Assembly (NCBI GenBank): GCA_003641745.1
Contig: QNAI01000007.1
Location: 1-64,000, forward strand
Reading direction: 5' to 3'
Origin: Verrucomicrobiota bacterium
GTDB lineage: Bacteria; Verrucomicrobiota; Verrucomicrobiia; Opitutales; Opitutaceae
DNA: 64,000 nucleotides
Shown here: positions 1 through 64,000 of the stretch, in pieces
How positions within the stretch are numbered: the first letter of the stretch is position 1
Layout: every line of letters starts with the position of its first letter
Notes under the pieces: model-generated
Told to the model about the DNA's origin: nothing
The model's input: the letters and a program-made list of their open reading frames with translations, nothing else
Databases searched by the model: none
Position numbers and translations under genes: made by a program

Positions 1-108
1 CGAGCCGACCCGGTCGATGCTCGTCCGGTTCAACCCCTCCATCGATGGCCCGGCCCCACCCAGGAATTCCGGAGAATCCGGGCTAAAGATCGATACCAAT
101 CCCCAATA

Positions 109-1257
109 TCAGCCGGTAATCATCCGGTAATCATCCGGCGCCGGTTTGGCGTCGTCTTCATTGGCGACCGGGTTCTGCACCCGGTCCCAGATGAACGACA
201 CGTCGAAATCGAATACCCTGGTCAACTCAAACTCGAGCGAATTCAACCAATGCGTGTCGAGTCCACCCGACTCCTCGCTCCCGACAGCCACCCGGAGCTG
301 GGACGTAAAATCGTTGGCTTTGGTCAGGTCCTTCTCAAAGGTCATCTGGGCGACGATAATCGGGGTCTTGCGGGTTTCATCCTCACCGGGCTGGACCGAA
401 AAATATTTCGTGTACTGATAAGCCGGACCAACGGCCACGCTCCACTCGGTCGTATCTGTCTGGGTAAACCAATAGCCCAGCTGTGCGCCCAAACTTACCC
501 GGTGCTCAATATTCTGTAAGGAATCGCGGTAATACTGCAGGTTGACCGGCCGGATAAAGAATTTCCGATCGAAGAAATAGTCATAATAGTTGGTCACGCG
601 ATGGTTGTTGACCGTATCCACATCGTTTAGACGACTGACCGTGCCGAGGTATTCCAACACGAAACGCGTCCGGCCCGTCCGGCGCCTGATATTCCACCAG
701 GTATTGTAGTCGAGCTGCGCGATGTTGCCACTGCGTAAGTCAAGGCCCAGCGAGACCCTGGCTGTCCAGTGACTGAGTTCACCTTCGTCTCCGTGCGCGA
801 TTGCGACCAGATCGCCTCGGTCAAAACTGACCTCGCGACCACCCTTCACCACGACCCGATCACCCTTCATGAAGATCGCGCCCAGCGCCGTCTCGTGCGA
901 TTCCGAATAGATCTCGTGGTAACGCTTGGTCCGGATCTGCTTGATGTCCTTGAAGTCGAATGAGAGGAAGTCCAGTTCATCGCTGTCAAATTCCAGCTTC
1001 CCGTTGTACATGGCGATGATCTCGCCCTTGAGCCATTCGTCGGACACGAGTTGGATCCAGTCAAACCCATCGATCGGCGGGGTCCAGTCGGATTGGACGG
1101 AAGGGTTGTCATCCAGGTCCTCGGTTTCGTGCGCCCCGACATGGATTGGCCCGATCAATCCCGCGATCATCGCGGTCATTCCAAAAACACCGCTCCGACT
1201 CAAACCCATACAAGAGGAAGTCCGGACAGGGCAGCTGTAATTCATCATCATCTCCAT
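109..1257 (-). CDS. DUF481 (YdiY-like) outer-membrane beta-barrel protein, C-terminus frameshifted
   Basis: The product is about 382 residues from the ATG at 1257. Several ATGs follow in quick succession (1251, 1248, 1245), so the exact start is uncertain. An N-terminal hydrophobic stretch (about residues 24-40) looks like a signal peptide ending near VGAHE. The middle holds an SH3-like segment ending in FDRGDLVAIAHGD. The rest has the alternating aromatic and charged pattern of DUF481 barrels (VSLGLDLRSGN, WSVAVGPAYQYTKYF). Function is unknown; an outer-membrane role is inferred from the family. The reading frame stops as DDYRMITG because of an 11-bp tandem duplication at 115-136. Without one copy, the frame would continue as DDYRLILGIGIDL to a stop at 83-85, a normal terminal beta-strand. 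The gene may therefore be a recent pseudogene or a switchable variant. Confidence 0.8.
   Translation of the reverse strand: MEMMMNYSCPVRTSSCMGLSRSGVFGMTAMIAGLIGPIHVGAHETEDLDDNPSVQSDWTPPIDGFDWIQLVSDEWLKGEIIAMYNGKLEFDSDELDFLSFDFKDIKQIRTKRYHEIYSESHETALGAIFMKGDRVVVKGGREVSFDRGDLVAIAHGDEGELSHWTARVSLGLDLRSGNIAQLDYNTWWNIRRRTGRTRFVLEYLGTVSRLNDVDTVNNHRVTNYYDYFFDRKFFIRPVNLQYYRDSLQNIEHRVSLGAQLGYWFTQTDTTEWSVAVGPAYQYTKYFSVQPGEDETRKTPIIVAQMTFEKDLTKANDFTSQLRVAVGSEESGGLDTHWLNSLEFELTRVFDFDVSFIWDRVQNPVANEDDAKPAPDDYRMITG
115..136. repeat. 11-bp tandem duplication (2 copies) in the 3' end of the DUF481 gene
   Basis: The unit ggtaatcatcc occurs at 115-125 and again at 126-136 with no mismatch. Eleven is not a multiple of three, so the second copy shifts the minus-strand reading frame of the DUF481 gene and creates the early stop at 109-111. 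Confidence 0.95.
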
Positions 1258-1373
1258 TCCCGGGTTGACATTTCCTTCTCCGCGGATCGCACCACCCTTT
1301 CTAGTCCGGATGCGTTTCCAGCTTCGAGCCAAAAGAGACGTCCATCACCGGCCACCGCCCGCTTCACGCCCGA

Positions 1374-2909
1374 TCAGGCGAAGCTGATCCGAGGTGGGCC
1401 GACCGGTTCGCGCTCCATGTGGAACCGGGCCAGGCGGTGGAGGAGTCGTCCCCGGATCTCCCCGAACTCGGGATCGGCCCAGAGATTGCGGTACTGATCC
1501 GGATCGTCCTGAAGATCGTAGAGTTCGCCTTCCTCGGTATGCCGGTAGACCACCAGCTTGTGTCGATCGGTGATCAGGGTGTGCTGGTTCAGGGTCGACC
1601 GAGTGGCTCTCATCTCCACCAGAACGGCGTCCTGCACCGCCTCGGCCTCTCCCTTGAGGATCGGCCTCAGATCAGCTCCCTGCCACTCCTGAGGCGGGGC
1701 GATTCCGGCCAGTGAGAGGAAAGTCCTCGGCAGGTCGACCAGATTGGCCAGGGCAGGCACCGTGCCGCGTTTCCGGATGTGGCCCGGTCCCCAGACCAGT
1801 AGAGGCACCCTCTGGCAATCCTCGAAAGCCGCGATCCCCTTGCCCCACAGACCGTGATGACCGTGCATCTCCCCGTGATCGGAGGTCCAGACGATGATGG
1901 TGTTCTCAAGCTGGTTCGACTCCTCGAGGGTCCGGATGAGTGTGCCCAGGCGATGGTCGAGAAAGGCGACCATGCCCAGGGTCGCCTGGAGAGCGGCCTG
2001 CCTCCGAGCGTCTTTCTCGGGTTCGCCAAAACAGGAGGGAACGGTGGCTTCCTCACGCACCGCCCCATTGAGGGCAGCCGGTGCGCCGACCCAATCGTTG
2101 AGCGATCCGAAGTCCTTCCGGTGACACATCCGGTAAACTTCCGGCTTCCGATCGAACTCGCCTTCGCGGTAGCCTTCAAAGACCTCCATCGCATCGGTCC
2201 GGACCCGGCTGTACCAAGGCTCGGGACAGAGGTGAGGTTCGTGTGGATCCTGGAAACTTGCCCAGCAGAACCATGGTCGTCCGGGGTCCTGTCGCCGGAT
2301 AAACCGACGGGTCAGACCGGCCACCCATTCCGTGTCGTGGACCTGTTCGGGGATTTCCCAACTGCCGCAGGCGTGATGGTCATACTCATTTCGCAGGTGG
2401 GGGAACCACGGCCGGAAATCGACCCCGGCATCCTCCAGAAACGCCCGATAGTGCATGGCCGGGGTATTGTTCGTCGTGTGGCCCTTGCTGCCCTCGAATT
2501 CCTCAAAGCCAAGGTAGGGTCCGCGCCAACTGCGAAAGAACGACGGCTCCGGGTCCACGCCGCCCGCCATTTGCCGCGCCTCATCGGCCCTTCGCACAAA
2601 ATGGGTCTTCCCGAACAGGGCTGTATGGTAACCCTCGCCGCCCAGGATCTCCGGCAGGGTGGGCCCCGGAAACGGGTCCGGGGTGACCCCGATGGTGTAG
2701 GCAAGATGGGAAGAGGGATACCGACCGGTCAGGAGGGAAACCCGGGTCGGCGTGCAGACGGGCGACGGACAATAGGCACGATCGAAATGAATCCCTTCGC
2801 GTCCGAGCCGATCCAGGTTGGGCGTGTCGATGGCCCTGAGCCCTTTCAGGCCCAGGTGGTCGAAGCGCTGCTGATCGGTTGTGATGAAAAGGATATTGGG
2901 CCGGGGCAT
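1374..2909 (-). CDS. Sulfatase of the arylsulfatase/choline-sulfatase family
   Basis: The protein is 511 residues from the ATG at 2909, where the family's N-terminus begins (MPRPNILFITTDQQR). The open frame reaches further upstream, but that part is antisense-like sequence over the neighbouring gene. The N-terminal metal-site motif TTDQQ is present. The formylglycine motif C-x-P-x-R is seen as CTPTR at Cys52, followed by SLLTGRYP. A later metal-site segment reads WTSDHGEMHGHHG. It should hydrolyse sulfate esters after conversion of Cys52 to formylglycine; the substrate cannot be read from the sequence. There is no clear signal peptide, which suggests a cytoplasmic location. It starts 23 bp after the larA-like gene, so the two are probably cotranscribed. 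Confidence 0.9.
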   Translation of the reverse strand: MPRPNILFITTDQQRFDHLGLKGLRAIDTPNLDRLGREGIHFDRAYCPSPVCTPTRVSLLTGRYPSSHLAYTIGVTPDPFPGPTLPEILGGEGYHTALFGKTHFVRRADEARQMAGGVDPEPSFFRSWRGPYLGFEEFEGSKGHTTNNTPAMHYRAFLEDAGVDFRPWFPHLRNEYDHHACGSWEIPEQVHDTEWVAGLTRRFIRRQDPGRPWFCWASFQDPHEPHLCPEPWYSRVRTDAMEVFEGYREGEFDRKPEVYRMCHRKDFGSLNDWVGAPAALNGAVREEATVPSCFGEPEKDARRQAALQATLGMVAFLDHRLGTLIRTLEESNQLENTIIVWTSDHGEMHGHHGLWGKGIAAFEDCQRVPLLVWGPGHIRKRGTVPALANLVDLPRTFLSLAGIAPPQEWQGADLRPILKGEAEAVQDAVLVEMRATRSTLNQHTLITDRHKLVVYRHTEEGELYDLQDDPDQYRNLWADPEFGEIRGRLLHRLARFHMEREPVGPPRISFA

Positions 2910-2932
2910 AGCGGGGGGAGCCTGGTGGAGCT

Positions 2933-4210
2933 TCAATTTTCCAGGTAGGGAATGGTCAGGGGACCTTCGGGCAGGATCGCCACCCGGGCGTCGCGCCCGA
3001 TCCGATCGAGCTCCTCGTCCAGACTGGAACGAAGATCCGCTATCGGGGTGAGGTAGGCCCGCTTCACCTCCTCGTCGGCCAATTCGCTGTAGAGCCCGAC
3101 CCGGTTTTTTTGAACGATGAGGGCCAGCAACTGGACCTGCCACCGGTCGACCTCCGAAAACCCCGGTTCGCCGATCGCGTCGAGCGCCTCGCGGGCCGAT
3201 CCGTATCGAAAGAGCATCTGCTTGAACTGACCGTGCTCGGGGAAGCCGTCGTTGCAGCGCGCCGCGGTCAGGATCAACCCGCCCTCCGAGGTGATCTGAT
3301 GCGCCGCCGACATGCCCTTTACGGTCTGGTAGAGATTCAGGTCGAGCGGCGCACCACTGTTCGTGGTGATGACGATCGGAAACGGCTGCGCCACCCCGGC
3401 CATCGTGGTCTCCCGGGCATAGGCACAACCGGCCTCATGGGCCTCGATCACGTCGCCACAGAAGAAACGGGTGATCTCCTTGCGCACATTCAGGGTGACG
3501 TTGAGCAGAAAATCGACCGGCAGGAGCGAGCCCGCCGCCCGCACGTGATCCTGGGTCGGGTTGCCCTCAAATCGGCCCCAAGTGCTGTGCGGGTCGGCGA
3601 TATTGGCGACGCTGTGATAGTGCATGATCGCATCCAGCCCCGCCACTCCGGGGAAACAGGCCTTGTAGCCGCCGGAGAACCCGGCCATGAAATGCGGCTC
3701 GATGAAGCCCAGGAGGATGCGTCGGTCGGCCCGGGCGTATTCACGATTGAATGACACCGGGTACCCGAAGCGCGACCGGCCGACCTCGACCAGGGTGTCG
3801 GCATCCCGGGCGTCATGATTGACGATCCGGTAGCGCTCGTAGATCGAATCGCCGACCATCCGGCGGAGTTCGGCCTCGGTATTGCCACGGTGGGTCCCGG
3901 TCCCGACCACGATGGTGATGTTTCCATCCGGGACGTGATCCAACTCCGCGAACAGCCACGGCAGCAGGCGCTCGTTGGGAAGGGCCCGGGTGATATCGGG
4001 AATGGCCACCGCGACGGAGTCTCCGGCGCCGATGCGTTCCCTGAGCGGCGCACCCCCGATCGGCCGGCGGGCAGCCTCTACAAAGGCGGCGACCTCATCC
4101 TCAAGGCCCGGAATGAAACGAGGCCGGATGATGGTTGCATTGACGCCTTCCAGATCGAGATCGAGGCCGGTTTCGCCATATTCAAGTCGAACAGTCTCAG
4201 ACATGAGCAT
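2933..4210 (-). CDS. larA-like: LarA-family nickel-dependent racemase (DUF2088)
   Basis: The protein is 425 residues (or 423 from the second ATG at 4204). Residues that correspond to the LarA catalytic and pincer-cofactor site are present at almost the same numbering: His107 in GTGTHRGN, His173 in EPHFMAGFSGGYK, Lys183 and His199. LarA enzymes racemise lactate or related 2-hydroxyacids using a nickel-pincer nucleotide bound to the lysine. The accessory genes larB, larC and larE are not in this window, so the cofactor must be made elsewhere. Many homologues act on other hydroxyacids, including sugar acids. The downstream sulfatase, 23 bp away, suggests a role in breakdown of sulfated carbohydrates, but this is inference. 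Confidence 0.85.
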   Translation of the reverse strand: MLMSETVRLEYGETGLDLDLEGVNATIIRPRFIPGLEDEVAAFVEAARRPIGGAPLRERIGAGDSVAVAIPDITRALPNERLLPWLFAELDHVPDGNITIVVGTGTHRGNTEAELRRMVGDSIYERYRIVNHDARDADTLVEVGRSRFGYPVSFNREYARADRRILLGFIEPHFMAGFSGGYKACFPGVAGLDAIMHYHSVANIADPHSTWGRFEGNPTQDHVRAAGSLLPVDFLLNVTLNVRKEITRFFCGDVIEAHEAGCAYARETTMAGVAQPFPIVITTNSGAPLDLNLYQTVKGMSAAHQITSEGGLILTAARCNDGFPEHGQFKQMLFRYGSAREALDAIGEPGFSEVDRWQVQLLALIVQKNRVGLYSELADEEVKRAYLTPIADLRSSLDEELDRIGRDARVAILPEGPLTIPYLEN

Positions 4211-4432
4211 CCATCAAACCGGCTCCGGCCGGTGAGGCAAACGTCGATTCCGGAAAAATGGGGTCAGGCCGTGTAGTGTGTAGTTCAAGCTTTCATGCCC
4301 CTGCTCGAGAAAGAAAGGGTCTTCTGCTCCTGATTGACCGGAACATCGGCACCATCCGGGGCGGTCCTTTCCCCCGGGAGGGGAGCGCGGAATCGGATCA
4401 GCGTGGATGTGGGGATTTGCGACTCACCAAAT

Positions 4433-4678
4433 CTAAAGACCGAGTTTGGCGAGCAACTCATCGACCGAAAGCTTGTGGTGCGCGGCCACTGGTTTCAGCA
4501 CCCCGCCAATAAGAGTACCGGTCTTCAGTGGTCGATGGTTGGGCACTGTGACATGATGTGTGCCGTTGACTTCGGTCGTGAGACGGATGTGCGAACCGTG
4601 TTGACGAATGCTCTCATAGCCCAGGGTATGCAGGGCCTGAACCAAGGCGCTCCCGTTGACGTTGCGCGGGATCTTCAC
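4433..4678 (-). CDS. hicA: HicA-like mRNA interferase toxin
   Basis: This is a basic 81-residue protein of the YcfA/HicA family, which folds as a double-stranded RNA-binding domain and cleaves mRNA. The expected active histidine lies in the motif RQHGSHIRL, followed by HHVTVPNHRPLKTGTL, which is the usual HicA second half. Its start overlaps the end of the upstream antitoxin gene by four bases (ATGA, 4675-4678), so the pair is translationally coupled. The order is antitoxin first, the reverse of the classical hicAB arrangement. Confidence 0.88.
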   Translation of the reverse strand: MKIPRNVNGSALVQALHTLGYESIRQHGSHIRLTTEVNGTHHVTVPNHRPLKTGTLIGGVLKPVAAHHKLSVDELLAKLGL

Positions 4679-4893
4679 ACCGCGAGGACCTCGTCACGCA
4701 CGAAGTGTAATCTGATGACACAGGGTTTCTCTCCGGGCGCTCCGTCGCCGAAGTGACAATGTACGGCTTCACGCACCATCCGACGCAAGTCATCGAGTGA
4801 TTCGCCCTCGGTGGCAATAGCATGACCAAGCGCTACGGCAACGTAACCGCCGTCCGCTTCGTCCTCATGCACCTCAAAAATGATCTCACTCAT
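4675..4893 (-). CDS. hicB: HicB-like antitoxin (short form)
   Basis: This acidic 72-residue protein has the partial RNase H fold of HicB antitoxins: EVHEDEADGGYVAVALGHAIATEGES-type strands followed by a DLRRMVREAV helix. It should bind and inhibit HicA. There is no room for the usual C-terminal ribbon-helix-helix or HTH domain, so autoregulation by DNA binding is doubtful, unless the intergenic repeat at 4974-5012, 81 bp upstream, is recognised by another protein. Confidence 0.8.
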   Translation of the reverse strand: MSEIIFEVHEDEADGGYVAVALGHAIATEGESLDDLRRMVREAVHCHFGDGAPGEKPCVIRLHFVRDEVLAV

Positions 4894-4973
4894 GGCCTTT
4901 CAAGGTAGGTGGGCTCGGCACCTTCGGCAAGCCTGTCGTTCGGGGACGCCGAAAAGGGGTCGAATCGACCACA

Positions 4974-5012
4974 GGGCACTTTGACTGATTCGAGACGGTC
5001 AGCGCGGCAAGG
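4974..5012 (+). repeat. Dispersed intergenic repeat, copy A
   Basis: The copy begins GGGCACTTTGACTGATTCGA and continues GACGGTCAGCGCGGCAAGG. Related copies lie at 48319-48346, 48343-48369 (inverted) and 53882-53920. Copies A and C share 32 of the first 37 bases. It sits between the hicBA operon and the last gene of the flagellar operon. Confidence 0.8.
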
Positions 5013-5038
5013 ATTTGGGCGTCGGGCAAAGCCCTCCT

Positions 5039-5293
5039 TCAATAGCGACACTCGATTTCGGTGACGTTGCCGCAGGTGCAGGTGACGATCAGCTTGGTGA
5101 CACGGCCCCGCTCGACCACGGTCTCGATCCGGGTGCCATGGGCGCCGGTCTCGTTTTGCGGTGAGGAAACCTCGGGGTCCGTCGGTGCCGGTGGCGCGTG
5201 TTCAAGCGGGGGAAGGGTCACAGAGGCATCGGATGCCGTCCGACCCGGATCTGAGCGTGAGATCACTTCGCGTCCTATCAGAAAGTCTTCCAT
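5039..5293 (-). CDS. Small hypothetical protein with a C-terminal Cys motif, last gene of the flagellar operon
   Basis: This is an 84-residue protein of unknown function. The N-terminal 55 residues are Pro/Ser/Glu-rich and probably disordered. The C-terminal 25 residues form a predicted beta-hairpin (ETVVERGRVTKLIVTCTCG) with three cysteines in the pattern C-x-C-x7-C (VTCTCGNVTEIEC). The gene starts 21 bp after motB on the same strand and shares its GC-rich codon use, so it is probably the last cistron of the flagellar operon. The cysteines could hold a metal or a disulfide. I do not recognise the family. Confidence 0.65.
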   Translation of the reverse strand: MEDFLIGREVISRSDPGRTASDASVTLPPLEHAPPAPTDPEVSSPQNETGAHGTRIETVVERGRVTKLIVTCTCGNVTEIECRY

Positions 5294-5314
5294 GGATGTC
5301 GGTCAAAGAGGTGT

Positions 5315-6043
5315 CTACTGGGAGGCCAGGATGGCAAAGCTCAATTCGATTCGCTGATTTTCGGGAGCGCCCGATTCGGTGTCACTGAGAGGCGCGGTAT
5401 CGGCAAATCCGGTCACCCGTTCGAATCGATCCGGATTCACCGCATAGTGTTGCATCTCGCGACGGGCGGCATTGGCGCGGTCCGCGGTCAACTCCCAGGG
5501 ACCGTAATCCGACGAAGTCGCGCGAAAGTCAGATGAGACATGACCGTCGATCCGTATTTTGAAATCCTGTCGATCGGCGATCCAGGCCAGGTTCTGTATG
5601 ACAAAGCGTCCCCATTCAGTGAAGCCTGAAGAACCGGACTCGAACATGGGACGGGTGGCGCGGTCATAAACGATCACCCGAAGCCCGTCCGAGGTGACCT
5701 TCACTTCGACCGGTGAATCTGTTTCGGACTCATCGATGTCGAGCATCCGATAAAAATCGCGCGCCAGGGAATGCAGGAAAGCCGTTTCAGCCAGTGAAGT
5801 GAGGTCCGCCTCCTCACCGCCTCCCTTGACTCCACCCGGTTCAATATCGCTGTTCATCACGCCGCTCGAACTGTCCAGAGGCGAATTGAACGGGCTCTTG
5901 AAGTACTGTGAGGTCGCGAGCAGGATTTCCTGATCCTGGGCCGAGATCCACAGGACCATGAAAAGGGCCATCATCGCCGTCACGAAGTCGGCGTAGGCGA
6001 CTTTCCAGGCACCACCGTGATGAGCTTCCGCTTTTTTTGCCAT
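5315..6043 (-). CDS. motB: Flagellar motor stator protein MotB
   Basis: The protein is 242 residues. The N-terminus KVAYADFVTAMMALFMVLW is the single MotB membrane helix with the proton-binding aspartate in YADF. The C-terminal half (about residues 100-240) is an OmpA-like peptidoglycan-binding domain, with the segments IRIDGHVSSDFR and LTADRANAARREMQHY. With MotA it forms the ion-conducting stator anchored to the wall. It begins 14 bp after motA. Confidence 0.95.
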   Translation of the reverse strand: MAKKAEAHHGGAWKVAYADFVTAMMALFMVLWISAQDQEILLATSQYFKSPFNSPLDSSSGVMNSDIEPGGVKGGGEEADLTSLAETAFLHSLARDFYRMLDIDESETDSPVEVKVTSDGLRVIVYDRATRPMFESGSSGFTEWGRFVIQNLAWIADRQDFKIRIDGHVSSDFRATSSDYGPWELTADRANAARREMQHYAVNPDRFERVTGFADTAPLSDTESGAPENQRIELSFAILASQ

Positions 6044-6057
6044 GTCAGTGGTTCAGA

Positions 6058-6921
6058 TCAGCGGGCGGAGATGGCTGCCTTGAGCGTCTGCTCAAGTTCA
6101 TCCGCTCCCGGCAACAATTTTGCATCGACATTGCGGCGGGCCAGTTCAATCGCCATGATCGGGGCCAATCCCCGGGCATAGGCAGACAGGGCCGTCGCCA
6201 TGCAGTTATAGTATTGAACGGTGCTTTCGTCGTTGAACTTGATCCGATTGGTCAGCGGGTTGACGAATCCATAGGCTCCAAGAATACCCAGGAAGGTTCC
6301 GGTCAGCGCCGCGGCCACCCTTTCGCCCACCACTTCCGGACCCTCCGAGATGGCGGCCATGGTATTGATGATGCCGAGCACGGCCGCAATGATCCCGATC
6401 CCGGGCAGCGAATCGCCCACCAGGTTCAGCACGGTGACCGGGCCGTGGGCTTCGCGCTCCTTGGTCTCGATCTCCGCTTCGAGCAGCGGTTGCAGCTGTT
6501 CGGGCTTGATCTTTCCGTCAATAATCGGCTTGAGGCCGTTGCAGAGAAATTCGACCTGTTCCTTGTTCTTCAGAAAGCGTGGGTATTTCTGAAAAATCGA
6601 GCTGTTTTCCGGTTCCGAAACATGCTCGTCCAATGCGATCAATCCGCTCTTCTTTCCGGTCAGGAACAATTCGTAGAGCACCTTCAGGAGGTCCATATAG
6701 TCATCGCGACCGGGCAGGGTTCCCTTGATCGCGGTGGTGGCGGCGCGGATGGTATTAATCATCACATCCTTCGGGCTGGCCACGATGAGCACGCCCATCC
6801 CGATGCCGCCGATCACGACGAACTCGGAGACGTGCATGAGCACGGCAGGATTCCCGCCCGCGAGCATGAAACCGCCGAGCGTCGCAGCAACAACAACGAA
6901 ATATCCGATAAAAATCAGCAT
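6058..6921 (-). CDS. motA: Flagellar motor stator protein MotA
   Basis: The protein is 287 residues and full length for MotA. It has two N-terminal membrane helices (IGYFVVVAATLGGFMLAG; FVVIGGIGMGVLIVAS), a long charged cytoplasmic loop that includes KYPRFLKNKEQVEFL, and two C-terminal helices with the conserved prolines (GDSLPGIGIIAAVLG; TFLGILGAYGFVNPL). It forms the stator ring with MotB and exerts torque on FliG. It lies between fliA and motB in the flagellar operon. Confidence 0.95.
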   Translation of the reverse strand: MLIFIGYFVVVAATLGGFMLAGGNPAVLMHVSEFVVIGGIGMGVLIVASPKDVMINTIRAATTAIKGTLPGRDDYMDLLKVLYELFLTGKKSGLIALDEHVSEPENSSIFQKYPRFLKNKEQVEFLCNGLKPIIDGKIKPEQLQPLLEAEIETKEREAHGPVTVLNLVGDSLPGIGIIAAVLGIINTMAAISEGPEVVGERVAAALTGTFLGILGAYGFVNPLTNRIKFNDESTVQYYNCMATALSAYARGLAPIMAIELARRNVDAKLLPGADELEQTLKAAISAR

Positions 6922-6936
6922 GAGGGGGGGCCCTTT

Positions 6937-7746
6937 CTATTTGTGCATGACGCTGGTCAGGTAGTTGCGCAGACTGATGACGGCCTGCGAGTGGATCTGG
7001 CAGATCCGGGACTCAGTCAGGCCGAAGACAGCTGCGATCTCCGCCAGGCGCATATCTTCGTAATAATACATGGCCAGGACCTTGCGGGGGACCTCCGGCA
7101 GCTGCTGGATGCGCTCGGCCACCAACCGGATCAGCTCGTCCTTTTCCATCTTGTCCGTCACCGCGACGAGGCTGTCGTCCGGGATGATCTCGTAGAGGTT
7201 CGTTTCCTCCGAATCATCGGGGGAGGTGCAGTGATCGAGCGGGAGGAAGCTGATCGGACGAACCTCCGTCATGAGGGCCTGGTATTCCTTCTCCGAGAGC
7301 TTCATCTCGGTTCTGACCTCAGCCTCAGTCGCCGGGCGCCCCAGTTTCTGCTCAAGATCTTCCACCACTTTGCGCAATTTCTTGAAATTGGTGCGGGCGT
7401 TCCGGGGCATCCAGTCCATCCGTCGCAACTCGTCGAGAATGGCTCCGCGGATGCGCATGGCGGCATAGGAGCCGAACGACTTCTTCTGTTTCGGGTCGTA
7501 CTTTCTCAAGGCCGCGATCAATCCCTGCAACCCCACGCTATGCAGGTCCGCTTCCTCAATATGCGGGGGCAGGTTGATCTTGATCCGGGCAACAATCGAC
7601 TTGACGATCGGCAGATAGAGCTTGAGCAGCTCCTCCTGGGTCTGTTCGTCCGAAGAACTGTTTTCCTGGTAGGTCGATCGAGCCCGTGAGGGGATCGAGG
7701 TCCTGGTTCTGGTCTTGGGTTTCTTGGTCGCGACGGCGTTTTTCAT
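6937..7746 (-). CDS. fliA: Flagellar RNA polymerase sigma factor FliA (sigma-28)
   Basis: The protein is 269 residues with sigma regions 2 to 4: region 2 around LPPHIEEADLHSVGLQGL and KKSFGSYAAMRIRGAILDEL, region 3 around KLGRPATEAEVRTEM, and region 4 with the helix-turn-helix LAEIAAVFGLTESRICQIH. The first 45 residues are a basic, Thr/Ser-rich extension. It should direct transcription of late flagellar genes. Its anti-sigma factor FlgM is not seen here. It starts 8 bp downstream of a small membrane-protein gene in the flhF-fliA interval. Confidence 0.93.
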   Translation of the reverse strand: MKNAVATKKPKTRTRTSIPSRARSTYQENSSSDEQTQEELLKLYLPIVKSIVARIKINLPPHIEEADLHSVGLQGLIAALRKYDPKQKKSFGSYAAMRIRGAILDELRRMDWMPRNARTNFKKLRKVVEDLEQKLGRPATEAEVRTEMKLSEKEYQALMTEVRPISFLPLDHCTSPDDSEETNLYEIIPDDSLVAVTDKMEKDELIRLVAERIQQLPEVPRKVLAMYYYEDMRLAEIAAVFGLTESRICQIHSQAVISLRNYLTSVMHK

Positions 7747-7754
7747 AAGAATTG

Positions 7755-8009
7755 TTAACTTTGGGTTGAGGAGACAGATTCCGTATCACCGGCGGCAGAC
7801 TGCGCCCGCGACGCGGCCTCCCGTTCAAGAAGCACGGTGCGCACACTTCGCGCATAGGTATTGCCGAGCCAGCGGAAGAGCACCGCAGCGGCCAAGCAGC
7901 CGAAGCTGGCCTGAATAAACGATGAGAGGGGTTCCCGCCCGACGGCCCACCCGCCGAGAAAGACGAGCGCGAAGCCGAGAGAGCCACCGATGAGAAGCAG
8001 GAATTTCAT
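7755..8009 (-). CDS. Small two-helix membrane protein in the flhF-fliA interval
   Basis: This is an 84-residue protein with two predicted membrane helices, FLLLIGGSLGFALVFLGGW and SFIQASFGCLAAAVLFRWLG, followed by a soluble Arg/Ser-rich tail. Its ATG overlaps the flhF stop (ATGA at 8006-8009), and fliA starts 8 bp later, so it belongs to the operon. In many bacteria this position holds flhG/fleN, the MinD-like regulator of flagellar number; that gene is absent here. Function is unknown. The two-helix layout resembles small membrane scaffolds, but nothing more specific can be said. Confidence 0.7.
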   Translation of the reverse strand: MKFLLLIGGSLGFALVFLGGWAVGREPLSSFIQASFGCLAAAVLFRWLGNTYARSVRTVLLEREAASRAQSAAGDTESVSSTQS

Positions 8010-9079
8010 GATTCGGGAGAAGTACCGCCACCGTCCGCACGGCGCTCAGTGAAAGTTTGGTTGAGGAGGCAGCTGACCGGGTCATCTTCCATATCACCCG
8101 CCAGGTTGGGTCCGGATGAGAAAAAGAGCGGCTCAACCCGCCGGTGCAGAACGAAAGGCCAGAGCTTCCCCCAACGGCGCAGTTCATCCAGGTGGGTATA
8201 GACCACATGGGTGGCCCCGAACTGATCGCCCGTGGTCAGGGCTTCCGCAATCAGGTCGCCGTCATAGGCCGCGTTGACAACCAGAATCCGACTGTCGATC
8301 CCGAGCCGGTCGAGATTTTCGCACACCGTCACATCGGAAGGGTCGCCGGGGGTCGTCCCGGGCAGGTCCAGATAGAGAATGGTCTCGTCGTCGATTTCCT
8401 CGGTTTCAACCGGAGACCGGAACAGGGGGACACCGAGGACTTCGCAGAACGCGGCCAGGCCGTCGGAAGCATTGGGCTGACCGGCGTCGAGTTTGAGCAC
8501 GGCGGCCGAACGGCCCTCCACAAAAACCTCCCGGGCCAGAAGCTTGCACAGGGCAGTGGTCTTCCCCGCCCCGCATCCGCCAATGAAAACACGGCGGTTG
8601 CCCATCGGAGTAGACGGTCGGGATCGACCCTGGTCACGCAACCAGCCGCCGGTCCGGGTCACGATTTCAGCCTTGGAAAGGGAGGTCCACTGGTCTCCAA
8701 GATCCACTCGTATCCGCTCTATCATGACGCGGTCCAATCCCAGGGCCCGAAGAACGGCCTCGGCCGCTCCGTTGCCCGAACCGGTCGGAACAGGATCGGA
8801 GGCCGGACTCGGCGAACGGACGGGCTTGGGCCAGGTCTCCGGGTCGGCGACGGGCGTTTTCTTCCCGGACCCGATCTCAACCACAACTTCCAGGCGCGGT
8901 TTCTTGAGGAGCCATCCAAACCCGCTGCCGCCAACCTGTTGGACGGAGACCACCCGCCCCCGGGTGCCGAATCGGTCGCGCAGCGCCTCAACGGCCTCCG
9001 CCGCCGAACCGACCACGAGGCGGTAGCGTTCCGGGCGACCGGATTCGATCATTGGCTGGACGGGTGAAGGTGTGCTCAT
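8006..9079 (-). CDS. flhF: FlhF-like SRP-family GTPase
   Basis: The protein is 357 residues. An N-terminal segment (RYRLVVGSAAEAVEALRDRF) resembles the FlhF B domain and is followed by a Pro-rich linker. The NG GTPase domain has a P-loop GGCGAGKTT at about 166-174, a switch region LYLDLPGTTPGD and the specificity loop THLDE in place of TKLDE. It should guide the first flagellar export components to the pole. The G3 segment reads DLPGT rather than the usual DTAGR, so GTP hydrolysis may be altered. It lies between flhA and the small membrane protein. Confidence 0.85.
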   Translation of the reverse strand: MSTPSPVQPMIESGRPERYRLVVGSAAEAVEALRDRFGTRGRVVSVQQVGGSGFGWLLKKPRLEVVVEIGSGKKTPVADPETWPKPVRSPSPASDPVPTGSGNGAAEAVLRALGLDRVMIERIRVDLGDQWTSLSKAEIVTRTGGWLRDQGRSRPSTPMGNRRVFIGGCGAGKTTALCKLLAREVFVEGRSAAVLKLDAGQPNASDGLAAFCEVLGVPLFRSPVETEEIDDETILYLDLPGTTPGDPSDVTVCENLDRLGIDSRILVVNAAYDGDLIAEALTTGDQFGATHVVYTHLDELRRWGKLWPFVLHRRVEPLFFSSGPNLAGDMEDDPVSCLLNQTFTERRADGGGTSPES

Positions 9080-9093
9080 GGATCAGGTCTCTT

Positions 9094-11268
9094 TCAGGCC
9101 GCCACCGTCTGCGGTTCCGGCGCATTGATCTCGGGCGTCTGGCGTCCGAGAGCGTTTGGCGCCACGATGATGGCAAAATTCTGGATCTCGGCCCTGGACG
9201 GCAGCTCCTGGTAACTCAGGATGGAGAGTCGTGGCAGCGAGGGTTCAAAGAAGCGCTTGAAAGCGAGCCGTATCTCGGTCGTGGTGACGAGGAGGGGGAG
9301 AAGACCCTTCTCGGTCATCTCGGACATCCGGTTGCCCAATTCACTGAGCAGGTATTGAGCGAGGCCCGGGTCCAGGCTGAGGGTGAGATCATAAGCGCTG
9401 CGCTGGACCTTGCCCACCAGGTGCTGCTCGATCCTGGGGTCCAGGGTGACCGCGCGGAGGATGCCCGGCTCAACCTCGTACTCGGGTACAAAGAACTCAC
9501 CCAGACGGCGGCGAACCTGCTCGGACAGATCGTCCGGATTCTTGGATACGCCGGCCATGTCTCCGATCGCCTCGAGGATCAACTGCAGGTTGCGAATCGA
9601 GATGCCCTCGCGCAGGAGGTTCTGCAGCACGCGCTGGATCACGCCGATGTTGACCAGGTCCGGCAGCAGTTCGGCCACCAGGGTTGGATTCTTCTGCTTC
9701 ACGAAGTCGACCAACTGCTGCACGTCCTGCCGGCCAATCAGGTGGTGGGCCAATTGTTTGAGCGTCTCCGAAAGGTGGGTGACAAGGACCGAGCAGGGAT
9801 CGACCACCGAGTAACCGTTCAGCTCGGCTGATTTCCGCTCCTCGTCGGCGATCCAGACCGCCTCGATGCCAAAGACCGGCTCGACGGTCGGGATGCCCTT
9901 GAGCTCGACCGTGCTCCGGGCGACGTTCATGGCCAGGAGGCGCTTGGGCACGATCTTGCCGCGGGCGACCTCACGGTCGCGCAGGAGAAAGCGATACTCA
10001 TTGCTGTCCAACTCGAGGTTGTCCCGGACCGCAATCGGCGGCACCACGATCCCGAGCTCCCGGGCAATCGTCTTGCGAACCCCGGTCACGCGCTCGAGCA
10101 GATCCCCACCCTGTTTCCTGTCGGCCAGGCCAAGGAGGTTGAAACCGATCTCGAGGGCAAAGACATCGACGTCGATGAGCTTCTCAAAGTCATTCCCGAG
10201 GGCACTGACCGATGCCTGCGTGGTCTCAGGCGGGCCGTCGGGCGATCCGTCTTCCGCCGTGGCTGCAGCGGGCTGGTCCGACTTCTTCCGTCTGGCGGCA
10301 CGGTGCAGGGACAGGCCGATAAAGCCGATAATGGCGGACAACAGGAGAAACGGCGCAACCGGAAGGCCCGGAACGGCCGCGAAAAAAAGCATCATCACGG
10401 CCAGGATCAAGATGGCCCGCGGGTAGGAGGTCAGCTGGCGGGTGATGTGGGAGCCCAGGTCGTCGGCGGCCGAGGTTCGCGTCACCAGGATACCGGCGGA
10501 GAGGGATACGATCAGGGCCGGAATCTGGGTAACAAGGCCGTCTCCAATCGATAGCAGGGTGAACTTCTGCATGGCCTGCGGCAGGGTCAGTCCCATCTGG
10601 AGGACGCCGATCGCGATGCCGCCAACCACGTTGATCAGGGTGATGATGATGCCGGCCAGTGCATCGCCTCGGACGAACTTGCTCGCGCCATCCATCGAAC
10701 CGTAGAAATCCGCCTCTTTCTGGACTTTCAGGCGACGTTCGGTGGCGACTGATTCATCTATGATGCCGGCGTTGAGCTCGGCATCGATCGCCATCTGCTT
10801 GCCGGGCATGGCATCAAGGGTGAAGCGGGCGGCGACTTCGGCGATACGACCGGCTCCCTTGGTGATGACCAGGAAATTGATGACGACGAGGATGAGGAAG
10901 ATGACCGCCCCGACCACGTAGTTGTCGCGCACAACGAAGCTGCCGAACGCCTCGATCACGTTGCCGGCGTATCCATCCAGGAGGATCAACCGGGTGGAGG
11001 CCACGTTCAGACCCAGGCGATAAAGGGTGACCCCGAGAAGGATGGTCGGGAATCCTGAGAATTCCGGCGCATCCTTCACGTAGATGATAACGAGGAGGAT
11101 GAGGAGGGAGATCCCGATACTGCCGGCCAGTAGGATATCCATGCCCGCTGCCGGAACGGGCAGGATGAGAAGAACAATCGTCCCGAACAGCGCGGCAGTG
11201 AGAAGCAGGTCGCCCCGGCCAAAGAGCGAGGAAAGTGAACGCAGACCGCCCTGGTTACCGTTTTTCAT
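9094..11268 (-). CDS. flhA: Flagellar export gate protein FlhA
   Basis: The protein is 724 residues, slightly longer than average FlhA. The N-terminal third has eight membrane helices and the conserved FHIPEP-type cytosolic loop region (RFTLDAMPGKQMAIDAELN). The C-terminal half is the cytosolic domain that docks chaperone-substrate pairs (LSETLKQLAHHLIGRQDVQ). It forms the nonameric ring of the export gate. Its first codon overlaps the flhB stop by four bases (11265-11268). Confidence 0.95.
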   Translation of the reverse strand: MKNGNQGGLRSLSSLFGRGDLLLTAALFGTIVLLILPVPAAGMDILLAGSIGISLLILLVIIYVKDAPEFSGFPTILLGVTLYRLGLNVASTRLILLDGYAGNVIEAFGSFVVRDNYVVGAVIFLILVVINFLVITKGAGRIAEVAARFTLDAMPGKQMAIDAELNAGIIDESVATERRLKVQKEADFYGSMDGASKFVRGDALAGIIITLINVVGGIAIGVLQMGLTLPQAMQKFTLLSIGDGLVTQIPALIVSLSAGILVTRTSAADDLGSHITRQLTSYPRAILILAVMMLFFAAVPGLPVAPFLLLSAIIGFIGLSLHRAARRKKSDQPAAATAEDGSPDGPPETTQASVSALGNDFEKLIDVDVFALEIGFNLLGLADRKQGGDLLERVTGVRKTIARELGIVVPPIAVRDNLELDSNEYRFLLRDREVARGKIVPKRLLAMNVARSTVELKGIPTVEPVFGIEAVWIADEERKSAELNGYSVVDPCSVLVTHLSETLKQLAHHLIGRQDVQQLVDFVKQKNPTLVAELLPDLVNIGVIQRVLQNLLREGISIRNLQLILEAIGDMAGVSKNPDDLSEQVRRRLGEFFVPEYEVEPGILRAVTLDPRIEQHLVGKVQRSAYDLTLSLDPGLAQYLLSELGNRMSEMTEKGLLPLLVTTTEIRLAFKRFFEPSLPRLSILSYQELPSRAEIQNFAIIVAPNALGRQTPEINAPEPQTVAA

Positions 11269-12368
11269 GCGAGCGATCCGAGCCTCCTTGCCCGCAGACG
11301 GTGGAAGTAGTAGCGATGGGTCTTGTAGACGAAGCCGAGGATCTCCGCCACAGCCTGGTAGAGCTGCATCGGGATCGCCTCTCCGACGCGACCGAATTTG
11401 AAGAGCATCCTGGCCACCGCCCGGTTCTCAACCATGGGCACCTCATGCTTCCGTGCGATTTCCTTGATCCGCATGGCGAAGACGTTCTCTCCGCTGGCCA
11501 ATACCACCGGTGCCTTGTCGACGCCGCGCTCGTATTTGAGGGCCACCGCAAAGTGGGTCGGGTTGGTCACGACCACATCGGCGGTCGGCACATCCGTGAG
11601 CATCTGACGCTGCAGGAGACGGCGGGCCATCTGACGCTGGGCATTTTTCAAGTGGGGATCGATTTCCGCGGTCTTTCGCTCCTGCTTGATCTCATCCCGC
11701 GTCATCATCAGCTCACGGTGGGTCTTGCGCCACTGGTAGGCATAGCTGATGGCCGCGATGATCCCGGCCGCCAGGATCAGGCGCACCAGAACGAAGAGGG
11801 TTGTTTCGGCCACGAAGGTGCCGACATGCCTTACGTCGACCGGGGCATAGAAAATGGGATCGCGCAGGACCCGCTTGATCGCTCCGTAAAGGATGAAGAT
11901 GACCGCACCCAGCTTGAGCAGGTCGATGCCGAACCGGATCAAAACATCCTTGGAGATGACACGGCTGAATCCGGTCACCGGGTTGAGGCGGGTCCATTTG
12001 ATCTCGAGCACCTTGGGGGTCAGGCGGAAACCGGTCTGCATACCGCCGGCGAGGATTGCGGCGATCACGGCCGCGCCGAGCAGGGGCATCAGCATGTTGC
12101 CGATCATCAGGATGCCCTCGCGGGTGCCCGAGGTGACTGCCGCCTGGTTGATCTCGACCGCAGAAAGATTCCCCAGAATGGCGGCGGTGATCGAGGCCAT
12201 CTGGTTGACGATGCCGGGGCCGGCAAAGAGCAGGACGAGGAACGCAACCGCCAGGCTGAAAGTCACCTGTATTTCGGCGCTCTGGGCAAACTGGCCCTCC
12301 TTGAAAGCGTCCTGGATACGCTTTGCGGTGGGTTCTTCAGTCTTGCTGGCCTGGTCTTGCTCGGGCAT
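11265..12368 (-). CDS. flhB: Flagellar export switch protein FlhB
   Basis: The protein is 367 residues, the usual length. Four membrane helices are followed by the cytosolic domain with the self-cleaving motif NPTH (VVVTNPTHFAVALKYERG). Cleavage between Asn and Pro changes export specificity from rod/hook to filament proteins, together with FliK. The N-terminus has the family pattern KTEEPTAKRIQDAFKEGQ. It is placed between fliR and flhA. Confidence 0.96.
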   Translation of the reverse strand: MPEQDQASKTEEPTAKRIQDAFKEGQFAQSAEIQVTFSLAVAFLVLLFAGPGIVNQMASITAAILGNLSAVEINQAAVTSGTREGILMIGNMLMPLLGAAVIAAILAGGMQTGFRLTPKVLEIKWTRLNPVTGFSRVISKDVLIRFGIDLLKLGAVIFILYGAIKRVLRDPIFYAPVDVRHVGTFVAETTLFVLVRLILAAGIIAAISYAYQWRKTHRELMMTRDEIKQERKTAEIDPHLKNAQRQMARRLLQRQMLTDVPTADVVVTNPTHFAVALKYERGVDKAPVVLASGENVFAMRIKEIARKHEVPMVENRAVARMLFKFGRVGEAIPMQLYQAVAEILGFVYKTHRYYFHRLRARRLGSLA

Positions 12369-12371
12369 GGC

Positions 12372-13136
12372 TCAGAAGGGGCGGAAGGGAAGCAGGCGGA
12401 GCATCAGTTCCGGTGCGGCGTTCATCATTCCGGCGGCATAGTTCCCGATCAGGCCGATCGAGAGGGCAAAGATGGCCATACCGGCCAGGATGCGTGCCGA
12501 AAAACTCAATATGAAGACGTTCATGCGGGGAACGACCCGCGAGAGAACGGCGAATGCAAGGTTGACCAGGAAGTTCACGGCCACGATCGGCGCCGCCATG
12601 AGCAGGCCAAGCTGGAAAATCCCGGCCGTCTTCGCCACCAGCAGGTCGAGCATGGCTCCATTCGCAACCACTCCGGAGAGGGGAACCAGCGCGAAGCTCC
12701 GCACGAAGGCAAAAAGGGCGGTGTAATGGGCGCCGGAAAGAAAGAGCAGGACACCGAAATAGAAAAGCGAAGATCCGAGCGGATTGCCGGCCACGCCCGA
12801 GGAGGGATCGAATTCCGGACCCGGCATGAGACCGATCTGAACCGTAAGCAGATGGGCGGCATAATCGAGCGTCGCGAAGACGATGCGAATGGCCATGCCC
12901 ATGACAAACCCGATACCCAGTTCGCGGGCCATCTCCAGGACCACGACGACGAAGGAGGGCGGAACCTCGGCCGGCGGGTCGACCAGGAAGGTGACCACGA
13001 GGGCCACCCCGGCCACGGCTGCCGCCTTGAGGAGGGGAGGGACAACCCGAGTGGAGAAAGGAGGCGTCATCAGAACCAGACCGGCCGCTCGAACCCCAAT
13101 CAACATCCAGGCATATATCTCCATTGGTGTGATCAT
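12372..13136 (-). CDS. fliR: Flagellar export gate protein FliR
   Basis: The protein is 254 residues with about six hydrophobic helices and the family motif RVVPPLLKAAAVAGVALVVT near the N-terminus. FliR is a core part of the FliPQR export channel. It follows fliQ by one base and precedes flhB by three, in the usual fliPQR-flhB-flhA order. Confidence 0.95.
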   Translation of the reverse strand: MITPMEIYAWMLIGVRAAGLVLMTPPFSTRVVPPLLKAAAVAGVALVVTFLVDPPAEVPPSFVVVVLEMARELGIGFVMGMAIRIVFATLDYAAHLLTVQIGLMPGPEFDPSSGVAGNPLGSSLFYFGVLLFLSGAHYTALFAFVRSFALVPLSGVVANGAMLDLLVAKTAGIFQLGLLMAAPIVAVNFLVNLAFAVLSRVVPRMNVFILSFSARILAGMAIFALSIGLIGNYAAGMMNAAPELMLRLLPFRPF

Positions 13137-13137
13137 C

Positions 13138-13407
13138 TCAGCGGGTGATCTCGGGGATTCGCTCGTAGACCGAAACCGTAAACTGCATAAGCGACCGGAC
13201 GAGCCAGTGTGAGCTGATGATGAAGGCGAGGCCGATGGCGAAGAGCTTCGGCACGAAGGCGAGGGTCTGTTCCTGAATACTGGTCACCGCCTGGACCAGG
13301 CTTATGATGAGGCCGACCGAGATGGTGGTCAGGAGCATCGGGCTGACCAGCATGAGCGACTGGACGACCACGAGGTGCAGGAGTTCGATCGAGGCTTCGA
13401 CGCTCAT
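13138..13407 (-). CDS. fliQ: Flagellar export gate protein FliQ
   Basis: This 89-residue protein has two hydrophobic helices; the central sequence ISVGLIISLVQAVTSIQEQT is a clear FliQ signature. Four copies line the FliPQR channel. It overlaps fliP by four bases (13404-13407). Confidence 0.96.
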   Translation of the reverse strand: MSVEASIELLHLVVVQSLMLVSPMLLTTISVGLIISLVQAVTSIQEQTLAFVPKLFAIGLAFIISSHWLVRSLMQFTVSVYERIPEITR

Positions 13408-14174
13408 AGGTGAAAGCTCTGAACCAGCGACCGGACCACCAGGGACCAGCCGTCAACGAGGACGAACAGAAGAAGTTTGAACGGCAGCGAAATGACCACC
13501 GGTGGCATCATCATCATGCCCATGGACATCAAGGTGGTCGCGACGAGAAAATCGATGATGATAAAGGGTAGAAAAATAAGAAACCCCATCTGGAAGGCAC
13601 TCCGGATCTCGCTCATGACGAAGGAGGGAACCACGATCCTGAGGGGCAGTTCGGAAGCCGAAGTCGGTCCGCTGCCCGAGAGCTCGAGGAAGAACTCGAT
13701 GTCGGCAACGCGGGTCTGCTTCATCATGAACTGCTTCAGCGGCCCGGCGCCCACGGTGACCGCCTCGATCGAGGTCAATTCCTTCGCAAAGTAGGGCTGG
13801 AGCGCCTCGTCGTTGATCCGATCGAGGACCGGCTGCATGATGAAAAAAGTAAGGATGAGCCCGAGCCCTATGATGATCTGATTCGACGGCGCCTGCTGCA
13901 CACCCAGCGCGGTCCGAACAAACCCGAGCACAATCACGATCCGGGTGAAGCTGCTCATCATGACCACGACCGACGGGCCGAGGGTCAGCAGCGTCATCAG
14001 AAAGAGCATCTGAATCGAAACCCCGAGATCGGGGGATCCGTTTTCCCCACCCAGGGAGATGCTCAGCTGAGCCGGCGCGGGCGCGCCGGCGGTCTGGGCC
14101 GACGACACGGTGGCTCCGGGTGCGAGCACCAGGAGGAGGAGGAGGAGGAGGAAACCAACCGAAGACCGTTTCAC
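13404..14174 (-). CDS. fliP: Flagellar export gate protein FliP
   Basis: The protein is 256 residues with a long N-terminal signal sequence that includes a run of seven leucines. The family motifs SFTRIVIVLGFVRTALG and AFQMGFLIFLPFIIIDFLV are present. FliP forms the pentameric core of the export channel. The leucine run is encoded by a seven-unit (agg)n microsatellite at 14131-14151 on the plus strand, which could vary in length without changing frame. Confidence 0.96.
   Translation of the reverse strand: MKRSSVGFLLLLLLLVLAPGATVSSAQTAGAPAPAQLSISLGGENGSPDLGVSIQMLFLMTLLTLGPSVVVMMSSFTRIVIVLGFVRTALGVQQAPSNQIIIGLGLILTFFIMQPVLDRINDEALQPYFAKELTSIEAVTVGAGPLKQFMMKQTRVADIEFFLELSGSGPTSASELPLRIVVPSFVMSEIRSAFQMGFLIFLPFIIIDFLVATTLMSMGMMMMPPVVISLPFKLLLFVLVDGWSLVVRSLVQSFHL
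14131..14151. repeat. Trinucleotide microsatellite (AGG)7 in the fliP signal peptide
   Basis: Seven perfect agg units on the plus strand read as CTC/CTT-type leucine codons on the minus strand. Changes in copy number would alter only the length of the hydrophobic core of the signal peptide. Confidence 0.85.
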
Positions 14175-14175
14175 G

Positions 14176-14637
14176 CTATCCTCCTTTGGCTCCGGCCATG
14201 AGGCCGTCGGGTAAAGCTTCTAGATTGGACATGGTGGGTCCGAGCGGCGTGAGCAACTCGATCCGTCCGGGACTCACACCGACCAGAAGTCGGGAGTCCT
14301 CGTATTCCACCACCATGATGAACTGTCGGTTGCCCAGCATGCGGGTCTCGCTGACCTGGAGTCGGCCCTCGGATCGCTTCATGACACTCCGCCATCCGCC
14401 CCGCTTCAGGGCGAAAAAGACGCCGATTCCAAGAACGGCCAACACCACGCCGTATCCAGTGAACATGACAAAGGTGGAGCCACCGGCGGGAGATGTGGTC
14501 CGGGCGGGTTCACCCGCCTCCGAGGAATCTTCGGCCGTGGTTCGGGGATAAAAGACCTCGGCCTCGGACACCGTCGTCTGCGCGACGAGCGGCCCGGTAA
14601 TGACAACCGACAGCAGAACTGGGAGGACGAGTCTCAT
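14176..14637 (-). CDS. fliO: Flagellar biosynthesis protein FliO
   Basis: The protein is 153 residues with an N-terminal signal peptide (VLLSVVITGPLVAQ), a second membrane helix (GYGVVLAVLGIGVFFAL) and a small cytosolic domain with LQVSETRMLGNRQFIMVVE, the FliO signature. It stabilises FliP during channel assembly. It overlaps fliN by four bases and ends one base before fliP. Confidence 0.88.
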   Translation of the reverse strand: MRLVLPVLLSVVITGPLVAQTTVSEAEVFYPRTTAEDSSEAGEPARTTSPAGGSTFVMFTGYGVVLAVLGIGVFFALKRGGWRSVMKRSEGRLQVSETRMLGNRQFIMVVEYEDSRLLVGVSPGRIELLTPLGPTMSNLEALPDGLMAGAKGG

Positions 14638-14894
14638 TTCTCAGATCCGACCAGGGCCGTAATCTTGATGCCGAAGTTGTCGTCGACCACGACGACCTCG
14701 CCGTGCGCGACCAGCTTGTCGTTCACGTAGAGACCCACCGGGTCACTGGCCTGTTGGTTGAGCTGGATGACGGTGCCGGGCGCCAGGCCGATCACGTCCT
14801 TCATCGGGAGCTGGCAGGAGCCCAGTTGGACGGTGAGGCGGACCTTCACGTCCATGACCAGGTTCATCGGGTTTGTTTCAGCAGTCGTTTCCAT
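14634..14894 (-). CDS. fliN: C-ring switch protein FliN
   Basis: This 86-residue protein consists almost only of the SpoA/FliN domain (DVKVRLTVQLGSCQLPMKDV, PGTVIQLNQQASDPVGLYV). It forms the lower C-ring with FliM. It is shorter than enterobacterial FliN because the N-terminal extension is missing. The last base of fliM is the first base of this ATG. Confidence 0.95.
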   Translation of the reverse strand: METTAETNPMNLVMDVKVRLTVQLGSCQLPMKDVIGLAPGTVIQLNQQASDPVGLYVNDKLVAHGEVVVVDDNFGIKITALVGSEK

Positions 14895-15931
14895 CAGAGA
14901 TTTTCTCCTTCTGTTTTTTCACGGATTCGCACGGCGACCGTCCCGTTCTCGAGACCGACTTCGCCCGTAAATTTCACCAGGTTCTCCATGCGGAGCCGGG
15001 TCTGATTGATGATGCCCCTTGGGAGTTCCAGAATGTCCCCCGGCTTCAGCTCCATCAGCTTTCCGACCGTCATCTCGGCCGCATCCCATTCCGCGATCAG
15101 TTCCACCGGTATCTGGTTATAGGAACTGCGCCACTCGGTCTTTTGCTCCAGAGCCAGGCCCGTGGCCTCGTGCTGCCGGCCGACGTGCATTTTCTTGATC
15201 AGCGGTTCGAGCGTATAGTAGGGCAATGAAATGCGGATCTTCCCCTCGCACCCACCCATCCTGGTCTCCATCGTGGCCACCAGGACAACGGCGTTGGCCG
15301 GAGAGGTCTGGAGGAAGCGCCCATTAGTCTCACGGCCGATCAGGGCAGGTTGCAGGTCCCCTTCCCCCTTCCACTGCCGGCTCCATTCCTCGAGCAGGAT
15401 GTGAATAAAATCGTCGACCAGATTTGTTTCAATCTCGGTCAGATACCCGGTGCTCTTGAGGTTCTCGCACCGGCCACCAAGCATTCGATCCGCGATATGC
15501 AGGGCCAGATCCGGATCAACTTCCAGAACGCCAACTCCAAAAAGCGGTTCTGCTTTGAAGAGAACCAGGTGGGAAGGATCGGGTATCGTCTCGATGAAGG
15601 TCGCGAAGGTGTTCGACTCGAGCCCACCCATGGAAACCGCGAAATCCTTGCGCAGAAAGATCGACAGCCGGGCCGAGAGGCAGCGGGCCAGGTCGTCATG
15701 GAGAATCCGGATCTGCCTCAATTCCGCCTCCGGCAGGAAGACCGGATTTCGAAAGTCGAAGTTCTGAATGCTGTCCGCCTCGACATTCGGGATGAGAGTT
15801 CCCTCGTGATCGAAAACGCGGATCGTTTCCGCCGGTGATGCCGGTGATGCCGGTGATGCCGGTGATGCCGGTGATGCCTCTAGAGCATCGTCACCCGGGG
15901 CGTCCATCCCTGTATTGCCCTCAGTGTCCAT
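14894..15931 (-). CDS. fliM: Flagellar motor switch protein FliM
   Basis: The protein is 345 residues with a central FliM domain (about 70-250) and a C-terminal SpoA domain (MELKPGDILELPRGIINQTR). It joins FliG to FliN in the C-ring and is the usual CheY-P target. The N-terminal region carries an SPA tripeptide repeat (ASPASPASPASPASPA) encoded by five perfect 9-bp repeats at 15831-15875. The repeat lies between the extreme N-terminus, where CheY would bind, and the folded domain, so copy number would change linker length. The canonical N-terminal CheY-binding peptide is not obvious. Confidence 0.94.
   Translation of the reverse strand: MDTEGNTGMDAPGDDALEASPASPASPASPASPAETIRVFDHEGTLIPNVEADSIQNFDFRNPVFLPEAELRQIRILHDDLARCLSARLSIFLRKDFAVSMGGLESNTFATFIETIPDPSHLVLFKAEPLFGVGVLEVDPDLALHIADRMLGGRCENLKSTGYLTEIETNLVDDFIHILLEEWSRQWKGEGDLQPALIGRETNGRFLQTSPANAVVLVATMETRMGGCEGKIRISLPYYTLEPLIKKMHVGRQHEATGLALEQKTEWRSSYNQIPVELIAEWDAAEMTVGKLMELKPGDILELPRGIINQTRLRMENLVKFTGEVGLENGTVAVRIREKTEGENL
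15831..15875. repeat. Five tandem 9-bp repeats inside fliM
   Basis: The plus-strand unit gccggtgat is repeated five times without mismatch and encodes Ala/Ser/Pro tripeptides on the minus strand. It has the look of an in-frame variable-number tandem repeat. Confidence 0.95.
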
Positions 15932-15934
15932 GTC

Positions 15935-16456
15935 TTATTGAACCACGAATTCTGAAAAATAGAGTTCCTCGAATATCCGGCTGTGGAGCACGGATTCGAA
16001 AGCCAGGAGAAGCTCATTGCGGACCCGGTTTTTCACCCCGGCCTCTTCGAGTTCGGCCAGTGTAAGTGAAGACAGGATACCGAGGGTGGCATCGAGGAGC
16101 TTGGCCTTTTCGTGCTCCATCCGTGCCTCTACTTCAGGATCCGCGCTGTAGGCGGTGAAGCTCACCTTGATGTAGCGGCTCTTCATTGAGCCCGAAAGGT
16201 TGCTGACGATGTTCGCGAACTCGATCGGATGGGTGGCGGCGTGCTTGTTCGTCTCCGGCAATTTGCCGTGATTGCCCGGCTCCTCGACCTGACCGGCCGT
16301 GCCCAGGCTCGCCTTGATCTTCGGAATGACAAAAAACTCGGTCATCGCGTAGGAAAGCGCCGGGACCAGGATCACAACCAGCAGGATCGGCAGGAAGCCG
16401 CTGATCCCACTCTTGGACGAGGCTTCGGCCCCTTTTTCTTGGTTTTCTTCAGCCAT
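15935..16456 (-). CDS. fliL: Flagellar basal-body protein FliL
   Basis: The protein is 173 residues with one membrane helix (FLPILLVVILVPALSYAM) and a periplasmic domain. The C-terminus contains VRNELLLAFESVLHSRIFEELYF, which is FliL-like. FliL rings surround the MotAB stator and increase its stability. It lies between flgE and fliM. Confidence 0.9.
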   Translation of the reverse strand: MAEENQEKGAEASSKSGISGFLPILLVVILVPALSYAMTEFFVIPKIKASLGTAGQVEEPGNHGKLPETNKHAATHPIEFANIVSNLSGSMKSRYIKVSFTAYSADPEVEARMEHEKAKLLDATLGILSSLTLAELEEAGVKNRVRNELLLAFESVLHSRIFEELYFSEFVVQ

Positions 16457-16479
16457 GGCTATGCGGTCGTTGGGTGAGG

Positions 16480-17472
16480 TTATCGCTTCAGGTTGACCAC
16501 CTCTTCGAGGACGTCATCGCTGACGGTGATGATCCGCGATCCAGCCTGGAAGCTGCGTTGAGTCGTGATCAGGTTTGCAAACTCCTCGGTCAGATCGACG
16601 TTCGACAATTCGAGGGTTCCGGATCGGATGGCGCCGAGACCGTTGGTCCCGGCCGTATTGGACGATCCGGTGAGGCCGACGGAACCGATGACACCGGCCG
16701 CATCGAAACCACTGAACAGGTTCGAACCCTCACGGGTCAGTGCGGTTGGGTCCTGGAAATCCATCAACATGACCCGGCCGAGGACGATCTCGTCGCCGGT
16801 GGCGGTAAGGGTGGCCTTGATATCGCCGTTGGTGGCGATGGAATAGGACGACATCTTGGGCGCGGCCGCCTCGATCTCGGCATCGGTGAAGGCACCGCCC
16901 GTATTGTTGGTCAAGAGGCCGTTGGCAAAGGTCGGCGTATAGGCTATCCGGATATCACCCACCGAGGTCGGCGGGACAACGGTCTTGACGAAGGACAGCT
17001 CGCCGTTGACCACGGTCGCCTCCCAGGAAGCGGTGCCACCGGTCAGCCCCTGCACCCGGTAGCCATCATTGGTCACAAGAAAGCTGCGGTCGTCGGTTCG
17101 GAAATCGCCGGCCCGGGTTGCATAGACGGTATTGTCGGGAACATTGCGGACCTGGAAGAAACCCTCGCCCTCAACCGCGAGATCGGTCGTCTGCCCGGTG
17201 GTCGAAAGCGCTCCCTGGAGGAACTTGGACTGGATGCCTGAGATCTCCACGCCCATGCCTATCTGCGAGGCTGAACTGTTTGATCCGTTTCCGTCCGAGG
17301 GCGAACTTGCCGGCTTGCTCAGAAACTGGCTGAACGAGTCTGTGTATTTGGTGGTGGACGCTTTGAAAGCCACGCTGTTGACGTTGGCGATGTTGTTGCC
17401 GATGACCTCAAGGCCACGGGCAAAGTTTCTGAGGGCGCTGATGCCGCTGTTGAGTGATCCAATGAGTGCCAT
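16480..17472 (-). CDS. flgE: Flagellar hook protein FlgE
   Basis: The protein is 330 residues. The N-terminus (SLNSGISALRNFARGLEVIG and NNIANVNSVAFKAS) and the C-terminus (DLTEEFANLITTQRSFQAG) are the paired helices of rod and hook proteins. Family members share these ends, but the position directly after flgD identifies it as the hook protein. It is short for FlgE, so the surface-exposed middle domain is reduced. Confidence 0.92.
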   Translation of the reverse strand: MALIGSLNSGISALRNFARGLEVIGNNIANVNSVAFKASTTKYTDSFSQFLSKPASSPSDGNGSNSSASQIGMGVEISGIQSKFLQGALSTTGQTTDLAVEGEGFFQVRNVPDNTVYATRAGDFRTDDRSFLVTNDGYRVQGLTGGTASWEATVVNGELSFVKTVVPPTSVGDIRIAYTPTFANGLLTNNTGGAFTDAEIEAAAPKMSSYSIATNGDIKATLTATGDEIVLGRVMLMDFQDPTALTREGSNLFSGFDAAGVIGSVGLTGSSNTAGTNGLGAIRSGTLELSNVDLTEEFANLITTQRSFQAGSRIITVSDDVLEEVVNLKR

Positions 17473-17488
17473 GGTTGTGTTCTTCGGT

Positions 17489-17929
17489 TTAGGGCTGCGG
17501 GTTGCCTGGGTTGTCGTTTAGTTGGACCCGCCGAACCGAGGCGAAGTCGTATTCCCGGTCATTGATGGTGAGCATGGTGTTCTCACCGTCGGTTCTGACC
17601 GAGGTCACGAGACCTGAAATCGGGCTGCCTTCCGTATCCAGAACTTCAGCGATCTTTCCCAACAGGGATTGAGCGCCGTACAACTGCTGACTCGAGGACA
17701 GGTTGGCCAGGCTGGCGCTCATGCTGTTCTGGAGATCGAGGGCGCTGAAGTTTGCCATCTGTGCGATGAAGGCGGTATCCTCCATCGGCTTGAGGGGGTC
17801 CTGGGAGGCGAACTGCACCGCCAGGAGCTTGAGAAAATCTTCCTGGCCGAGGACCTGTTTGGGAACGCGGGTGGCGGCGGTCGTACTGGAGTCCGCCACG
17901 GTGGAGGTGATTGATTCAACTGTGCTCAT
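17489..17929 (-). CDS. flgD: Flagellar hook-capping protein FlgD
   Basis: The protein is 146 residues from the ATG at 17929. The open frame runs upstream, but that part overlaps fliK in another frame. The motif LGQEDFLKLLAVQFASQDPL followed by PMEDTAFIAQMANFS is the FlgD N-terminal signature. Only a short C-terminal beta-domain follows, making a compact FlgD. It caps the growing hook. It starts 5 bp after fliK ends. Confidence 0.93.
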   Translation of the reverse strand: MSTVESITSTVADSSTTAATRVPKQVLGQEDFLKLLAVQFASQDPLKPMEDTAFIAQMANFSALDLQNSMSASLANLSSSQQLYGAQSLLGKIAEVLDTEGSPISGLVTSVRTDGENTMLTINDREYDFASVRRVQLNDNPGNPQP

Positions 17930-17934
17930 AATGT

Positions 17935-19464
17935 TCAGACCCAGGCTCGAAGTCGTCCGGGTCCACGGGTTGCGGTTGCCGGTTCGCGGCGGTTCAAATG
18001 GGAGGACCGATCGGTTGATCCAAGGGCCGACTTCGGGGAGGAAGGTGCCCCATCGTCCGGGAAGGTCTCCGGTCCGGCAGAATTCCGGGATTGGGAGTCG
18101 CCTTTTTCCGGAGAGGCATCGGCCGACATGAAAGTCATTGAAGTGAGGCGAGTCCCCCGATCCAGGGCTTCCTGGGTAAACTGGGACCACTGTTGCCGCA
18201 GGGCCGTTTCGAGACCGGGAAGATCGGTCTGAAAGAGCGTCCGAATCTCGCCCCGTTCACTTGTCATCCTGATCCTGATGCTCCCTCCGTCCTCGAACCG
18301 GACGGTCATGGAAAGGCGATCCTGACTGCGAGCCGCCATCTGATCGGCCATTCGGCTGACCATTTCCAGAACGGAGGCCGCATCGGTCGATCGGAGGCCG
18401 GCAAGCGAGACACTCGAGCCTCCGGACGGAGTCGACGAAACAGGGGTGCCTTCAGAAATCGAAGAACCGGCTGCGATGCGATCGTTTGCGGTGGGCTCAG
18501 CCCGGATGCTGTCGGTTTCCGTTCCAATCCGGCCGGCCCGACTCAATCCCAACTGCACGGGGACAGCGGGTCCCAGCGGGGAGTCGGCGGACAGCCTTCC
18601 CCCAATGGGCGAAGGCATCGTCTGCGGGCTGGATTTCTCAGATGGACGACGCATTTGAGTTCCGGGTAAAGCAGCACTGATGCCAGCCCGCTTCTGGAAA
18701 CCCATAAGTGATTGATTGTCACTCGATAGAAAATTTACTTCAGACTTGGATGACTCGGTCGACAGGATCGAATCGGCAGATCTTGACAGACCGGGTGCGG
18801 CAGTTTTTGCCGCACCCCCCTTGGCCGACTTCGTCGGTTGCGCTCTCGCAGGGACCGCCCCGCGTTTGGGCAGATCGGTCGGACCCAGCGGCAGCAGGGA
18901 GTCGCCCTGTTGGACGGGATTTGGAGCGGTTCGCCCTGAAAGGGGCAATTCGTTGCCGGAACCCGCATTGCCCACGGTCCCCGGATCTGCAGTTTGAGAC
19001 CTATTGGACGGACCCGGAAGGATCGGCGTGCGCAGGTTTGCCTGATTCTGTGCCGGATTTGCATCTCCCCCAGGGCGAAGAACCGGATCCGCACGAGGAT
19101 CCTGTCCTGTCTCCGATTGGATCACGGGCTTCTCCATCGGTAGAGCGACGATGTTTTCAACCGGCAGAATAACCTCTCCGGATGGGACGGGATCGGCCAC
19201 AGACGGCCGTGTATCCGCACCGGACAGCACGAAGGCCCCCGCCGACGTTTCAGAGGGAGGAGGCTCCCGTCCTTCCGGATCGATCTCGACCCGGTGGGGA
19301 GATCCGCCGGCCACGGTCTGATCCCAGACCTGGTCGAATTCTTCGGCGCCACCCGGTCCGGGATTTCCAGACTCCAGTCCGCCTTCGCTCTTCTGTCCGT
19401 CCCTATCCACGCCCCGAGACGCGGAGGAACGCACAGGCACGGGAAAACCTGCAGGTGATTCCAT
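17935..19464 (-). CDS. fliK: Flagellar hook-length control protein FliK
   Basis: The protein is 509 residues. About 350 N-terminal residues are Pro/Ser/Gly-rich and probably unfolded, as expected for a molecular ruler. The C-terminal FliK domain contains LSMTVRFEDGGSIRIRMTSE and LPGLETALRQQWSQFTQEAL. It interacts with FlhB to end hook growth. The last 60 residues are again low in order. It sits between the motE-like gene and flgD. Confidence 0.9.
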   Translation of the reverse strand: MESPAGFPVPVRSSASRGVDRDGQKSEGGLESGNPGPGGAEEFDQVWDQTVAGGSPHRVEIDPEGREPPPSETSAGAFVLSGADTRPSVADPVPSGEVILPVENIVALPMEKPVIQSETGQDPRADPVLRPGGDANPAQNQANLRTPILPGPSNRSQTADPGTVGNAGSGNELPLSGRTAPNPVQQGDSLLPLGPTDLPKRGAVPARAQPTKSAKGGAAKTAAPGLSRSADSILSTESSKSEVNFLSSDNQSLMGFQKRAGISAALPGTQMRRPSEKSSPQTMPSPIGGRLSADSPLGPAVPVQLGLSRAGRIGTETDSIRAEPTANDRIAAGSSISEGTPVSSTPSGGSSVSLAGLRSTDAASVLEMVSRMADQMAARSQDRLSMTVRFEDGGSIRIRMTSERGEIRTLFQTDLPGLETALRQQWSQFTQEALDRGTRLTSMTFMSADASPEKGDSQSRNSAGPETFPDDGAPSSPKSALGSTDRSSHLNRREPATATRGPGRLRAWV

Positions 19465-19466
19465 CC

Positions 19467-20084
19467 TTATGAGTTGTTGTCTGCGCTTTCGCGGCGCGCC
19501 AGCCGGAGGCGGTTGGACAGATGCGCGGCTCGTTTTACCAGGACGCCGGCGCCATCCGGTTCCATCGTCATCTGCTCAAAAATGGCGCCCACCACATCGG
19601 GTTTCATGTGCATCAGGATCTTGACCACGACCTCGTCGTCCATCTCGCGCAGGATCTTGAGGGCGGCTTCGGGCGAAATATTCGAGTAAGTCTGGGAAAG
19701 GGCTTTCAGGTTGCGCTGCTCAGAAAGGCTCACCTCAACGATCCTCGCTTCGAGGTTCCCGCGCATGGATTCGAGGATCCGCCGCGAGTTCTCCAACTCG
19801 AGTTTCTCCGCTTGAAGGCGAGCGGCGAAACTCGCCAATTCCGCCTTGCGTTCCTCAAAAGCGAGGCGCTGGGTTTTCAGGTCCTCGACAAAGGTGTCGA
19901 TTTCCGGAGTCCAGAAATCCCAGTAAAAGCGGGCGGGTTCTCCCGGCTCGATCTCGGCCGTATGAACGGATTCGTCCTCGTGCCCGGTCGAGAAAAAACC
20001 GTTGATGAGGGCGGCCTGGCAGCCAAAGAAAAGGGCGACGGCCAGGAGACCGAGGAAGAGGTTGGATTGGAGGGTGCGTTTCAT
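19467..20084 (-). CDS. motE-like: MotE/MgtE-N-like flagellar protein
   Basis: The protein is 205 residues with an N-terminal membrane anchor (LFLGLLAVALFFGCQAALI), a coiled coil at about 60-125, and a C-terminal MgtE-N-like domain: LSQTYSNISPEAALKILREM and KILMHMKPDVVGAIFEQM. Such proteins in flagellar operons are known as MotE, reported as a chaperone or partner of the stator, and the C-terminal repeat resembles FliG and MgtE modules. It lies between fliJ and fliK. Confidence 0.78.
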   Translation of the reverse strand: MKRTLQSNLFLGLLAVALFFGCQAALINGFFSTGHEDESVHTAEIEPGEPARFYWDFWTPEIDTFVEDLKTQRLAFEERKAELASFAARLQAEKLELENSRRILESMRGNLEARIVEVSLSEQRNLKALSQTYSNISPEAALKILREMDDEVVVKILMHMKPDVVGAIFEQMTMEPDGAGVLVKRAAHLSNRLRLARRESADNNS

Positions 20085-20091
20085 GGCAAGC

Positions 20092-20535
20092 TCAGGTTCC
20101 GCGATTGAAGCGGGCGTTAAACAGATCCTCTATTTCGTGTTCCAGGCGACCCTGAAGGTCCTTGCGGAAGGCGTCATGATGGCGCTCCTTCAGCTTCTCG
20201 ATGACTCTCCGCTGCTGCCGACACTCCAGGAGGTTCCTTGTCCTCTCGTCCCGTACCCGTTGAGCGGCTACAAGCCTCTCCTCGAGTTCGCGACGATTCC
20301 GATCCAGGTAGTTCAGGTGGGCCCATTGACCGACCTCGCGAGCGGCCGGTCCCCCGGCTTCGCGTTCAGCCATCCAGGAGGCCAGGCACTGCTCGACCAT
20401 GGTTTCGAGCTCGCTGAGGGCCTGCTCAAAACGGTGCTCCTGGGCGAGAGCCTGGGACAAGGCGGTTCGGGCCCGCTCCTCGTCCCAACTGCGAAGCGTA
20501 AGGACGGACTCCAGGCGAAAGTGAAAGGCTTTCAT
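20092..20535 (-). CDS. fliJ: Flagellar export chaperone FliJ
   Basis: The protein is 147 residues, nearly all coiled coil, and begins MKAFHFRLESVLTLRSWDEE, the FliJ N-terminal pattern. FliJ acts as the stalk of the FliI ATPase ring and moves between FliI and FlhA. Its ATG overlaps the fliI stop by four bases (20532-20535). Confidence 0.92.
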   Translation of the reverse strand: MKAFHFRLESVLTLRSWDEERARTALSQALAQEHRFEQALSELETMVEQCLASWMAEREAGGPAAREVGQWAHLNYLDRNRRELEERLVAAQRVRDERTRNLLECRQQRRVIEKLKERHHDAFRKDLQGRLEHEIEDLFNARFNRGT

Positions 20536-21854
20536 GAGAAGATCTCCTTGAGTTGGTCGAAGCTGACCTCACGGTCGGACAGATCGCCGGGATCCTGGCG
20601 CAAGAGGTTGTTGAAGCGGTCGTGCAGATCGATGGCCAGGTCGATGCGGGAATTGACCCCTTTCTGGTAGGCCCCGAGATTGATGAGGTCCTCGTTCTTC
20701 CGGTGAATCGACATGAGATCACGGGCCAGGCTGGTGAGCTCGGCCTGATCACCGGTCAGAACATCCGGGGCCAACCGACTGACGCTCTCCAGGACATCGA
20801 TGGCAGGAAAGTGATTGGCGGTCGCCAAGCTCCGGGAGAGCACGAGATGACCGTCGAGGATACCCCGGACCGCATCGGCGATCGGCTCGTTGAAATCGTC
20901 GCCCTCAACCAGGACGGTATAGAATGCGGTGATGGATCCGGACTCGCCCATTCCGGTGCGCTCGAGAATCCTCGGGAGCAGGGAGAAGACCGACGGAGTG
21001 TATCCACGGCTGGTGGGCGGTTCTCCGACCGCGAGACCGATTTCGCGCTGGGCCATGGCGAACCGGGTGACCGAATCGAGCAGGAACAGAACATTGGCCC
21101 CTTCATCCCGGAAGGACTCCGCGATCGCGGTGGCGGTGTAGGCGGCGCGCAGGCGAACCGGAGCGGTCTGATCCGAGGTGGCCACCACAACGACCGACTT
21201 GGCCATGCCTTCCGGACCGAGGTCCTTTTCGATGAACTCCCTCAATTCACGGCCGCGTTCGCCGACCAGGGCGATCACATTGACATCAGCTTCGCCGCCC
21301 CGGGCCAGCATTCCCAGCAGGGTCGACTTGCCGACGCCGCTGCCGGCAAAAATTCCGAGTCTCTGACCGCGGCCAACCGGACAGAAAAGATCCAGCGCTC
21401 GCACACCGGTCCGGAAAGGATCGGTGATTCGCTGGCGAAGAAGCGGGTTGGGCGGATGCCTTCTGAGTTGCCCTGAACGTTCGCAATCCAACTCACCCAG
21501 GTCATCAATCGGACGACCCATCCCGTCGAGGACCCGCCCGAGGAGCCCTCTCCCGGAGGGTATCGCGTTTCGCTGGCGCCTGAGGCGCACCTCGCAACCC
21601 GGATGGATGCCTTCCATGTCCCCGAGCGGCATGAGCAAAACCCGATGCTCCCGGAAACCGACTACTTCGGCAAAGACCGTCAAATCGTACTCGTCGGACA
21701 CAATCTCGCAGAGATCCCCAAGTTTTCCCTGCGGCCCGTCGCTTTCGACCAGCAGACCCGTCACCTGGGCCACGCGGCCGATGTGCTCGAGGGTGTGGGA
21801 GTTTGCGACCCGGTCGCTCAGGATCCGGATCCAATCGGCCTGCGCAACTGTCAT
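20532..21854 (-). CDS. fliI: Flagellum-specific ATPase FliI
   Basis: The protein is 440 residues, the normal length. The Walker A motif reads GIFAGSGVGKSTLLG, Walker B is around GANVLFLLDSVTRFAMAQRE, and the F1-beta-like family segment is GEPPTSRGYTPSVFSLLPR. It energises and organises protein export with FliH and FliJ. It overlaps fliH by four bases (21851-21854). Confidence 0.96.
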   Translation of the reverse strand: MTVAQADWIRILSDRVANSHTLEHIGRVAQVTGLLVESDGPQGKLGDLCEIVSDEYDLTVFAEVVGFREHRVLLMPLGDMEGIHPGCEVRLRRQRNAIPSGRGLLGRVLDGMGRPIDDLGELDCERSGQLRRHPPNPLLRQRITDPFRTGVRALDLFCPVGRGQRLGIFAGSGVGKSTLLGMLARGGEADVNVIALVGERGRELREFIEKDLGPEGMAKSVVVVATSDQTAPVRLRAAYTATAIAESFRDEGANVLFLLDSVTRFAMAQREIGLAVGEPPTSRGYTPSVFSLLPRILERTGMGESGSITAFYTVLVEGDDFNEPIADAVRGILDGHLVLSRSLATANHFPAIDVLESVSRLAPDVLTGDQAELTSLARDLMSIHRKNEDLINLGAYQKGVNSRIDLAIDLHDRFNNLLRQDPGDLSDREVSFDQLKEIFS

Positions 21855-22438
21855 ACCGAACCTCCCATCGAAGCCCCGAGCCGATCGATTTTGCGCGAGA
21901 TCCGGCCGTCGATTTTTCCAAATCGCGTGATCCCTTCACAGCCTCCACGATCGAGCCGTGGGTCGCCGACCAACTTCACGCCCGGGTGCCGTTCGTCCAT
22001 GGATGGATCGAGATCGCGAAGAAGCTCGAGATCCCGGGGATTGAGTCTGAGTTCAATTTCGCTCGGATCGATCCCCGCTTCCGCCAGGACATCCTCCGCC
22101 GCCCGAGCCACACTCTCGGCACTCCACTCAAAGTCTTTTATCAAACGCCTGACCGCCTGAACCACGAGCTTGGGCAGGGCTCCGCGAACCTCGCCAACCG
22201 CAGTCTGAACAGCCTTTTCGGCATTCTCGAAAAGGAGGGCGCGCATTTCACTTATCTCGTTGCGCTGTTCCAGAATCTGCTGGTTCACATGGGCGGCGCC
22301 CTCATCGTACCCGCGCTGATACTCGGCCTGGAGGAGGTTTTCGACACCTTCACCCCCGCGTTCGGCCGCCGGACCATCGAAGCGGATGCCGATCGACTGG
22401 AGTAAATGGGGCAGCCGGACTGATTCAGTTGATGACAC
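21851..22438 (-). CDS. fliH: Flagellar export stator protein FliH
   Basis: The product is about 195 residues from a GTG at 22438. No suitable ATG precedes the conserved part, and the longer open frame overlaps fliG by about 100 bp. A GGGGGG run stands about 10 bases upstream of this GTG within fliG and may serve as ribosome site. The protein has a coiled coil (LLQAEYQRGYDEGAAHVNQQ) and a C-terminal domain with LRLNPRDLELL and GDPRLDRGGCEG, typical of FliH/HrpE. It regulates FliI. Confidence 0.88.
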   Translation of the reverse strand: MSSTESVRLPHLLQSIGIRFDGPAAERGGEGVENLLQAEYQRGYDEGAAHVNQQILEQRNEISEMRALLFENAEKAVQTAVGEVRGALPKLVVQAVRRLIKDFEWSAESVARAAEDVLAEAGIDPSEIELRLNPRDLELLRDLDPSMDERHPGVKLVGDPRLDRGGCEGITRFGKIDGRISRKIDRLGASMGGSV

Positions 22439-23441
22439 CGGCACCCCCCTTCTCCAGACTGACTTCCTCCTGTTCCTCCAGCCGGCGCACGATCTGGATG
22501 ATTCGATCCTGGGCCGCTTCAACGTCCTTCAGGCGCACGGACCCAAGCATCTCGAGTTCCTCCTTCAGCGTATCCCCCGCCCGTTTTGAAATCGCGCCGC
22601 AAATGGCGTCATTGAGCAGGGGAGTCGCGGTCTTCAGGGCGAGCACAAGATCACTCGTGTCAACCTCGCGCATGATCCTCTGAAGGTCTTTCTGTTCGAG
22701 ACGGACCAGATCGGCAAAGCCGAACATCTTCTTTCGGATCGCATTGCTCAGCTCCGGATTCCGCTCCTCCATTTTCGTCAGGATGTTCTTGCTCTCCTCC
22801 CGATCGAGGCTGTTGAGCAGCTCGGCCGCCGGTCTGACCCCGCCGCTCAAATGCATGGTCAGCTTTTCCTGATGGTCGAAGTTGTTGGTAAGTGACTTGG
22901 CCACCTTGTTCACCAGTTCGAGCGAGGTCGCATCCAGAGTGCCCAGTCGCTCGACCACCTCTTCGCGCACGTCTGAGTGCAGCATCGGAAGGATATCCGC
23001 CGCCTTTTCCATCTCCAGGTAGGAGAGGATGAAGGCGATGGTCTGACTCTGTTCGGTCTTGAGCAGGTTGAATATCTGCTGGGGTTCCATTTCCCCGATT
23101 TCCTTGATGCAGTCAGCCGAATTGCCACCCGGTGAAATGCGCTCGAGAATGGAGGCCGCCTTGGAGTCACCGGTGGCCAGTTCGAGCGCACGGCGCGCAA
23201 AGGACGCGCCCCCGGAAAGGGAGGAGAAACTCTCCATGATCAAGGTACTGAACTCCTGAATGACCGTCTTCTGCATATCCGGTTCGACCACCTGGAAATG
23301 GGTCATTTCACGGCAGATCGCTTCGATTTCCGCGTCCTCAAACTGACGGAGGATTTCAGCGGCCGTCTCCGGACCGATGACAATCAGAAAGATGGCCAGT
23401 TTCTGGAGTTTGCTCAGCTGTTCGTAATTCGGTGTCGACAT
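22425..23441 (-). CDS. fliG: Flagellar motor switch protein FliG
   Basis: The protein is 338 residues with all three FliG domains. The torque helix region reads LQRIMREVDTSDLVLALKTA and is close to the well-studied enterobacterial sequence. The middle-domain motif usually written EHPQ appears as EQSQ, a small departure. It binds the FliF ring, MotA and FliM. It begins 12 bp after fliF. Confidence 0.96.
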   Translation of the reverse strand: MSTPNYEQLSKLQKLAIFLIVIGPETAAEILRQFEDAEIEAICREMTHFQVVEPDMQKTVIQEFSTLIMESFSSLSGGASFARRALELATGDSKAASILERISPGGNSADCIKEIGEMEPQQIFNLLKTEQSQTIAFILSYLEMEKAADILPMLHSDVREEVVERLGTLDATSLELVNKVAKSLTNNFDHQEKLTMHLSGGVRPAAELLNSLDREESKNILTKMEERNPELSNAIRKKMFGFADLVRLEQKDLQRIMREVDTSDLVLALKTATPLLNDAICGAISKRAGDTLKEELEMLGSVRLKDVEAAQDRIIQIVRRLEEQEEVSLEKGGAGVIN

Positions 23442-23453
23442 GGTAAAGCCTCC

Positions 23454-25034
23454 CTATTTCTGACTGGCCGACATCCATTCCTTCAGCGTGTGGCCGACGT
23501 TGGTCGGCTTCTGCCGTATCAGGTCGTTGAGAAGCTCAGGCGTGACTTCCGATGACGGATCGAGGGCGCGCGGCCCCCTTCCCCTGCGGTCGTCATCCGA
23601 ACGGAGAAGCTCGAACGAGATCTCGTCCGGCTTGTGCTTCTTCAGCAACCGCAGGAAAAAGCCAAAGGCCCCGACTGCGAGGACCACCCCGAAAACGCTC
23701 CGGCCCATGTCCATCCATTGATAGAGTTGCCCTTCGTTCTGGAGGAGGCCCACGGTCTCAACCACCGGATCCTCAGCAAAATCGATCTCCTGCAACGAGA
23801 CGATCTCGTCGAGCGACTGGTTGCGTACGGGAGTGATACCAAGAGCGGTCACCACCATCTGGCGCAACGACTCCAACTCCGCTGCGGTTCGGGGCGCCGT
23901 CGTTCGTTCAGCGGCCTCTCCCGTGGACTGCATGGCCACGAAGACAGCCGCCGTCATCCGGCGAACTTCGCCCGGAGTACGCACCGTCTCGGTCGTTGAG
24001 CGGTTGATCTCGTAATTGTCCGTGCGCGACTTGCGCTTTTCCTCGGCCACGGTGACCGGCGCTCGCGGAGATTCACCGCCGGTTTCCGATGCCGGGATAT
24101 TGGCGGCGACTCCCGCGCCCACGGTCCCGCCGGTTTCACGCGAGATGTTTGAGTCTTCGGTGGTTGTCTGGGAGCGGATCACCTGTCCGTCGGGGTCGAA
24201 ACGTTCCTCGAATGTGGTCGACTGACTGGAGTCAACTTCCACCGAGACGCGCGCCACTGCATTGCCCGGCCCAAGGACGGCCGCCAACATGCTCTCCACC
24301 TTCTTTCCAAAATAGTCCTCCAATTCGCGCCGATACCGAATCTGGCCCGCAGTGAGGCCGCCGATCGACTGCTCCCGGAGTTCGTCGCTCAATACATTTC
24401 CCCGGTTGTCGACCACCACGACATCGTCGAGCCGAAGTCCTTCGACCGCATTGGCCACCAGCGACCGGACCGAATTCACCGCTTCGGGCTCCAGGCGACG
24501 TCCGCCGGTGTCCACCAGGACCGAGGCCGTCGAGCGGGCACTCGTATCGGTCACAAGCAGGCGGTTTTCCGGCATGACCACCATCACCCGGGCCGAGCGG
24601 ACACCATCGAGCTGGGACACGGTTCGTGACAACTCGCCCTGGATCGCACGCAGGTAATTCGTTCGCTGCACAAAATCGCTGATACCAAAGTTTCCCTTGT
24701 CGAAGATCTCGAAGCCGATCGACCCCCCGGAGGGAACCCCCTTGGAGGCCAGATCCATGCGGACACGGTGTACCTGATCTCTGGGGACAAGGATGGAGCC
24801 ACCGCCCGCCGTTACCTCATAGGGAACCGCCTGCGCATCAAGAGCGGCGGCGATATCGCCGGCATCCTTGGGATCGAGGCCGCCGTAGAGCAGTTGCATG
24901 TCGGGACGCGACGCCCACACAAGCATGCCACCCATGGCCACAACGACCACGGCCGATGCGAGCAGAAGCGAGATTTTCTGGTTCAGGCCAAGTTGGCGCC
25001 AGACCGACCAGACGTTTTGAAATAGATTGGGCAT
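23454..25034 (-). CDS. fliF: Flagellar MS-ring protein FliF
   Basis: The protein is 526 residues. It has an N-terminal membrane helix (ISLLLASAVVVVAMGGMLVW), ring-building motifs 1 and 2 (LDPKDAGDIAAALDAQAVPY; LSRTVSQLDGVRSARVMVVM), a periplasmic loop and a C-terminal helix (VFGVVLAVGAFGFFLRLL). The C-terminus that binds FliG ends around LIRQKPTNVGHTLKEWM. It lies between fliE and fliG. Confidence 0.96.
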   Translation of the reverse strand: MPNLFQNVWSVWRQLGLNQKISLLLASAVVVVAMGGMLVWASRPDMQLLYGGLDPKDAGDIAAALDAQAVPYEVTAGGGSILVPRDQVHRVRMDLASKGVPSGGSIGFEIFDKGNFGISDFVQRTNYLRAIQGELSRTVSQLDGVRSARVMVVMPENRLLVTDTSARSTASVLVDTGGRRLEPEAVNSVRSLVANAVEGLRLDDVVVVDNRGNVLSDELREQSIGGLTAGQIRYRRELEDYFGKKVESMLAAVLGPGNAVARVSVEVDSSQSTTFEERFDPDGQVIRSQTTTEDSNISRETGGTVGAGVAANIPASETGGESPRAPVTVAEEKRKSRTDNYEINRSTTETVRTPGEVRRMTAAVFVAMQSTGEAAERTTAPRTAAELESLRQMVVTALGITPVRNQSLDEIVSLQEIDFAEDPVVETVGLLQNEGQLYQWMDMGRSVFGVVLAVGAFGFFLRLLKKHKPDEISFELLRSDDDRRGRGPRALDPSSEVTPELLNDLIRQKPTNVGHTLKEWMSASQK

Positions 25035-25065
25035 GCTCGGTTTAGGGAAAGGGAAACGAAGTCAG

Positions 25066-25452
25066 TCAGACAGGCATTCGCATCAGTTCCTGGTAGGACT
25101 CCACCAGTTTGTTGCGAACCTCGACCAGGAGAGTGAAAGCCAGCCCGGACTCCTGCATCGCGATCATGGATTGGTGAACATTGTCCGATTCGCCCAACAT
25201 CAGCCGCCGGGCTTCCGTCTCGGCCGCCTTGGATTTGCCGTCCACTTCCCGGACCAACTGGCCGAGCATATCGGTGAACGAGGCCGGGGAGGCCCGATCT
25301 GTCCGGCCGATGGGCCCGAGTCCTCCGGGTTTCTCCACATCACTGACCTTGGGAAGAGATCCTCCGGGCGGATTCACCCGTTCCTGTATCTGAGCCTGGA
25401 GGTCTTTGACCCCGTAGGCGGAATTGAGCGACTGGGCAATCGGGCTGATCAT
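25066..25452 (-). CDS. fliE: Flagellar hook-basal body complex protein FliE
   Basis: The protein is 128 residues. The C-terminal half reads NVHQSMIAMQESGLAFTLLV and EVRNKLVESYQELMRMPV, a standard FliE ending. It links the MS ring to the rod. It starts 20 bp after flgC. Confidence 0.95.
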   Translation of the reverse strand: MISPIAQSLNSAYGVKDLQAQIQERVNPPGGSLPKVSDVEKPGGLGPIGRTDRASPASFTDMLGQLVREVDGKSKAAETEARRLMLGESDNVHQSMIAMQESGLAFTLLVEVRNKLVESYQELMRMPV

Positions 25453-25472
25453 GAGCGGAATCCGGGAGAAGA

Positions 25473-25895
25473 TTACTTACCGATCTGCAGGGCTTTCTGA
25501 GCCATCTGTCGCGCGGTGCGAATGACCGAGAGGTTGGCCTCATAGGCACGGGAGGCAGTCATCAGATCGACCATCTCCATCGCCAGGTTCACGTTGGGCA
25601 TCCTGACCATGCCGTTACCGTCCGCATCGGGATGCCCGGGAATATAGATGAGCGGCCCGAGGGACTTGTCCTCGGAGATCCCACCCACTTTGACACCCTG
25701 GCCCATCGAATGGCCCGACCCTCCGGCCCGATCGAGGGCCGCCTCGAAGGACACCAGCTTTCTCTGGTAGGGAAGACCGTTCGGACCCCGCGTGGTATGG
25801 GCGTTCGCAATATTCTGGCTGACCACGTCGAGACGCACCTTTTCGGCGGTCAGGGCGGACGCGGTCGCGTCGAGGGCTGGAATCAGGTTCATCAT
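25473..25895 (-). CDS. flgC: Flagellar rod protein FlgC
   Basis: The protein is 140 residues with N-terminal DATASALTAEKVRLDVVSQN and C-terminal NVNLAMEMVDLMTASRAYEA, the FlgC signatures. It forms part of the proximal rod. It lies 19 bp downstream of flgB. Confidence 0.96.
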   Translation of the reverse strand: MMNLIPALDATASALTAEKVRLDVVSQNIANAHTTRGPNGLPYQRKLVSFEAALDRAGGSGHSMGQGVKVGGISEDKSLGPLIYIPGHPDADGNGMVRMPNVNLAMEMVDLMTASRAYEANLSVIRTARQMAQKALQIGK

Positions 25896-25914
25896 GGCAG
25901 AAATTCTATTCAGA

Positions 25915-26310
25915 TCAGGTGACCCGACCGGTGATCGCAGTCTTGATGCGCTTGAGAGAGTCGCTTGTGTACTGGGCCAGGAAATCGTATTCCAAGGCGT
26001 TGCGGTTCATCTCGAGCAGCTCACGATCAAGCTCGATGTTATTTCCATCCGGTCGGCTCGACTTTGCGGTTGGATCCTGGAGAGACTTGATCTCGAGGTT
26101 CCGGGCTGCGCCCAGGTCTCCCTTCTGCATCAGGGTGTTGAGCTGCTGGGAGAAAGAGGAATCCAGATCGAGCCGCTTGAAGCCGGGGGTTTCGGCATTG
26201 GCCAGATTGGTCGCGATGAGCTCATGGCGCAACGCGGCTGCATCCAACATTTTCTTCGCGAGCACATAGGTCTCCCGCGCCATGACACTTTCGATCATGC
26301 CGCGCATCAC
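25915..26310 (-). CDS. flgB: Flagellar rod protein FlgB, first gene of the flagellar operon
   Basis: The product is up to 131 residues. The frame opens with GTG at 26310 followed by ATG at 26307; another ATG at 26298 is also possible. The motif ALRHELIATNLANAETPGFK identifies a rod protein, and the short length with the flgB-flgC-fliE order identifies FlgB. Upstream is an AT-rich region with a candidate promoter. Confidence 0.94.
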   Translation of the reverse strand: MMRGMIESVMARETYVLAKKMLDAAALRHELIATNLANAETPGFKRLDLDSSFSQQLNTLMQKGDLGAARNLEIKSLQDPTAKSSRPDGNNIELDRELLEMNRNALEYDFLAQYTSDSLKRIKTAITGRVT

Positions 26311-26339
26311 AGCAGACTCTGTACCTTATTCAGGTGATA

Positions 26340-26390
26340 TTTTGTAAGTGATTCTTTATTATATGTTAATAAATCTAATCTATTAATTCC
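26340..26390 (-). promoter_or_regulatory. Candidate promoter of the flagellar operon
   Basis: The strongly AT-rich stretch stands out from its GC-rich surroundings. On the minus strand it contains a perfect TATAAT (plus positions 26358-26363) about 48 bases before the flgB start region. A -35 box at normal spacing would read only TTAATA, a weak match. No sigma-54 (GG-N10-GC) or FliA-type promoter was seen. Confidence 0.35.
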
Positions 26391-26599
26391 GGGCAGTCAG
26401 ATCTCAAATCGACGGCAATTTCTGCCTATCCTGAAGGCTTCATTTTTCCGTTGCGGCGACGGCGCAAAACGATGTGCTCAAGAACCGACTCCAATCGCGC
26501 GGGAGCCGACCATGAGAAAGCCAACACCCTCCGATTTACACGGTCAGCAGGCGGAATACCTGCAGGCTGCGAAACCCGTCTCAAAGACCGACAGCGCCC

Positions 26600-28153
26600 A
26601 TGGCAAAATCGCTGACTGACGCCACCGGAGAGACGGACGGGTTCCCGCAGGATCGCTGGGAGACCCTCCTGAAGCTGATTCCCGGTGTGGTTTTCGAGCA
26701 ACGCACCGACCTTTCCTTCGCCTCCGTCGGTCCCGGACGGGAACAGTTCTTCGGATCTCGATCGAGCGAGGTTGCCGAACGGTCCGATGTCTTTCTCTCC
26801 TGCGTCCACGAGGATGATCGAGTCGGTCTGCTGAGCTGGTTGCGGAAACTGACCCCGTCGATGGGCCTCGTCGAGACCACTTATCGCCTCGTCCATCCGG
26901 ATACCGGGGTAATCCGTTACGTGGCCGACAGACGCATACGGACCGATGCCGAGGTCGAACTCTATCAGGGCGTCTGGCTCGACCAGACCAGCCGGATCCG
27001 GGCGGAAAAACGGCTGACTTACCGTGCATGGAAGGAAACCGTATCCACGGTGACGAGCGGTCTGCTCCACGATTTCAACAACATCATCGCCGGTATATTC
27101 TCACTCAGCGAGCTCTACCACTCGCAGATCACGTCCAACCACGAGATGCACGCCGGGATCGGTCAGATCAAGGCGAGTTCCATGCAGGCCCAGCAACTGG
27201 TACGCCGGATCATGGAGCTCAACCGGGAGGTTTCCGGGGAAAGAAACCTGTTCAACCTTGAATCATTGATCGCGGACCAGCTCGATTTCCTGAAGGCCAT
27301 CCTGCCTCGGGGCACGGAGATCAAAGCCAACTTCACCGGCGAGGAGCTGCCGGTCCGGCTCGACGACGTCGGGTTCCGCCAGGTCCTGCTCAACCTGGCC
27401 ACCAATGCCCGCGACGCCCTTGGGGACGGCGGACGGATTGAGATCGAAACCCGCCGGCACGATATGGGCGGCACCGGACCCGCCGGTATCCTTCCTTCCG
27501 ATTTTCAGTATCCCGCCGGCAGCGTCGAGATCATCTTCCGGGACAATGGCTGCGGTATGCCGACCGGCGTAGCCGAGCGAATCTTCGATCCGTTTTTCTC
27601 GACCAAGGAACCCACCAGGGGATCGGGCCTCGGTCTCTACAATGCGCAACTGTATGCAACCACCAACAGGGGGCGAATAGGGGTGGTCACCACATCCGGG
27701 GTCGGTACCACATTTCACCTTGTGCTCCCGCTGGAGACTTTCTCCGAGACCATCCTTCCGGTCGTCGAGGAAGAATCGGGGGCCGGGCAGCGTCATCACC
27801 TGCTGCTCTATTCCTGGGAGGACGCAAGCCATTCCGATCTGGTGGCGGAAATGCGCGAAAAAACCTGGCAGGTATTGACTCTGTCCAACGCCGCCCGGGT
27901 CCGCGAATACCTGACCCAGTCCGACTTCCCGATCAGACTGATCGTCATCCTTCGGATCACCCTGGATGAGGACGCCGATCGACTTCTGGAGCAGGTTCGC
28001 GACGAGCATCCGGAGATCAGGATCGCCGTCATCACAATGGGCGACGATCCTGAGCAGACACCCAGATCGGTAAATGAACGGGCCGACATCGTCTTGCACC
28101 ACAACATGAAACTCTCAACCATGATCAAAAAAATTTCCGACCTGATCCAATAA
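26600..28153 (+). CDS. PAS histidine kinase with C-terminal pseudo-receiver
   Basis: The protein is 517 residues with no membrane helix. A PAS fold covers about 20-140. The HisKA helix has the phospho-site in LLHDFNNI (His157). The ATPase domain is intact: N-box LLNLATNARDAL (265-274), DNGCG (315-319) and GSGLGL (341-346). Residues about 398-517 look like a receiver domain (final helix MIKKISDLI), but where the aspartate should be the strand reads IRLIVILRITLD, without an acceptor in the usual place. The next gene, a receiver protein, starts 5 bp later and is a likely partner. It is divergent from the flagellar operon, so a role in motility control is plausible but inferred. Confidence 0.88.
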   Translation: MAKSLTDATGETDGFPQDRWETLLKLIPGVVFEQRTDLSFASVGPGREQFFGSRSSEVAERSDVFLSCVHEDDRVGLLSWLRKLTPSMGLVETTYRLVHPDTGVIRYVADRRIRTDAEVELYQGVWLDQTSRIRAEKRLTYRAWKETVSTVTSGLLHDFNNIIAGIFSLSELYHSQITSNHEMHAGIGQIKASSMQAQQLVRRIMELNREVSGERNLFNLESLIADQLDFLKAILPRGTEIKANFTGEELPVRLDDVGFRQVLLNLATNARDALGDGGRIEIETRRHDMGGTGPAGILPSDFQYPAGSVEIIFRDNGCGMPTGVAERIFDPFFSTKEPTRGSGLGLYNAQLYATTNRGRIGVVTTSGVGTTFHLVLPLETFSETILPVVEEESGAGQRHHLLLYSWEDASHSDLVAEMREKTWQVLTLSNAARVREYLTQSDFPIRLIVILRITLDEDADRLLEQVRDEHPEIRIAVITMGDDPEQTPRSVNERADIVLHHNMKLSTMIKKISDLIQ

Positions 28154-28158
28154 TTCGT

Positions 28159-29433
28159 ATGTCCCGGCTCGATACACCCAACCCAAAGATACTCCTCCTC
28201 GACGACGATGAAATCATCCTGTTGGCAATCAAGGAAACCCTGGGCAGGGAGGATTACGACATCTCCGTTTTTTCAAAAGCAGGGGAAGCCCTGGAGGCGT
28301 TGAAATCAGCCCGCTTCGCGGTAATCGTATCGGATCAACGGATGCCGGAAATGACCGGACTGGAGTTTCTCCACGAATCGAAGTCGCTGCAGCCGAATGC
28401 GTCCAGAATCCTGATTACCGGCGTCCTGACCCTCAACACCGTCATCGACGCGGTCAACAAGGGTGAAATTTTTCGTTTTCTGGCCAAGCCCTGGATCCGC
28501 GAGGAGTTGATCGCAACCATCCGCAACGCGGTCCAGCGCAACCAGCTGCTCGAAGCAAACGAGAGCCTGCGCGAGGACACGCAGCAACTGAACGAGAAAC
28601 TCGTCGTCGCCAATTCAGCCCTCCAGGAGAAGGTCGAGGAGCTCACTCGGGGGAAGGAAGCACTTGACCGGGCCAACAGCGCCTTGCGAGAGAACTTCGA
28701 GCACTCGCTCGAGCTCTGCCACCGCCTGATCGAAACCTTCCATCCGGTCCTGGGCCGACAGACCAAGTCGGTGGTGACCGTCTGCCGTCAGATGGCGGAA
28801 GCGGCGAATCTTCCGGAAGAGACCCGCGACGTTCTGATCACAAGCGCCTGGCTGCATAATATCGGCATGATCGGGCTCCCCCGAAACATATGCAGCAAGT
28901 CTCTCAAAAGTCCCGACGGTCTGACCGAAACCGAGAGGCAACTACTCCGGCACCACCCGATCTACGGGCAGACTCTGGCGTCGTTTGTGAACGACCTTCG
29001 GGCGGTCGGAGAAACCATTCGAGCCCACCATGAACGGTTCGACGGGAACGGATATCCGGACGGTCTGACCCGGCAGGAGATCCCGGAAGCGGCCCGTTAC
29101 CTGGCCGTTGCCGTCCTCTTCGTCGAATCCAATCTGTCACGCGAAGAGGCGGTCGAGGAAGTCCTGAGGGAATCGGGGAAAGCTCTCGAGCCGGAAGCGG
29201 TGCGATTGTTTCTGAAAGTCTCCAATCTGACCTCGCTCCCCCGCAAGGTGAAGGAAGTCACGCTCGACGAGCTCCAACCGGGCGAAACTCTCGCCCGGGG
29301 CATCTACACGCCAACCGGGCTCCTTTTGATCTCTGAGGATAAGGAATTGACCCCATTGACTGTGAGCAAGATTCGTGAGCATAATCATGTGACCCCCATC
29401 ACCCAGCGCCTTCTCGTTTATCAAGCCGAGTGA
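28159..29433 (+). CDS. Receiver-HD-GYP-like response regulator with degenerate metal site
   Basis: The protein is 424 residues. The receiver domain (8-125) is complete, with Asp59 in VSDQRMPEMTG and Lys110 in FLAKPW. A coiled coil (128-180) leads to an HD-GYP-like domain: LHNIGMIGLP (233-241), HHPIYGQTL, and HHERFDGNGYPDG (290-302). The metal-binding HD pair is HN (His233-Asn234), the lysine of DIGKIG is Met, and the later AD-x-FDA segment reads AVLFVES. A normal member hydrolyses c-di-GMP; this one may bind rather than cleave, or be inactive. A further domain follows from about 370 (VTLDELQPGETLARGIYTPT), also known from such regulators. Confidence 0.87.
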   Translation: MSRLDTPNPKILLLDDDEIILLAIKETLGREDYDISVFSKAGEALEALKSARFAVIVSDQRMPEMTGLEFLHESKSLQPNASRILITGVLTLNTVIDAVNKGEIFRFLAKPWIREELIATIRNAVQRNQLLEANESLREDTQQLNEKLVVANSALQEKVEELTRGKEALDRANSALRENFEHSLELCHRLIETFHPVLGRQTKSVVTVCRQMAEAANLPEETRDVLITSAWLHNIGMIGLPRNICSKSLKSPDGLTETERQLLRHHPIYGQTLASFVNDLRAVGETIRAHHERFDGNGYPDGLTRQEIPEAARYLAVAVLFVESNLSREEAVEEVLRESGKALEPEAVRLFLKVSNLTSLPRKVKEVTLDELQPGETLARGIYTPTGLLLISEDKELTPLTVSKIREHNHVTPITQRLLVYQAE

Positions 29434-29582
29434 TGGGACGCAAAGAGCATGTAAATTCCCTGTCCAGCCCGGTTTTTTGGCTGAAACACGCAAGAAGCGT
29501 CTCCTCACTCCGATATTGAGAGATCTACAGAGAGCTGTCATTTAGAACCAGGTAACCTTCACCCCCTAAGCACCAAACTCCC

Positions 29583-29957
29583 ATGAAGATACTCGTTGTC
29601 GATGACGATCCCGCAATCCGATCGCTCCTGCTCACCATTTTCAGCGACAATCACGAGGTTTCGCTTCTCTGTGACGGCCACAACGCCGTTTCAGTCCTCT
29701 CCGACCCGAACCATGATTTCGACTTCGTCATCATCGATTACAAGATGCCCCGGTTGAGTGGAGAGAAGGTGATGGAACTCCTGTCCGACTGGCAGAACAT
29801 CAAGACGAAGTTCATTTTGATTTCCGGTTATACCTTTGAGAAGAACCGGTTTCGCTACCCCAACCTGGTAGCCTGCCTCTCCAAGCCCTTCAGCATGAAA
29901 GAGCTGGTGGCGTTGGTCGAGGCGCCCGAAACCAGGAATGCCTCCGCCGAGAGCTGA
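29583..29957 (+). CDS. Single-domain CheY-like receiver
   Basis: The protein is 124 residues, one receiver domain, with the acidic pocket VVDDDP, phospho-acceptor Asp52 in IIDYKMPRLSG, Ser/Thr position LISGY and Lys101 in CLSKPF. No output domain is present, so it should act by protein contact or as a phosphate relay. It lies between the receiver-HD protein and a degenerate kinase. A CheY-like action on the neighbouring flagellar motor is possible, but there are no che genes in the window. Confidence 0.88.
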   Translation: MKILVVDDDPAIRSLLLTIFSDNHEVSLLCDGHNAVSVLSDPNHDFDFVIIDYKMPRLSGEKVMELLSDWQNIKTKFILISGYTFEKNRFRYPNLVACLSKPFSMKELVALVEAPETRNASAES

Positions 29958-30039
29958 TCCTGTCGAAAAGACCCGCCCCGGATCGGAGAGAATCCGTGGC
30001 ACCTTGTCGTTGGATCACGCGCGTCATCCACACCCACCC

Positions 30040-31077
30040 ATGGAAACAGGCAACGCCACGAGCCCACTCACCGAATCCCTCAGCCAATGGACCCAACCCG
30101 CCTGTCTGGTCAACGGCGAAGGGCGCGTTCTTCTTGCTTCAAGAGGGCTCGGTGAATTGGCGGGACAGTCGGTCGAGGATCTGGGTGGCTTGGATCCGGA
30201 ACTCCTTCTCCAGTCAATTGACGGGGGCGATCCCGCTACCTGGCAGACCGAGCTGGTCGACTCCGGAGGCGCGCGGGTGGACCTTCTGGTTGTTGAGCCC
30301 AGACGCGACCAGTTGGCCGCATCCGGTCGCACGGTTCGGTCCCCCGGCAACGACCTGGACCGATTGAATGCAATCGGCGAGGTCGTCCCTACACTTTTCC
30401 ACGATCTCAACAATATGCTCGGTTCCATATCCGGCATCTCTGAGCTCGCCGCCATGAAACTCCCGGACGGCGATCCCATGCAGGAACGCCTGAACCGGGT
30501 GGTCGACACTGTGATCCGGGCCAGTTCCCTTTCCCGGCAGATCAGTCTCCTGGTTCGAACCCCGCCGGAAAAGACCCCGTTGGTCGACCTTGTCGGCCTG
30601 GTTGATGAGGCCATGGTTCTGGCCCGAAGCTACCTTAACCGCGGTATCACCCTTGAGACGAGCTGGCCGGAAACCCGGCTGGCAACCGACCTGCATCCGA
30701 GCAGCCTCCGTCACCTGGTGGTCGAGATCATCCTGACCGCCGGCATCGTCCTGGGCGAAACCGGAGGGTCGGTTCAGTGGACCATGGCCCAAGGGGAACG
30801 GGAAACAACGGGACGCCCAACCGTTCTCCTGACCGTGACTGTCGGCCGCGATCCAGAACCGGTCGAAGAAAAGAAAACGGCTGAAGGCGGCCGCGATCTA
30901 TCCTCCTTTTTTCCACTCGAACTGTTCCGACGGTTTGCAACCATCTCGAGCCTGGCCAACAGCTTTGGTGGCGGCGTCAGTCCGGTCACTCTTCGCGAGC
31001 CGCCGGGTTTCACCATTACCATCACCCTGCCTGTCTCTGAAAATACCGCCTCCAGTGCACCGGCACACGTAAAATGA
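30040..31077 (+). CDS. Degenerate histidine kinase-like protein
   Basis: The protein is 345 residues from the ATG at 30040, chosen because the upstream part of the frame overlaps the receiver gene and is Pro/Arg-rich. A short PAS-like N-terminus is followed by a clear dimerisation helix with His121 in TLFHDLNNMLGSISG, very like the two other kinases in the window. The ATPase domain is eroded: the N-box position reads HLVVEIILTAGIVLG with no asparagine, and no DxGxG or GxGLG is found. It may receive or relay phosphate rather than autophosphorylate. It is probably cotranscribed with the receiver gene 82 bp upstream. Confidence 0.75.
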   Translation: METGNATSPLTESLSQWTQPACLVNGEGRVLLASRGLGELAGQSVEDLGGLDPELLLQSIDGGDPATWQTELVDSGGARVDLLVVEPRRDQLAASGRTVRSPGNDLDRLNAIGEVVPTLFHDLNNMLGSISGISELAAMKLPDGDPMQERLNRVVDTVIRASSLSRQISLLVRTPPEKTPLVDLVGLVDEAMVLARSYLNRGITLETSWPETRLATDLHPSSLRHLVVEIILTAGIVLGETGGSVQWTMAQGERETTGRPTVLLTVTVGRDPEPVEEKKTAEGGRDLSSFFPLELFRRFATISSLANSFGGGVSPVTLREPPGFTITITLPVSENTASSAPAHVK

Positions 31078-31199
31078 TGGGGTCCTGGGGGCCGTTCCTC
31101 CGATCGAGAGATCTACCGATTTCCTCTTGTAGGAGAGGCTTTACGCCTCGATCAAACTGGCCATCGAGGGATACACCCTCTCCACCCTTGCCCATCATT

Positions 31200-31610
31200 T
31201 CATGTTTTTTCGCCCACCGAGTCCGTCGAACCACCATAGGCCTGGGCGATCCGTCCGGGCAGCACCGGAGCATAACGCTGCCGCACCTGGGGAGACAGTT
31301 GTTTTTTCAGTAGCATTCGCTCGTTTTCCCGATCGAGCATCAGGATTTGAAGCAATCGATTACGGGCGTCCTTGACTCTTGATCTGTCTTCGGGGCCCAG
31401 ATGCGCTTCGACCCCGCCCAGACCCTTTAACTGGCCGAGCGAATCATCGAGTCGGGACAGGTAGCCCTGTTTTCTCTCCAGGAATGCTTCATCTGGAGGA
31501 AGGCCCGATGCCCTCAGGAGTGCACTCTCTTCCAAAAAGAGATCATGAAGCTCGGAAAGGAGCTCCAAATGGCTTTTCAGCACCTTTGGGGACGGAACGG
31601 GTTCACTCAT
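31200..31610 (-). CDS. FlgN/FliT-like coiled-coil protein
   Basis: The protein is 136 residues from the ATG at 31610, which overlaps the stop of the upstream TPR gene (ATGA 31607-31610). It is mostly helical. The pattern LERKQGYLSRLDDSLGQLKG followed by LLQILMLDRENERMLLKKQL resembles flagellar export chaperones of the FlgN/FliT kind, in which helices bind hook-filament junction proteins. The match is by pattern only. Being near the flagellar operon supports it, yet it could simply be another small coiled-coil protein. Confidence 0.55.
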   Translation of the reverse strand: MSEPVPSPKVLKSHLELLSELHDLFLEESALLRASGLPPDEAFLERKQGYLSRLDDSLGQLKGLGGVEAHLGPEDRSRVKDARNRLLQILMLDRENERMLLKKQLSPQVRQRYAPVLPGRIAQAYGGSTDSVGEKT

Positions 31611-32869
31611 GAATCGGCATCGATACTGCCGGTCATCATTCGAAACCGCTCCCCGTAGTCGAGCATCCATTTGACATGGTCAAGGCGCCAGTGGGCGAGA
31701 TCCCGAAGCGAAATGTCGACATTGATCAGGTCCGCTTCCTCCACCGGTATACCCTCGATCATGGCCTGATAGGCCTCGAGCGCCCGCTCGGGCAATTCAA
31801 GGTGCTCAAAGCAAAGCCCTATCTGGTAGACAGCCGGCCACCTCCACTCCGGATCATCGCTGATACGGGCCAGAGATTGATAAATAGAAAGCGCACTCAG
31901 ATACTCTCCCTGCTGATAGAATTCGTTGGCCAGTTCGTTTCCCGTTCGCCGCTTCCAGTAGGTAGACTGGGCGAAGTTGGCCGGGTCGTTCGACAACTGC
32001 GACCGGAGAAGATCGACCACGACTTCAAATGCTTCACGTCCGCGCCCGAGTCTCTTCAAACTGGAAGCCAAAAAATAGGAGGTCTCCAAACGGTAGGGCC
32101 CGATCGATTCGTCTTCACGAAGCTGAGAAAACGCATCCACTGCCGACTCGAAGTCTCTTGTTTCAAACGCCACACAGGCGAGTCGGAACCGCACTGTCAT
32201 CCGATCCTCGCTCGAAAGATCGAGCAGCTCGATCTTTCGGTAGACCTCGGCGGCTTCATCCAGGCGGTCCTGCTCGGTGAGCATCTCGGCCAACTCAAAT
32301 CTGGCTCTGGTCGCAATCTCACGAACCATCTCGAGCTCATCCGCGCCTACATTCAGCGTGGTGTTGAGGACCCGAAAATACCGGGCCGAGGCCACTTCGT
32401 ACGCACCCTGTGCCCGATAGAGCTTGCCGAGGCGAAGCAGAACCAGGCTGGTCGCGGGATCATGAGGATAGGCCTGTATGAATTTTTCAAGTATGATAAT
32501 GGTCCTCGACGAATCTGTCTGCTCAAAGAGATCCGCCATCTGGAGGAGGACCTCGCGTTTCTTTTCGAGCGGAACCGGAAGGCTTAGCAGTTCGGCAAAG
32601 ATCAATTCCGCCCGATCGTGCTCGCCACTGAACCAGCGTCGTTCGGCCGCCGCAATCATGGCCGGGATCTGGTTCTCGAGACTGGCGTCGCCAAACGCCC
32701 CTTGGGCATCCCGCTCGGCCGGAGCCAGGTGTGAATCCAAATCCGATGCAGCTCCCGAAACGGGTCCCAGCAGGAACAGCATCAGGAAAGTCCGGACCGC
32801 AGTCCGGAAGGACAAATCAATTGTGCGGGATGGCAGGTCTGGTGGAGAGAGGGTCGTCAATAGCATCAC
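31607..32869 (-). CDS. Exported TPR-repeat protein
   Basis: The product is up to 420 residues. An N-terminal hydrophobic segment (TAVRTFLMLFLLGPVSGAAS) looks like a signal peptide and suggests that the true start may be a little downstream of 32869. The rest is tetratricopeptide-like: DRAELIFAELLSLPVPLEKK, LVLLRLGKLYRAQGAYEVAS, LAEMLTEQDRLDEAAEVYRK and a clear final repeat YQIGLCFEHLELPERALEAY. It is probably a periplasmic scaffold. It overlaps genes on both sides by four bases, so the three are one operon. Confidence 0.75.
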   Translation of the reverse strand: MMLLTTLSPPDLPSRTIDLSFRTAVRTFLMLFLLGPVSGAASDLDSHLAPAERDAQGAFGDASLENQIPAMIAAAERRWFSGEHDRAELIFAELLSLPVPLEKKREVLLQMADLFEQTDSSRTIIILEKFIQAYPHDPATSLVLLRLGKLYRAQGAYEVASARYFRVLNTTLNVGADELEMVREIATRARFELAEMLTEQDRLDEAAEVYRKIELLDLSSEDRMTVRFRLACVAFETRDFESAVDAFSQLREDESIGPYRLETSYFLASSLKRLGRGREAFEVVVDLLRSQLSNDPANFAQSTYWKRRTGNELANEFYQQGEYLSALSIYQSLARISDDPEWRWPAVYQIGLCFEHLELPERALEAYQAMIEGIPVEEADLINVDISLRDLAHWRLDHVKWMLDYGERFRMMTGSIDADS

Positions 32870-33501
32870 TGACTGGTGTAGGTGGCAGAGCTCGACGTCC
32901 GCACATCCCTGCGGGCGGGGTCGAACCTCAATCTGGCTGCAGGATAAGCGATACCGCCATGCAACCCGTCCAGTTCTTCATCCTTGAAAAACAAAACCAC
33001 GTCCTCCGGTGCAACCCGGGCACGTGAATAGGGTGAAACCGAAACTTCGGGCAGGATATCGCCGCCCACTGAAATATTGATCCCCTCGCGCTTCTCCGCG
33101 TCTGACTGAGCCACGCCGTAACCGCTGCGCTCAGCGGCCGCCTCCGCATAGGCCTGCGGATCTCGGGCCAGTTCCTCGTTGGGCGGATACGTTGGTCTGG
33201 GAGCCCTCACTATCTTTACCGGCTCAACCAGACGGATGACCCCGGGCCCGGTCACTCTGAGGTATTCAGTTGGTTTCAACGAAACCCCGAATTTGGCCAC
33301 GCTCCCGTCGGAAACGAAAATCGGGTGGGCGGACTGCGACCTCGGTGCCGCCGAGGCGTTCGATTCAAAGACACCATGAGCGCCCATGAGAACGACGGGA
33401 ATTGCAAGTGCCGGCCATAAGGGTGTTCGCGGGGTCCGGGTCATCCTCCTGATGCAACGCCGCCACAAACTCTCCATCCTTGGAAAATGTTTCACAAACA
33501 T
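32866..33501 (-). CDS. Hypothetical exported protein
   Basis: The product is up to 211 residues; starts at 33501, 33477 (MESLWRR) or 33444 (MTRTPRT) are all possible. A hydrophobic segment (LWPALAIPVVLMGAHGVFES) ends at a plausible signal-peptidase site ASA. The mature part is beta-rich and hydrophilic, with no family I recognise; it includes VSLKPTEYLRVTGPGVIRLV and GINISVGGDILPEVSVSP. It is the first gene of the operon with the TPR and FlgN-like genes. Confidence 0.6.
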   Translation of the reverse strand: MFVKHFPRMESLWRRCIRRMTRTPRTPLWPALAIPVVLMGAHGVFESNASAAPRSQSAHPIFVSDGSVAKFGVSLKPTEYLRVTGPGVIRLVEPVKIVRAPRPTYPPNEELARDPQAYAEAAAERSGYGVAQSDAEKREGINISVGGDILPEVSVSPYSRARVAPEDVVLFFKDEELDGLHGGIAYPAARLRFDPARRDVRTSSSATYTSQ

Positions 33502-33739
33502 AACATTCGACGCTCACGGGAACGGTTGAAACGGGCGGATGTCGAGACTGATGAAAAAGATGTAAAAGGTCCGATCCGAACCATCGGCACCGATCTTCGG
33601 GGAAAGAGAACCGGACTTGCGCAACGGCCTGTAAATCGTAGACTCGGGCAAGGTGCAAGGTTCGCCCAGGCGCCGTAAATTGTCTCCATTCGTCGTGTCA
33701 TTCTCAGAAGAAAGCCGGAGTAAATCCGGTCCAGTCATT

Positions 33740-35263
33740 ATGCATTCCGTTCTCAAGGCGGCGTTGGACCATCTCGAAGAAGGCGTCGTCGTGACCAACG
33801 CCGGCAATGGAACCACCGGTTCCACCATTTGCTACGCCAATCGCGCCTTCGTTCATTTGACCGGCTATACCCTTGAGGAGCTTCTCGGTCAATCGCCTCA
33901 CCTCTTTCATGGTCCAAAAACGGATACCGCGATCGCCGAACGCCTGAATTCGCATTACGAGGCCGGAAACAAGGCACGTGGCGAGTCGATCAACTACTGC
34001 AAAGATGGAAGCGAATTCACGATGCAGTGGCAGGTTTTCCCGGTGGTTCAGGCGGACGGAAAGATTGCTCACACAATTGGTATTCACAAGGACGTCAGCC
34101 GAATTCGAAGGCTGGAGGAAGACCTTCTCCAGGCCCAGAAGATGGATGCTGTCGGGCGGCTGGCTCGAGGTATCGCCCACGACTTCAACAACCTCCTGGC
34201 TGTCATTCTGTCCTTCAGCGAACTGCTCCTTGAGAACCCCGACAGCCAGAAATCCCTCACGACCTTTGTCACCGAGATTCACAAGGCCGCCAAACGCGCG
34301 GCCGGGTTGACGTCGGAATTGATGGCCTTCAGCCGCCGCGAGAGCGCGGACCCCGAACTTCTCGAGCTCGGAGATGTCCTCTCCCAGATGACCCGGATCA
34401 TCCGCCGCATCATCCCCGAGAATATCGAGGTGGAGGCGCATCTCCCGGAGGAGCCGATCTATGTCCGCATCAACCGGGCGGCCCTTGAACAGGCTCTTGT
34501 GCACCTGACCACCAATGCCCGGGACGCCCTTCCCGACGGCGGAAGGATTACCATCGATCTGACGAGCCTGAGCGGGGACGAAACCGCCAATGTGCTTCCG
34601 GAATACTCCACCCCGGGATCGTACGCGGTTATCTCCTATGCGGACAACGGTACCGGCATGACCGAGGAAACCGTGTCCAGAGTCTTCGAACCGTTCTTCA
34701 CCACCAAGCCGGTCGGGAAGGGAACCGGACTCGGCCTCTCCACCACCTATGCCACGGTCAAGAACAGCAACGGGCATATCAAGGTCGAGAGCGAGGTGGA
34801 CAAGGGCACCCGGGTGGTGATCTCCCTTCCCCGGGAGTCGATCGTGGAGGAGTCGAATGAGTCGGTCGAAACGCCGGTCCGCCCACTGATCGCCCACCAA
34901 GTGCAGATACTCGTGGTCGAGGACGACGAAAACATGAGAGACTGCATCACCGGCGTACTTTCGATCTACAACTTTGAGGTATTCAATGCCGGCTCGGCCG
35001 AGGAGGCATTGGAGAATTTCGAATCCCGGGCGGGAGATATCCATGTTCTCCTTACGGATCTGATCCTTCCAAAAATGAACGGATCCGACCTGGCCAAACA
35101 TTTCCTGGAAAAGAACCCGGAGATCAAGGTCCTCTACATGACCGGCTACGACGATGAAACCCGTCGTGTGGATACCCTCCCGGGGAAAGCGGCCCTGTTG
35201 AGAAAACCATTCTCGCTCAACCAGGTGCTCACGACGGTCCAGACGGCCCTGGACGGCCATTGA
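33740..35263 (+). CDS. PAS hybrid histidine kinase with active receiver
   Basis: The protein is 507 residues from the ATG at 33740; the longer frame adds a region without domain character. PAS covers about 5-120 ([20 protein letters not shown]), the phospho-helix has His147 in [12 protein letters not shown], and the ATPase domain has N-box [20 protein letters not shown] and GKGTGLGL. The receiver domain (388-505) is complete: VVEDDE, Asp440 in [12 protein letters not shown] and Lys489 in LLRKPF. It is the only fully intact hybrid kinase in the window and close in sequence to the two kinases at 26600 and 30040, so these look like paralogues. It has no membrane helix. Confidence 0.92.
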
Positions 35264-35269
35264 GCCCCT

Positions 35270-35541
35270 AGTGTCCTGTCTCACAAATGAGCTTGTACAA
35301 TATGAGGGGTCATGGGGTCGATAGCAAGGCGGGACAATTCCGGAATGCCCGTAGGCCTTTCGGATTTGTCCTAACGCCGCTAGCGGCCCCATGACGCCCC
35401 ACCGCTTGGGCCAGGCTCTTTTCAACCTCAGCCGCGTTGCCTGCACCGGGCGGTGCCTCCGGGCACAGCACCGGCGCGGCCGCCTCGCTGAGGTTGAAAA
35501 TGGCTCTGGTATTGGCAAGCTCATCTGTGAGACAGGACACT
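35270..35541. mobile_element. 272-bp element with 26-bp terminal inverted repeats (MITE-like or structured element)
   Basis: The ends 35270-35295 and 35516-35541 are inverted repeats that match in 25 of 26 positions (outer end AGTGTCCTGTCTCAC). Inside are two long arms: 35306-35317 pairs with 35387-35400 (GGGGTCATGGGG against its complement) and encloses a second pairing of GGACAATTCCG with CGGATTTGTCC; 35419-35432 pairs perfectly with 35487-35500 (14 bp, TTTTCAACCTCAGC). No gene is inside. It lies between two convergent genes, 6 bp after one and 28 bp before the other. No clear target-site duplication is seen. Confidence 0.7.
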
Positions 35542-35569
35542 TGGGCGCCTGTTCGATTCGGCGACGAGG

Positions 35570-38500
35570 TCAGGGAACGGCATAAATCTCGACCAGCACC
35601 AGGCCGGTGTTTGCGTCCACGCTCCCCACCTCGGCGGTGTAGAGGCCGGGCTCAAGCCACAGAAGGAGCGCCGCATCTCGGCTGCCTTCCTTCAGGTGAA
35701 ACGCCCCGATCCGGTCAAACAGATCCGAGGGTATTCCAGCACCGTCCGTTCCGGACCAATCATCGTTCGTCGCAAACCGATCACTCCCCCGGTTGAGACT
35801 GAGCACGGGATTTCTCAAAAATTCTCTCACCCCAAACGGTCCCAGACCCGGACCCACTCCGCGGATCAACACCCGGGCGGGAACCTCTCCGGATATCACA
35901 AAGCCCGCTATGATCACGCCCTCGCCACCGCTCACCCGCATCCGGGTCGAAAGATTGATCACGCAACTGTGGGTTGAAACAACGGCTGCTTCCGGCACCA
36001 GGTAGACTTCGGTCAGCCCGACTCCGGCTCCGGCGGTGGAACTCAAGTGGACGGTGTAGGCTCCGGACTCGAGATTCAGTACGAGGGCAGAATCACCCGA
36101 TTCCGGTTCCAGGGGAAAGGCCCCGGCAAGGTTGGACCACTCCTGGATCCGGACGGCATCGGGCGAGGTACCCCAATCCCCGGCGACAGCCAGAACCTCC
36201 TCGGAGCGGAAAAGTTTCTGGTTCACCGACCGCAGGGCGCCGGCAACTCCGTACCGGAGGAGCCCGGGTCCGATTCCCCGAATCAGGACCGGCGACAGTC
36301 CCTCCCCCTCTACAACAAAACCCGTGACCATCACTGCCGCTCCATCACCGGTCACCCCGCGCAACGAGGTGTTCTGAAGGAAGTCGACCCGGTTGGTCCC
36401 GTCCCGAAGCCCGCCCAGGGTGAGGGTCGGCCCACCCGACACCGTCCATCTTCCCGAAAGGATCCCGGCTTCGGAATCGAGCGAAAATTCAAGGTGTCCG
36501 TGGTCGAACGCCAGGTGATCCCGGCCCGCGGCATCCATCCTGCCGGAAGCCGATCCGATCCACCCGCCGATTTCCACGCTCAGCACATACCGCCCGCTGT
36601 CATCGGCAATAAGCAGTAACTCGCCCGCGACGGTTCCGGCAATGCCCGCCCGGTAGAAACCGACGAACGACAAGGCCGGGTGGTCGTAGGTCCTGGCACC
36701 CTGCAGGAGGAATCCATCCGTGGTGGCGCCTTCGACCAGATCGTTCTGCAGGACGCCCGAGCCCTCCGGCTCCGGAACGATCGTTCTTGTATCAGGTTTA
36801 TACCTACCCGTGAATCCGAAGCTTCCGTTGTCGCCAATCTTCACTTCGCGGTCAAGAATCGGGTCGCCGTGCCCGTCCGCCCCGAAGATAACAGCGGAGC
36901 GGTCGTCCCGGACATACAAAGCGAAATAGCCGGGTCCTCCCCCGCCCAGGACCTCTCCCATCCAAACGCCAGCCGAGTTGACCGGCACAACCGTTACCTG
37001 AAAGACGTCCGATCGGGTTGCTCCCCATTCATTGCCAACCTCAACGGAATAATGCCCGGAGTGGCTGAAATCGACCGATTCGATCTTGAAGACCGGACCG
37101 TCTGCTCCCGACAATTCGGCGTCATCCCGGAACCAGCGATAGCTCATCGGTCCCGGGCCATCCGCTCCGATGGAAACTGAAAACGGACGACCAAATTCGA
37201 CCACACCCGATTCGGGAAGGTCGACCAGATGGGGACGCCCATCCCTGGTCACCACCTCGACCACACGGCTCTTGACCGATCCCAACCGGTTCCTCGCCTC
37301 GATCCAGTAGCGCCCTTCGTCTTCGCTCCGGGCAGCGTCAACCGAAAAAGACTCCGAGGTCGCCAATGCGATCGGCTCACCATCGTGATACCACTGCACG
37401 GTCGGCTTCGGATGGCCATCCACCGCTGCCGCCAATTCAAAGATATCACCCACGATCACATCACCGTCTTCAGGCTGAACGACAATTACGGGGGCTGACT
37501 CGGGACGGACAACCTTCAGGATTGCCACTTCGCTGTCCGCGTAGCCAAGGAGGTTCGTGACCCTGACGTGGTAGGCGCCCGAGTCTTCCATCCGAATCGG
37601 AGAGAATCTGATAGCCGAGCTATGCTCCCCGCTCAATTCGACTTCATCCCGAAACCACTGGTAGGTCGGCGGCGGCCAGGCGCGATCGCTCACCCTGAGC
37701 TCGAAGGCCTGCCCGGCGAAAACGGTTCCGCCCGACGGATGCGCCAGGATCTCCGGAACACGGTCACTCGGGGTTACAGATACCACGACCTCCCGGCTTG
37801 TAGCTTCCCCAAATCCGTTGGAAACTGAGACCGAATAGCGCCCGGCATCTGAAAGTTCTGCGCTTTCCTTCGTGAGGATTGGACCGCTCGCGTTCACGAG
37901 CCACTGGCTCCCCTTGAACCACCGGAAGACGAGGGGGGCGGTGCCTTCCGCCACGACCGAGAGCTCAAGCGGTTCCCCTTCAACTGTAGCCACACTCACC
38001 GGTTGCTCCATGATCGCGGGCGGCGTATCCACAGGTAGCACGTCAAGAAAAGCGGGACGGCCGGTGATCGCTCCGGCCGGGTTGAAGACGCTGACCGTAT
38101 AAGTCCCTTCATCGTGCTCGGAGATCTCGAGTATTTCCAGACGACTCGAGTCCGCACCGTCGATCACGACGCCTTCAAAGCTCCAGGAATAGGCCAGAGG
38201 GGCGGTTCCGGCGGCAGAGACCTCAAGTCGTACGTTTGAACCGGCCAGGACCGACTGGTCGGCAACCTCCACCACAATGGTCGGAGGGGTCATGATCGAC
38301 CGACTCGCCAACACCTGCCCGCCCGAGGTCACGGCATGGAACATCCGCCGGCCGAAGGTCACCGCATTGATCTGTTGCGCGGTGCCCACCTCCACCGTAT
38401 TCCAACTGTCGCCCCGGTCGATGGAATAGATGATGGTGCCGTTGCCGCCCACCGCCACAAACAGTCCGTCGCCAAAGGTAACTCCCCGGAGTGAAGATGT

Positions 38501-39274
38501 GGTCCCCGAATCTCGCGGCAACCAGTTCTCCCCGTCATCGGACACCATTACGGCCCCGGCGGCGCCGACCAGAACAAACCGTTCCCGCCCAAAGGCCATC
38601 GAGCGCACCGACACCCCGAGATCGACCTCGTGAATCTTCCAGTCGGATCCATTGGTGGATGAGAGCACCCTGTCTTCGTTGCCCGTCAGAAACCGCCCGT
38701 CGCCAAAGCAGATGGCATAGAGGTTGGTGTTGATCCCGTCGATGGTGACGGCGGACCAGTCGTTGAGGGCCACACTCGCGGTTGCGATCCGCCCGCCTGT
38801 CCCAACCACCACGAACTGCCCATCGCCATAGGCGACTCCCCAAAACGACTCTCCTGGAAAGTATTGGGACCATGAATCCCGATCACCGCTGTATCCGATC
38901 CCCTCCTGGAGAATCTGACCGATCACGATGGAAGCGCCGCTGAGGGCAAGGCTGTAGGCGCCTTCCAGACTCTCACTGGTATGATCCTCCAGGATTGAAA
39001 TATCGACGTCCCAGGCAACCTGCCTCTCAGGACCGACTGCGACGAACTCGTCGCGCTCAGCATCGAAGGCAACCGACCAGAGAAGGGTCGGACCAAACGG
39101 TTGGTAGACGACCCACTCCTTCTGCCCGAGGACTCGGCCGGGTGCCAGGCACAAACCCAGCGACGCCACCACAAGTACCCTGACCTCGCGCGAACCCAAT
39201 CTGCACAGGAACTGACCCAGAATCTGTCGTAAAGCCTTCAACGGATCCAAGAAACAGAGCAGATTCGACGCCAT
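35570..39274 (-). CDS. Large exported multi-Ig protein with N-terminal BNR/YCF48-type propeller
   Basis: The protein is 1234 residues. A signal peptide (VLVVASLGLCLAPGRVLGQ) is followed by propeller-like repeats to about 320 (LRGVTFGDGLFVAVGGNGTI, SMAFGRERFVLVGAAGAVM). Five immunoglobulin-like domains cover about 325-770, each with the W and Y-x-V pattern (AYSWSFEGVVI, TYQWFRDEVEL). A beta-rich region comes next, then two copies of the phylum's C-terminal repeat (NLSTRMRVSGGEGVIIAGFV; VLIRGVGPGLGPFGV). It is probably a cell-surface or secreted adhesion or binding protein. The same C-terminal repeat occurs in the protein at 57693. The last gene before it on the minus strand is 40029 or beyond, so it is likely monocistronic. 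Confidence 0.85.
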   Translation of the reverse strand: MASNLLCFLDPLKALRQILGQFLCRLGSREVRVLVVASLGLCLAPGRVLGQKEWVVYQPFGPTLLWSVAFDAERDEFVAVGPERQVAWDVDISILEDHTSESLEGAYSLALSGASIVIGQILQEGIGYSGDRDSWSQYFPGESFWGVAYGDGQFVVVGTGGRIATASVALNDWSAVTIDGINTNLYAICFGDGRFLTGNEDRVLSSTNGSDWKIHEVDLGVSVRSMAFGRERFVLVGAAGAVMVSDDGENWLPRDSGTTSSLRGVTFGDGLFVAVGGNGTIIYSIDRGDSWNTVEVGTAQQINAVTFGRRMFHAVTSGGQVLASRSIMTPPTIVVEVADQSVLAGSNVRLEVSAAGTAPLAYSWSFEGVVIDGADSSRLEILEISEHDEGTYTVSVFNPAGAITGRPAFLDVLPVDTPPAIMEQPVSVATVEGEPLELSVVAEGTAPLVFRWFKGSQWLVNASGPILTKESAELSDAGRYSVSVSNGFGEATSREVVVSVTPSDRVPEILAHPSGGTVFAGQAFELRVSDRAWPPPTYQWFRDEVELSGEHSSAIRFSPIRMEDSGAYHVRVTNLLGYADSEVAILKVVRPESAPVIVVQPEDGDVIVGDIFELAAAVDGHPKPTVQWYHDGEPIALATSESFSVDAARSEDEGRYWIEARNRLGSVKSRVVEVVTRDGRPHLVDLPESGVVEFGRPFSVSIGADGPGPMSYRWFRDDAELSGADGPVFKIESVDFSHSGHYSVEVGNEWGATRSDVFQVTVVPVNSAGVWMGEVLGGGGPGYFALYVRDDRSAVIFGADGHGDPILDREVKIGDNGSFGFTGRYKPDTRTIVPEPEGSGVLQNDLVEGATTDGFLLQGARTYDHPALSFVGFYRAGIAGTVAGELLLIADDSGRYVLSVEIGGWIGSASGRMDAAGRDHLAFDHGHLEFSLDSEAGILSGRWTVSGGPTLTLGGLRDGTNRVDFLQNTSLRGVTGDGAAVMVTGFVVEGEGLSPVLIRGIGPGLLRYGVAGALRSVNQKLFRSEEVLAVAGDWGTSPDAVRIQEWSNLAGAFPLEPESGDSALVLNLESGAYTVHLSSTAGAGVGLTEVYLVPEAAVVSTHSCVINLSTRMRVSGGEGVIIAGFVISGEVPARVLIRGVGPGLGPFGVREFLRNPVLSLNRGSDRFATNDDWSGTDGAGIPSDLFDRIGAFHLKEGSRDAALLLWLEPGLYTAEVGSVDANTGLVLVEIYAVP

Positions 39275-39726
39275 CTTGCCTTGATGCTTCGTTAGTTATT
39301 AATGATAAAGCGGTTAGGTTTTTCAGACTGCCGATACAGGCTTGGAATCCGGGACGAGGGAAGATTCTGCCCGTTGCTGAGGCAGGTTCCTCCATGAGGG
39401 AATCACCCCAGGTGAGTGGCGATCCCGGGCTCGGGAAAGTACCTAAGCAATAATCTGACATGCGGATCAGGGCTCAACCCGTTGCAATCCGGCTTTCGAA
39501 TCTGATATGATCCTCTGCGTTGATCGTGATCCATGGTGGTCAAACCACCCTCCGGATGGCGGGAGACAGTTCATTCCTGATACATGCGGTTCGTCGAACC
39601 CGCAACTGGTGGGCACCGGTTGCGGGTTCTGCGCGTACTGAGCAAATGACATTCGGATTTTCGTCGCAGTAGTCCGAGACCCGTCTTTCTCTTTGCCTTT
39701 TCCCTCCCCGGTCCGATCTTTCCGAC
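39275..39726. other. Intergenic region with a strong hairpin
   Basis: There is no convincing gene in these 452 bases. The left end is AT-rich (gttagttattaatgataaag) and may hold the promoter of the multi-Ig gene. At 39597-39628 there is a 14-bp inverted repeat (one mismatch) around the loop gggc: arm AACCCGCAACTGGT at 39597-39610 and its partner at 39615-39628. No T-run follows on either strand, so it is not a plain terminator. Confidence 0.6.
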
Positions 39727-40023
39727 GTGAGCCTGAATCGATATGAGCAGATGCTCCTGGATTATGTCCGGGACCATCAGGATGAGTCCGATTACTGGCA
39801 GGGAATCGTCCGGGATCTCGGGCGCACCCATCCCGACCGAGCCGGACGGAGCCAGGAACTGAACCGCCTGCTCTGGGCTTATTTCCGTGAACGGGCCGGT
39901 CACGTCCCACCGTTTTCAGATGTATTCAATCGGGAAGGACAGGCCGCGATCAGCATGCGTAACCTGGCTGAGTACCTGATCGAGAGGTGGACGCCCGCAG
40001 TCCGGGCCGGCCGTAGCACCTGA
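39727..40023 (+). CDS. Small conserved-looking hypothetical protein
   Basis: This is a 98-residue helical, highly charged protein with a GTG start at 39727. It begins LNRYEQMLLDYVRDHQDESD and contains LLWAYFRERAGHVPPFSDVF and ISMRNLAEYLIERW. The codon use is like that of real genes here. I have no function for it; the pattern suggests a small cytoplasmic protein. Confidence 0.6.
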   Translation: MSLNRYEQMLLDYVRDHQDESDYWQGIVRDLGRTHPDRAGRSQELNRLLWAYFRERAGHVPPFSDVFNREGQAAISMRNLAEYLIERWTPAVRAGRST

Positions 40024-40168
40024 AAGCGTCAGGACAGACGGGCGACCTTGGGTTTTCCGATGACCGCATCGCCGATCAGCCGAACGTGGAGCGCTCCGGG
40101 CATGGAGTAGGGCATCATGCATAAGCCACCTCTTCAGGGCGCTTTGGGTGGAAGCTATCCCAAGACGG

Positions 40169-40837
40169 TCAGCGAAATGTTACGAACTCGGCAAATGGCC
40201 GGCGCGAAATCACGGGGACCCGGACGCCGGACGCAGGGTAGCCGACGATGAGCAGCAGGTAGGGTCGTTCACTCTGCGGTCGATCGAGAATCTCGTTCAG
40301 GAAACGCATCGGGCTGGGGGTATGCACCAGGCAGGCCAAACCGCAGAGGTGAAGACTGGATATGAGCAGGCCGCAGGCCAATCCGACCGATTCGTTCACG
40401 TAGTAATTTTTGGATTTCGACTCGTCACCTTCACCCCGGTAAGTCTGAGCAAACACCGCTATGATGGCCGGAGCCTTTTCCAGGTATGGTTTTTCGGCGT
40501 TTGTCCCAAAAGGCCGGATCGCCTGAAGCCACTCATCTGGCGCCCGCCCGCCGTAAAAGGCCAGTTCCTCCCGCTCCGCGGCCGCGCGAATCCGCTGCTT
40601 CGTTTCCCGGCTCTCCGCCACCACAAAATGCCAGGGTTGCCGATTGGCGCCACTGGGAGCCGTGCCGGCGACACGGAGGCTGTATTCAATCACCTCTCTT
40701 GGCACCGCCTCCTCCGAGAAATCACGAACGCTCCTTCGCAGGCTCATCTCGCGGTAAAACTCCCGTGCGCGATCCTGCATATCTTCGATCGGGATCCGCT
40801 CGTAACCATCCAAGGGCATGAATCCATCTGCTGCCAT
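40169..40837 (-). CDS. Nitroreductase-family flavoprotein (iodotyrosine deiodinase-like)
   Basis: The protein is 222 residues. FMN-binding motifs of the family are clear: RRSVRDFSEEAVPREVIE at the N-terminus, TAPSGANRQPWHFVVAE, and near the C-terminus ERPYLLLIVGYPASG. The overall pattern is closer to iodotyrosine deiodinase-like reductases than to classical NfsB. It should bind FMN and reduce or dehalogenate aromatic compounds; the substrate is unknown. A 9-bp hairpin lies 43 bp upstream (40880-40900). Confidence 0.87.
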   Translation of the reverse strand: MAADGFMPLDGYERIPIEDMQDRAREFYREMSLRRSVRDFSEEAVPREVIEYSLRVAGTAPSGANRQPWHFVVAESRETKQRIRAAAEREELAFYGGRAPDEWLQAIRPFGTNAEKPYLEKAPAIIAVFAQTYRGEGDESKSKNYYVNESVGLACGLLISSLHLCGLACLVHTPSPMRFLNEILDRPQSERPYLLLIVGYPASGVRVPVISRRPFAEFVTFR

Positions 40838-41226
40838 AGGTCAGATCCCTTACCCCGTCGGCCGTGGAAAGACAACCCAACACCTCGGCAACCGAGGTGT
40901 CGCTCGTCTATTGGTTGATCCTGCGACCAAGGTCGGCTCAGAGGTTGTCTGAGTCTCTGCCATCCGGTGATCCCAATCGAACACCCTGAGTGATCCACGC
41001 AATCAGGTGCTCTACTTCTCTCGTTGCCGGTCCGATTCCCTTCCAAGGGGCCTGAAGAAATGACCTCACAGAGGAGACCGTAACATTTCGAACGAATCAG
41101 GCACAAACGGTTCACATGGCGGGGAGATAACGGGCTGAAAACCTTAAGGGACGGACGCCTGCGACCGTTCCATGGATGTGCACGGTCGCACGGGTTGGAA
41201 CCGGCTTCCCGCACAATCGAACTCCT
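40838..41226. other. Intergenic region with two perfect inverted repeats
   Basis: No gene was found in these 389 bases. At 40880-40900 ACACCTCGG pairs with CCGAGGTGT around the loop caa (9 bp). At 41160-41190 TGCGACCGT pairs with ACGGTCGCA (9 bp) around a 13-base loop. The first precedes the divergent nitroreductase gene; the second precedes the receiver-like gene at 41227 and could be its operator or a leader structure. Confidence 0.65.
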
Positions 41227-42837
41227 ATGCACTCTATCACCCTGTTGAAACTCCAGGACGGCGCTCTCTCCGGACGAGCCATTATGTCACAAGTGGGTCG
41301 CTTGTTTCAACGTGATCTGATGCCATCGGATGACCCTTCGGGTATTCTCAAACAGGAGCCGGCGGACATCATTGTGGCGGCGTTTTACTCGTCCACCCAC
41401 GAACTCGACGCCTTCATCCAGAAGCTCAAGGAACCCAACTCCGACACCCCGATCTACCTGGTCGCGACCGACCTGAGTCCTGATACGGTCATCAAGGCCG
41501 TCCGGTCGGGGGCAAAGGATGTTTTTCTTCTGCCGCTCGCACCGGATGAACTGCTCAGACGATTGGCGCAGGACTCCGGCGCAGCCGATACGGATGAGCC
41601 CCTCTTCTCCCCGGATGAGTGGCGATCCTGCTGTTCGTTCCTCGAGCTGGACTCGGGATCGATGGGGGGAAATGATCCGGCATTCGATCCCGAATCTCTC
41701 GAGGCAGCCCTGATCAAGCTGGAATCCGATCGCCAGGAACTCGATCAGGAACGGCAGTCCCTGGCCGGGGAACGCGAACGCCTAAAGGCGGTGGCGACCC
41801 AAGCGGAAAATACGGGTGTGGTGCCGGGCGATCTGGAGCTTGAGCTCAAACACCAGGCTGCCGAACTCGAGGAGCAACGGTATGAGTTCGAAGAACAGAA
41901 GATCTTCCTCATGGACGCCCAAAGGGAGGTCGAGGCCGCCAGCACCGCCTGGACGGATGAGCGTCTCGCCCTCGAGGAGTCAAATCAGGAACTCCAGAAA
42001 CGCATCGAAACACTTGAGCAGGACGCTTCGAACGGGAAGAACGGGACCGACAAGACCACCTGGCTTCGGAGTAAAATCGGATCCCTCCCCCTGGCCAAAC
42101 GCAACAACGGGCACAGCCTCTCGCCTTCGGAGATCAACGATCTGATGGAGCGCGCCGCCACCGCCACTGAAGCGCGCCGCGGGCTCGAAGCTGAAATGGA
42201 TGAAATCTCAAGGTCCGCCGAACAGGCACGAATCCGCCAGGTCGAACTCGAACAGGAAGTTGAGGACCTTCAATCGCGTTACGAAAACACGGGTGGCGGT
42301 GGAGTCATCTCCGGTGGTTCTCTGGTTGAGCGACTCGAGCGGCTTTCCGAATCGATCGCAGCCGCCGGAGTCGATCTGGATACGGCCAGAAGCAAGCGGG
42401 CGACAGCCACCCTGCAGATCGAAACCCTTTCGGCCGAACTGTCGGACCAGGAAGTCACAGAGGCTCTGACCCCCACCCACCTGAACCGGATTCGGGAGGT
42501 CAAAACCCAGAGAAAGGAACTCCAGGAGTCCGAACACATTTTCGCTGCGGAAGAGGCCCTGCTGCAAGACAACCTCGACCGCGACAAACAGGAGATCCTC
42601 ATGATTGAGTCATGGGTGGATGAGTTGGAATCGGCGCGTGAGATGATCACTGCGCTCACTGCCTCCGAGGCAACGGCGATGACAGCCGATCCCATGCCCG
42701 CGGGTTTCCAGGAATCGCCCGAACCCGTGGTGAAAGAGAAACCGGTCGCCAATTCCGGTGCCAGGCATAAAAAAGCAAAGGCACGTCGTCACAAGAGCAA
42801 GAGCGGTCTCTCCAGGCGGTTCGCCCTTCGGAGATGA
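41227..42837 (+). CDS. Receiver-like protein fused to a long coiled coil
   Basis: The protein is 536 residues from the ATG at 41227. The first 120 residues have the alternating pattern of a receiver domain (DIIVAAFYSSTHELDAFIQK; AVRSGAKDVFLLPLAPDELL). The acceptor aspartate and the KP pair are missing, so it is a pseudo-receiver resembling those of pilus-assembly or CpaE-type proteins. Residues about 165-500 are Glu/Gln/Arg-rich coiled coil, broken near 290-310. The tail (about 505-536) is very basic (GARHKKAKARRHKSKSG). It may be a scaffold that binds nucleic acid or membrane through the tail. No neighbour shares its operon. Confidence 0.7.
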   Translation: MHSITLLKLQDGALSGRAIMSQVGRLFQRDLMPSDDPSGILKQEPADIIVAAFYSSTHELDAFIQKLKEPNSDTPIYLVATDLSPDTVIKAVRSGAKDVFLLPLAPDELLRRLAQDSGAADTDEPLFSPDEWRSCCSFLELDSGSMGGNDPAFDPESLEAALIKLESDRQELDQERQSLAGERERLKAVATQAENTGVVPGDLELELKHQAAELEEQRYEFEEQKIFLMDAQREVEAASTAWTDERLALEESNQELQKRIETLEQDASNGKNGTDKTTWLRSKIGSLPLAKRNNGHSLSPSEINDLMERAATATEARRGLEAEMDEISRSAEQARIRQVELEQEVEDLQSRYENTGGGGVISGGSLVERLERLSESIAAAGVDLDTARSKRATATLQIETLSAELSDQEVTEALTPTHLNRIREVKTQRKELQESEHIFAAEEALLQDNLDRDKQEILMIESWVDELESAREMITALTASEATAMTADPMPAGFQESPEPVVKEKPVANSGARHKKAKARRHKSKSGLSRRFALRR

Positions 42838-42853
42838 CCTGATTCAGCGTCGT

Positions 42854-45466
42854 TCAGGCGCCGCGGGGTGACACTCCCTTTTCATCACTTATCAGACAGT
42901 CTCTCAGAGCAACCAGGGTGACCGGTATGTCCAGCAGAACGTCAAATCCGGACTCGAGGCAGTCAGCCCGGCCGCGCCCGTCAGTCGGGGCCAGCATCCC
43001 AAGAACTCGGAGTCGACGTCCATCCGACGTGCGGTGATCGGCCCGAATCGCACGGGCAAATTCCATTCCGGCCTCTCCTGCGGCGCCGAGTTCGATGGCC
43101 ACGAGGTCATAACACCCATCCGCGAGCTTCTGCCGGCCTTCGGCGGAGTCCCGGGCGAAGTCCACTCTGCTGCCAAGCCGGTCCAAAAGCAGGGCGAGCA
43201 CCTTCCGGTTGATTCGATGCGGCACCACCGCGAGCATCCGGACAGCGGGCGGTTTCCCGGGCTCACAGGTTCCATTTCCGTTTTCGCCGGCCAGATTCCC
43301 CGAAGCATCCTCTCCAGAACCGGGAGGTTCGAAGAGGCGATCAACCCGGTCCTTCAGGTCCTGCGCCTCGGATCTTATACCGGCGGCAAGTTCGCGTTCA
43401 TCATCCGTTTTCGCGCGGGTGACCAGAGTAATGCCCTGCTTCAGCAGTCTCGCTACAGTCGGACGCAATTCGCGATCGACGAAGTCAATCAGGAGTCCTT
43501 CGTCATCCCCGGGGAGTTGGTCCGACAATGCGGAGTCGTTCTCCAAAGGCTCGGGCAGGAACTCGAGGATGGTCACGTAGTTATAGATCTCGCCCACATC
43601 GTTGATGATCGGGGAGATCGTGGTATCCTCCTGGTAGAGGGTTCCGTCCTTTCGGCGATTCACAATCCGGCCCCGCCATACGCGCCCCGTCGTGATGGTG
43701 CTCCACAAATGCCGGTAGAATTCCTCTCCGTGGTGGCCGGATTTGAAAAGTCGGGGATTTGCCCCTCTCACCTCATCAAGTGAATATCCCGTGACTTCGG
43801 AGAATCGTGGATTGACGTAGGTGATGGCACCTGTCCGGTCGGTGATCATGACACCGGTTGGGCTCTGTTCGACCGCCCGCGACAGTTCGCGCAGTTTCAG
43901 GTTGATCAGGTGCAGTTCCCTGTTTGCATCGCTGATTTTCCTGCCCTGGGTCTCGAGCGTCTCTTTCTGCCGGATGATTTCCGTGTTCTTCTCCTTCAGC
44001 GTGATCTCAGCCCTGCGTTTGAGGCGATAGCGGCTGTGAAGAACGACCAGGCAGATCAGAGTGGCGCCGAACGCCCCAATCAATGAGTTGCGCATCAGGT
44101 TACCCACCCGATTTCTTTCGTCCAGAAGAGTGATCTCCTTCTCGTTACGATCGATCGTGAGCTGGTGAAGATCCCGTTCGAGGTTCAGCAGTTCAATCTC
44201 GCTATCCTTCTGCTCGGACGCGTATCGCGTCTGAAGCTCCGCCATGCGCCGCGCCCCCTCTCGGCTGATGATCCGCCCGTCGATCCGTTTGGCCTCAGTC
44301 AAGGACATATAGGCCTCAGCGTACGACCCCTTTTCCGCCTGAACCTCGGCGAGGTTGGATACGAGATCCCTCAAAGTAATTCTGTCCTCTGCCAGACGCG
44401 CAAAATCGATGCCCTCCTCCAGCGCATCGGCGGCCTCGTCCAGTCGACCGAGGTGCCGGCAGGCAATGCCGACATGCAGCAGTGAGAATCCAAGCCCACC
44501 GGGTGTACCAAGGGCGCGATTGATCTCCAGAGCTGCTTCGCTCGATCGAAGGGCCTCCTCATGATCCCCCAGTTCATTATAGACCAGGCCGACATGGTTG
44601 AGGGAGATCGCGATCCCCTCGGGGTTCGCCTGTTGTTTCTCAAGTTCGAGCGACAGGAGGTGCAGTTCGAGCGATTCCTCGAGTCGCCCCTGCTCCCGGA
44701 AGGCTCGCCCCAGATTGTCGAGAACATCAGCCAGGCCGGTTCGATCGCCGAGCGCTTCATAGATGGAGCGAGCCCTTTCCAGGTAGGCCTGCGACCGGTC
44801 GAGATCCCCTGTCTCATAACTGACAACAGCGAGATTATTGAGGGTGGCGGCAATCGATTGCTCGTCCCCAATGCGTTCCTTAGCCCGCAGGCTCTCGAGG
44901 TAATAGGAGGTGGCCTCGGAATAGCGCCCGGTTCGAGCATGGATCAGCCCGATATTATTGAGCGTTTTGGCGATCTCGCCGGGATCGCCAACCTCCCGTC
45001 GCAGCCTGAGGGACGCGTCGGCCAGCTCAAGAGCTTCGTTGACCCGTCCCTCAACAAGAGCAACGCCCACCAGTTCATTCAGGGCCGATGCCAGAATTTG
45101 CGGTTGATCCAGCCCTTCGACCAGTTCCCTGGCGCGGTTCGCCTCCCGGCCCGCTCGGCTGCAATCGCCCATCTCTCGAACCAACCCGGCGATGAAAATC
45201 CTCAACACTGCCTCGGTCATGGGATCCGGAACGCCCGCCCGCCCCAAGCCGCCCTCGGCAAGTTCCAAGGCCATGACAGGGTTTTCCTCAGAGAGTCTCT
45301 CGATTTCCTGAATCAAGGTTTCGAATTGCTCGTCCGTCCGGCCCCACACGGCACCGATCCCGATCACCCAGATCGCCCCAAAGACCACCAGGTTTCGGAT
45401 CGCGCATACACGCAGATTCAGACACCCTTTGTGGGTTTGGAGGATGCTGGCATCACGTTTCACCAT
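42854..45466 (-). CDS. TPR-membrane-PAS protein with pseudo-receiver, no kinase domain
   Basis: The protein is 870 residues. A signal or membrane segment (LVVFGAIWVIGIGAVWG) is followed by about eight periplasmic TPR units (residues 50-390; LNNIGLIHARTGRYSEATSY), a coiled coil, a membrane helix (458-476) and a PAS domain (530-640; GAITYVNPRFSEVTGYSLDE). A helical linker at 655-715 looks like the place of a kinase dimerisation domain but lacks the histidine motif, and no ATPase domain follows. Residues 743-865 form a receiver-like domain with Glu792 in the place of the acceptor Asp (YDLVAIELGAAGEAG). It may be a non-phosphorylated sensor scaffold. Confidence 0.8.
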   Translation of the reverse strand: MVKRDASILQTHKGCLNLRVCAIRNLVVFGAIWVIGIGAVWGRTDEQFETLIQEIERLSEENPVMALELAEGGLGRAGVPDPMTEAVLRIFIAGLVREMGDCSRAGREANRARELVEGLDQPQILASALNELVGVALVEGRVNEALELADASLRLRREVGDPGEIAKTLNNIGLIHARTGRYSEATSYYLESLRAKERIGDEQSIAATLNNLAVVSYETGDLDRSQAYLERARSIYEALGDRTGLADVLDNLGRAFREQGRLEESLELHLLSLELEKQQANPEGIAISLNHVGLVYNELGDHEEALRSSEAALEINRALGTPGGLGFSLLHVGIACRHLGRLDEAADALEEGIDFARLAEDRITLRDLVSNLAEVQAEKGSYAEAYMSLTEAKRIDGRIISREGARRMAELQTRYASEQKDSEIELLNLERDLHQLTIDRNEKEITLLDERNRVGNLMRNSLIGAFGATLICLVVLHSRYRLKRRAEITLKEKNTEIIRQKETLETQGRKISDANRELHLINLKLRELSRAVEQSPTGVMITDRTGAITYVNPRFSEVTGYSLDEVRGANPRLFKSGHHGEEFYRHLWSTITTGRVWRGRIVNRRKDGTLYQEDTTISPIINDVGEIYNYVTILEFLPEPLENDSALSDQLPGDDEGLLIDFVDRELRPTVARLLKQGITLVTRAKTDDERELAAGIRSEAQDLKDRVDRLFEPPGSGEDASGNLAGENGNGTCEPGKPPAVRMLAVVPHRINRKVLALLLDRLGSRVDFARDSAEGRQKLADGCYDLVAIELGAAGEAGMEFARAIRADHRTSDGRRLRVLGMLAPTDGRGRADCLESGFDVLLDIPVTLVALRDCLISDEKGVSPRGA

Positions 45467-45571
45467 GAAGATACCCCGAAACCGGGGAATCTCATCTTCA
45501 ACGGAGCCGGCGGCGAGGCAATACCGGAGATAGGAGCCGGACCGGTACCCTCAGGGCGGCTTGCAATGGGG

Positions 45572-46042
45572 TCAGGCAAGAGCCCGTGCAAACTCGAGCG
45601 TCCGGGGTTGGACGAGTCGCACAAAGTCGTGGTAGGCCATCTGGATCAGCTGGGAATGGGATCCGGCATTGAACGCGATCACCTGGTCCTCCGCCAGTTC
45701 ATCCGCCACGTAGACAGGCATCCCGTAGAGATATCCAAACGGTGGCATGGCGCCCACCTCACAATCGGGGAACTGGTTCATGAATTCCCTTTCGGTGGCC
45801 AACTCAACCGTCCGGGATTCGGTCAGTTCAGCCAGATGCTCCAGGTCGACCTTCAAGCTGGCCGGAAGCACGGCCATCGCCAACTTCCCATCCAGCTTGA
45901 TCACAACCGTCTTCGCCAGCAGCTTTCCGGGGATATGCGCGGATGCGGCAATCTCCTGAGCGGTGTAAGCTGGTGAATGGGTTATGATCGCGTATTTGAT
46001 GTTCTGCTGATCCAAGTATTCCTTGATGCGTCTGAGTTTCAT
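45572..46042 (-). CDS. YbaK/EbsC-type aminoacyl-tRNA deacylase
   Basis: The protein is 156 residues from the ATG at 46042; the longer frame runs into the divergent promoter region. It shows the YbaK fold: YAIITHSPAYTAQEIAASA, the lysine in LLAKTVVIKLDG, and GAMPPFGYLYGMPVYVADEL near the active cleft. Such proteins hydrolyse mischarged tRNA in trans. The family also includes ProX and Cys-tRNA(Pro) editing enzymes, and which one this is cannot be said from the sequence. It is divergent from the rhomboid gene with 125 bp between the starts. Confidence 0.85.
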   Translation of the reverse strand: MKLRRIKEYLDQQNIKYAIITHSPAYTAQEIAASAHIPGKLLAKTVVIKLDGKLAMAVLPASLKVDLEHLAELTESRTVELATEREFMNQFPDCEVGAMPPFGYLYGMPVYVADELAEDQVIAFNAGSHSQLIQMAYHDFVRLVQPRTLEFARALA

Positions 46043-46167
46043 TGTCGTCGTGGTCCAGGTTTCATTTCCGTCTGCATGCCACCCACACACGGCGGGTTGC
46101 ATACCGCCTTCAGCAGGTTAACCGGCAACGCAAGAGAGTCGAACTCGGCAGAGCGATTCTTCGTCGC

Positions 46168-47082
46168 ATGGACACCATTCCCACCGGTCCGGCAGACCCG
46201 GACGATACGAACGAATCCGGGCTCCATTTCGTATGCCTCTGCCGGAGCCCAAAACAGGCACATGATCTCGGGCTGACTCTTCTGGCGGCAGATCTGGCCT
46301 ATTGGGTAATTCCGGATCCTGACGGTTTTGCCCTGATGGTTGAAAGACCCGATATCGATTCGATCCGGCACCTGCTCTCTGCTCCGGTCGGCATCCAGGA
46401 TAACCTCCTGCAACCCGAACAAGCTCCCGGTTCTTCAACAGTCGGTCCGGTCGCCGCGTTCTGGTCGCTTGTGGCTGCGCTCTCTCTCCTGGCCTTCATC
46501 TCGATGCCCGAGATCGTCTCGCGGGGGGGGCTTCTGGCCGATGGCGTTCTCCAACGCGGGGAATGGTGGCGCCCTGCTACGGCTTTGACCCTCCACGCGG
46601 ACATCGGTCACCTGGTGGCCAACCTTGTGGCCGGCATTCTGGTGACCCTGGCTCTGGCTCAGCGGATCGGAGGCGCTAATGCCATCCTCGCGACGCTCAC
46701 CGCGGGCATCCTCGGCAACGTCCTTGCGGTCCTGATCCGCTATCAAAGCGCCACTCTGTCCATCGGGGCGTCAACCGCCGTCTTCGGCGCCCTCGGGGTA
46801 ATCTGCGCCCTGCCCGGGGTGCTCCGGCACCTGGGTCGCAGCCGGATGAGTTGGGTCCCCCTGGCCACCGGTATCGTCGTTCTGGGCATCTACGGATCCG
46901 GGGACGCTCAAACCGATGTACTCGCCCACCTCACCGGATTCGCCACCGGTTGGCTGACCGGACGAACAATCACCCTGTTCAGGCGAAACTCCGGGACCGG
47001 ACCGGGTATCAACGAAGCCACCCGAGCCATCCTGGCCTGCATGATTCCCCTGCTGGCCTGGCTCTGGGCCCTCTGGTCCTGA
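46168..47082 (+). CDS. Rhomboid-family intramembrane serine protease
   Basis: The protein is 304 residues from the ATG at 46168. A cytosolic N-terminal region (1-90) resembles the small domain found in GlpG-type rhomboids. Six membrane helices follow. The catalytic dyad is seen as Ser202 in SIGASTAVFGALG and His254 in LAHLTGFATGW; the oxyanion residues His148 and Asn152 lie in HADIGHLVANLVAG. It should cleave membrane proteins within the bilayer. The substrate is unknown. Confidence 0.88.
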   Translation: MDTIPTGPADPDDTNESGLHFVCLCRSPKQAHDLGLTLLAADLAYWVIPDPDGFALMVERPDIDSIRHLLSAPVGIQDNLLQPEQAPGSSTVGPVAAFWSLVAALSLLAFISMPEIVSRGGLLADGVLQRGEWWRPATALTLHADIGHLVANLVAGILVTLALAQRIGGANAILATLTAGILGNVLAVLIRYQSATLSIGASTAVFGALGVICALPGVLRHLGRSRMSWVPLATGIVVLGIYGSGDAQTDVLAHLTGFATGWLTGRTITLFRRNSGTGPGINEATRAILACMIPLLAWLWALWS

Positions 47083-47218
47083 CCGGAGAGTTCTCTGAAA
47101 TACGGGCTTTATCCCGGGTCACAGATTTGCTAGCCTCGGCCCTTCATCTTGGTCGAGGGCCGGAGGACCCCTGCGAACAAGAACTGTCAGCGATGCACCT
47201 GTCCGATCCTTCTTCGGC

Positions 47219-47917
47219 ATGTCGACCCACGAAAAAGCGGCGGAGAACCAGACCCACTGGAGTATCTTGGTGGCGGAAGACCATCTGATGGTCCGCGAGG
47301 GTCTGATTGCGCTATTGGAACAGGACGATCGGATCGAAGTCGCCGCCCGAGCCGCCTCGGCCGCGGAAGTGAAACAAGAATTGCGCACCCACCAGATCGA
47401 CTTGGTTCTCCTGGATCTCATGCTTGGCGATTCAGACGGGGTCACCCTGATCAAGGACCTGCTCGGGGAATTCTCCAACCTCAGGATACTCGTCATTTCG
47501 GCCCACAACGACCCGCTCTTTGCCGAACGTTCACTCAAGGCGGGCGCTCTCGGCTTTCTGACCAAGGAGGAGCCTGCAGATTCCATCTTTACGGCGATCG
47601 AGTCCGTGATGAACGGGCGGTTCGCCATGACCGAGAGCCTGGCTTCATCGATCCTGAAACGGCGCCTGAAGAACCCCAGTCCCGGAAGTGAACTCAATGT
47701 CGCAAGTCTCTCCGACCGCGAACTCCATGTTTTCACCCTCCTGGGGAAAGGCCTGACCAGCCGGCAGATTTCGGTTCAGTTGAAAGTCAGCATCAAGACG
47801 ATCGACGCCCACCGGGAGCACATCAAAAGCAAGCTGATGATCGAAAACTCGGCCCACCTCATCCGGCATGCCGTCCTCTGGGTTCAACGCCAGGAGGACG
47901 CACGGATCGGCCGTTAA
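47219..47917 (+). CDS. NarL/FixJ-type response regulator
   Basis: The protein is 232 residues. The receiver domain (about 15-130) has VAEDH, an aspartate in VLLDLMLGDSDG and the lysine in LTKEEP. The C-terminal LuxR-type helix-turn-helix is clear: LSDRELHVFTLLGKGLTSRQ and VSIKTIDAHREHIKSKL. It should bind DNA as a dimer after phosphorylation. No kinase gene is adjacent, so it is an orphan; the kinases elsewhere in the window could serve it. Confidence 0.93.
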   Translation: MSTHEKAAENQTHWSILVAEDHLMVREGLIALLEQDDRIEVAARAASAAEVKQELRTHQIDLVLLDLMLGDSDGVTLIKDLLGEFSNLRILVISAHNDPLFAERSLKAGALGFLTKEEPADSIFTAIESVMNGRFAMTESLASSILKRRLKNPSPGSELNVASLSDRELHVFTLLGKGLTSRQISVQLKVSIKTIDAHREHIKSKLMIENSAHLIRHAVLWVQRQEDARIGR

Positions 47918-47927
47918 GAACCGTCTC

Positions 47928-48149
47928 TCAGGACTCGAAAAACCGGCGGCCCTTCAAAAGTCCCAGACCCTCGACCGCGCGATTGCGAACCGGATCTCCC
48001 GTCTGGCTCGAAACATTCACCACCCGCGATCGTCTCCTCCTCGGAAAATGGCGGGAGAGTTCTGAGCGCTCCACGCCCGGCAGATCATCGATCTGCACAG
48101 GGAGATGATTCGAGCCAAAGGCTGTCTTTACTGGCGCCTCCTTCTTCAT
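47928..48149 (-). CDS. Possible small basic protein
   Basis: A 73-residue frame starts with ATG at 48149 and ends just beyond the convergent NarL-type gene. It is rich in Arg and has a believable codon pattern (FPRRRRSRVVNVSSQTGDPV near the middle). There is no recognised domain or strong ribosome site. It may be real because the only neighbour is convergent and leaves a gap, but the evidence is weak. Confidence 0.35.
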   Translation of the reverse strand: MKKEAPVKTAFGSNHLPVQIDDLPGVERSELSRHFPRRRRSRVVNVSSQTGDPVRNRAVEGLGLLKGRRFFES

Positions 48150-48318
48150 CGTCGTACTGGTTTGCGGTCAGTCGTCTGAGTTCACGTCGGAAAGAACAGT
48201 CACACTTCTGGCAGGGTTCGGTCCGGAATCAGGTACCTGTGACAGATTTTTGCCCTTTCACCTGTCTTTCTCTCATCGACAGATCCGACGGTTTTTTTAG
48301 CAGAAAGTTCCCACCTCA

Positions 48319-48369
48319 GGACACTTTGACTGATTGGAGACGGTCATACTCGAATCAATCGAAGTGCCC
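48319..48369. repeat. Dispersed intergenic repeat, copies B1 (plus) and B2 (minus), head to head
   Basis: B1 at 48319-48346 begins GGACACTTTGACTGATTGGA and continues GACGGTCA; it matches copy A in 26 of 28 bases. B2 on the minus strand (48369 to 48343) reads GGGCACTTCGATTGATTCGA then GTA and is closest to copy C. Together they form a palindrome of about 50 bp. Confidence 0.75.
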
Positions 48370-48408
48370 GTCACAACCTCCAAGGGTTCGGGATGGTCGG
48401 CTGAATGA

Positions 48409-48436
48409 GTAAGAGACTGTCTCAAAAGTCTCTTAC
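48409..48436. other. Perfect 10-bp hairpin
   Basis: GTAAGAGACT (48409-48418) pairs with AGTCTCTTAC (48427-48436) around the loop gtctcaaa. There is no T-run, so it is not a standard terminator. It may be one end of an unrecognised element or a regulatory site. Confidence 0.6.
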
Positions 48437-48641
48437 AGCCTTGATCGATATCAAGGCATGTTGCCAGCCGACATGACAGGATGAACAACCCTCGCGGCTG
48501 GAAGGCACCGCCCTTTCACCGTGACCGCCCATGAAACGTCACAGAACCCATTCTTCCGCGTGGCGCGGTGAAAGCCGAATCGTCGGTCACCGATCTGTCG
48601 AAGGAGACCCGGGCCTGACGGAAATTCGGTTCGGGCGCCCC

Positions 48642-49406
48642 TTACGGTTCCAATCCCGCCACCGGCAATTCGGTCAGGGCTCCCCCAAGTTGAGCCTGCA
48701 ACCCGTTTCCATCGATAATCTCGATAGTCCGTCCCTCCACCCTGATAAGTTCCTGATTTCGGAATTTCGCCAAGGTGCGCGAAAGGGTCTCGCTGGTGAC
48801 TCCCAGTTGACTGGCAAGTATCCGCTTGCTCATCTGGAGTTCGATTGTTCCCTTCTGCCCGGAACAGGCCTCGGGACAGTTTCTCAGGAGCCAGTGGGCC
48901 AGCCGCGCCTCGACCTGCTTGAACTTCAGGTCTTCGATCAGCTGAACCAGATACTTCAGGTGGAAGCTCATCGAGGTCAGCATGCGGAGGGACAGGTTGG
49001 GATCGCGCCGGACCAGTCCGAGAAAACCCAGTTTTTGAATCAGGATCACCTGGGAACTTTCGAGCGCCACCGCGTCGGCCGGATAAGTGTCGATCGTGGT
49101 CAGCGTGACCTCGGCAAAACAGTCCGGCGAACGGAAAATGCAGATGACCTGTTCCTTGCCATCCGGCATGACCCGATGTACGTTGATCGAGCCCGACTGA
49201 ACGACGTAGAAACCCTCCGCAAGGGTGTTCTCACGAAAGAGGTACTCACCCCGCTTGAGAGACCGGGTCGAACAGACATTCGCCACCGAGGTGAGATCGG
49301 CCTCGGAAAGGTCGGCAAAAAGGCGGCAGCGACGCAGGGCGGCTGTAATTCCAGTCAGTCGCCGCGCCTCGACCGGGGATCTGGAAGCAGGGGGCATTCC
49401 CACCAT
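48642..49406 (-). CDS. Crp/Fnr-family transcription regulator
   Basis: The protein is 254 residues from the ATG at 49406; the longer frame needs a TTG start. The cyclic-nucleotide-type beta-barrel (about 25-140; GEYLFRENTLAEGFYVVQSG) is followed by the dimer helix and a winged helix-turn-helix with MSKRILASQLGVTSETLSRT. It lacks the N-terminal Cys cluster of FNR. A candidate FNR-type site overlaps its start region (49420-49433), which suggests self-regulation. It is divergent from a DUF2249 gene, a pairing often linked to nitric oxide or low-oxygen response. Confidence 0.9.
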   Translation of the reverse strand: MVGMPPASRSPVEARRLTGITAALRRCRLFADLSEADLTSVANVCSTRSLKRGEYLFRENTLAEGFYVVQSGSINVHRVMPDGKEQVICIFRSPDCFAEVTLTTIDTYPADAVALESSQVILIQKLGFLGLVRRDPNLSLRMLTSMSFHLKYLVQLIEDLKFKQVEARLAHWLLRNCPEACSGQKGTIELQMSKRILASQLGVTSETLSRTLAKFRNQELIRVEGRTIEIIDGNGLQAQLGGALTELPVAGLEP

Positions 49407-49419
49407 ACTCAGCAAGGGT

Positions 49420-49433
49420 TGGATCAGGATCAA
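49420..49433. promoter_or_regulatory. Candidate Crp/Fnr binding site
   Basis: TGGATCAGGATCAA matches the FNR-type palindrome TTGAT-N4-ATCAA in nine of ten defined positions. It lies in the 93-bp divergent gap between the Crp/Fnr gene and the DUF2249 gene, 14 bp from the regulator's ATG and 66 bp from the DUF2249 start. Confidence 0.5.
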
Positions 49434-49499
49434 GGGTTAAGGCTGTTGTTCGAATCTGGATGGCCCTGCTTTGGGCAACAGTCCCATGAGGATGCCATC

Positions 49500-49748
49500 A
49501 TGAGAAAATCCCGGACAAACCCCGTCGAACTCGACATCCGTCCCCTGATCGAGGTCGGCCATCCCCCTTTCCAGAAAATAATGGAAACCGTGGGCGCTTT
49601 GCCCCCAGGTGCGGGCTTCCGATTGATCGCTCCTTTCGAACCGACCCCTCTCTACCCACTCATGACGGACAAAGGGTTCGATCACAGCCCCACGCAGATG
49701 CCCGATGGTTTCTGGCAGATTGAATTCACCCGGAGTACCCCGTCCTGA
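49500..49748 (+). CDS. DUF2249 small protein
   Basis: The protein is 82 residues from the ATG at 49500; the longer frame is antisense to the Crp/Fnr gene. The sequence LDIRPLIEVGHPPFQKIMET followed by GFRLIAPFEPTPLYPLM is the DUF2249 signature. These small TusA-like domains often sit beside hemerythrin or Crp/Fnr genes concerned with nitric oxide and oxygen, but no activity has been read from this sequence. It is probably controlled by the divergent regulator. Confidence 0.85.
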   Translation: MRKSRTNPVELDIRPLIEVGHPPFQKIMETVGALPPGAGFRLIAPFEPTPLYPLMTDKGFDHSPTQMPDGFWQIEFTRSTPS

Positions 49749-49812
49749 CCCCGGTCGGTCCGAAGGCGGAATTGCTCAATGTCGCCGGTGAGGAGTCTCC
49801 ACCACTCCGGTT

Positions 49813-52044
49813 TCAGGTGATCCGGAGCACCGGCCACCTGGTGATGATATTTCCGCCCGAGCCTCGTCCCTTGACCCCAAGGGTGGCAAAATTGAATTCG
49901 AAATCCTTGATTCGGGCCCGGCACCGTCCTGACAGCTTCACCCGCACGATGGGCGGGTCTCCCTCATCGTTGATCGAGAAGTAGTGGACCTTCGAATCCT
50001 TGTGCCCGCGCCCCAGATGGTAGGACTTGTCGCGGGTGACCCCCGCGATCCGGAATCTCTTGGCCAGGGTTCGCCCTGACCCGCCATCGAGATAGGCCAG
50101 ATGATAGACGGAGGTCTCATCCTTCCGGTAGAGGGCCAGGTGGATGATGTCCTTGCCCATGAAGACCTTGTCCCCAACTCGAGAAACCTTCATGGTCCCG
50201 TCCCGCATGAAGCAGATGACATCGTCGAGAGTGGAGCATTCGCAGACCAGTTCCTCCTTCTTCAGGCCGGTCCCGATAAAGCCCTCCTTCCGGTTGACGT
50301 AGAGCTTCTCGGTGACCAGGGCGATCTTCTTCGCGGCCACCGTCTTGATCAGGTCGATCACCGTCCGGCGTTCCCTTCCCCGCCCATACTTTTCCTTCAG
50401 ACGGGTGAACCAGGCGATGGCGTGGTCAACCAGTTTTCGGAGGTGGCGTTTCACCGCGCGCATTTCCTTCTCCAGCCCCTTTACATGTTCCTCAGCCTGG
50501 AAGCGGTTGTAGGCCGAAATTCGTTTGATCCTGATCTCGGTAAGACGGACGATGTCGTCCTCCGTGACCGGTCGTCGGAGCCGGTCCAGAAAGGGCTCAA
50601 GACCGGTCCGGATCTCGGACAGGACGCTTTCCCATGTCTTTGATTTTTCGATACGTCGGTAGATGCGCTCCTCGATGAAGATCCGCTCCAGCGACTCGGC
50701 ATGCCACTTGTCCTCGAGTTCACCGAGGCGAATCTGGAGCTCCTGCTTGAGCAATTCGATGGTCCGCGCCGTGCTTCGGCGAATGACTTCACTCACACTG
50801 GTAAAGAGCGGTTTGTCGTTCTCGATCAGACAGGCGTTTGGCGACAGGCTGACCTGGCAGTCGGTGAAAACAAAAAGCTGGTCGATGGCGTTCGAGGTGT
50901 CCGTCCCCTGGGGCAGATGCACCAGAATCTCCACCTTTTCGGCCGTATTGTCATCGATGTGCCGGACCTTGATCTTCCCCTTGGCCGAAGCGGCAATGAT
51001 CGAATCGATCAGCGATGTCGTCGTCGTCCCGTGGGGCAGTTCAGTGATGGCGAGCAGGTACTTGGACCGCTGCTCGATGCGGGCCCGAACCAGCACCTTT
51101 GACCCACGCTGACCGTCATTATAGGCCGAGAAATCCGCCAGTCCGCCACCGGGAAAATCCGGCAGGACCGAGAACTCCTCACCTTTGAGGCAGGCGATGG
51201 ACGCATCGGTCAACTCGTTGAAGTTATGCGGCAGGATACGGGTCGAGAGCCCGACTGCGATGCCTTCGGCCCCACCCACCAGAAGAAGCGGAAACTTGGC
51301 CGGCAAGGTGACCGGCTCCCTCTTTCGCCCGTCGTAAGACGCCTGCCAGACCGTCGTCTTCGGGTTGAAGAGCACCTCCCTGGCAAACGGGGTCAGTCGC
51401 GCTTCAATATAGCGGGAGGCGGCGGCACCGTCGCCGGTGAGCGGATTGCCGAAATTGCCCTGAGGCTCGACCAGCAGCCCGCGCTGTCCCATCGCGACCA
51501 GGGCGGCACAGATGGACGCATCCCCGTGGGGGTGCAAGGCCATGGTCTGCCCCACCGTATTGGCCACCTTGTGAAAGCGGCCGTCATCCATCTCGAAGAG
51601 GGTCTGGAGAATGCGCCGCTGGACCGGCTTCAGGCCGTCGTGAAGATGGGGTATCGCGCGGTCAAGGATCACATAGCTGGCATATTGCAGGAACCAATCC
51701 CGGTACTGACCGGCCAGCGGAGCGCGCTCGCCGGCCTTGCCGTCGCCATCCCCATCGTCGGCGCCCGTCGATCCGGGCTCATCCGGCAGGGGCAATTCCA
51801 CAACCTCCACCACCTTTTTGGCCTTCGGTTCCGCCTTTCTCTTCTTCGGCCTGAGCTTTGGCTTAGGGCTCGGCTTGGGCTTGGGACTCGGCTTGGGCTT
51901 CGAACTCGGCTTGGGCTTCGAACTCGGCTTGGGCTTGGGACTCGGCTTGGGCTTGGGACTCGAACGTTCTTTCTTCGGACCGGGCTCCAGCTCTCCGCTG
52001 AAATCGAATTCGAGCGAATCCTGGATCAATCGCTTCCGCTTCAT
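49813..52044 (-). CDS. parC: DNA topoisomerase IV subunit A (ParC-like)
   Basis: The protein is 743 residues. The winged-helix/tower breakage-reunion domain begins near 110 ([20 protein letters not shown]), with catalytic Tyr212 in [11 protein letters not shown]. The C-terminal part has reduced beta-propeller repeats. Before the domain, residues 28-72 are a Ser/Pro/Lys repeat of the type SPKPKP, followed by more Lys/Arg. It decatenates chromosomes with ParE. It overlaps parE by four bases (52041-52044). A true gyrase A would normally show a GyrA-box; none was seen. Confidence 0.92.
51858..51967. repeat. 18-bp imperfect tandem repeats in the parC N-terminus
   Basis: On the plus strand the unit ctcggcttgggcttgggA or ctcggcttgggcttcgaA is repeated about five to six times. 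It encodes the Ser-Pro-Lys-Pro-Lys-Pro repeats of ParC. Units differ by single-codon changes (SP or SS). Confidence 0.85.
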
Positions 52045-53879
52045 GTGCTCACCAGATCCTTCTCCACCACCAGGTTCTCAATGATGAATTCCCGGCGTTG
52101 AGCAGTGTTCTTGTCCATGTAGAAGGCCAGTAGTTCGTCCGTGTCGTGGACCTGAGCCAGGGTCACGGGATCGAGACGGATATTTTTCCCGATGAAGTCT
52201 TTGAATTCACCCGCCGAGATCTCGCCCAACCCCTTGAACCGGGTGACCTCAGGATTCTTTCCGAGTTCCTGCAGGGCGCGGTCCCTTTCCGTCTCACTGT
52301 AGCAATAGAAAGTCTTCTTCTTGTTTCTCACCCGAAAGAGCGGTGTCTGCAGAATGGACATGTGCCCGTTGCGAATGAGGTCGGGAAAGAACTGGATGAA
52401 AAATGAGAGGAGCAGCAACCGGATGTGCATGCCGTCGACATCCGCATCGGTGGCAATGATCACCTTGTTGTAACGCAGGCCGTCGAGACCATCCTCGATG
52501 TTGAGCGCGGCCTGCAGGAGGTTGAATTCCTCGTTCTCATAACAGACGCGCTTGCTCAGGCCGTAGGTGTTGAGCGGTTTGCCCTTGAGGGCGAAGACCG
52601 CCTGGGTCGCCACGTCACGACAGGCGGTGAGGGAGCCCGCTGCCGAGTCGCCCTCCACGATGAAGATGGAGGACGATTCCGCCTTCTTGTCCCGGGTATT
52701 GAGGTGAATCCGGCAGTCGCGGAGCTTGCGGTTGTGCAGGTTCGCCTTCCTGGCCCGGTCACGGGCAATGTCACGGATACCGGCCAACTCCTTGCGCTCC
52801 CGTTCCGACGCCTGGATCTTCTTCTGCATCGCCTCCGCCGTGTCCGAGTTCCGGTGGAGGAAATTATCCAGTTCCTTCCTCAGGAAACTGATCACGAAGT
52901 TGCGGACGCTCGGTCCCTTCGGCCCCATCTCCGCCGAGCCGAGTTTTACCTTGGTCTGCGATTCAAAGACCGGCTCCTGCACCCTGAGCGAAACGGCCGC
53001 CACGATCGAGGCGCGAATATCGGCCGCTTCGTAGTCCTTCTTGAAGAATTCGCGCACCGTCTTGACAATCCCCTCGCGGAACGCCGCCAGATGGGTGCCG
53101 CCCTGGGTGGTGTTCTGGCCGTTGACGAAGGAGGCGATATCCTCGCCGTAATGCGTCCCGTGGGAAAACGCCACCTCGATGTCCTCGCCTTTGAGGTGGA
53201 TGCTCGGGTAGTTCAGATTGCCCGTCTGGTTGTGCCCAAGGTAGTCGAGCAGGCCATTCTCGGACCGAAAGTTCTTTCCGTTGAAAACGAGGGTCAGCCC
53301 GGTGTTCAGAAAGGCGTAATTCCAGAGCATTTCCTCGATGAACTCCCGTCGATACTCGAACGCCCCGAAAAGCGCTTCGTCCGGGGAGAACGAGATCCGC
53401 GTGCCGTTTCGCTCCCTGGTCGAGCTCTGCCGGCGCTCCTTGACCAGTTGGCCCTGAGAAAAATCGGCGAGCTTGGTTCTGCCCTCCCGGAACGCCTCCG
53501 CCCTGAAGGATACCGACAGCGCGTTGACCGCCTTGGTCCCCACCCCGTTCAGACCGACCGATTTCTGAAAAGCCTCCGAGTCGTACTTCGCCCCGGTGTT
53601 CATTCTTGAGACCGCGTCGACCATCTTGCCCAGTGGAATACCGCGCCCGTAGTCGCGGACGGTCATCGATTCCTTCGTAAGTGAAATCTCAATACGCTTG
53701 CCAAACCCCATCGCGAACTCGTCGATCGAGTTGTCGATCACTTCCTTGAGCAAAACGTAGATCCCGTCGTCCGGGCTGGACCCGTCACCCAATTTCCCCA
53801 CGTACATACCCGGTCGCAGCCGGATATGCTCATGAGACTCCAGCGTGCGGATGCTTTTTTCGGTGTAGGCGGTCGCCAT
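52041..53879 (-). CDS. parE: DNA topoisomerase IV subunit B (ParE-like)
   Basis: The protein is 612 residues. It has the GHKL ATPase domain ([43 protein letters not shown]), the transducer domain and the TOPRIM domain ([26 protein letters not shown]), ending with the KGLGE motif ([13 protein letters not shown]). The 4-base overlap with parC and the lack of a gyrase-type insertion fit ParE. Repeat copy C lies 3 bp before its start. Confidence 0.93.
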
Positions 53880-53881
53880 AA

Positions 53882-53920
53882 GGGCACTTTGATTAATTCG
53901 AGTAGGTCAACGCGGCAAGA
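53882..53920 (+). repeat. Dispersed intergenic repeat, copy C
   Basis: The copy begins GGGCACTTTGATTAATTCGA and continues GTAGGTCAACGCGGCAAG. It lies directly upstream of parE, so it would form part of the parE leader or promoter. Confidence 0.78.
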
Positions 53921-54054
53921 TCGAAGGTGCGTCAAGCGTTCTCAACCCATTTGGATCAGTTCAACGCCCTGGGGAAAACACCCTACGTCTGGAGAGTCCT
54001 TTCTGACAAAGGATGCGCATACCGGCTGACCGAGTCATCAGGCAGCTGTTTAGA

Positions 54055-54068
54055 TCCCCTAATGGGGA
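54055..54068. promoter_or_regulatory. Small palindrome upstream of the DUF1800 gene
   Basis: TCCCCTAATGGGGA is a 5-bp inverted repeat around TAAT, 73 bp before the start at 54141. It could be an operator for the DUF1800-DUF1501 operon or chance. Confidence 0.3.
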
Positions 54069-54140
54069 GTATTTCGTGTACTTCGGCAAAAGCGGCCCCA
54101 TTCCGCACCGATATGCACTCGGGAAAGGGAATCTTGCACC

Positions 54141-56018
54141 ATGGTAAAAACACAAAAGCCTGAACAGGACACTGAGAAAAGCGCATGTGGGTCGAGCGGT
54201 CAATGCACCGGCGAATGCCGCTGTGCTCGAATCGAGACCCCATCAAACCCTATTTCGATTCCAGAGACCGATCGCCGAACCTTTCTGAGCACAGCGGTCA
54301 AAACGGGCCTGGCCCTGAGCCTGCCGGTCTCCGGCCTCCTTACCCGCCGAGCCGCGGCGGCCGATATTCCACCTCTGCCATCGGGACTCACTCCGATGCG
54401 CTCACCCGGCCACAATCAGAAATTTGCCCAATCCCGCAGTGCCCGGCCCGTGGCCTTCAGTCACTCCATGGCCGCTGCCGAGCCCGACGGCGAGTCGTCT
54501 GTCTCACCCCCGTCACTCGCGGTCATCGCCTTGAACCGAATGGGGTTTGGCCCGCGACAGGGTGACATCGAGGCGTTCAGCGCCCTGGGTTCGACCGACG
54601 ATGAACGCCTGAACGCCTATGTCGACCAGCAGTTGAATCCCGAGTCGATCGACGACAGCGCCCTGGAGGCCCGGCTCGATGCAGGGGGATACACCACCCT
54701 GAAAAAGACCCATGCCCAGCTCTGGGCGGACCATCATGGGGAATCCTATTCGATCCGGCAGCAGCCTTTCTGGGAAACCGAGCGCGCGGCATTCACCCGG
54801 GCGATCTTTTCCGACCGCCAGCTGGTCGAGGTCATGGCCGATTTCTGGCACAACCATTTCAATATTTACGCGGACAATTCTCAGATCGCCCCGGGCTGGG
54901 TCAGCTACGATCGGGACGTTATTCGCGGGAATATGCTGGGGAACTTCCGGCAAATGCTGCAGGCGGTCGGCTCCCACCCGGCCATGCTCTACTACCTGGA
55001 CAATTTCAAGAGCACCAATGCCGGACCGAACGAAAACTACGCCCGCGAACTGTTCGAACTCCATGGTCTGGGCGTGGATCACTACTATGGCGTCAATCGG
55101 CAGGCCGACGTGCCCAGGGACGGCAGCGGCCGCCCCCTCGGCTATGTGGACGACGACGTCTACGAAGCCACCCGGGCGTTCACCGGGTGGACGATCGACT
55201 TCGATACCGGGACCCTGCTCTACCGGGCCGACCGCCACGATCGCTTCCAGAAGACGGTTCTCGGTCACATGATGCCGGCCGATCAGGCCCCGCTCAAGGA
55301 CGGCGAGGTCGTCTACGACCTCATCGCCGAACACCCGGGCACCGGCCGTTACCTCGCCCGCAAGCTGTGCCAACGCCTCATCGCCGACAATCCCCCTGAG
55401 GATGTGATCCAGGAAGCCGCCGCCGTCTTCACGGCCAACCGGGATTCGCCCGACCAGCTCAAACGGGTGGTCCGGACCATCCTTCTCTCTCAGGCCTTCC
55501 GAAACACATGGGGTCAGAAGGTCAAGCGACCCTTCGAAATCCTCTGTTCGGCCATGCGGGCCTGTGGCCTGAACCACACCATTCAGCTCGATGACCGCTT
55601 CAGCAACGACCTGACCTATTACGCCCGCATCACCGGGCATCCCATCTTCCGCTGGCAGACCCCGGATGGGTTTCCCGACACCCGGGAGGAGTGGCTGAGC
55701 TCTTCCACCCTGATCATGGCCTGGAGAGCACTGAATCGCTTCTCCGAATCCAAGCACGACAACGGTGACCATGTGCTCGATATTCTCGGTGAAACCCCGA
55801 CCGACATCCGCAGCGCCAACGATCTGGCCGACTACTGGATTCAACGGGTTCTGGGCCGCGAGATGTCGCCCGCCGGACGGGCGGAAATTGTTTCCTTCAT
55901 GGGAGCGGGAACCAATCCGGACCTCGACCTCAAGTTGGACGGCGAATCATCCGCATCCATCCGAATCCGCGCCATGGTCGCGGTCGTCACCATGTCACCT
56001 GAATTTCTGCGCCGTTAA
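54141..56018 (+). CDS. DUF1800 family exported protein with N-terminal Cys cluster
   Basis: The protein is 625 residues. A twin-arginine-type signal (RRTFLSTAVKTGLALSLPVS) begins at about residue 45. The DUF1800 domain covers about 130-620: ALNRMGFGPRQGDIEAFSAL, FWHNHFNIYAD, NENYARELFELHGLG and VDHYYG are its standard motifs. Before the Tat motif there are four cysteines (16, 22, 26 and 28; CGSSGQCTGECRC), which is unusual. DUF1800 and DUF1501 proteins are commonly encoded together and are thought to act in the periplasm; no enzyme activity is known to me. The next gene starts 34 bp later. Confidence 0.87.
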   Translation: MVKTQKPEQDTEKSACGSSGQCTGECRCARIETPSNPISIPETDRRTFLSTAVKTGLALSLPVSGLLTRRAAAADIPPLPSGLTPMRSPGHNQKFAQSRSARPVAFSHSMAAAEPDGESSVSPPSLAVIALNRMGFGPRQGDIEAFSALGSTDDERLNAYVDQQLNPESIDDSALEARLDAGGYTTLKKTHAQLWADHHGESYSIRQQPFWETERAAFTRAIFSDRQLVEVMADFWHNHFNIYADNSQIAPGWVSYDRDVIRGNMLGNFRQMLQAVGSHPAMLYYLDNFKSTNAGPNENYARELFELHGLGVDHYYGVNRQADVPRDGSGRPLGYVDDDVYEATRAFTGWTIDFDTGTLLYRADRHDRFQKTVLGHMMPADQAPLKDGEVVYDLIAEHPGTGRYLARKLCQRLIADNPPEDVIQEAAAVFTANRDSPDQLKRVVRTILLSQAFRNTWGQKVKRPFEILCSAMRACGLNHTIQLDDRFSNDLTYYARITGHPIFRWQTPDGFPDTREEWLSSSTLIMAWRALNRFSESKHDNGDHVLDILGETPTDIRSANDLADYWIQRVLGREMSPAGRAEIVSFMGAGTNPDLDLKLDGESSASIRIRAMVAVVTMSPEFLRR

Positions 56019-56052
56019 GCCACCCGATCAGATTCGCCAACCCACATTCATC

Positions 56053-57678
56053 ATGCACGTTTCAAGACGAGGATTCCTTCAGGGCTGTTGCACAGCCGTC
56101 GCAGCCATGTCGGGCGCCCGCCTCGGCTATGCCGCCATCGCCGCACCCGGAGAACCCGGTTACAATGAAGAGGTGCTGGTCGTCGTCTTCCTGCGCGGAG
56201 GAATGGACGGCCTGAGCCTGGTCGCCCCCATCGACGGCCCGGACCGCAGCCACTACGAATCCTACCGGCCGACGATCCAGCTTGCGACCACCGGCGAGAA
56301 CAAGGCTCTGCCGCTGGACGAACAATGGGGTCTCAATTACCGCGCCGCCGCCCTCCACCCCATCTACCAGGACGGCAAACTCGCCTTCATCCAGGCCATC
56401 GGAATGGCCAACGGAACGCGCAGCCACTTCGACGCCCAGGAGTTCATGGAACTCGGGACCCCGGGTATGAAAACGGCCCGCGACGGCTGGCTGACCCGCC
56501 ATCTCAAATCCGCGGACAATATCCCTCCGGAAATCCTCATGCCCTCGCTTTCGGTGAGCAGCCTTCAGCCCACATCACTGCGCGGCGATCGCGATACCCT
56601 CACCTTTGACGGACTGAACAGCTTCGGCATCAACTCGGGACACTGGTTTCATGTCGACAGCCAGAAAACGTCACTCCGGCGGCTCTTCGATCTCGAAAGC
56701 GACCGGATTCATGATGCCGGCACCCAGGCTCTGAACGCGGCAGACATCATCGGAACCTATCTGGATGGAGATTACACCCCCTCCAATGGTGCCACCTACC
56801 CGGGCAACAACTTCGGTCGACAGCTCCAGAATATCGCCCAGATGATCAAGATCCAGGTCGGTCTCCGCGTGGTCACCCTCGATCTCGGCGGCTGGGACAC
56901 ACACGAGGAGCAGGGCTCCTCCGGCGACGGCTATATCGGGGGCAATCTCGATACTCTCTGCAGCGGCCTGGCCGCGTTCTACCAGGATCTCAACGGCGAA
57001 GGGAGCGCCGATTTCATGGCCAAGACCACCGTCGTTGTGCAGAGCGAATTCGGCCGACGCATCCGCGAAAACGCGAGCCGGGGCACCGACCACGGCACCG
57101 GCAATCTGATGATGGTCATGGGCGGCAATGTCCTCGGGGGGATCCATGGTGAATGGCCCGGCCTCCATCCCGACCAGCTCTATGACAATGCGGACCTGGC
57201 GCCGACAAACGATTACCGCCGGATTCTGAGCGAGATCGTCATTCGACGCCTCGAAAATCCGAGACTCGGGCAGATCTTTCCCGGTTACAACGACTACACC
57301 CCGATGGGCGTCGTCACCGGAGAAGACCTGCCCCCCGATTTCAACGGGGCCGCCCCACCCGATGAGGGCTCACCCTTCAAGAATGTCACCAGCCTGGGGG
57401 ACGGATGGAAGAGCTCCCCCTGGTTCGGAGCGTTCCGCGATGACCGGGCGCCCTGGATCTATCACCGCGAACATGGGTTCATCTATGTCAAGGGGATCGA
57501 CGAATCCAACCTCTGGCTCTACCAGCCGTCCCTCGGCTGGGTGCATACCGGACAGGGAATCTATCCCCACCTTTATTCAAAAAACCGCGAATCCTGGATC
57601 TTCCACGAAGCCGACAGTCGCGATCCTCGCTATTTCTACGACTTCAACCTCCAGGAGTGGTTTTCCGTCACCTCCTGA
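56053..57678 (+). CDS. DUF1501 family exported protein with W/Y-rich C-terminal domain
   Basis: The protein is 541 residues from the ATG at 56053; the upstream part of the frame overlaps the DUF1800 gene. The Tat-type signal is SRRGFLQGCCTAVAAMSG. The DUF1501 fold (sulfatase/alkaline-phosphatase-like) shows VVVFLRGGMDGLSLVAPID near the N-terminus, LDLGGWDTHEEQGSSG and VVVQSEFGRRIREN followed by GTDHGTGNLMMVMGG. The last 80 residues (WFGAFRDDRAPWIYHREHG; NLWLYQPSLGWVHTG) form a separate aromatic-rich domain found at the end of many verrucomicrobial secreted proteins, so this is a fusion. It is cotranscribed with the DUF1800 gene. Confidence 0.9.
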   Translation: MHVSRRGFLQGCCTAVAAMSGARLGYAAIAAPGEPGYNEEVLVVVFLRGGMDGLSLVAPIDGPDRSHYESYRPTIQLATTGENKALPLDEQWGLNYRAAALHPIYQDGKLAFIQAIGMANGTRSHFDAQEFMELGTPGMKTARDGWLTRHLKSADNIPPEILMPSLSVSSLQPTSLRGDRDTLTFDGLNSFGINSGHWFHVDSQKTSLRRLFDLESDRIHDAGTQALNAADIIGTYLDGDYTPSNGATYPGNNFGRQLQNIAQMIKIQVGLRVVTLDLGGWDTHEEQGSSGDGYIGGNLDTLCSGLAAFYQDLNGEGSADFMAKTTVVVQSEFGRRIRENASRGTDHGTGNLMMVMGGNVLGGIHGEWPGLHPDQLYDNADLAPTNDYRRILSEIVIRRLENPRLGQIFPGYNDYTPMGVVTGEDLPPDFNGAAPPDEGSPFKNVTSLGDGWKSSPWFGAFRDDRAPWIYHREHGFIYVKGIDESNLWLYQPSLGWVHTGQGIYPHLYSKNRESWIFHEADSRDPRYFYDFNLQEWFSVTS

Positions 57679-57692
57679 ACACCTATTCTGCC

Positions 57693-58949
57693 ATGCACGC
57701 AAGACGCCTGCCGCACTTCTTCTTTTCGTTCATTCTGGCTTCGCTCTTTGCCGCGGGGACTCTCCTGGCCGGGCCCATTCCAGAATACACACCGATCGAT
57801 CCGCCCGAGTACGTCCCGGACGGGGCACCCGATTTCATTCCGGATTTCCCGTTCGGCGATGTGGTCAATCCGTATATGGACGCAAACCCGGGCAGTCAGG
57901 TGGTCGGGGTCGGAGATCCGGTCACTCTTCGGGTCGATGTGGCCGAGCTTGGCCAGGTCGGCTACCAATGGCAGAAGGACGGTGTCCCCATCCCCGGAGC
58001 CACTGAATCGACCCTGACCCTGCCATCGGTCGACCGGACCGATTCGGGCACCTACTCGGTCCGTATTACGATAGGCGAATCCGCCCTGCTCACCTCGACC
58101 GCCTATTTCTCGGTCAGCGCTCCCTCGATCGGAGACGGAAACCTGCTCAACATCTCCACCCGAGGGCTGGTCGGTACCGGACAATCCGTTATGATCGGCG
58201 GATTCGTTATCGACGGGTCCGAACCCAGGACGGTGGCCATCACCGCCAAGGGACCCAGCCTAGCGGCATTCGGGATCAGTAATGCGATCGCCGATCCGCA
58301 GATCACGCTCTATCGGGGCCAGGAGGTGATCGGCTCAAACGACTCAATGTCCGACCTCGATCCGATCGAACGCGACGCCATTATCCTGGCCGGAATCGCT
58401 CCGACTGATCCGTTCGAACCCGCCATGGCCGTGTCGCTTGATCCCGGGCCCTACACCGTTCGCGTGACCAATAACGCCGGGGTCGAGGGTGTCGGCCTGA
58501 TCGAGGTCTTCGACTGGGATCTCATGACCGGAAACGCAGTGGACGCCGATTCCCGGTTGCTGAACATATCGACCCGCGGAATCGTGGGATCCGGTCAGAG
58601 TGTCATGATCGGCGGCTTCGTCATCGACGGGACTGAACCCAAAGCAGTCGCCATCATCGCAAAAGGACCCAGCCTGGCGGCATTCGGGATCACGAACGCC
58701 ATTTCAGACCCGGCCATCACTCTGCGCCGCGGCCAGGAGATCATTGCCCAGAACGACGATACCGCCGCCCTGCCGATGCAGAACCGCATCATCCTGGCCC
58801 AGGGAGGTCTCCTTCCATCCGATCTCTCCGAATCCGCACTTCTGGCGACGCTCGAACCGGGTGCCTATACCGTCGTCCTGCAGAACAACGGACCTACCGA
58901 CGGGGTCGGTATCGTTGAGGTCTACGATTGGGATCGCATCGCTCCCTGA
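57693..58949 (+). CDS. Exported Ig-domain protein with two verrucomicrobial C-terminal repeats
   Basis: The protein is 418 residues from the ATG at 57693, 14 bp after the DUF1501 gene. The signal peptide is [20 protein letters not shown], followed by a Pro-rich stretch of PEY/PDF repeats. One Ig-like domain covers about 68-148 ([20 protein letters not shown]). Two near-identical 130-residue repeats follow, each with the sequence [11 protein letters not shown] and [10 protein letters not shown]. It is probably secreted or surface-bound with the DUF1800/DUF1501 pair. The repeats also occur at the end of the protein at 35570. Confidence 0.87.
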
Positions 58950-59046
58950 GTCGATCCAGCTCCAGCCGTCGCGGCGAAGCGATTGACCAGGAGTGTTACC
59001 GCCTGAGGGTTGAACCGGAGGGGTCAACCTGCGCCCACCATCCCTT

Positions 59047-59068
59047 GGGCACAGTCTTGTGCCCTTTT
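59047..59068 (+). terminator. Rho-independent terminator after the DUF1800-DUF1501-Ig operon
   Basis: GGGCACA pairs perfectly with TGTGCCC (59047-59053 with 59058-59064) around the loop gtct, followed directly by TTTT. It lies 97 bp after the Ig-protein stop and 25 bp before the P-type ATPase start. Confidence 0.75.
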
Positions 59069-59092
59069 CGTACCTGTGCGAGGATTGCACCG

Positions 59093-61159
59093 ATGGATGA
59101 ACCCGATCACCCCTCTGCCCACGAGCCCGTCTCCACCGAGCTGGTCTATATGGGCCTGCCCTCGGAAAGGATCCTGCGGCCACGCTTTTACGTTGCCCTC
59201 ATCCTGACCCTCCCGGTGTTTGTCCTGGCCATGGGGCCGATGATCCCGGGTCTGAATCTCGGCCGGTGGGTTGATCCGCGCCTTTCGGGTTGGGTCCAAT
59301 TTGCCCTGACCACCCCGGTTTTCTTCTGGTGCGGGTGGTTCTTCATCCTGCGTTTCGTCCGCTCGCTCCGGGAGCGCGATCCAAATATGTTCACCCTGAT
59401 CATCATTGGAATCGGAGCGGCCTATCTCTACAGCACGTTCGCCATCGCCTTTCCCGGCTGGCTTCCCGACGCCCTGCTCACCGGTGGGCACCCTCCCATT
59501 TATTTCGAGGCCACCGCCATGATCGTAACCATTGTCCTGATCGGACAGATCCTCGAGCAGCGCACCCACGCCCGGACCGAGGACGCCATTCGCGCCCTGA
59601 TAAACCTGGCGCCCCGCATGGCCACGAGGGTTGGCCCGGAAGGTTCCGAGAAGGAAGTGCCGGTCGAGTCGGTCGTTCGGGGCGATCGACTCCGGGTCAG
59701 GCCCGGTGAAAAGGTGCCGGTTGACGGTCGTCTCGAGGAAGGGAACAGCACGGTCGACGAATCCATGATCACGGGCGAGCCGGTCCCGGTGGATAAGGAA
59801 CCGGGCGACAGCATCACCGGGGGCACGCTCAATACGATGGGATCCTTCATCATGCGGGCCGAACGGGTGGGTGCCGATACCGTCCTGGCCCGGATCATCG
59901 ATCTGGTCGAGGCGGCCCAGGAAACCGAGCCCCCCATTCAGCGCCTGGCCGACCGGGTCTCCGGATTCTTCGTCCCGATCGTCCTGACCGTCAGCCTCCT
60001 CACCTTCGTGACCTGGTACTGGATCGGCCCCGAACCCTCCTTCACCTACGCCTTGGTCAACGCGGTGGCGGTCCTGGTCATCGCCTGCCCCTGCGCCCTT
60101 GGTCTGGCCACCCCCGTCTCCATCGCGACCGGGATCGGCCGCGGCGCCCAGGCCGGAATTCTGGTCAGAGACGCGGAAGCACTCGAGCGACTCCAATCCG
60201 TGGATACGGTCCTGCTCGACAAAACGGGGACCCTGACCGAAGGAAGGCCCGGACTGGCCGCCCTGCTGCCGGCCGACGATGGCGACGAAAACACACTGCT
60301 GGCCGTGGCGGCCTCGGCCGAACTGGGCAGCGAACATCCCCTGGCACGGGCGATCGTGGCCGAGGCCCGGGCAAGGGGACTGGTGCCGACCCCACCGGAC
60401 CGGTTTGAGTCCGTGACCGCAAACGGTGTCCACGCTCGGATCGGGTCCGACTCGATCCGGGTGGGAAAACCGGATTTCGTGACGGGGTCATCATCCGACG
60501 CCACCGACCTGTGGCATGACCGCACGGAACCGGCCCGGCTCGCCGGCCAGACGGTCATCCTGGTTTCGAGAAACGAGCGGGTCCTCGGAGCGATCGCTCT
60601 CGCCGACCGCATCCGCGAGACGACCCGGGGGGCGGTGAACGAGCTCCACCGCCTCGGGCTTCGGGTCATCATGGTAACCGGCGACAACCGGGAAACCGCG
60701 GATGCGGTGGCCGGGGAACTCGGCATCGACCTGGTTCACGCCGGGGTCCGGCCCGAGCAGAAGCAGGCAATCGTGATGGAACATGCCGAACGCGGTGAGA
60801 AGACCGCCTTTTGCGGGGACGGGATCAACGACGCCCCGGCCTTGGCGGCGGCCCATGTCGGCATCGCCATGGGCACGGGCACGGACGTGGCGATCGACAG
60901 CGCGGGCCTCATCCTGGTCAAGGGCGACCTGACCGCACTCGTCCGCGCCGTCCACCTGAGCCGGGCCGTGCTGCGCAATATCAAGCAGAACCTCTTTTTT
61001 GCCTTCTGTTACAACAGTCTCGGCATTCCCGTCGCCGCCGGCGTGCTCTACCCCCTTTTCGGCGTCCTGCTCAATCCCATGATAGCCGGCGTCGCCATGG
61101 CCATGAGTTCCATCTCGGTGGTATCAAACGCACTTCGGCTCAAACGACTGAAGCTCTGA
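59093..61159 (+). CDS. copA-like: P1B-type ATPase, copper-exporter type, without N-terminal metal domain
   Basis: The protein is 688 residues from the ATG at 59093; the longer frame extends through the terminator. It contains the TGEP actuator loop (227-230), the CPC metal site in the sixth helix (332-334; [19 protein letters not shown]), phosphorylation Asp376 in DKTGTLTEG, the SEHPLA motif and the [10 protein letters not shown] hinge. The last two helices contain YNSLGIP and [18 protein letters not shown], which are the Cu(I)-type signatures. Unlike most CopA proteins there is no N-terminal CxxC metal-binding domain. It should export copper, perhaps silver, from the cytoplasm. The CnrYXH-like genes follow. 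Confidence 0.92.
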
Positions 61160-61359
61160 GCAGAATCGGGGCCATTGGCATTGCGGTCGCGCTGGCATGT
61201 CCCGGCACAGCCATGCGTAGACGAAAGCACGACCCTTGCCATGAAAAGTGAGGGAAGCGCCGTCTCCACACGTTTAAGGAATGCGAGCTGGGTTTCTTCC
61301 AACCCGACTTGCTTGACTCCCCCATCTGATCAGGCGAAAGAAACAAACCCCTGCCGTTA

Positions 61360-61719
61360 ATGAACGACGAACAGATCGACAGCTTACTCCGTGAACTGCA
61401 ACGGGACGACAGGCCCGAGCCGCCGGATCTGCGGCCCGAAGCGCGCGCCGAGATTGCCCGTCTCCGAGACCGACCCGGTTTTTTGCAGCGGCTCCTCCCC
61501 GTCCTCAGTTGGAATGAACTGTTGATGCAACCCCGCCTGGCTGCGGGTGCTCTGGCGATTGCCATTACCATCGGGATGATACCCGGGGCGTGGACCCTGG
61601 CGAGGGCTCAATCCGAAAACAAAGCCGAATTTGCGCGCAGATCATTGCATCTCGACGTCTTCGACACGGTTGGGTTCTTCACACTCAAAGTCGATGGTTC
61701 CGACACCCCGGGCCGCTGA
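61360..61719 (+). CDS. CnrY-like membrane anti-sigma factor (putative)
   Basis: The protein is 119 residues. A short cytosolic N-terminal helix region (EQIDSLLRELQRDDRPEPPD) precedes one membrane helix (LAAGALAIAITIGMIPGAWT) and a small periplasmic tail. This layout and the position before a periplasmic sensor gene and an ECF sigma gene match CnrY, which holds the sigma factor CnrH at the membrane in Cupriavidus. The sequence match is too short to be certain. Confidence 0.62.
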   Translation: MNDEQIDSLLRELQRDDRPEPPDLRPEARAEIARLRDRPGFLQRLLPVLSWNELLMQPRLAAGALAIAITIGMIPGAWTLARAQSENKAEFARRSLHLDVFDTVGFFTLKVDGSDTPGR

Positions 61720-61722
61720 ATC

Positions 61723-62151
61723 ATGCGCACCGTCATACTTTTTTTCTTCGTCGTCATCGGCGTGGCCGCAATCTCCGCTTTGGCCACCCGGCACTTCACA
61801 GAACAATCGCCGCAGACACCGGACGCCATGCACGGGTGGTTGCATGAGGAACTCAACCTGACGGATGAACAAGAGGCATCGCTCAATAGAATAGAGGAGC
61901 AGTTCGCGGGGGAAGAAGCGGGGTTGCGCGCTGCATTCAACGCGGCGAATCGGCACCTGGCTACCGTGATCCGGGAGGAGGGCGCATTTACCCCGCGGGT
62001 CGTGGCCGCGGTTGAAAATGTTCATCGAGAGATGGGAGAGTTGCAGAAGCTCTCGATTTCCCATCTTTTCGAAATGACCAAGGTGCTTGCTCCGGAGCAG
62101 AACGAAAAGCTCATGCGATACGCGGAAAAGGCGCTTACCGAGACCCCCTGA
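61723..62151 (+). CDS. CnrX-like periplasmic metal sensor (heavy-metal resistance family)
   Basis: The protein is 142 residues. The N-terminal helix (VILFFFVVIGVAAISALAT) anchors a helical periplasmic domain of the CnrX/Spy type: LHEELNLTDEQEASLNRIEE and FTPRVVAAVENVHREMGELQ. Metal-binding candidates include His38, His42, Glu46 and several later His and Met residues; exact ligands cannot be assigned. It starts 3 bp after the CnrY-like gene. In CnrYXH it senses Ni/Co and releases the sigma factor. Confidence 0.72.
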   Translation: MRTVILFFFVVIGVAAISALATRHFTEQSPQTPDAMHGWLHEELNLTDEQEASLNRIEEQFAGEEAGLRAAFNAANRHLATVIREEGAFTPRVVAAVENVHREMGELQKLSISHLFEMTKVLAPEQNEKLMRYAEKALTETP

Positions 62152-62162
62152 GCGAACGAACC

Positions 62163-62738
62163 GTGGACGCTGACCTGCCGTTGCTCGAAGCGATTCGGAG
62201 GGGTGACGAGCGGGCGCTTGAGGCCCTGATGGAGCGGCACCAGGCGCCATTGTTCTATTTCGCCCTGCGCTACTCCGGGAACGAACTCGATGCCCGCGAA
62301 GTGGTACAGGAGACCTTCGTACGCGCCTATTTCAAAGCCGGTTCATTCCAGCCGCGCTCCAAGGTAAAAACCTGGCTCTTCACCATCGCGCTCAATCTCT
62401 GCCGCGACGCTGGACGCCGCCGTTCCCGGGCACCCAATTTCGCTTCTCTCGACCAACCCACGACTGAGGACAGACCCCCACTTGAGGCAGTCGATGACGG
62501 TATCACCGCGGATGAACGCGCCGCCCGGATGGAGGAGCTCGATCACCTGCGTCAGGCGATCGATAAACTACCGGATAAACTGAAGGCCCCGCTGGTCCTG
62601 TGCGTGTTGGAGCAGCGCTCACACAAGGAGGCGGCCGACCTGCTTTCCACCACGACGAAGACGGTCGAACTCCGGATTTACCGGGCCAAAAAGAAGCTTC
62701 GCAAGAGGATGGGAAACATCCATTCGGCGTCTGTATAA
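62163..62738 (+). CDS. ECF sigma factor, CnrH-like
   Basis: The protein is 191 residues, the same length as CnrH as far as I recall, with a GTG start at 62163 and 11 bp after the sensor gene. Region 2 reads LFYFALRYSGNELDAREVVQ and KTWLFTIALNLCRD; region 4 reads LEQRSHKEAADLLSTTTKTV. It should direct transcription of metal efflux genes, possibly the RND pump that lies convergent to it at 62845 and beyond. No promoter motif could be defined. Confidence 0.85.
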   Translation: MDADLPLLEAIRRGDERALEALMERHQAPLFYFALRYSGNELDAREVVQETFVRAYFKAGSFQPRSKVKTWLFTIALNLCRDAGRRRSRAPNFASLDQPTTEDRPPLEAVDDGITADERAARMEELDHLRQAIDKLPDKLKAPLVLCVLEQRSHKEAADLLSTTTKTVELRIYRAKKKLRKRMGNIHSASV

Positions 62739-62844
62739 AAGAACACGTGCCGTGCTTTGAAACGCGTGTGCCGCAGAATGCCACAACTCCCAATCAGACT
62801 CCATACCATAAGTTTCAAGATGGGTGGCGGCCCACACGGGTCGA

Positions 62845-64000
62845 TTATCTGGCGATCTTCGCCTTGAATTCTTCCAGGCTGCAGTAGAGCACGGGCACGA
62901 CGAAGATGGTGATAATGGCGAGCAACATACCGCCGAAAGTCGGTATCGCCATCGGTATCATGACGTCGGCACCGCGCCCGGTGGAGGTCAGAACGGGCAA
63001 GAGCGCAAGAATGGTGGTTGCGCTTGTCATCATCGCGGGTCGAACCCGCCGGGACCCGGCCTCGACGGTCGCCGCGCGAATTTCCGCCACCGTCTTCGGC
63101 CTTCGTTCACGAAACGCCTGTTGCAGGTAGGTACACACGATGACGCCGTTGTCGGTCGCGATGCCGAAAAGGGCCAGAAACCCGACCCACACGGCAACAC
63201 TCAGGTTGATCGTGCCCATCTGCATGAGCTCGCGCAGGTTGTGCCCGAACAGGTCGAAATTGAAGAACCACGGCTGCCCGTAGAGCCAGATCAGAGAAAA
63301 TCCACCCGACCACGCAAAGAAAATCCCGGAGAAGACGAACACGGTCGTCGAAGTGCTCTTGAACTGGAAATAGAGGATGAGAAAGATGGCAAACAATGCG
63401 ATCGGCAGGACGATGCGGAGTTTCTTCTCGGCGCGCACCTGATTCTCGTAACTTCCGGTGAATCTGTAGCTGACACCCGTGGGTATGGTGAGTTCGCCCG
63501 AGGCAATCTTATCTTTGAGGAAACGGTCGGCCTGCTCGACCACCTCCACCTCGGCATAACCCGGCTGCTTGTCGAATATGACGTATCCCACAAGGAAGGT
63601 GTCTTCGCTTTTGATGACTTGGGGTCCGCGGACGTATACAATGCGGGAGATCTGCTTGAGTGGGATCTGGGTGCCGTCGGGGGCGGCCACGAGAATATTT
63701 TTGATTTCATCTATACTGTCACGCAATTCCCGCAGGTAGCGGACGCGCACGGGATAGCGCTCCCGTCCCTCAATCGTCTGGGTGATCACCTTGCCGCCTA
63801 TAGCCACCTCGATGACATCCTGTACCATCTGAATCTTGATGCCGTAGCGCGCGATGGCATCGCGATCGATGTCGATCTCAAGATACGGTTTCCCGACGAT
63901 ACGATCAGCGAAGACAGCCTCCGCCCTGACTGAGGGCACCTGTTTGAGAAGGTTCTCGATATCGAGCGCGACTTTCTCGATGGTGGGAAGATCGGGTCCA
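62845..64000 (-). CDS. CusA/CzcA-type heavy-metal RND efflux pump, C-terminal part (runs off the window)
   Basis: The 385 residues visible to the right edge continue the frame upstream of 63939 (VALDIENLLKQVP), so the start is outside the window. Visible are porter-domain strands (YLEIDIDRDAIARYGIKIQM), then the C-terminal six membrane helices: KLRIVLPIALFAIFLILYFQ, GFLALFGIATDNGVIVCTYL and GMLLAIITIFVVPVLYCSLE. The transport segment GIATDNGV is in the HME (Cu/Ag or Co/Zn/Cd) group. It exports metal from periplasm and inner membrane through a tripartite system. Its partners CusB/CzcB and the outer-membrane channel would be to the right. Confidence 0.9.
   Translation of the reverse strand, partial: GPDLPTIEKVALDIENLLKQVPSVRAEAVFADRIVGKPYLEIDIDRDAIARYGIKIQMVQDVIEVAIGGKVITQTIEGRERYPVRVRYLRELRDSIDEIKNILVAAPDGTQIPLKQISRIVYVRGPQVIKSEDTFLVGYVIFDKQPGYAEVEVVEQADRFLKDKIASGELTIPTGVSYRFTGSYENQVRAEKKLRIVLPIALFAIFLILYFQFKSTSTTVFVFSGIFFAWSGGFSLIWLYGQPWFFNFDLFGHNLRELMQMGTINLSVAVWVGFLALFGIATDNGVIVCTYLQQAFRERRPKTVAEIRAATVEAGSRRVRPAMMTSATTILALLPVLTSTGRGADVMIPMAIPTFGGMLLAIITIFVVPVLYCSLEEFKAKIAR

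Follow-up and report, generated by a model that had tools for sequence, protein, structure and literature searches.

Structure of the locus

The stretch of DNA analysed here (the window; 64,000 nucleotides from the start of a contig of a Verrucomicrobiota bacterium) contains a short intergenic region between two convergent genes. The upstream gene (33653 to 35263, + strand) encodes a PAS / histidine kinase / receiver protein, and its downstream neighbour (35570 to 39274, - strand) a protein with immunoglobulin-like domains; the former ends 7 bp before, the latter 29 bp from, an element of 270 bp (35271 to 35540; GTGTCC...GGACAC). The edges of this element were set by an alignment of nine copies and 49 ends. 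On its left it is preceded by a TA (35269 to 35270) inside a CTAG (35268 to 35271), which would represent one half of a target duplication, while the right flanking dinucleotide (35541 to 35542) is TT here as opposed to TA in most copies and is presumably the mutated other half.

The left terminal inverted repeat with its extension (35271 to 35302, + strand) and its right counterpart (35510 to 35540, - strand) form the two halves of a closing stem. An initial annotation, made from the letters alone, had described 26-bp terminal inverted repeats at 35270 to 35541, and this is borne out by the sequence: positions 35270 to 35295 and 35516 to 35541 are identical in 25 of 26 bases, and an inverted-repeat search extends the repeats to 30 nt at 93%. 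The two independent internal arms of that description were likewise located. Arm 1 (about 35306 to 35398) is a long stem with a nested hairpin (35332 to 35371), and arm 2 (about 35411 to 35509) is a long stem that includes a perfect 14-bp run (TTTTCAACCTCAGC / GCTGAGGTTGAAAA). The element carries no gene of its own, and the convergent orientation of its neighbours is also as first described.

Copies of the element and their distribution

The genome of origin (G000) is a MAG whose 307 contigs total 4.3 Mb, with a completeness of 83% and 6% contamination. The initial annotation had named scattered BLASTN copies in the own genome as support for a MITE, and many were indeed found, about a dozen overall. 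Besides the window copy there are eight with at least 80% query cover and 85-95% identity (seven complete, one near-complete), as well as others truncated where a contig stops and numerous fragments. Contigs C7, C61, C69, C92, C134 and C273 terminate within copies, so that the copy number in the MAG is probably underestimated. The window itself holds no second copy, in agreement with the first description; one (66654 to 66927) lies on the same contig (C7), 2.6 kb past the window end. It might be argued that the repeat was introduced by contamination during assembly or binning, as a metagenome assembly so fragmented, with several contigs ending inside copies and with this degree of contamination, could suggest. 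However, copies occur within long contigs and have varied neighbours (the 66.9-kb window contig alone has two), and they are 5-15% different from one another, so that we consider such an artefact extremely improbable.

The ends of the element are more numerous than its complete copies. The end AGTGTCCTGTCTCACAAAT, with up to three mismatches, occurs 48 times in the genome versus no occurrence of the reversed control; many of these are single ends, and end pairs 58, 59, 75 and 96 bp apart indicate that internal-deletion forms of the element exist. Among the six closest copies the mean difference is about 6%, and the one in the window is 14-15% different from those on contigs C135 and C35, too much divergence for a very recent burst. 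BLASTN with the whole element gave no match in 56 relatives from its own family and order, so that, of the genomes tested, only this one has its interior; a plasmid collection gave no match to the element either.

Target site and insertion

Among 49 aligned ends from this genome, position -2 is C in 40 and position -1 is T in 39, followed by A (44/49) and G (47/49). The ends thus read C-TA-GTGTCCTGTCTCACAAAT, and the target is TA within CTAG. One copy (on C80) is flanked by CTAG on its left and CTAA on its right, which fits a 2-bp duplication of TA better than a 4-bp duplication. On C134 the flank of a copy recurs nearby: the filled version reads GGACAC-TA-AACTGAAAG, the other ACC-TA-GACTGAAAG, and the similarity breaks off at the element edge.

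Filled and empty sites can be compared for a mini-element with the same core end in Pseudomonas soli, which sits at GCG-CTAG-(element)-CTAG-GTT. Once the element and one TA are taken out, 604 bp around this site can be aligned with four other Pseudomonas genomes, in three cases without a gap and in the fourth with 8 gap positions; the empty-site junction is GCGCTAGGTT in all four. Judged from these alignments, TA is duplicated on insertion of this P. soli relative, and the empty CTAG sites agree with the biology of IS630, for which duplication of a TA target and preference for TA in CTAG are indicated by PMC2170065 and by the title of one of its references (Tenzen and Ohtsubo 1991).

Relationship to IS630 transposons

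Outside the genome of origin, ends of the same type were detected in nine of 387 genomes sampled across the phylum, the control giving none in any of them. CT nearly always precedes these ends, and pieces of IS630 transposases adjoin several of them. In one genome of the phylum (G220) an intact transposase of 369 aa (NCBIfam IS630, E 5.7e-77; Pfam DDE_3, E 3e-18) is enclosed by the ends CTAGTGTGCTGTCTCAGAAAT and CTAGTGTGCTGTATCGTTATT, 1,173 bp apart. A scan of species genomes with the 19-base pattern CTAGTGTCCTGTCTCNNAAAT gave at least 108 stretches, compared with an estimated chance expectation of about two matches; a longer pattern with two more fixed bases gave none. Among the matches listed are Pseudomonas, Acidobacteriota, Myxococcales, Deltaproteobacteria, Chloroflexi, Verrucomicrobiota and others, and the end pairs among them are mostly 46-326 bp apart. 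One Pseudomonas pair (L185) has a spacing of 1,177 bp and a frame-broken IS630 transposase in between. The sequence identity of the element to known autonomous elements is confined to about 20 bp at the ends.

Another locus (L147) was considered as an autonomous partner with identical ends and rejected, as those ends belong to an 88-bp mini-element (6875 to 6965) lying directly beside an IS630 element whose own ends are slightly different and whose transposase frame has one stop. A further locus (L105, about 1463 to 1521, in G172) is a 55-bp near-perfect palindrome consisting of little beyond two IS630-type ends.

We regard the element as a MITE of IS630 (Tc1/mariner-like) type, with a probability of roughly 0.93. 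It is short (270 bp), has no transposase gene, carries terminal inverted repeats (25/26) and is dispersed in many copies in its genome, and its ends are those of autonomous IS630 elements in other genomes (G220, and the broken L185). The scattered copies, the ends shared with IS630, the CTAG target and the filled and empty sites of a relative with the same core end thus uphold the initial suggestion of a non-autonomous transposable element. An IS630-family DDE transposase would act in trans on the element, recognising the GTGTCCTGTCTCACAAAT ends and excising it; the excised element would then be inserted at a TA within CTAG, with duplication of the TA.

An autonomous partner in the same genome was not found: in the assembly, 83% complete, neither DDE_3 nor the G220 transposase gave a match. 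Such a partner is not a defining requirement for a MITE, but this result lowers the certainty of the assignment to IS630, and the family looks like an orphan. The partner transposase may have been lost, may be missing from or collapsed in the assembly, or may be supplied from outside; we infer that the family was moved by an IS630 transposase with one of these fates. The only DDE_Tnp_1 transposase of the genome (on C292) was rejected as the mover, its own 46-bp repeats being different. It belongs to an insertion sequence (L101/L095) with a 589-aa frame, inverted repeats of 85% identity and unrelated ends.

Palindromic intergenic repeats may also be of the REP/BIME kind, moved by a RAYT (Y1 tyrosine transposase). 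The genome has 11 Y1_Tnp matches, about eight of RAYT length, and one copy of the element lies 5 bp after the RAYT gene on C135. This is, however, the only RAYT gene with element ends beside it, and there they form a separate unit, whereas several RAYT genes are flanked by their own GGGGTCA / TGACCCC. Element-type ends bracket IS630 transposases in other genomes, and TA is duplicated at like ends in the P. soli relative, while Y1 elements are not known to duplicate TA. The ends, together with a RAYT-flank palindrome that the element does not share, rule against a RAYT/REP origin, which we hold to be very unlikely. At the Y1 loci themselves (L087-L094, L096), eight matches are RAYT-like transposases with open frames of about 330-405 aa, the other three being shorter or partial, and a RAYT-like locus on C130 shows a clear inverted repeat, GGGGTCAATGGAAATAAATACGT.

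Secondary structure and its conservation

The proposal that the sequence could fold into a closed stem with two branches, on the DNA or RNA level, is supported by computed folds far beyond chance on either. The DNA fold reaches -104 kcal/mol (z -13.6) and is better than all of 200 shuffles, and the RNA folds, with z values of -15.2 for the + strand and -13.5 for the - strand, likewise surpass every shuffle. Across the nine aligned copies 96.9% of the paired cells are intact, i.e. the pairing is maintained. The initial annotation held that a single-copy element with unconserved pairing would weaken its readings; here, copies are many and their pairs are kept. Double-sided changes occur in 10 of 112 pairs; shuffles give 4.2 such pairs and slid controls 0-1. 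Part of these is due to one subfamily (C135 and C35), in which both ends are altered jointly from TCTCACA to TCCGA(C/T)A. Such co-change of the ends is expected for a transposon, and pairing by itself is no proof of an RNA function.

Strong folding is also found in sister mini-elements. All 21 others tested, from other phyla, beat shuffles as whole elements (z -5.2 to -15.1), and many do so with the interior alone. The cruciform appearance is thus a property of the mini-element class rather than of the locus; the two internal arms render almost the whole element palindromic, as in these sisters. Similarly, palindromic MITEs elsewhere preserve pairing among their copies, as does the family of the window element.

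Gene ends, stop codons and a possible role in termination

At 8 of 47 measurable ends (L022, L031, L045, L074 with two, L076, L081 and L096), the TAG of the junction CTAG is precisely the stop of an open reading frame with a minimum length of 140 aa, a place where insertion regenerates the stop. A cruder count, with both strands counted and reading frames defined by length only, places such stops at 10 of 48 junction CTAGs versus 3 of 86 other CTAGs. Provided that CTAG was the target, the TAG was there before insertion, and the genes concerned kept their stop. Selective loss of gene-breaking insertions would give this pattern, and so would a role as terminator. At L111 (C3:13408-13427), a single element end directly adjoins a gene with a dxr-like beginning (MSTRKRIVLLGATGSIG), and AAATGAGC of the element end appears to supply its ATG start.

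The initial annotation had also considered a terminator RNA for two convergent transcripts. Whatever its origin, the element might be held by selection at this locus as a structured RNA or bidirectional terminator, the convergent transcripts folding, stopping or gaining protection at the arms. The very strong fold on both strands, the convergent gene ends so close to the element proper and the excess of double changes between copies (10/112 pairs vs 4.2) are in line with this idea. On the other hand, Rfam covariance models gave no match up to E = 1, and a terminator scan found only one weak 5-pair site (at 35404) and no long stem with a T run. Moreover, the end co-changes are largely those of a single subfamily and fit the expectation for a transposon, the copies sit in varied gene contexts, and sister mini-elements elsewhere are just as palindromic. 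Maintenance by selection in such a role is therefore rather unlikely in our view. The element may nevertheless act as a terminator for the two convergent genes, and two-way termination might simply follow from the presence of a strong hairpin between them. It is likewise doubtful, if conceivable, that a whole class of CTAG-targeting, almost fully palindromic IS630 mini-elements in several phyla settles at TAG stops without gene breakage, the TAG being regenerated, and becomes bidirectional terminators, some copies of which are kept by the host.

As a MITE of IS630 type, the element is an ordinary kind of mobile DNA, and its family is apparently unnamed in the literature searched, in which no transposon with this end sequence was found. 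It adds one more MITE family for a little-studied lineage, with ends tied to IS630 elements across several bacterial phyla. The CTAG target also offers a simple route to a near-harmless transposon, as it permits landing on a TAG stop and rebuilding it.

Comparison with known systems

Members of the IS630 family (IS630, ISY100; PMC2170065) share with the window element the CTAG preference and would share with it the TA duplication, and like ends surround a transposase in other genomes; they are, however, autonomous and encode a transposase of about 370 aa, whereas the window element is geneless. ISPsy25 of the same family, which might have such ends, is listed at 1177 bp or more (PMC3189936). 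REP/BIME sequences with RAYT are likewise palindromic, intergenic and present in many copies, but the window element does not agree with them in its ends, its probable target duplication or the type of transposase.

The nearest known systems are RUP of Streptococcus pneumoniae with IS630-Spn1, and the Correia elements. RUP is similarly small, non-coding and intergenic, with IS630-like terminal inverted repeats and insertion at TA, but it measures 107 bp as opposed to 270 bp, has another end sequence and possesses an autonomous partner in the same genome, while none was found for the window element in its own (PMC2229807). The Correia elements (NEMIS) of Neisseria differ from the window element in sequence; they are likewise MITEs that occur in internal-deletion forms, their long inverted repeats are bordered by TA on either side, their transcripts are strongly base-paired, and RNase III processing and promoter or IHF motifs have been described for these Neisseria elements (PMC2229807).
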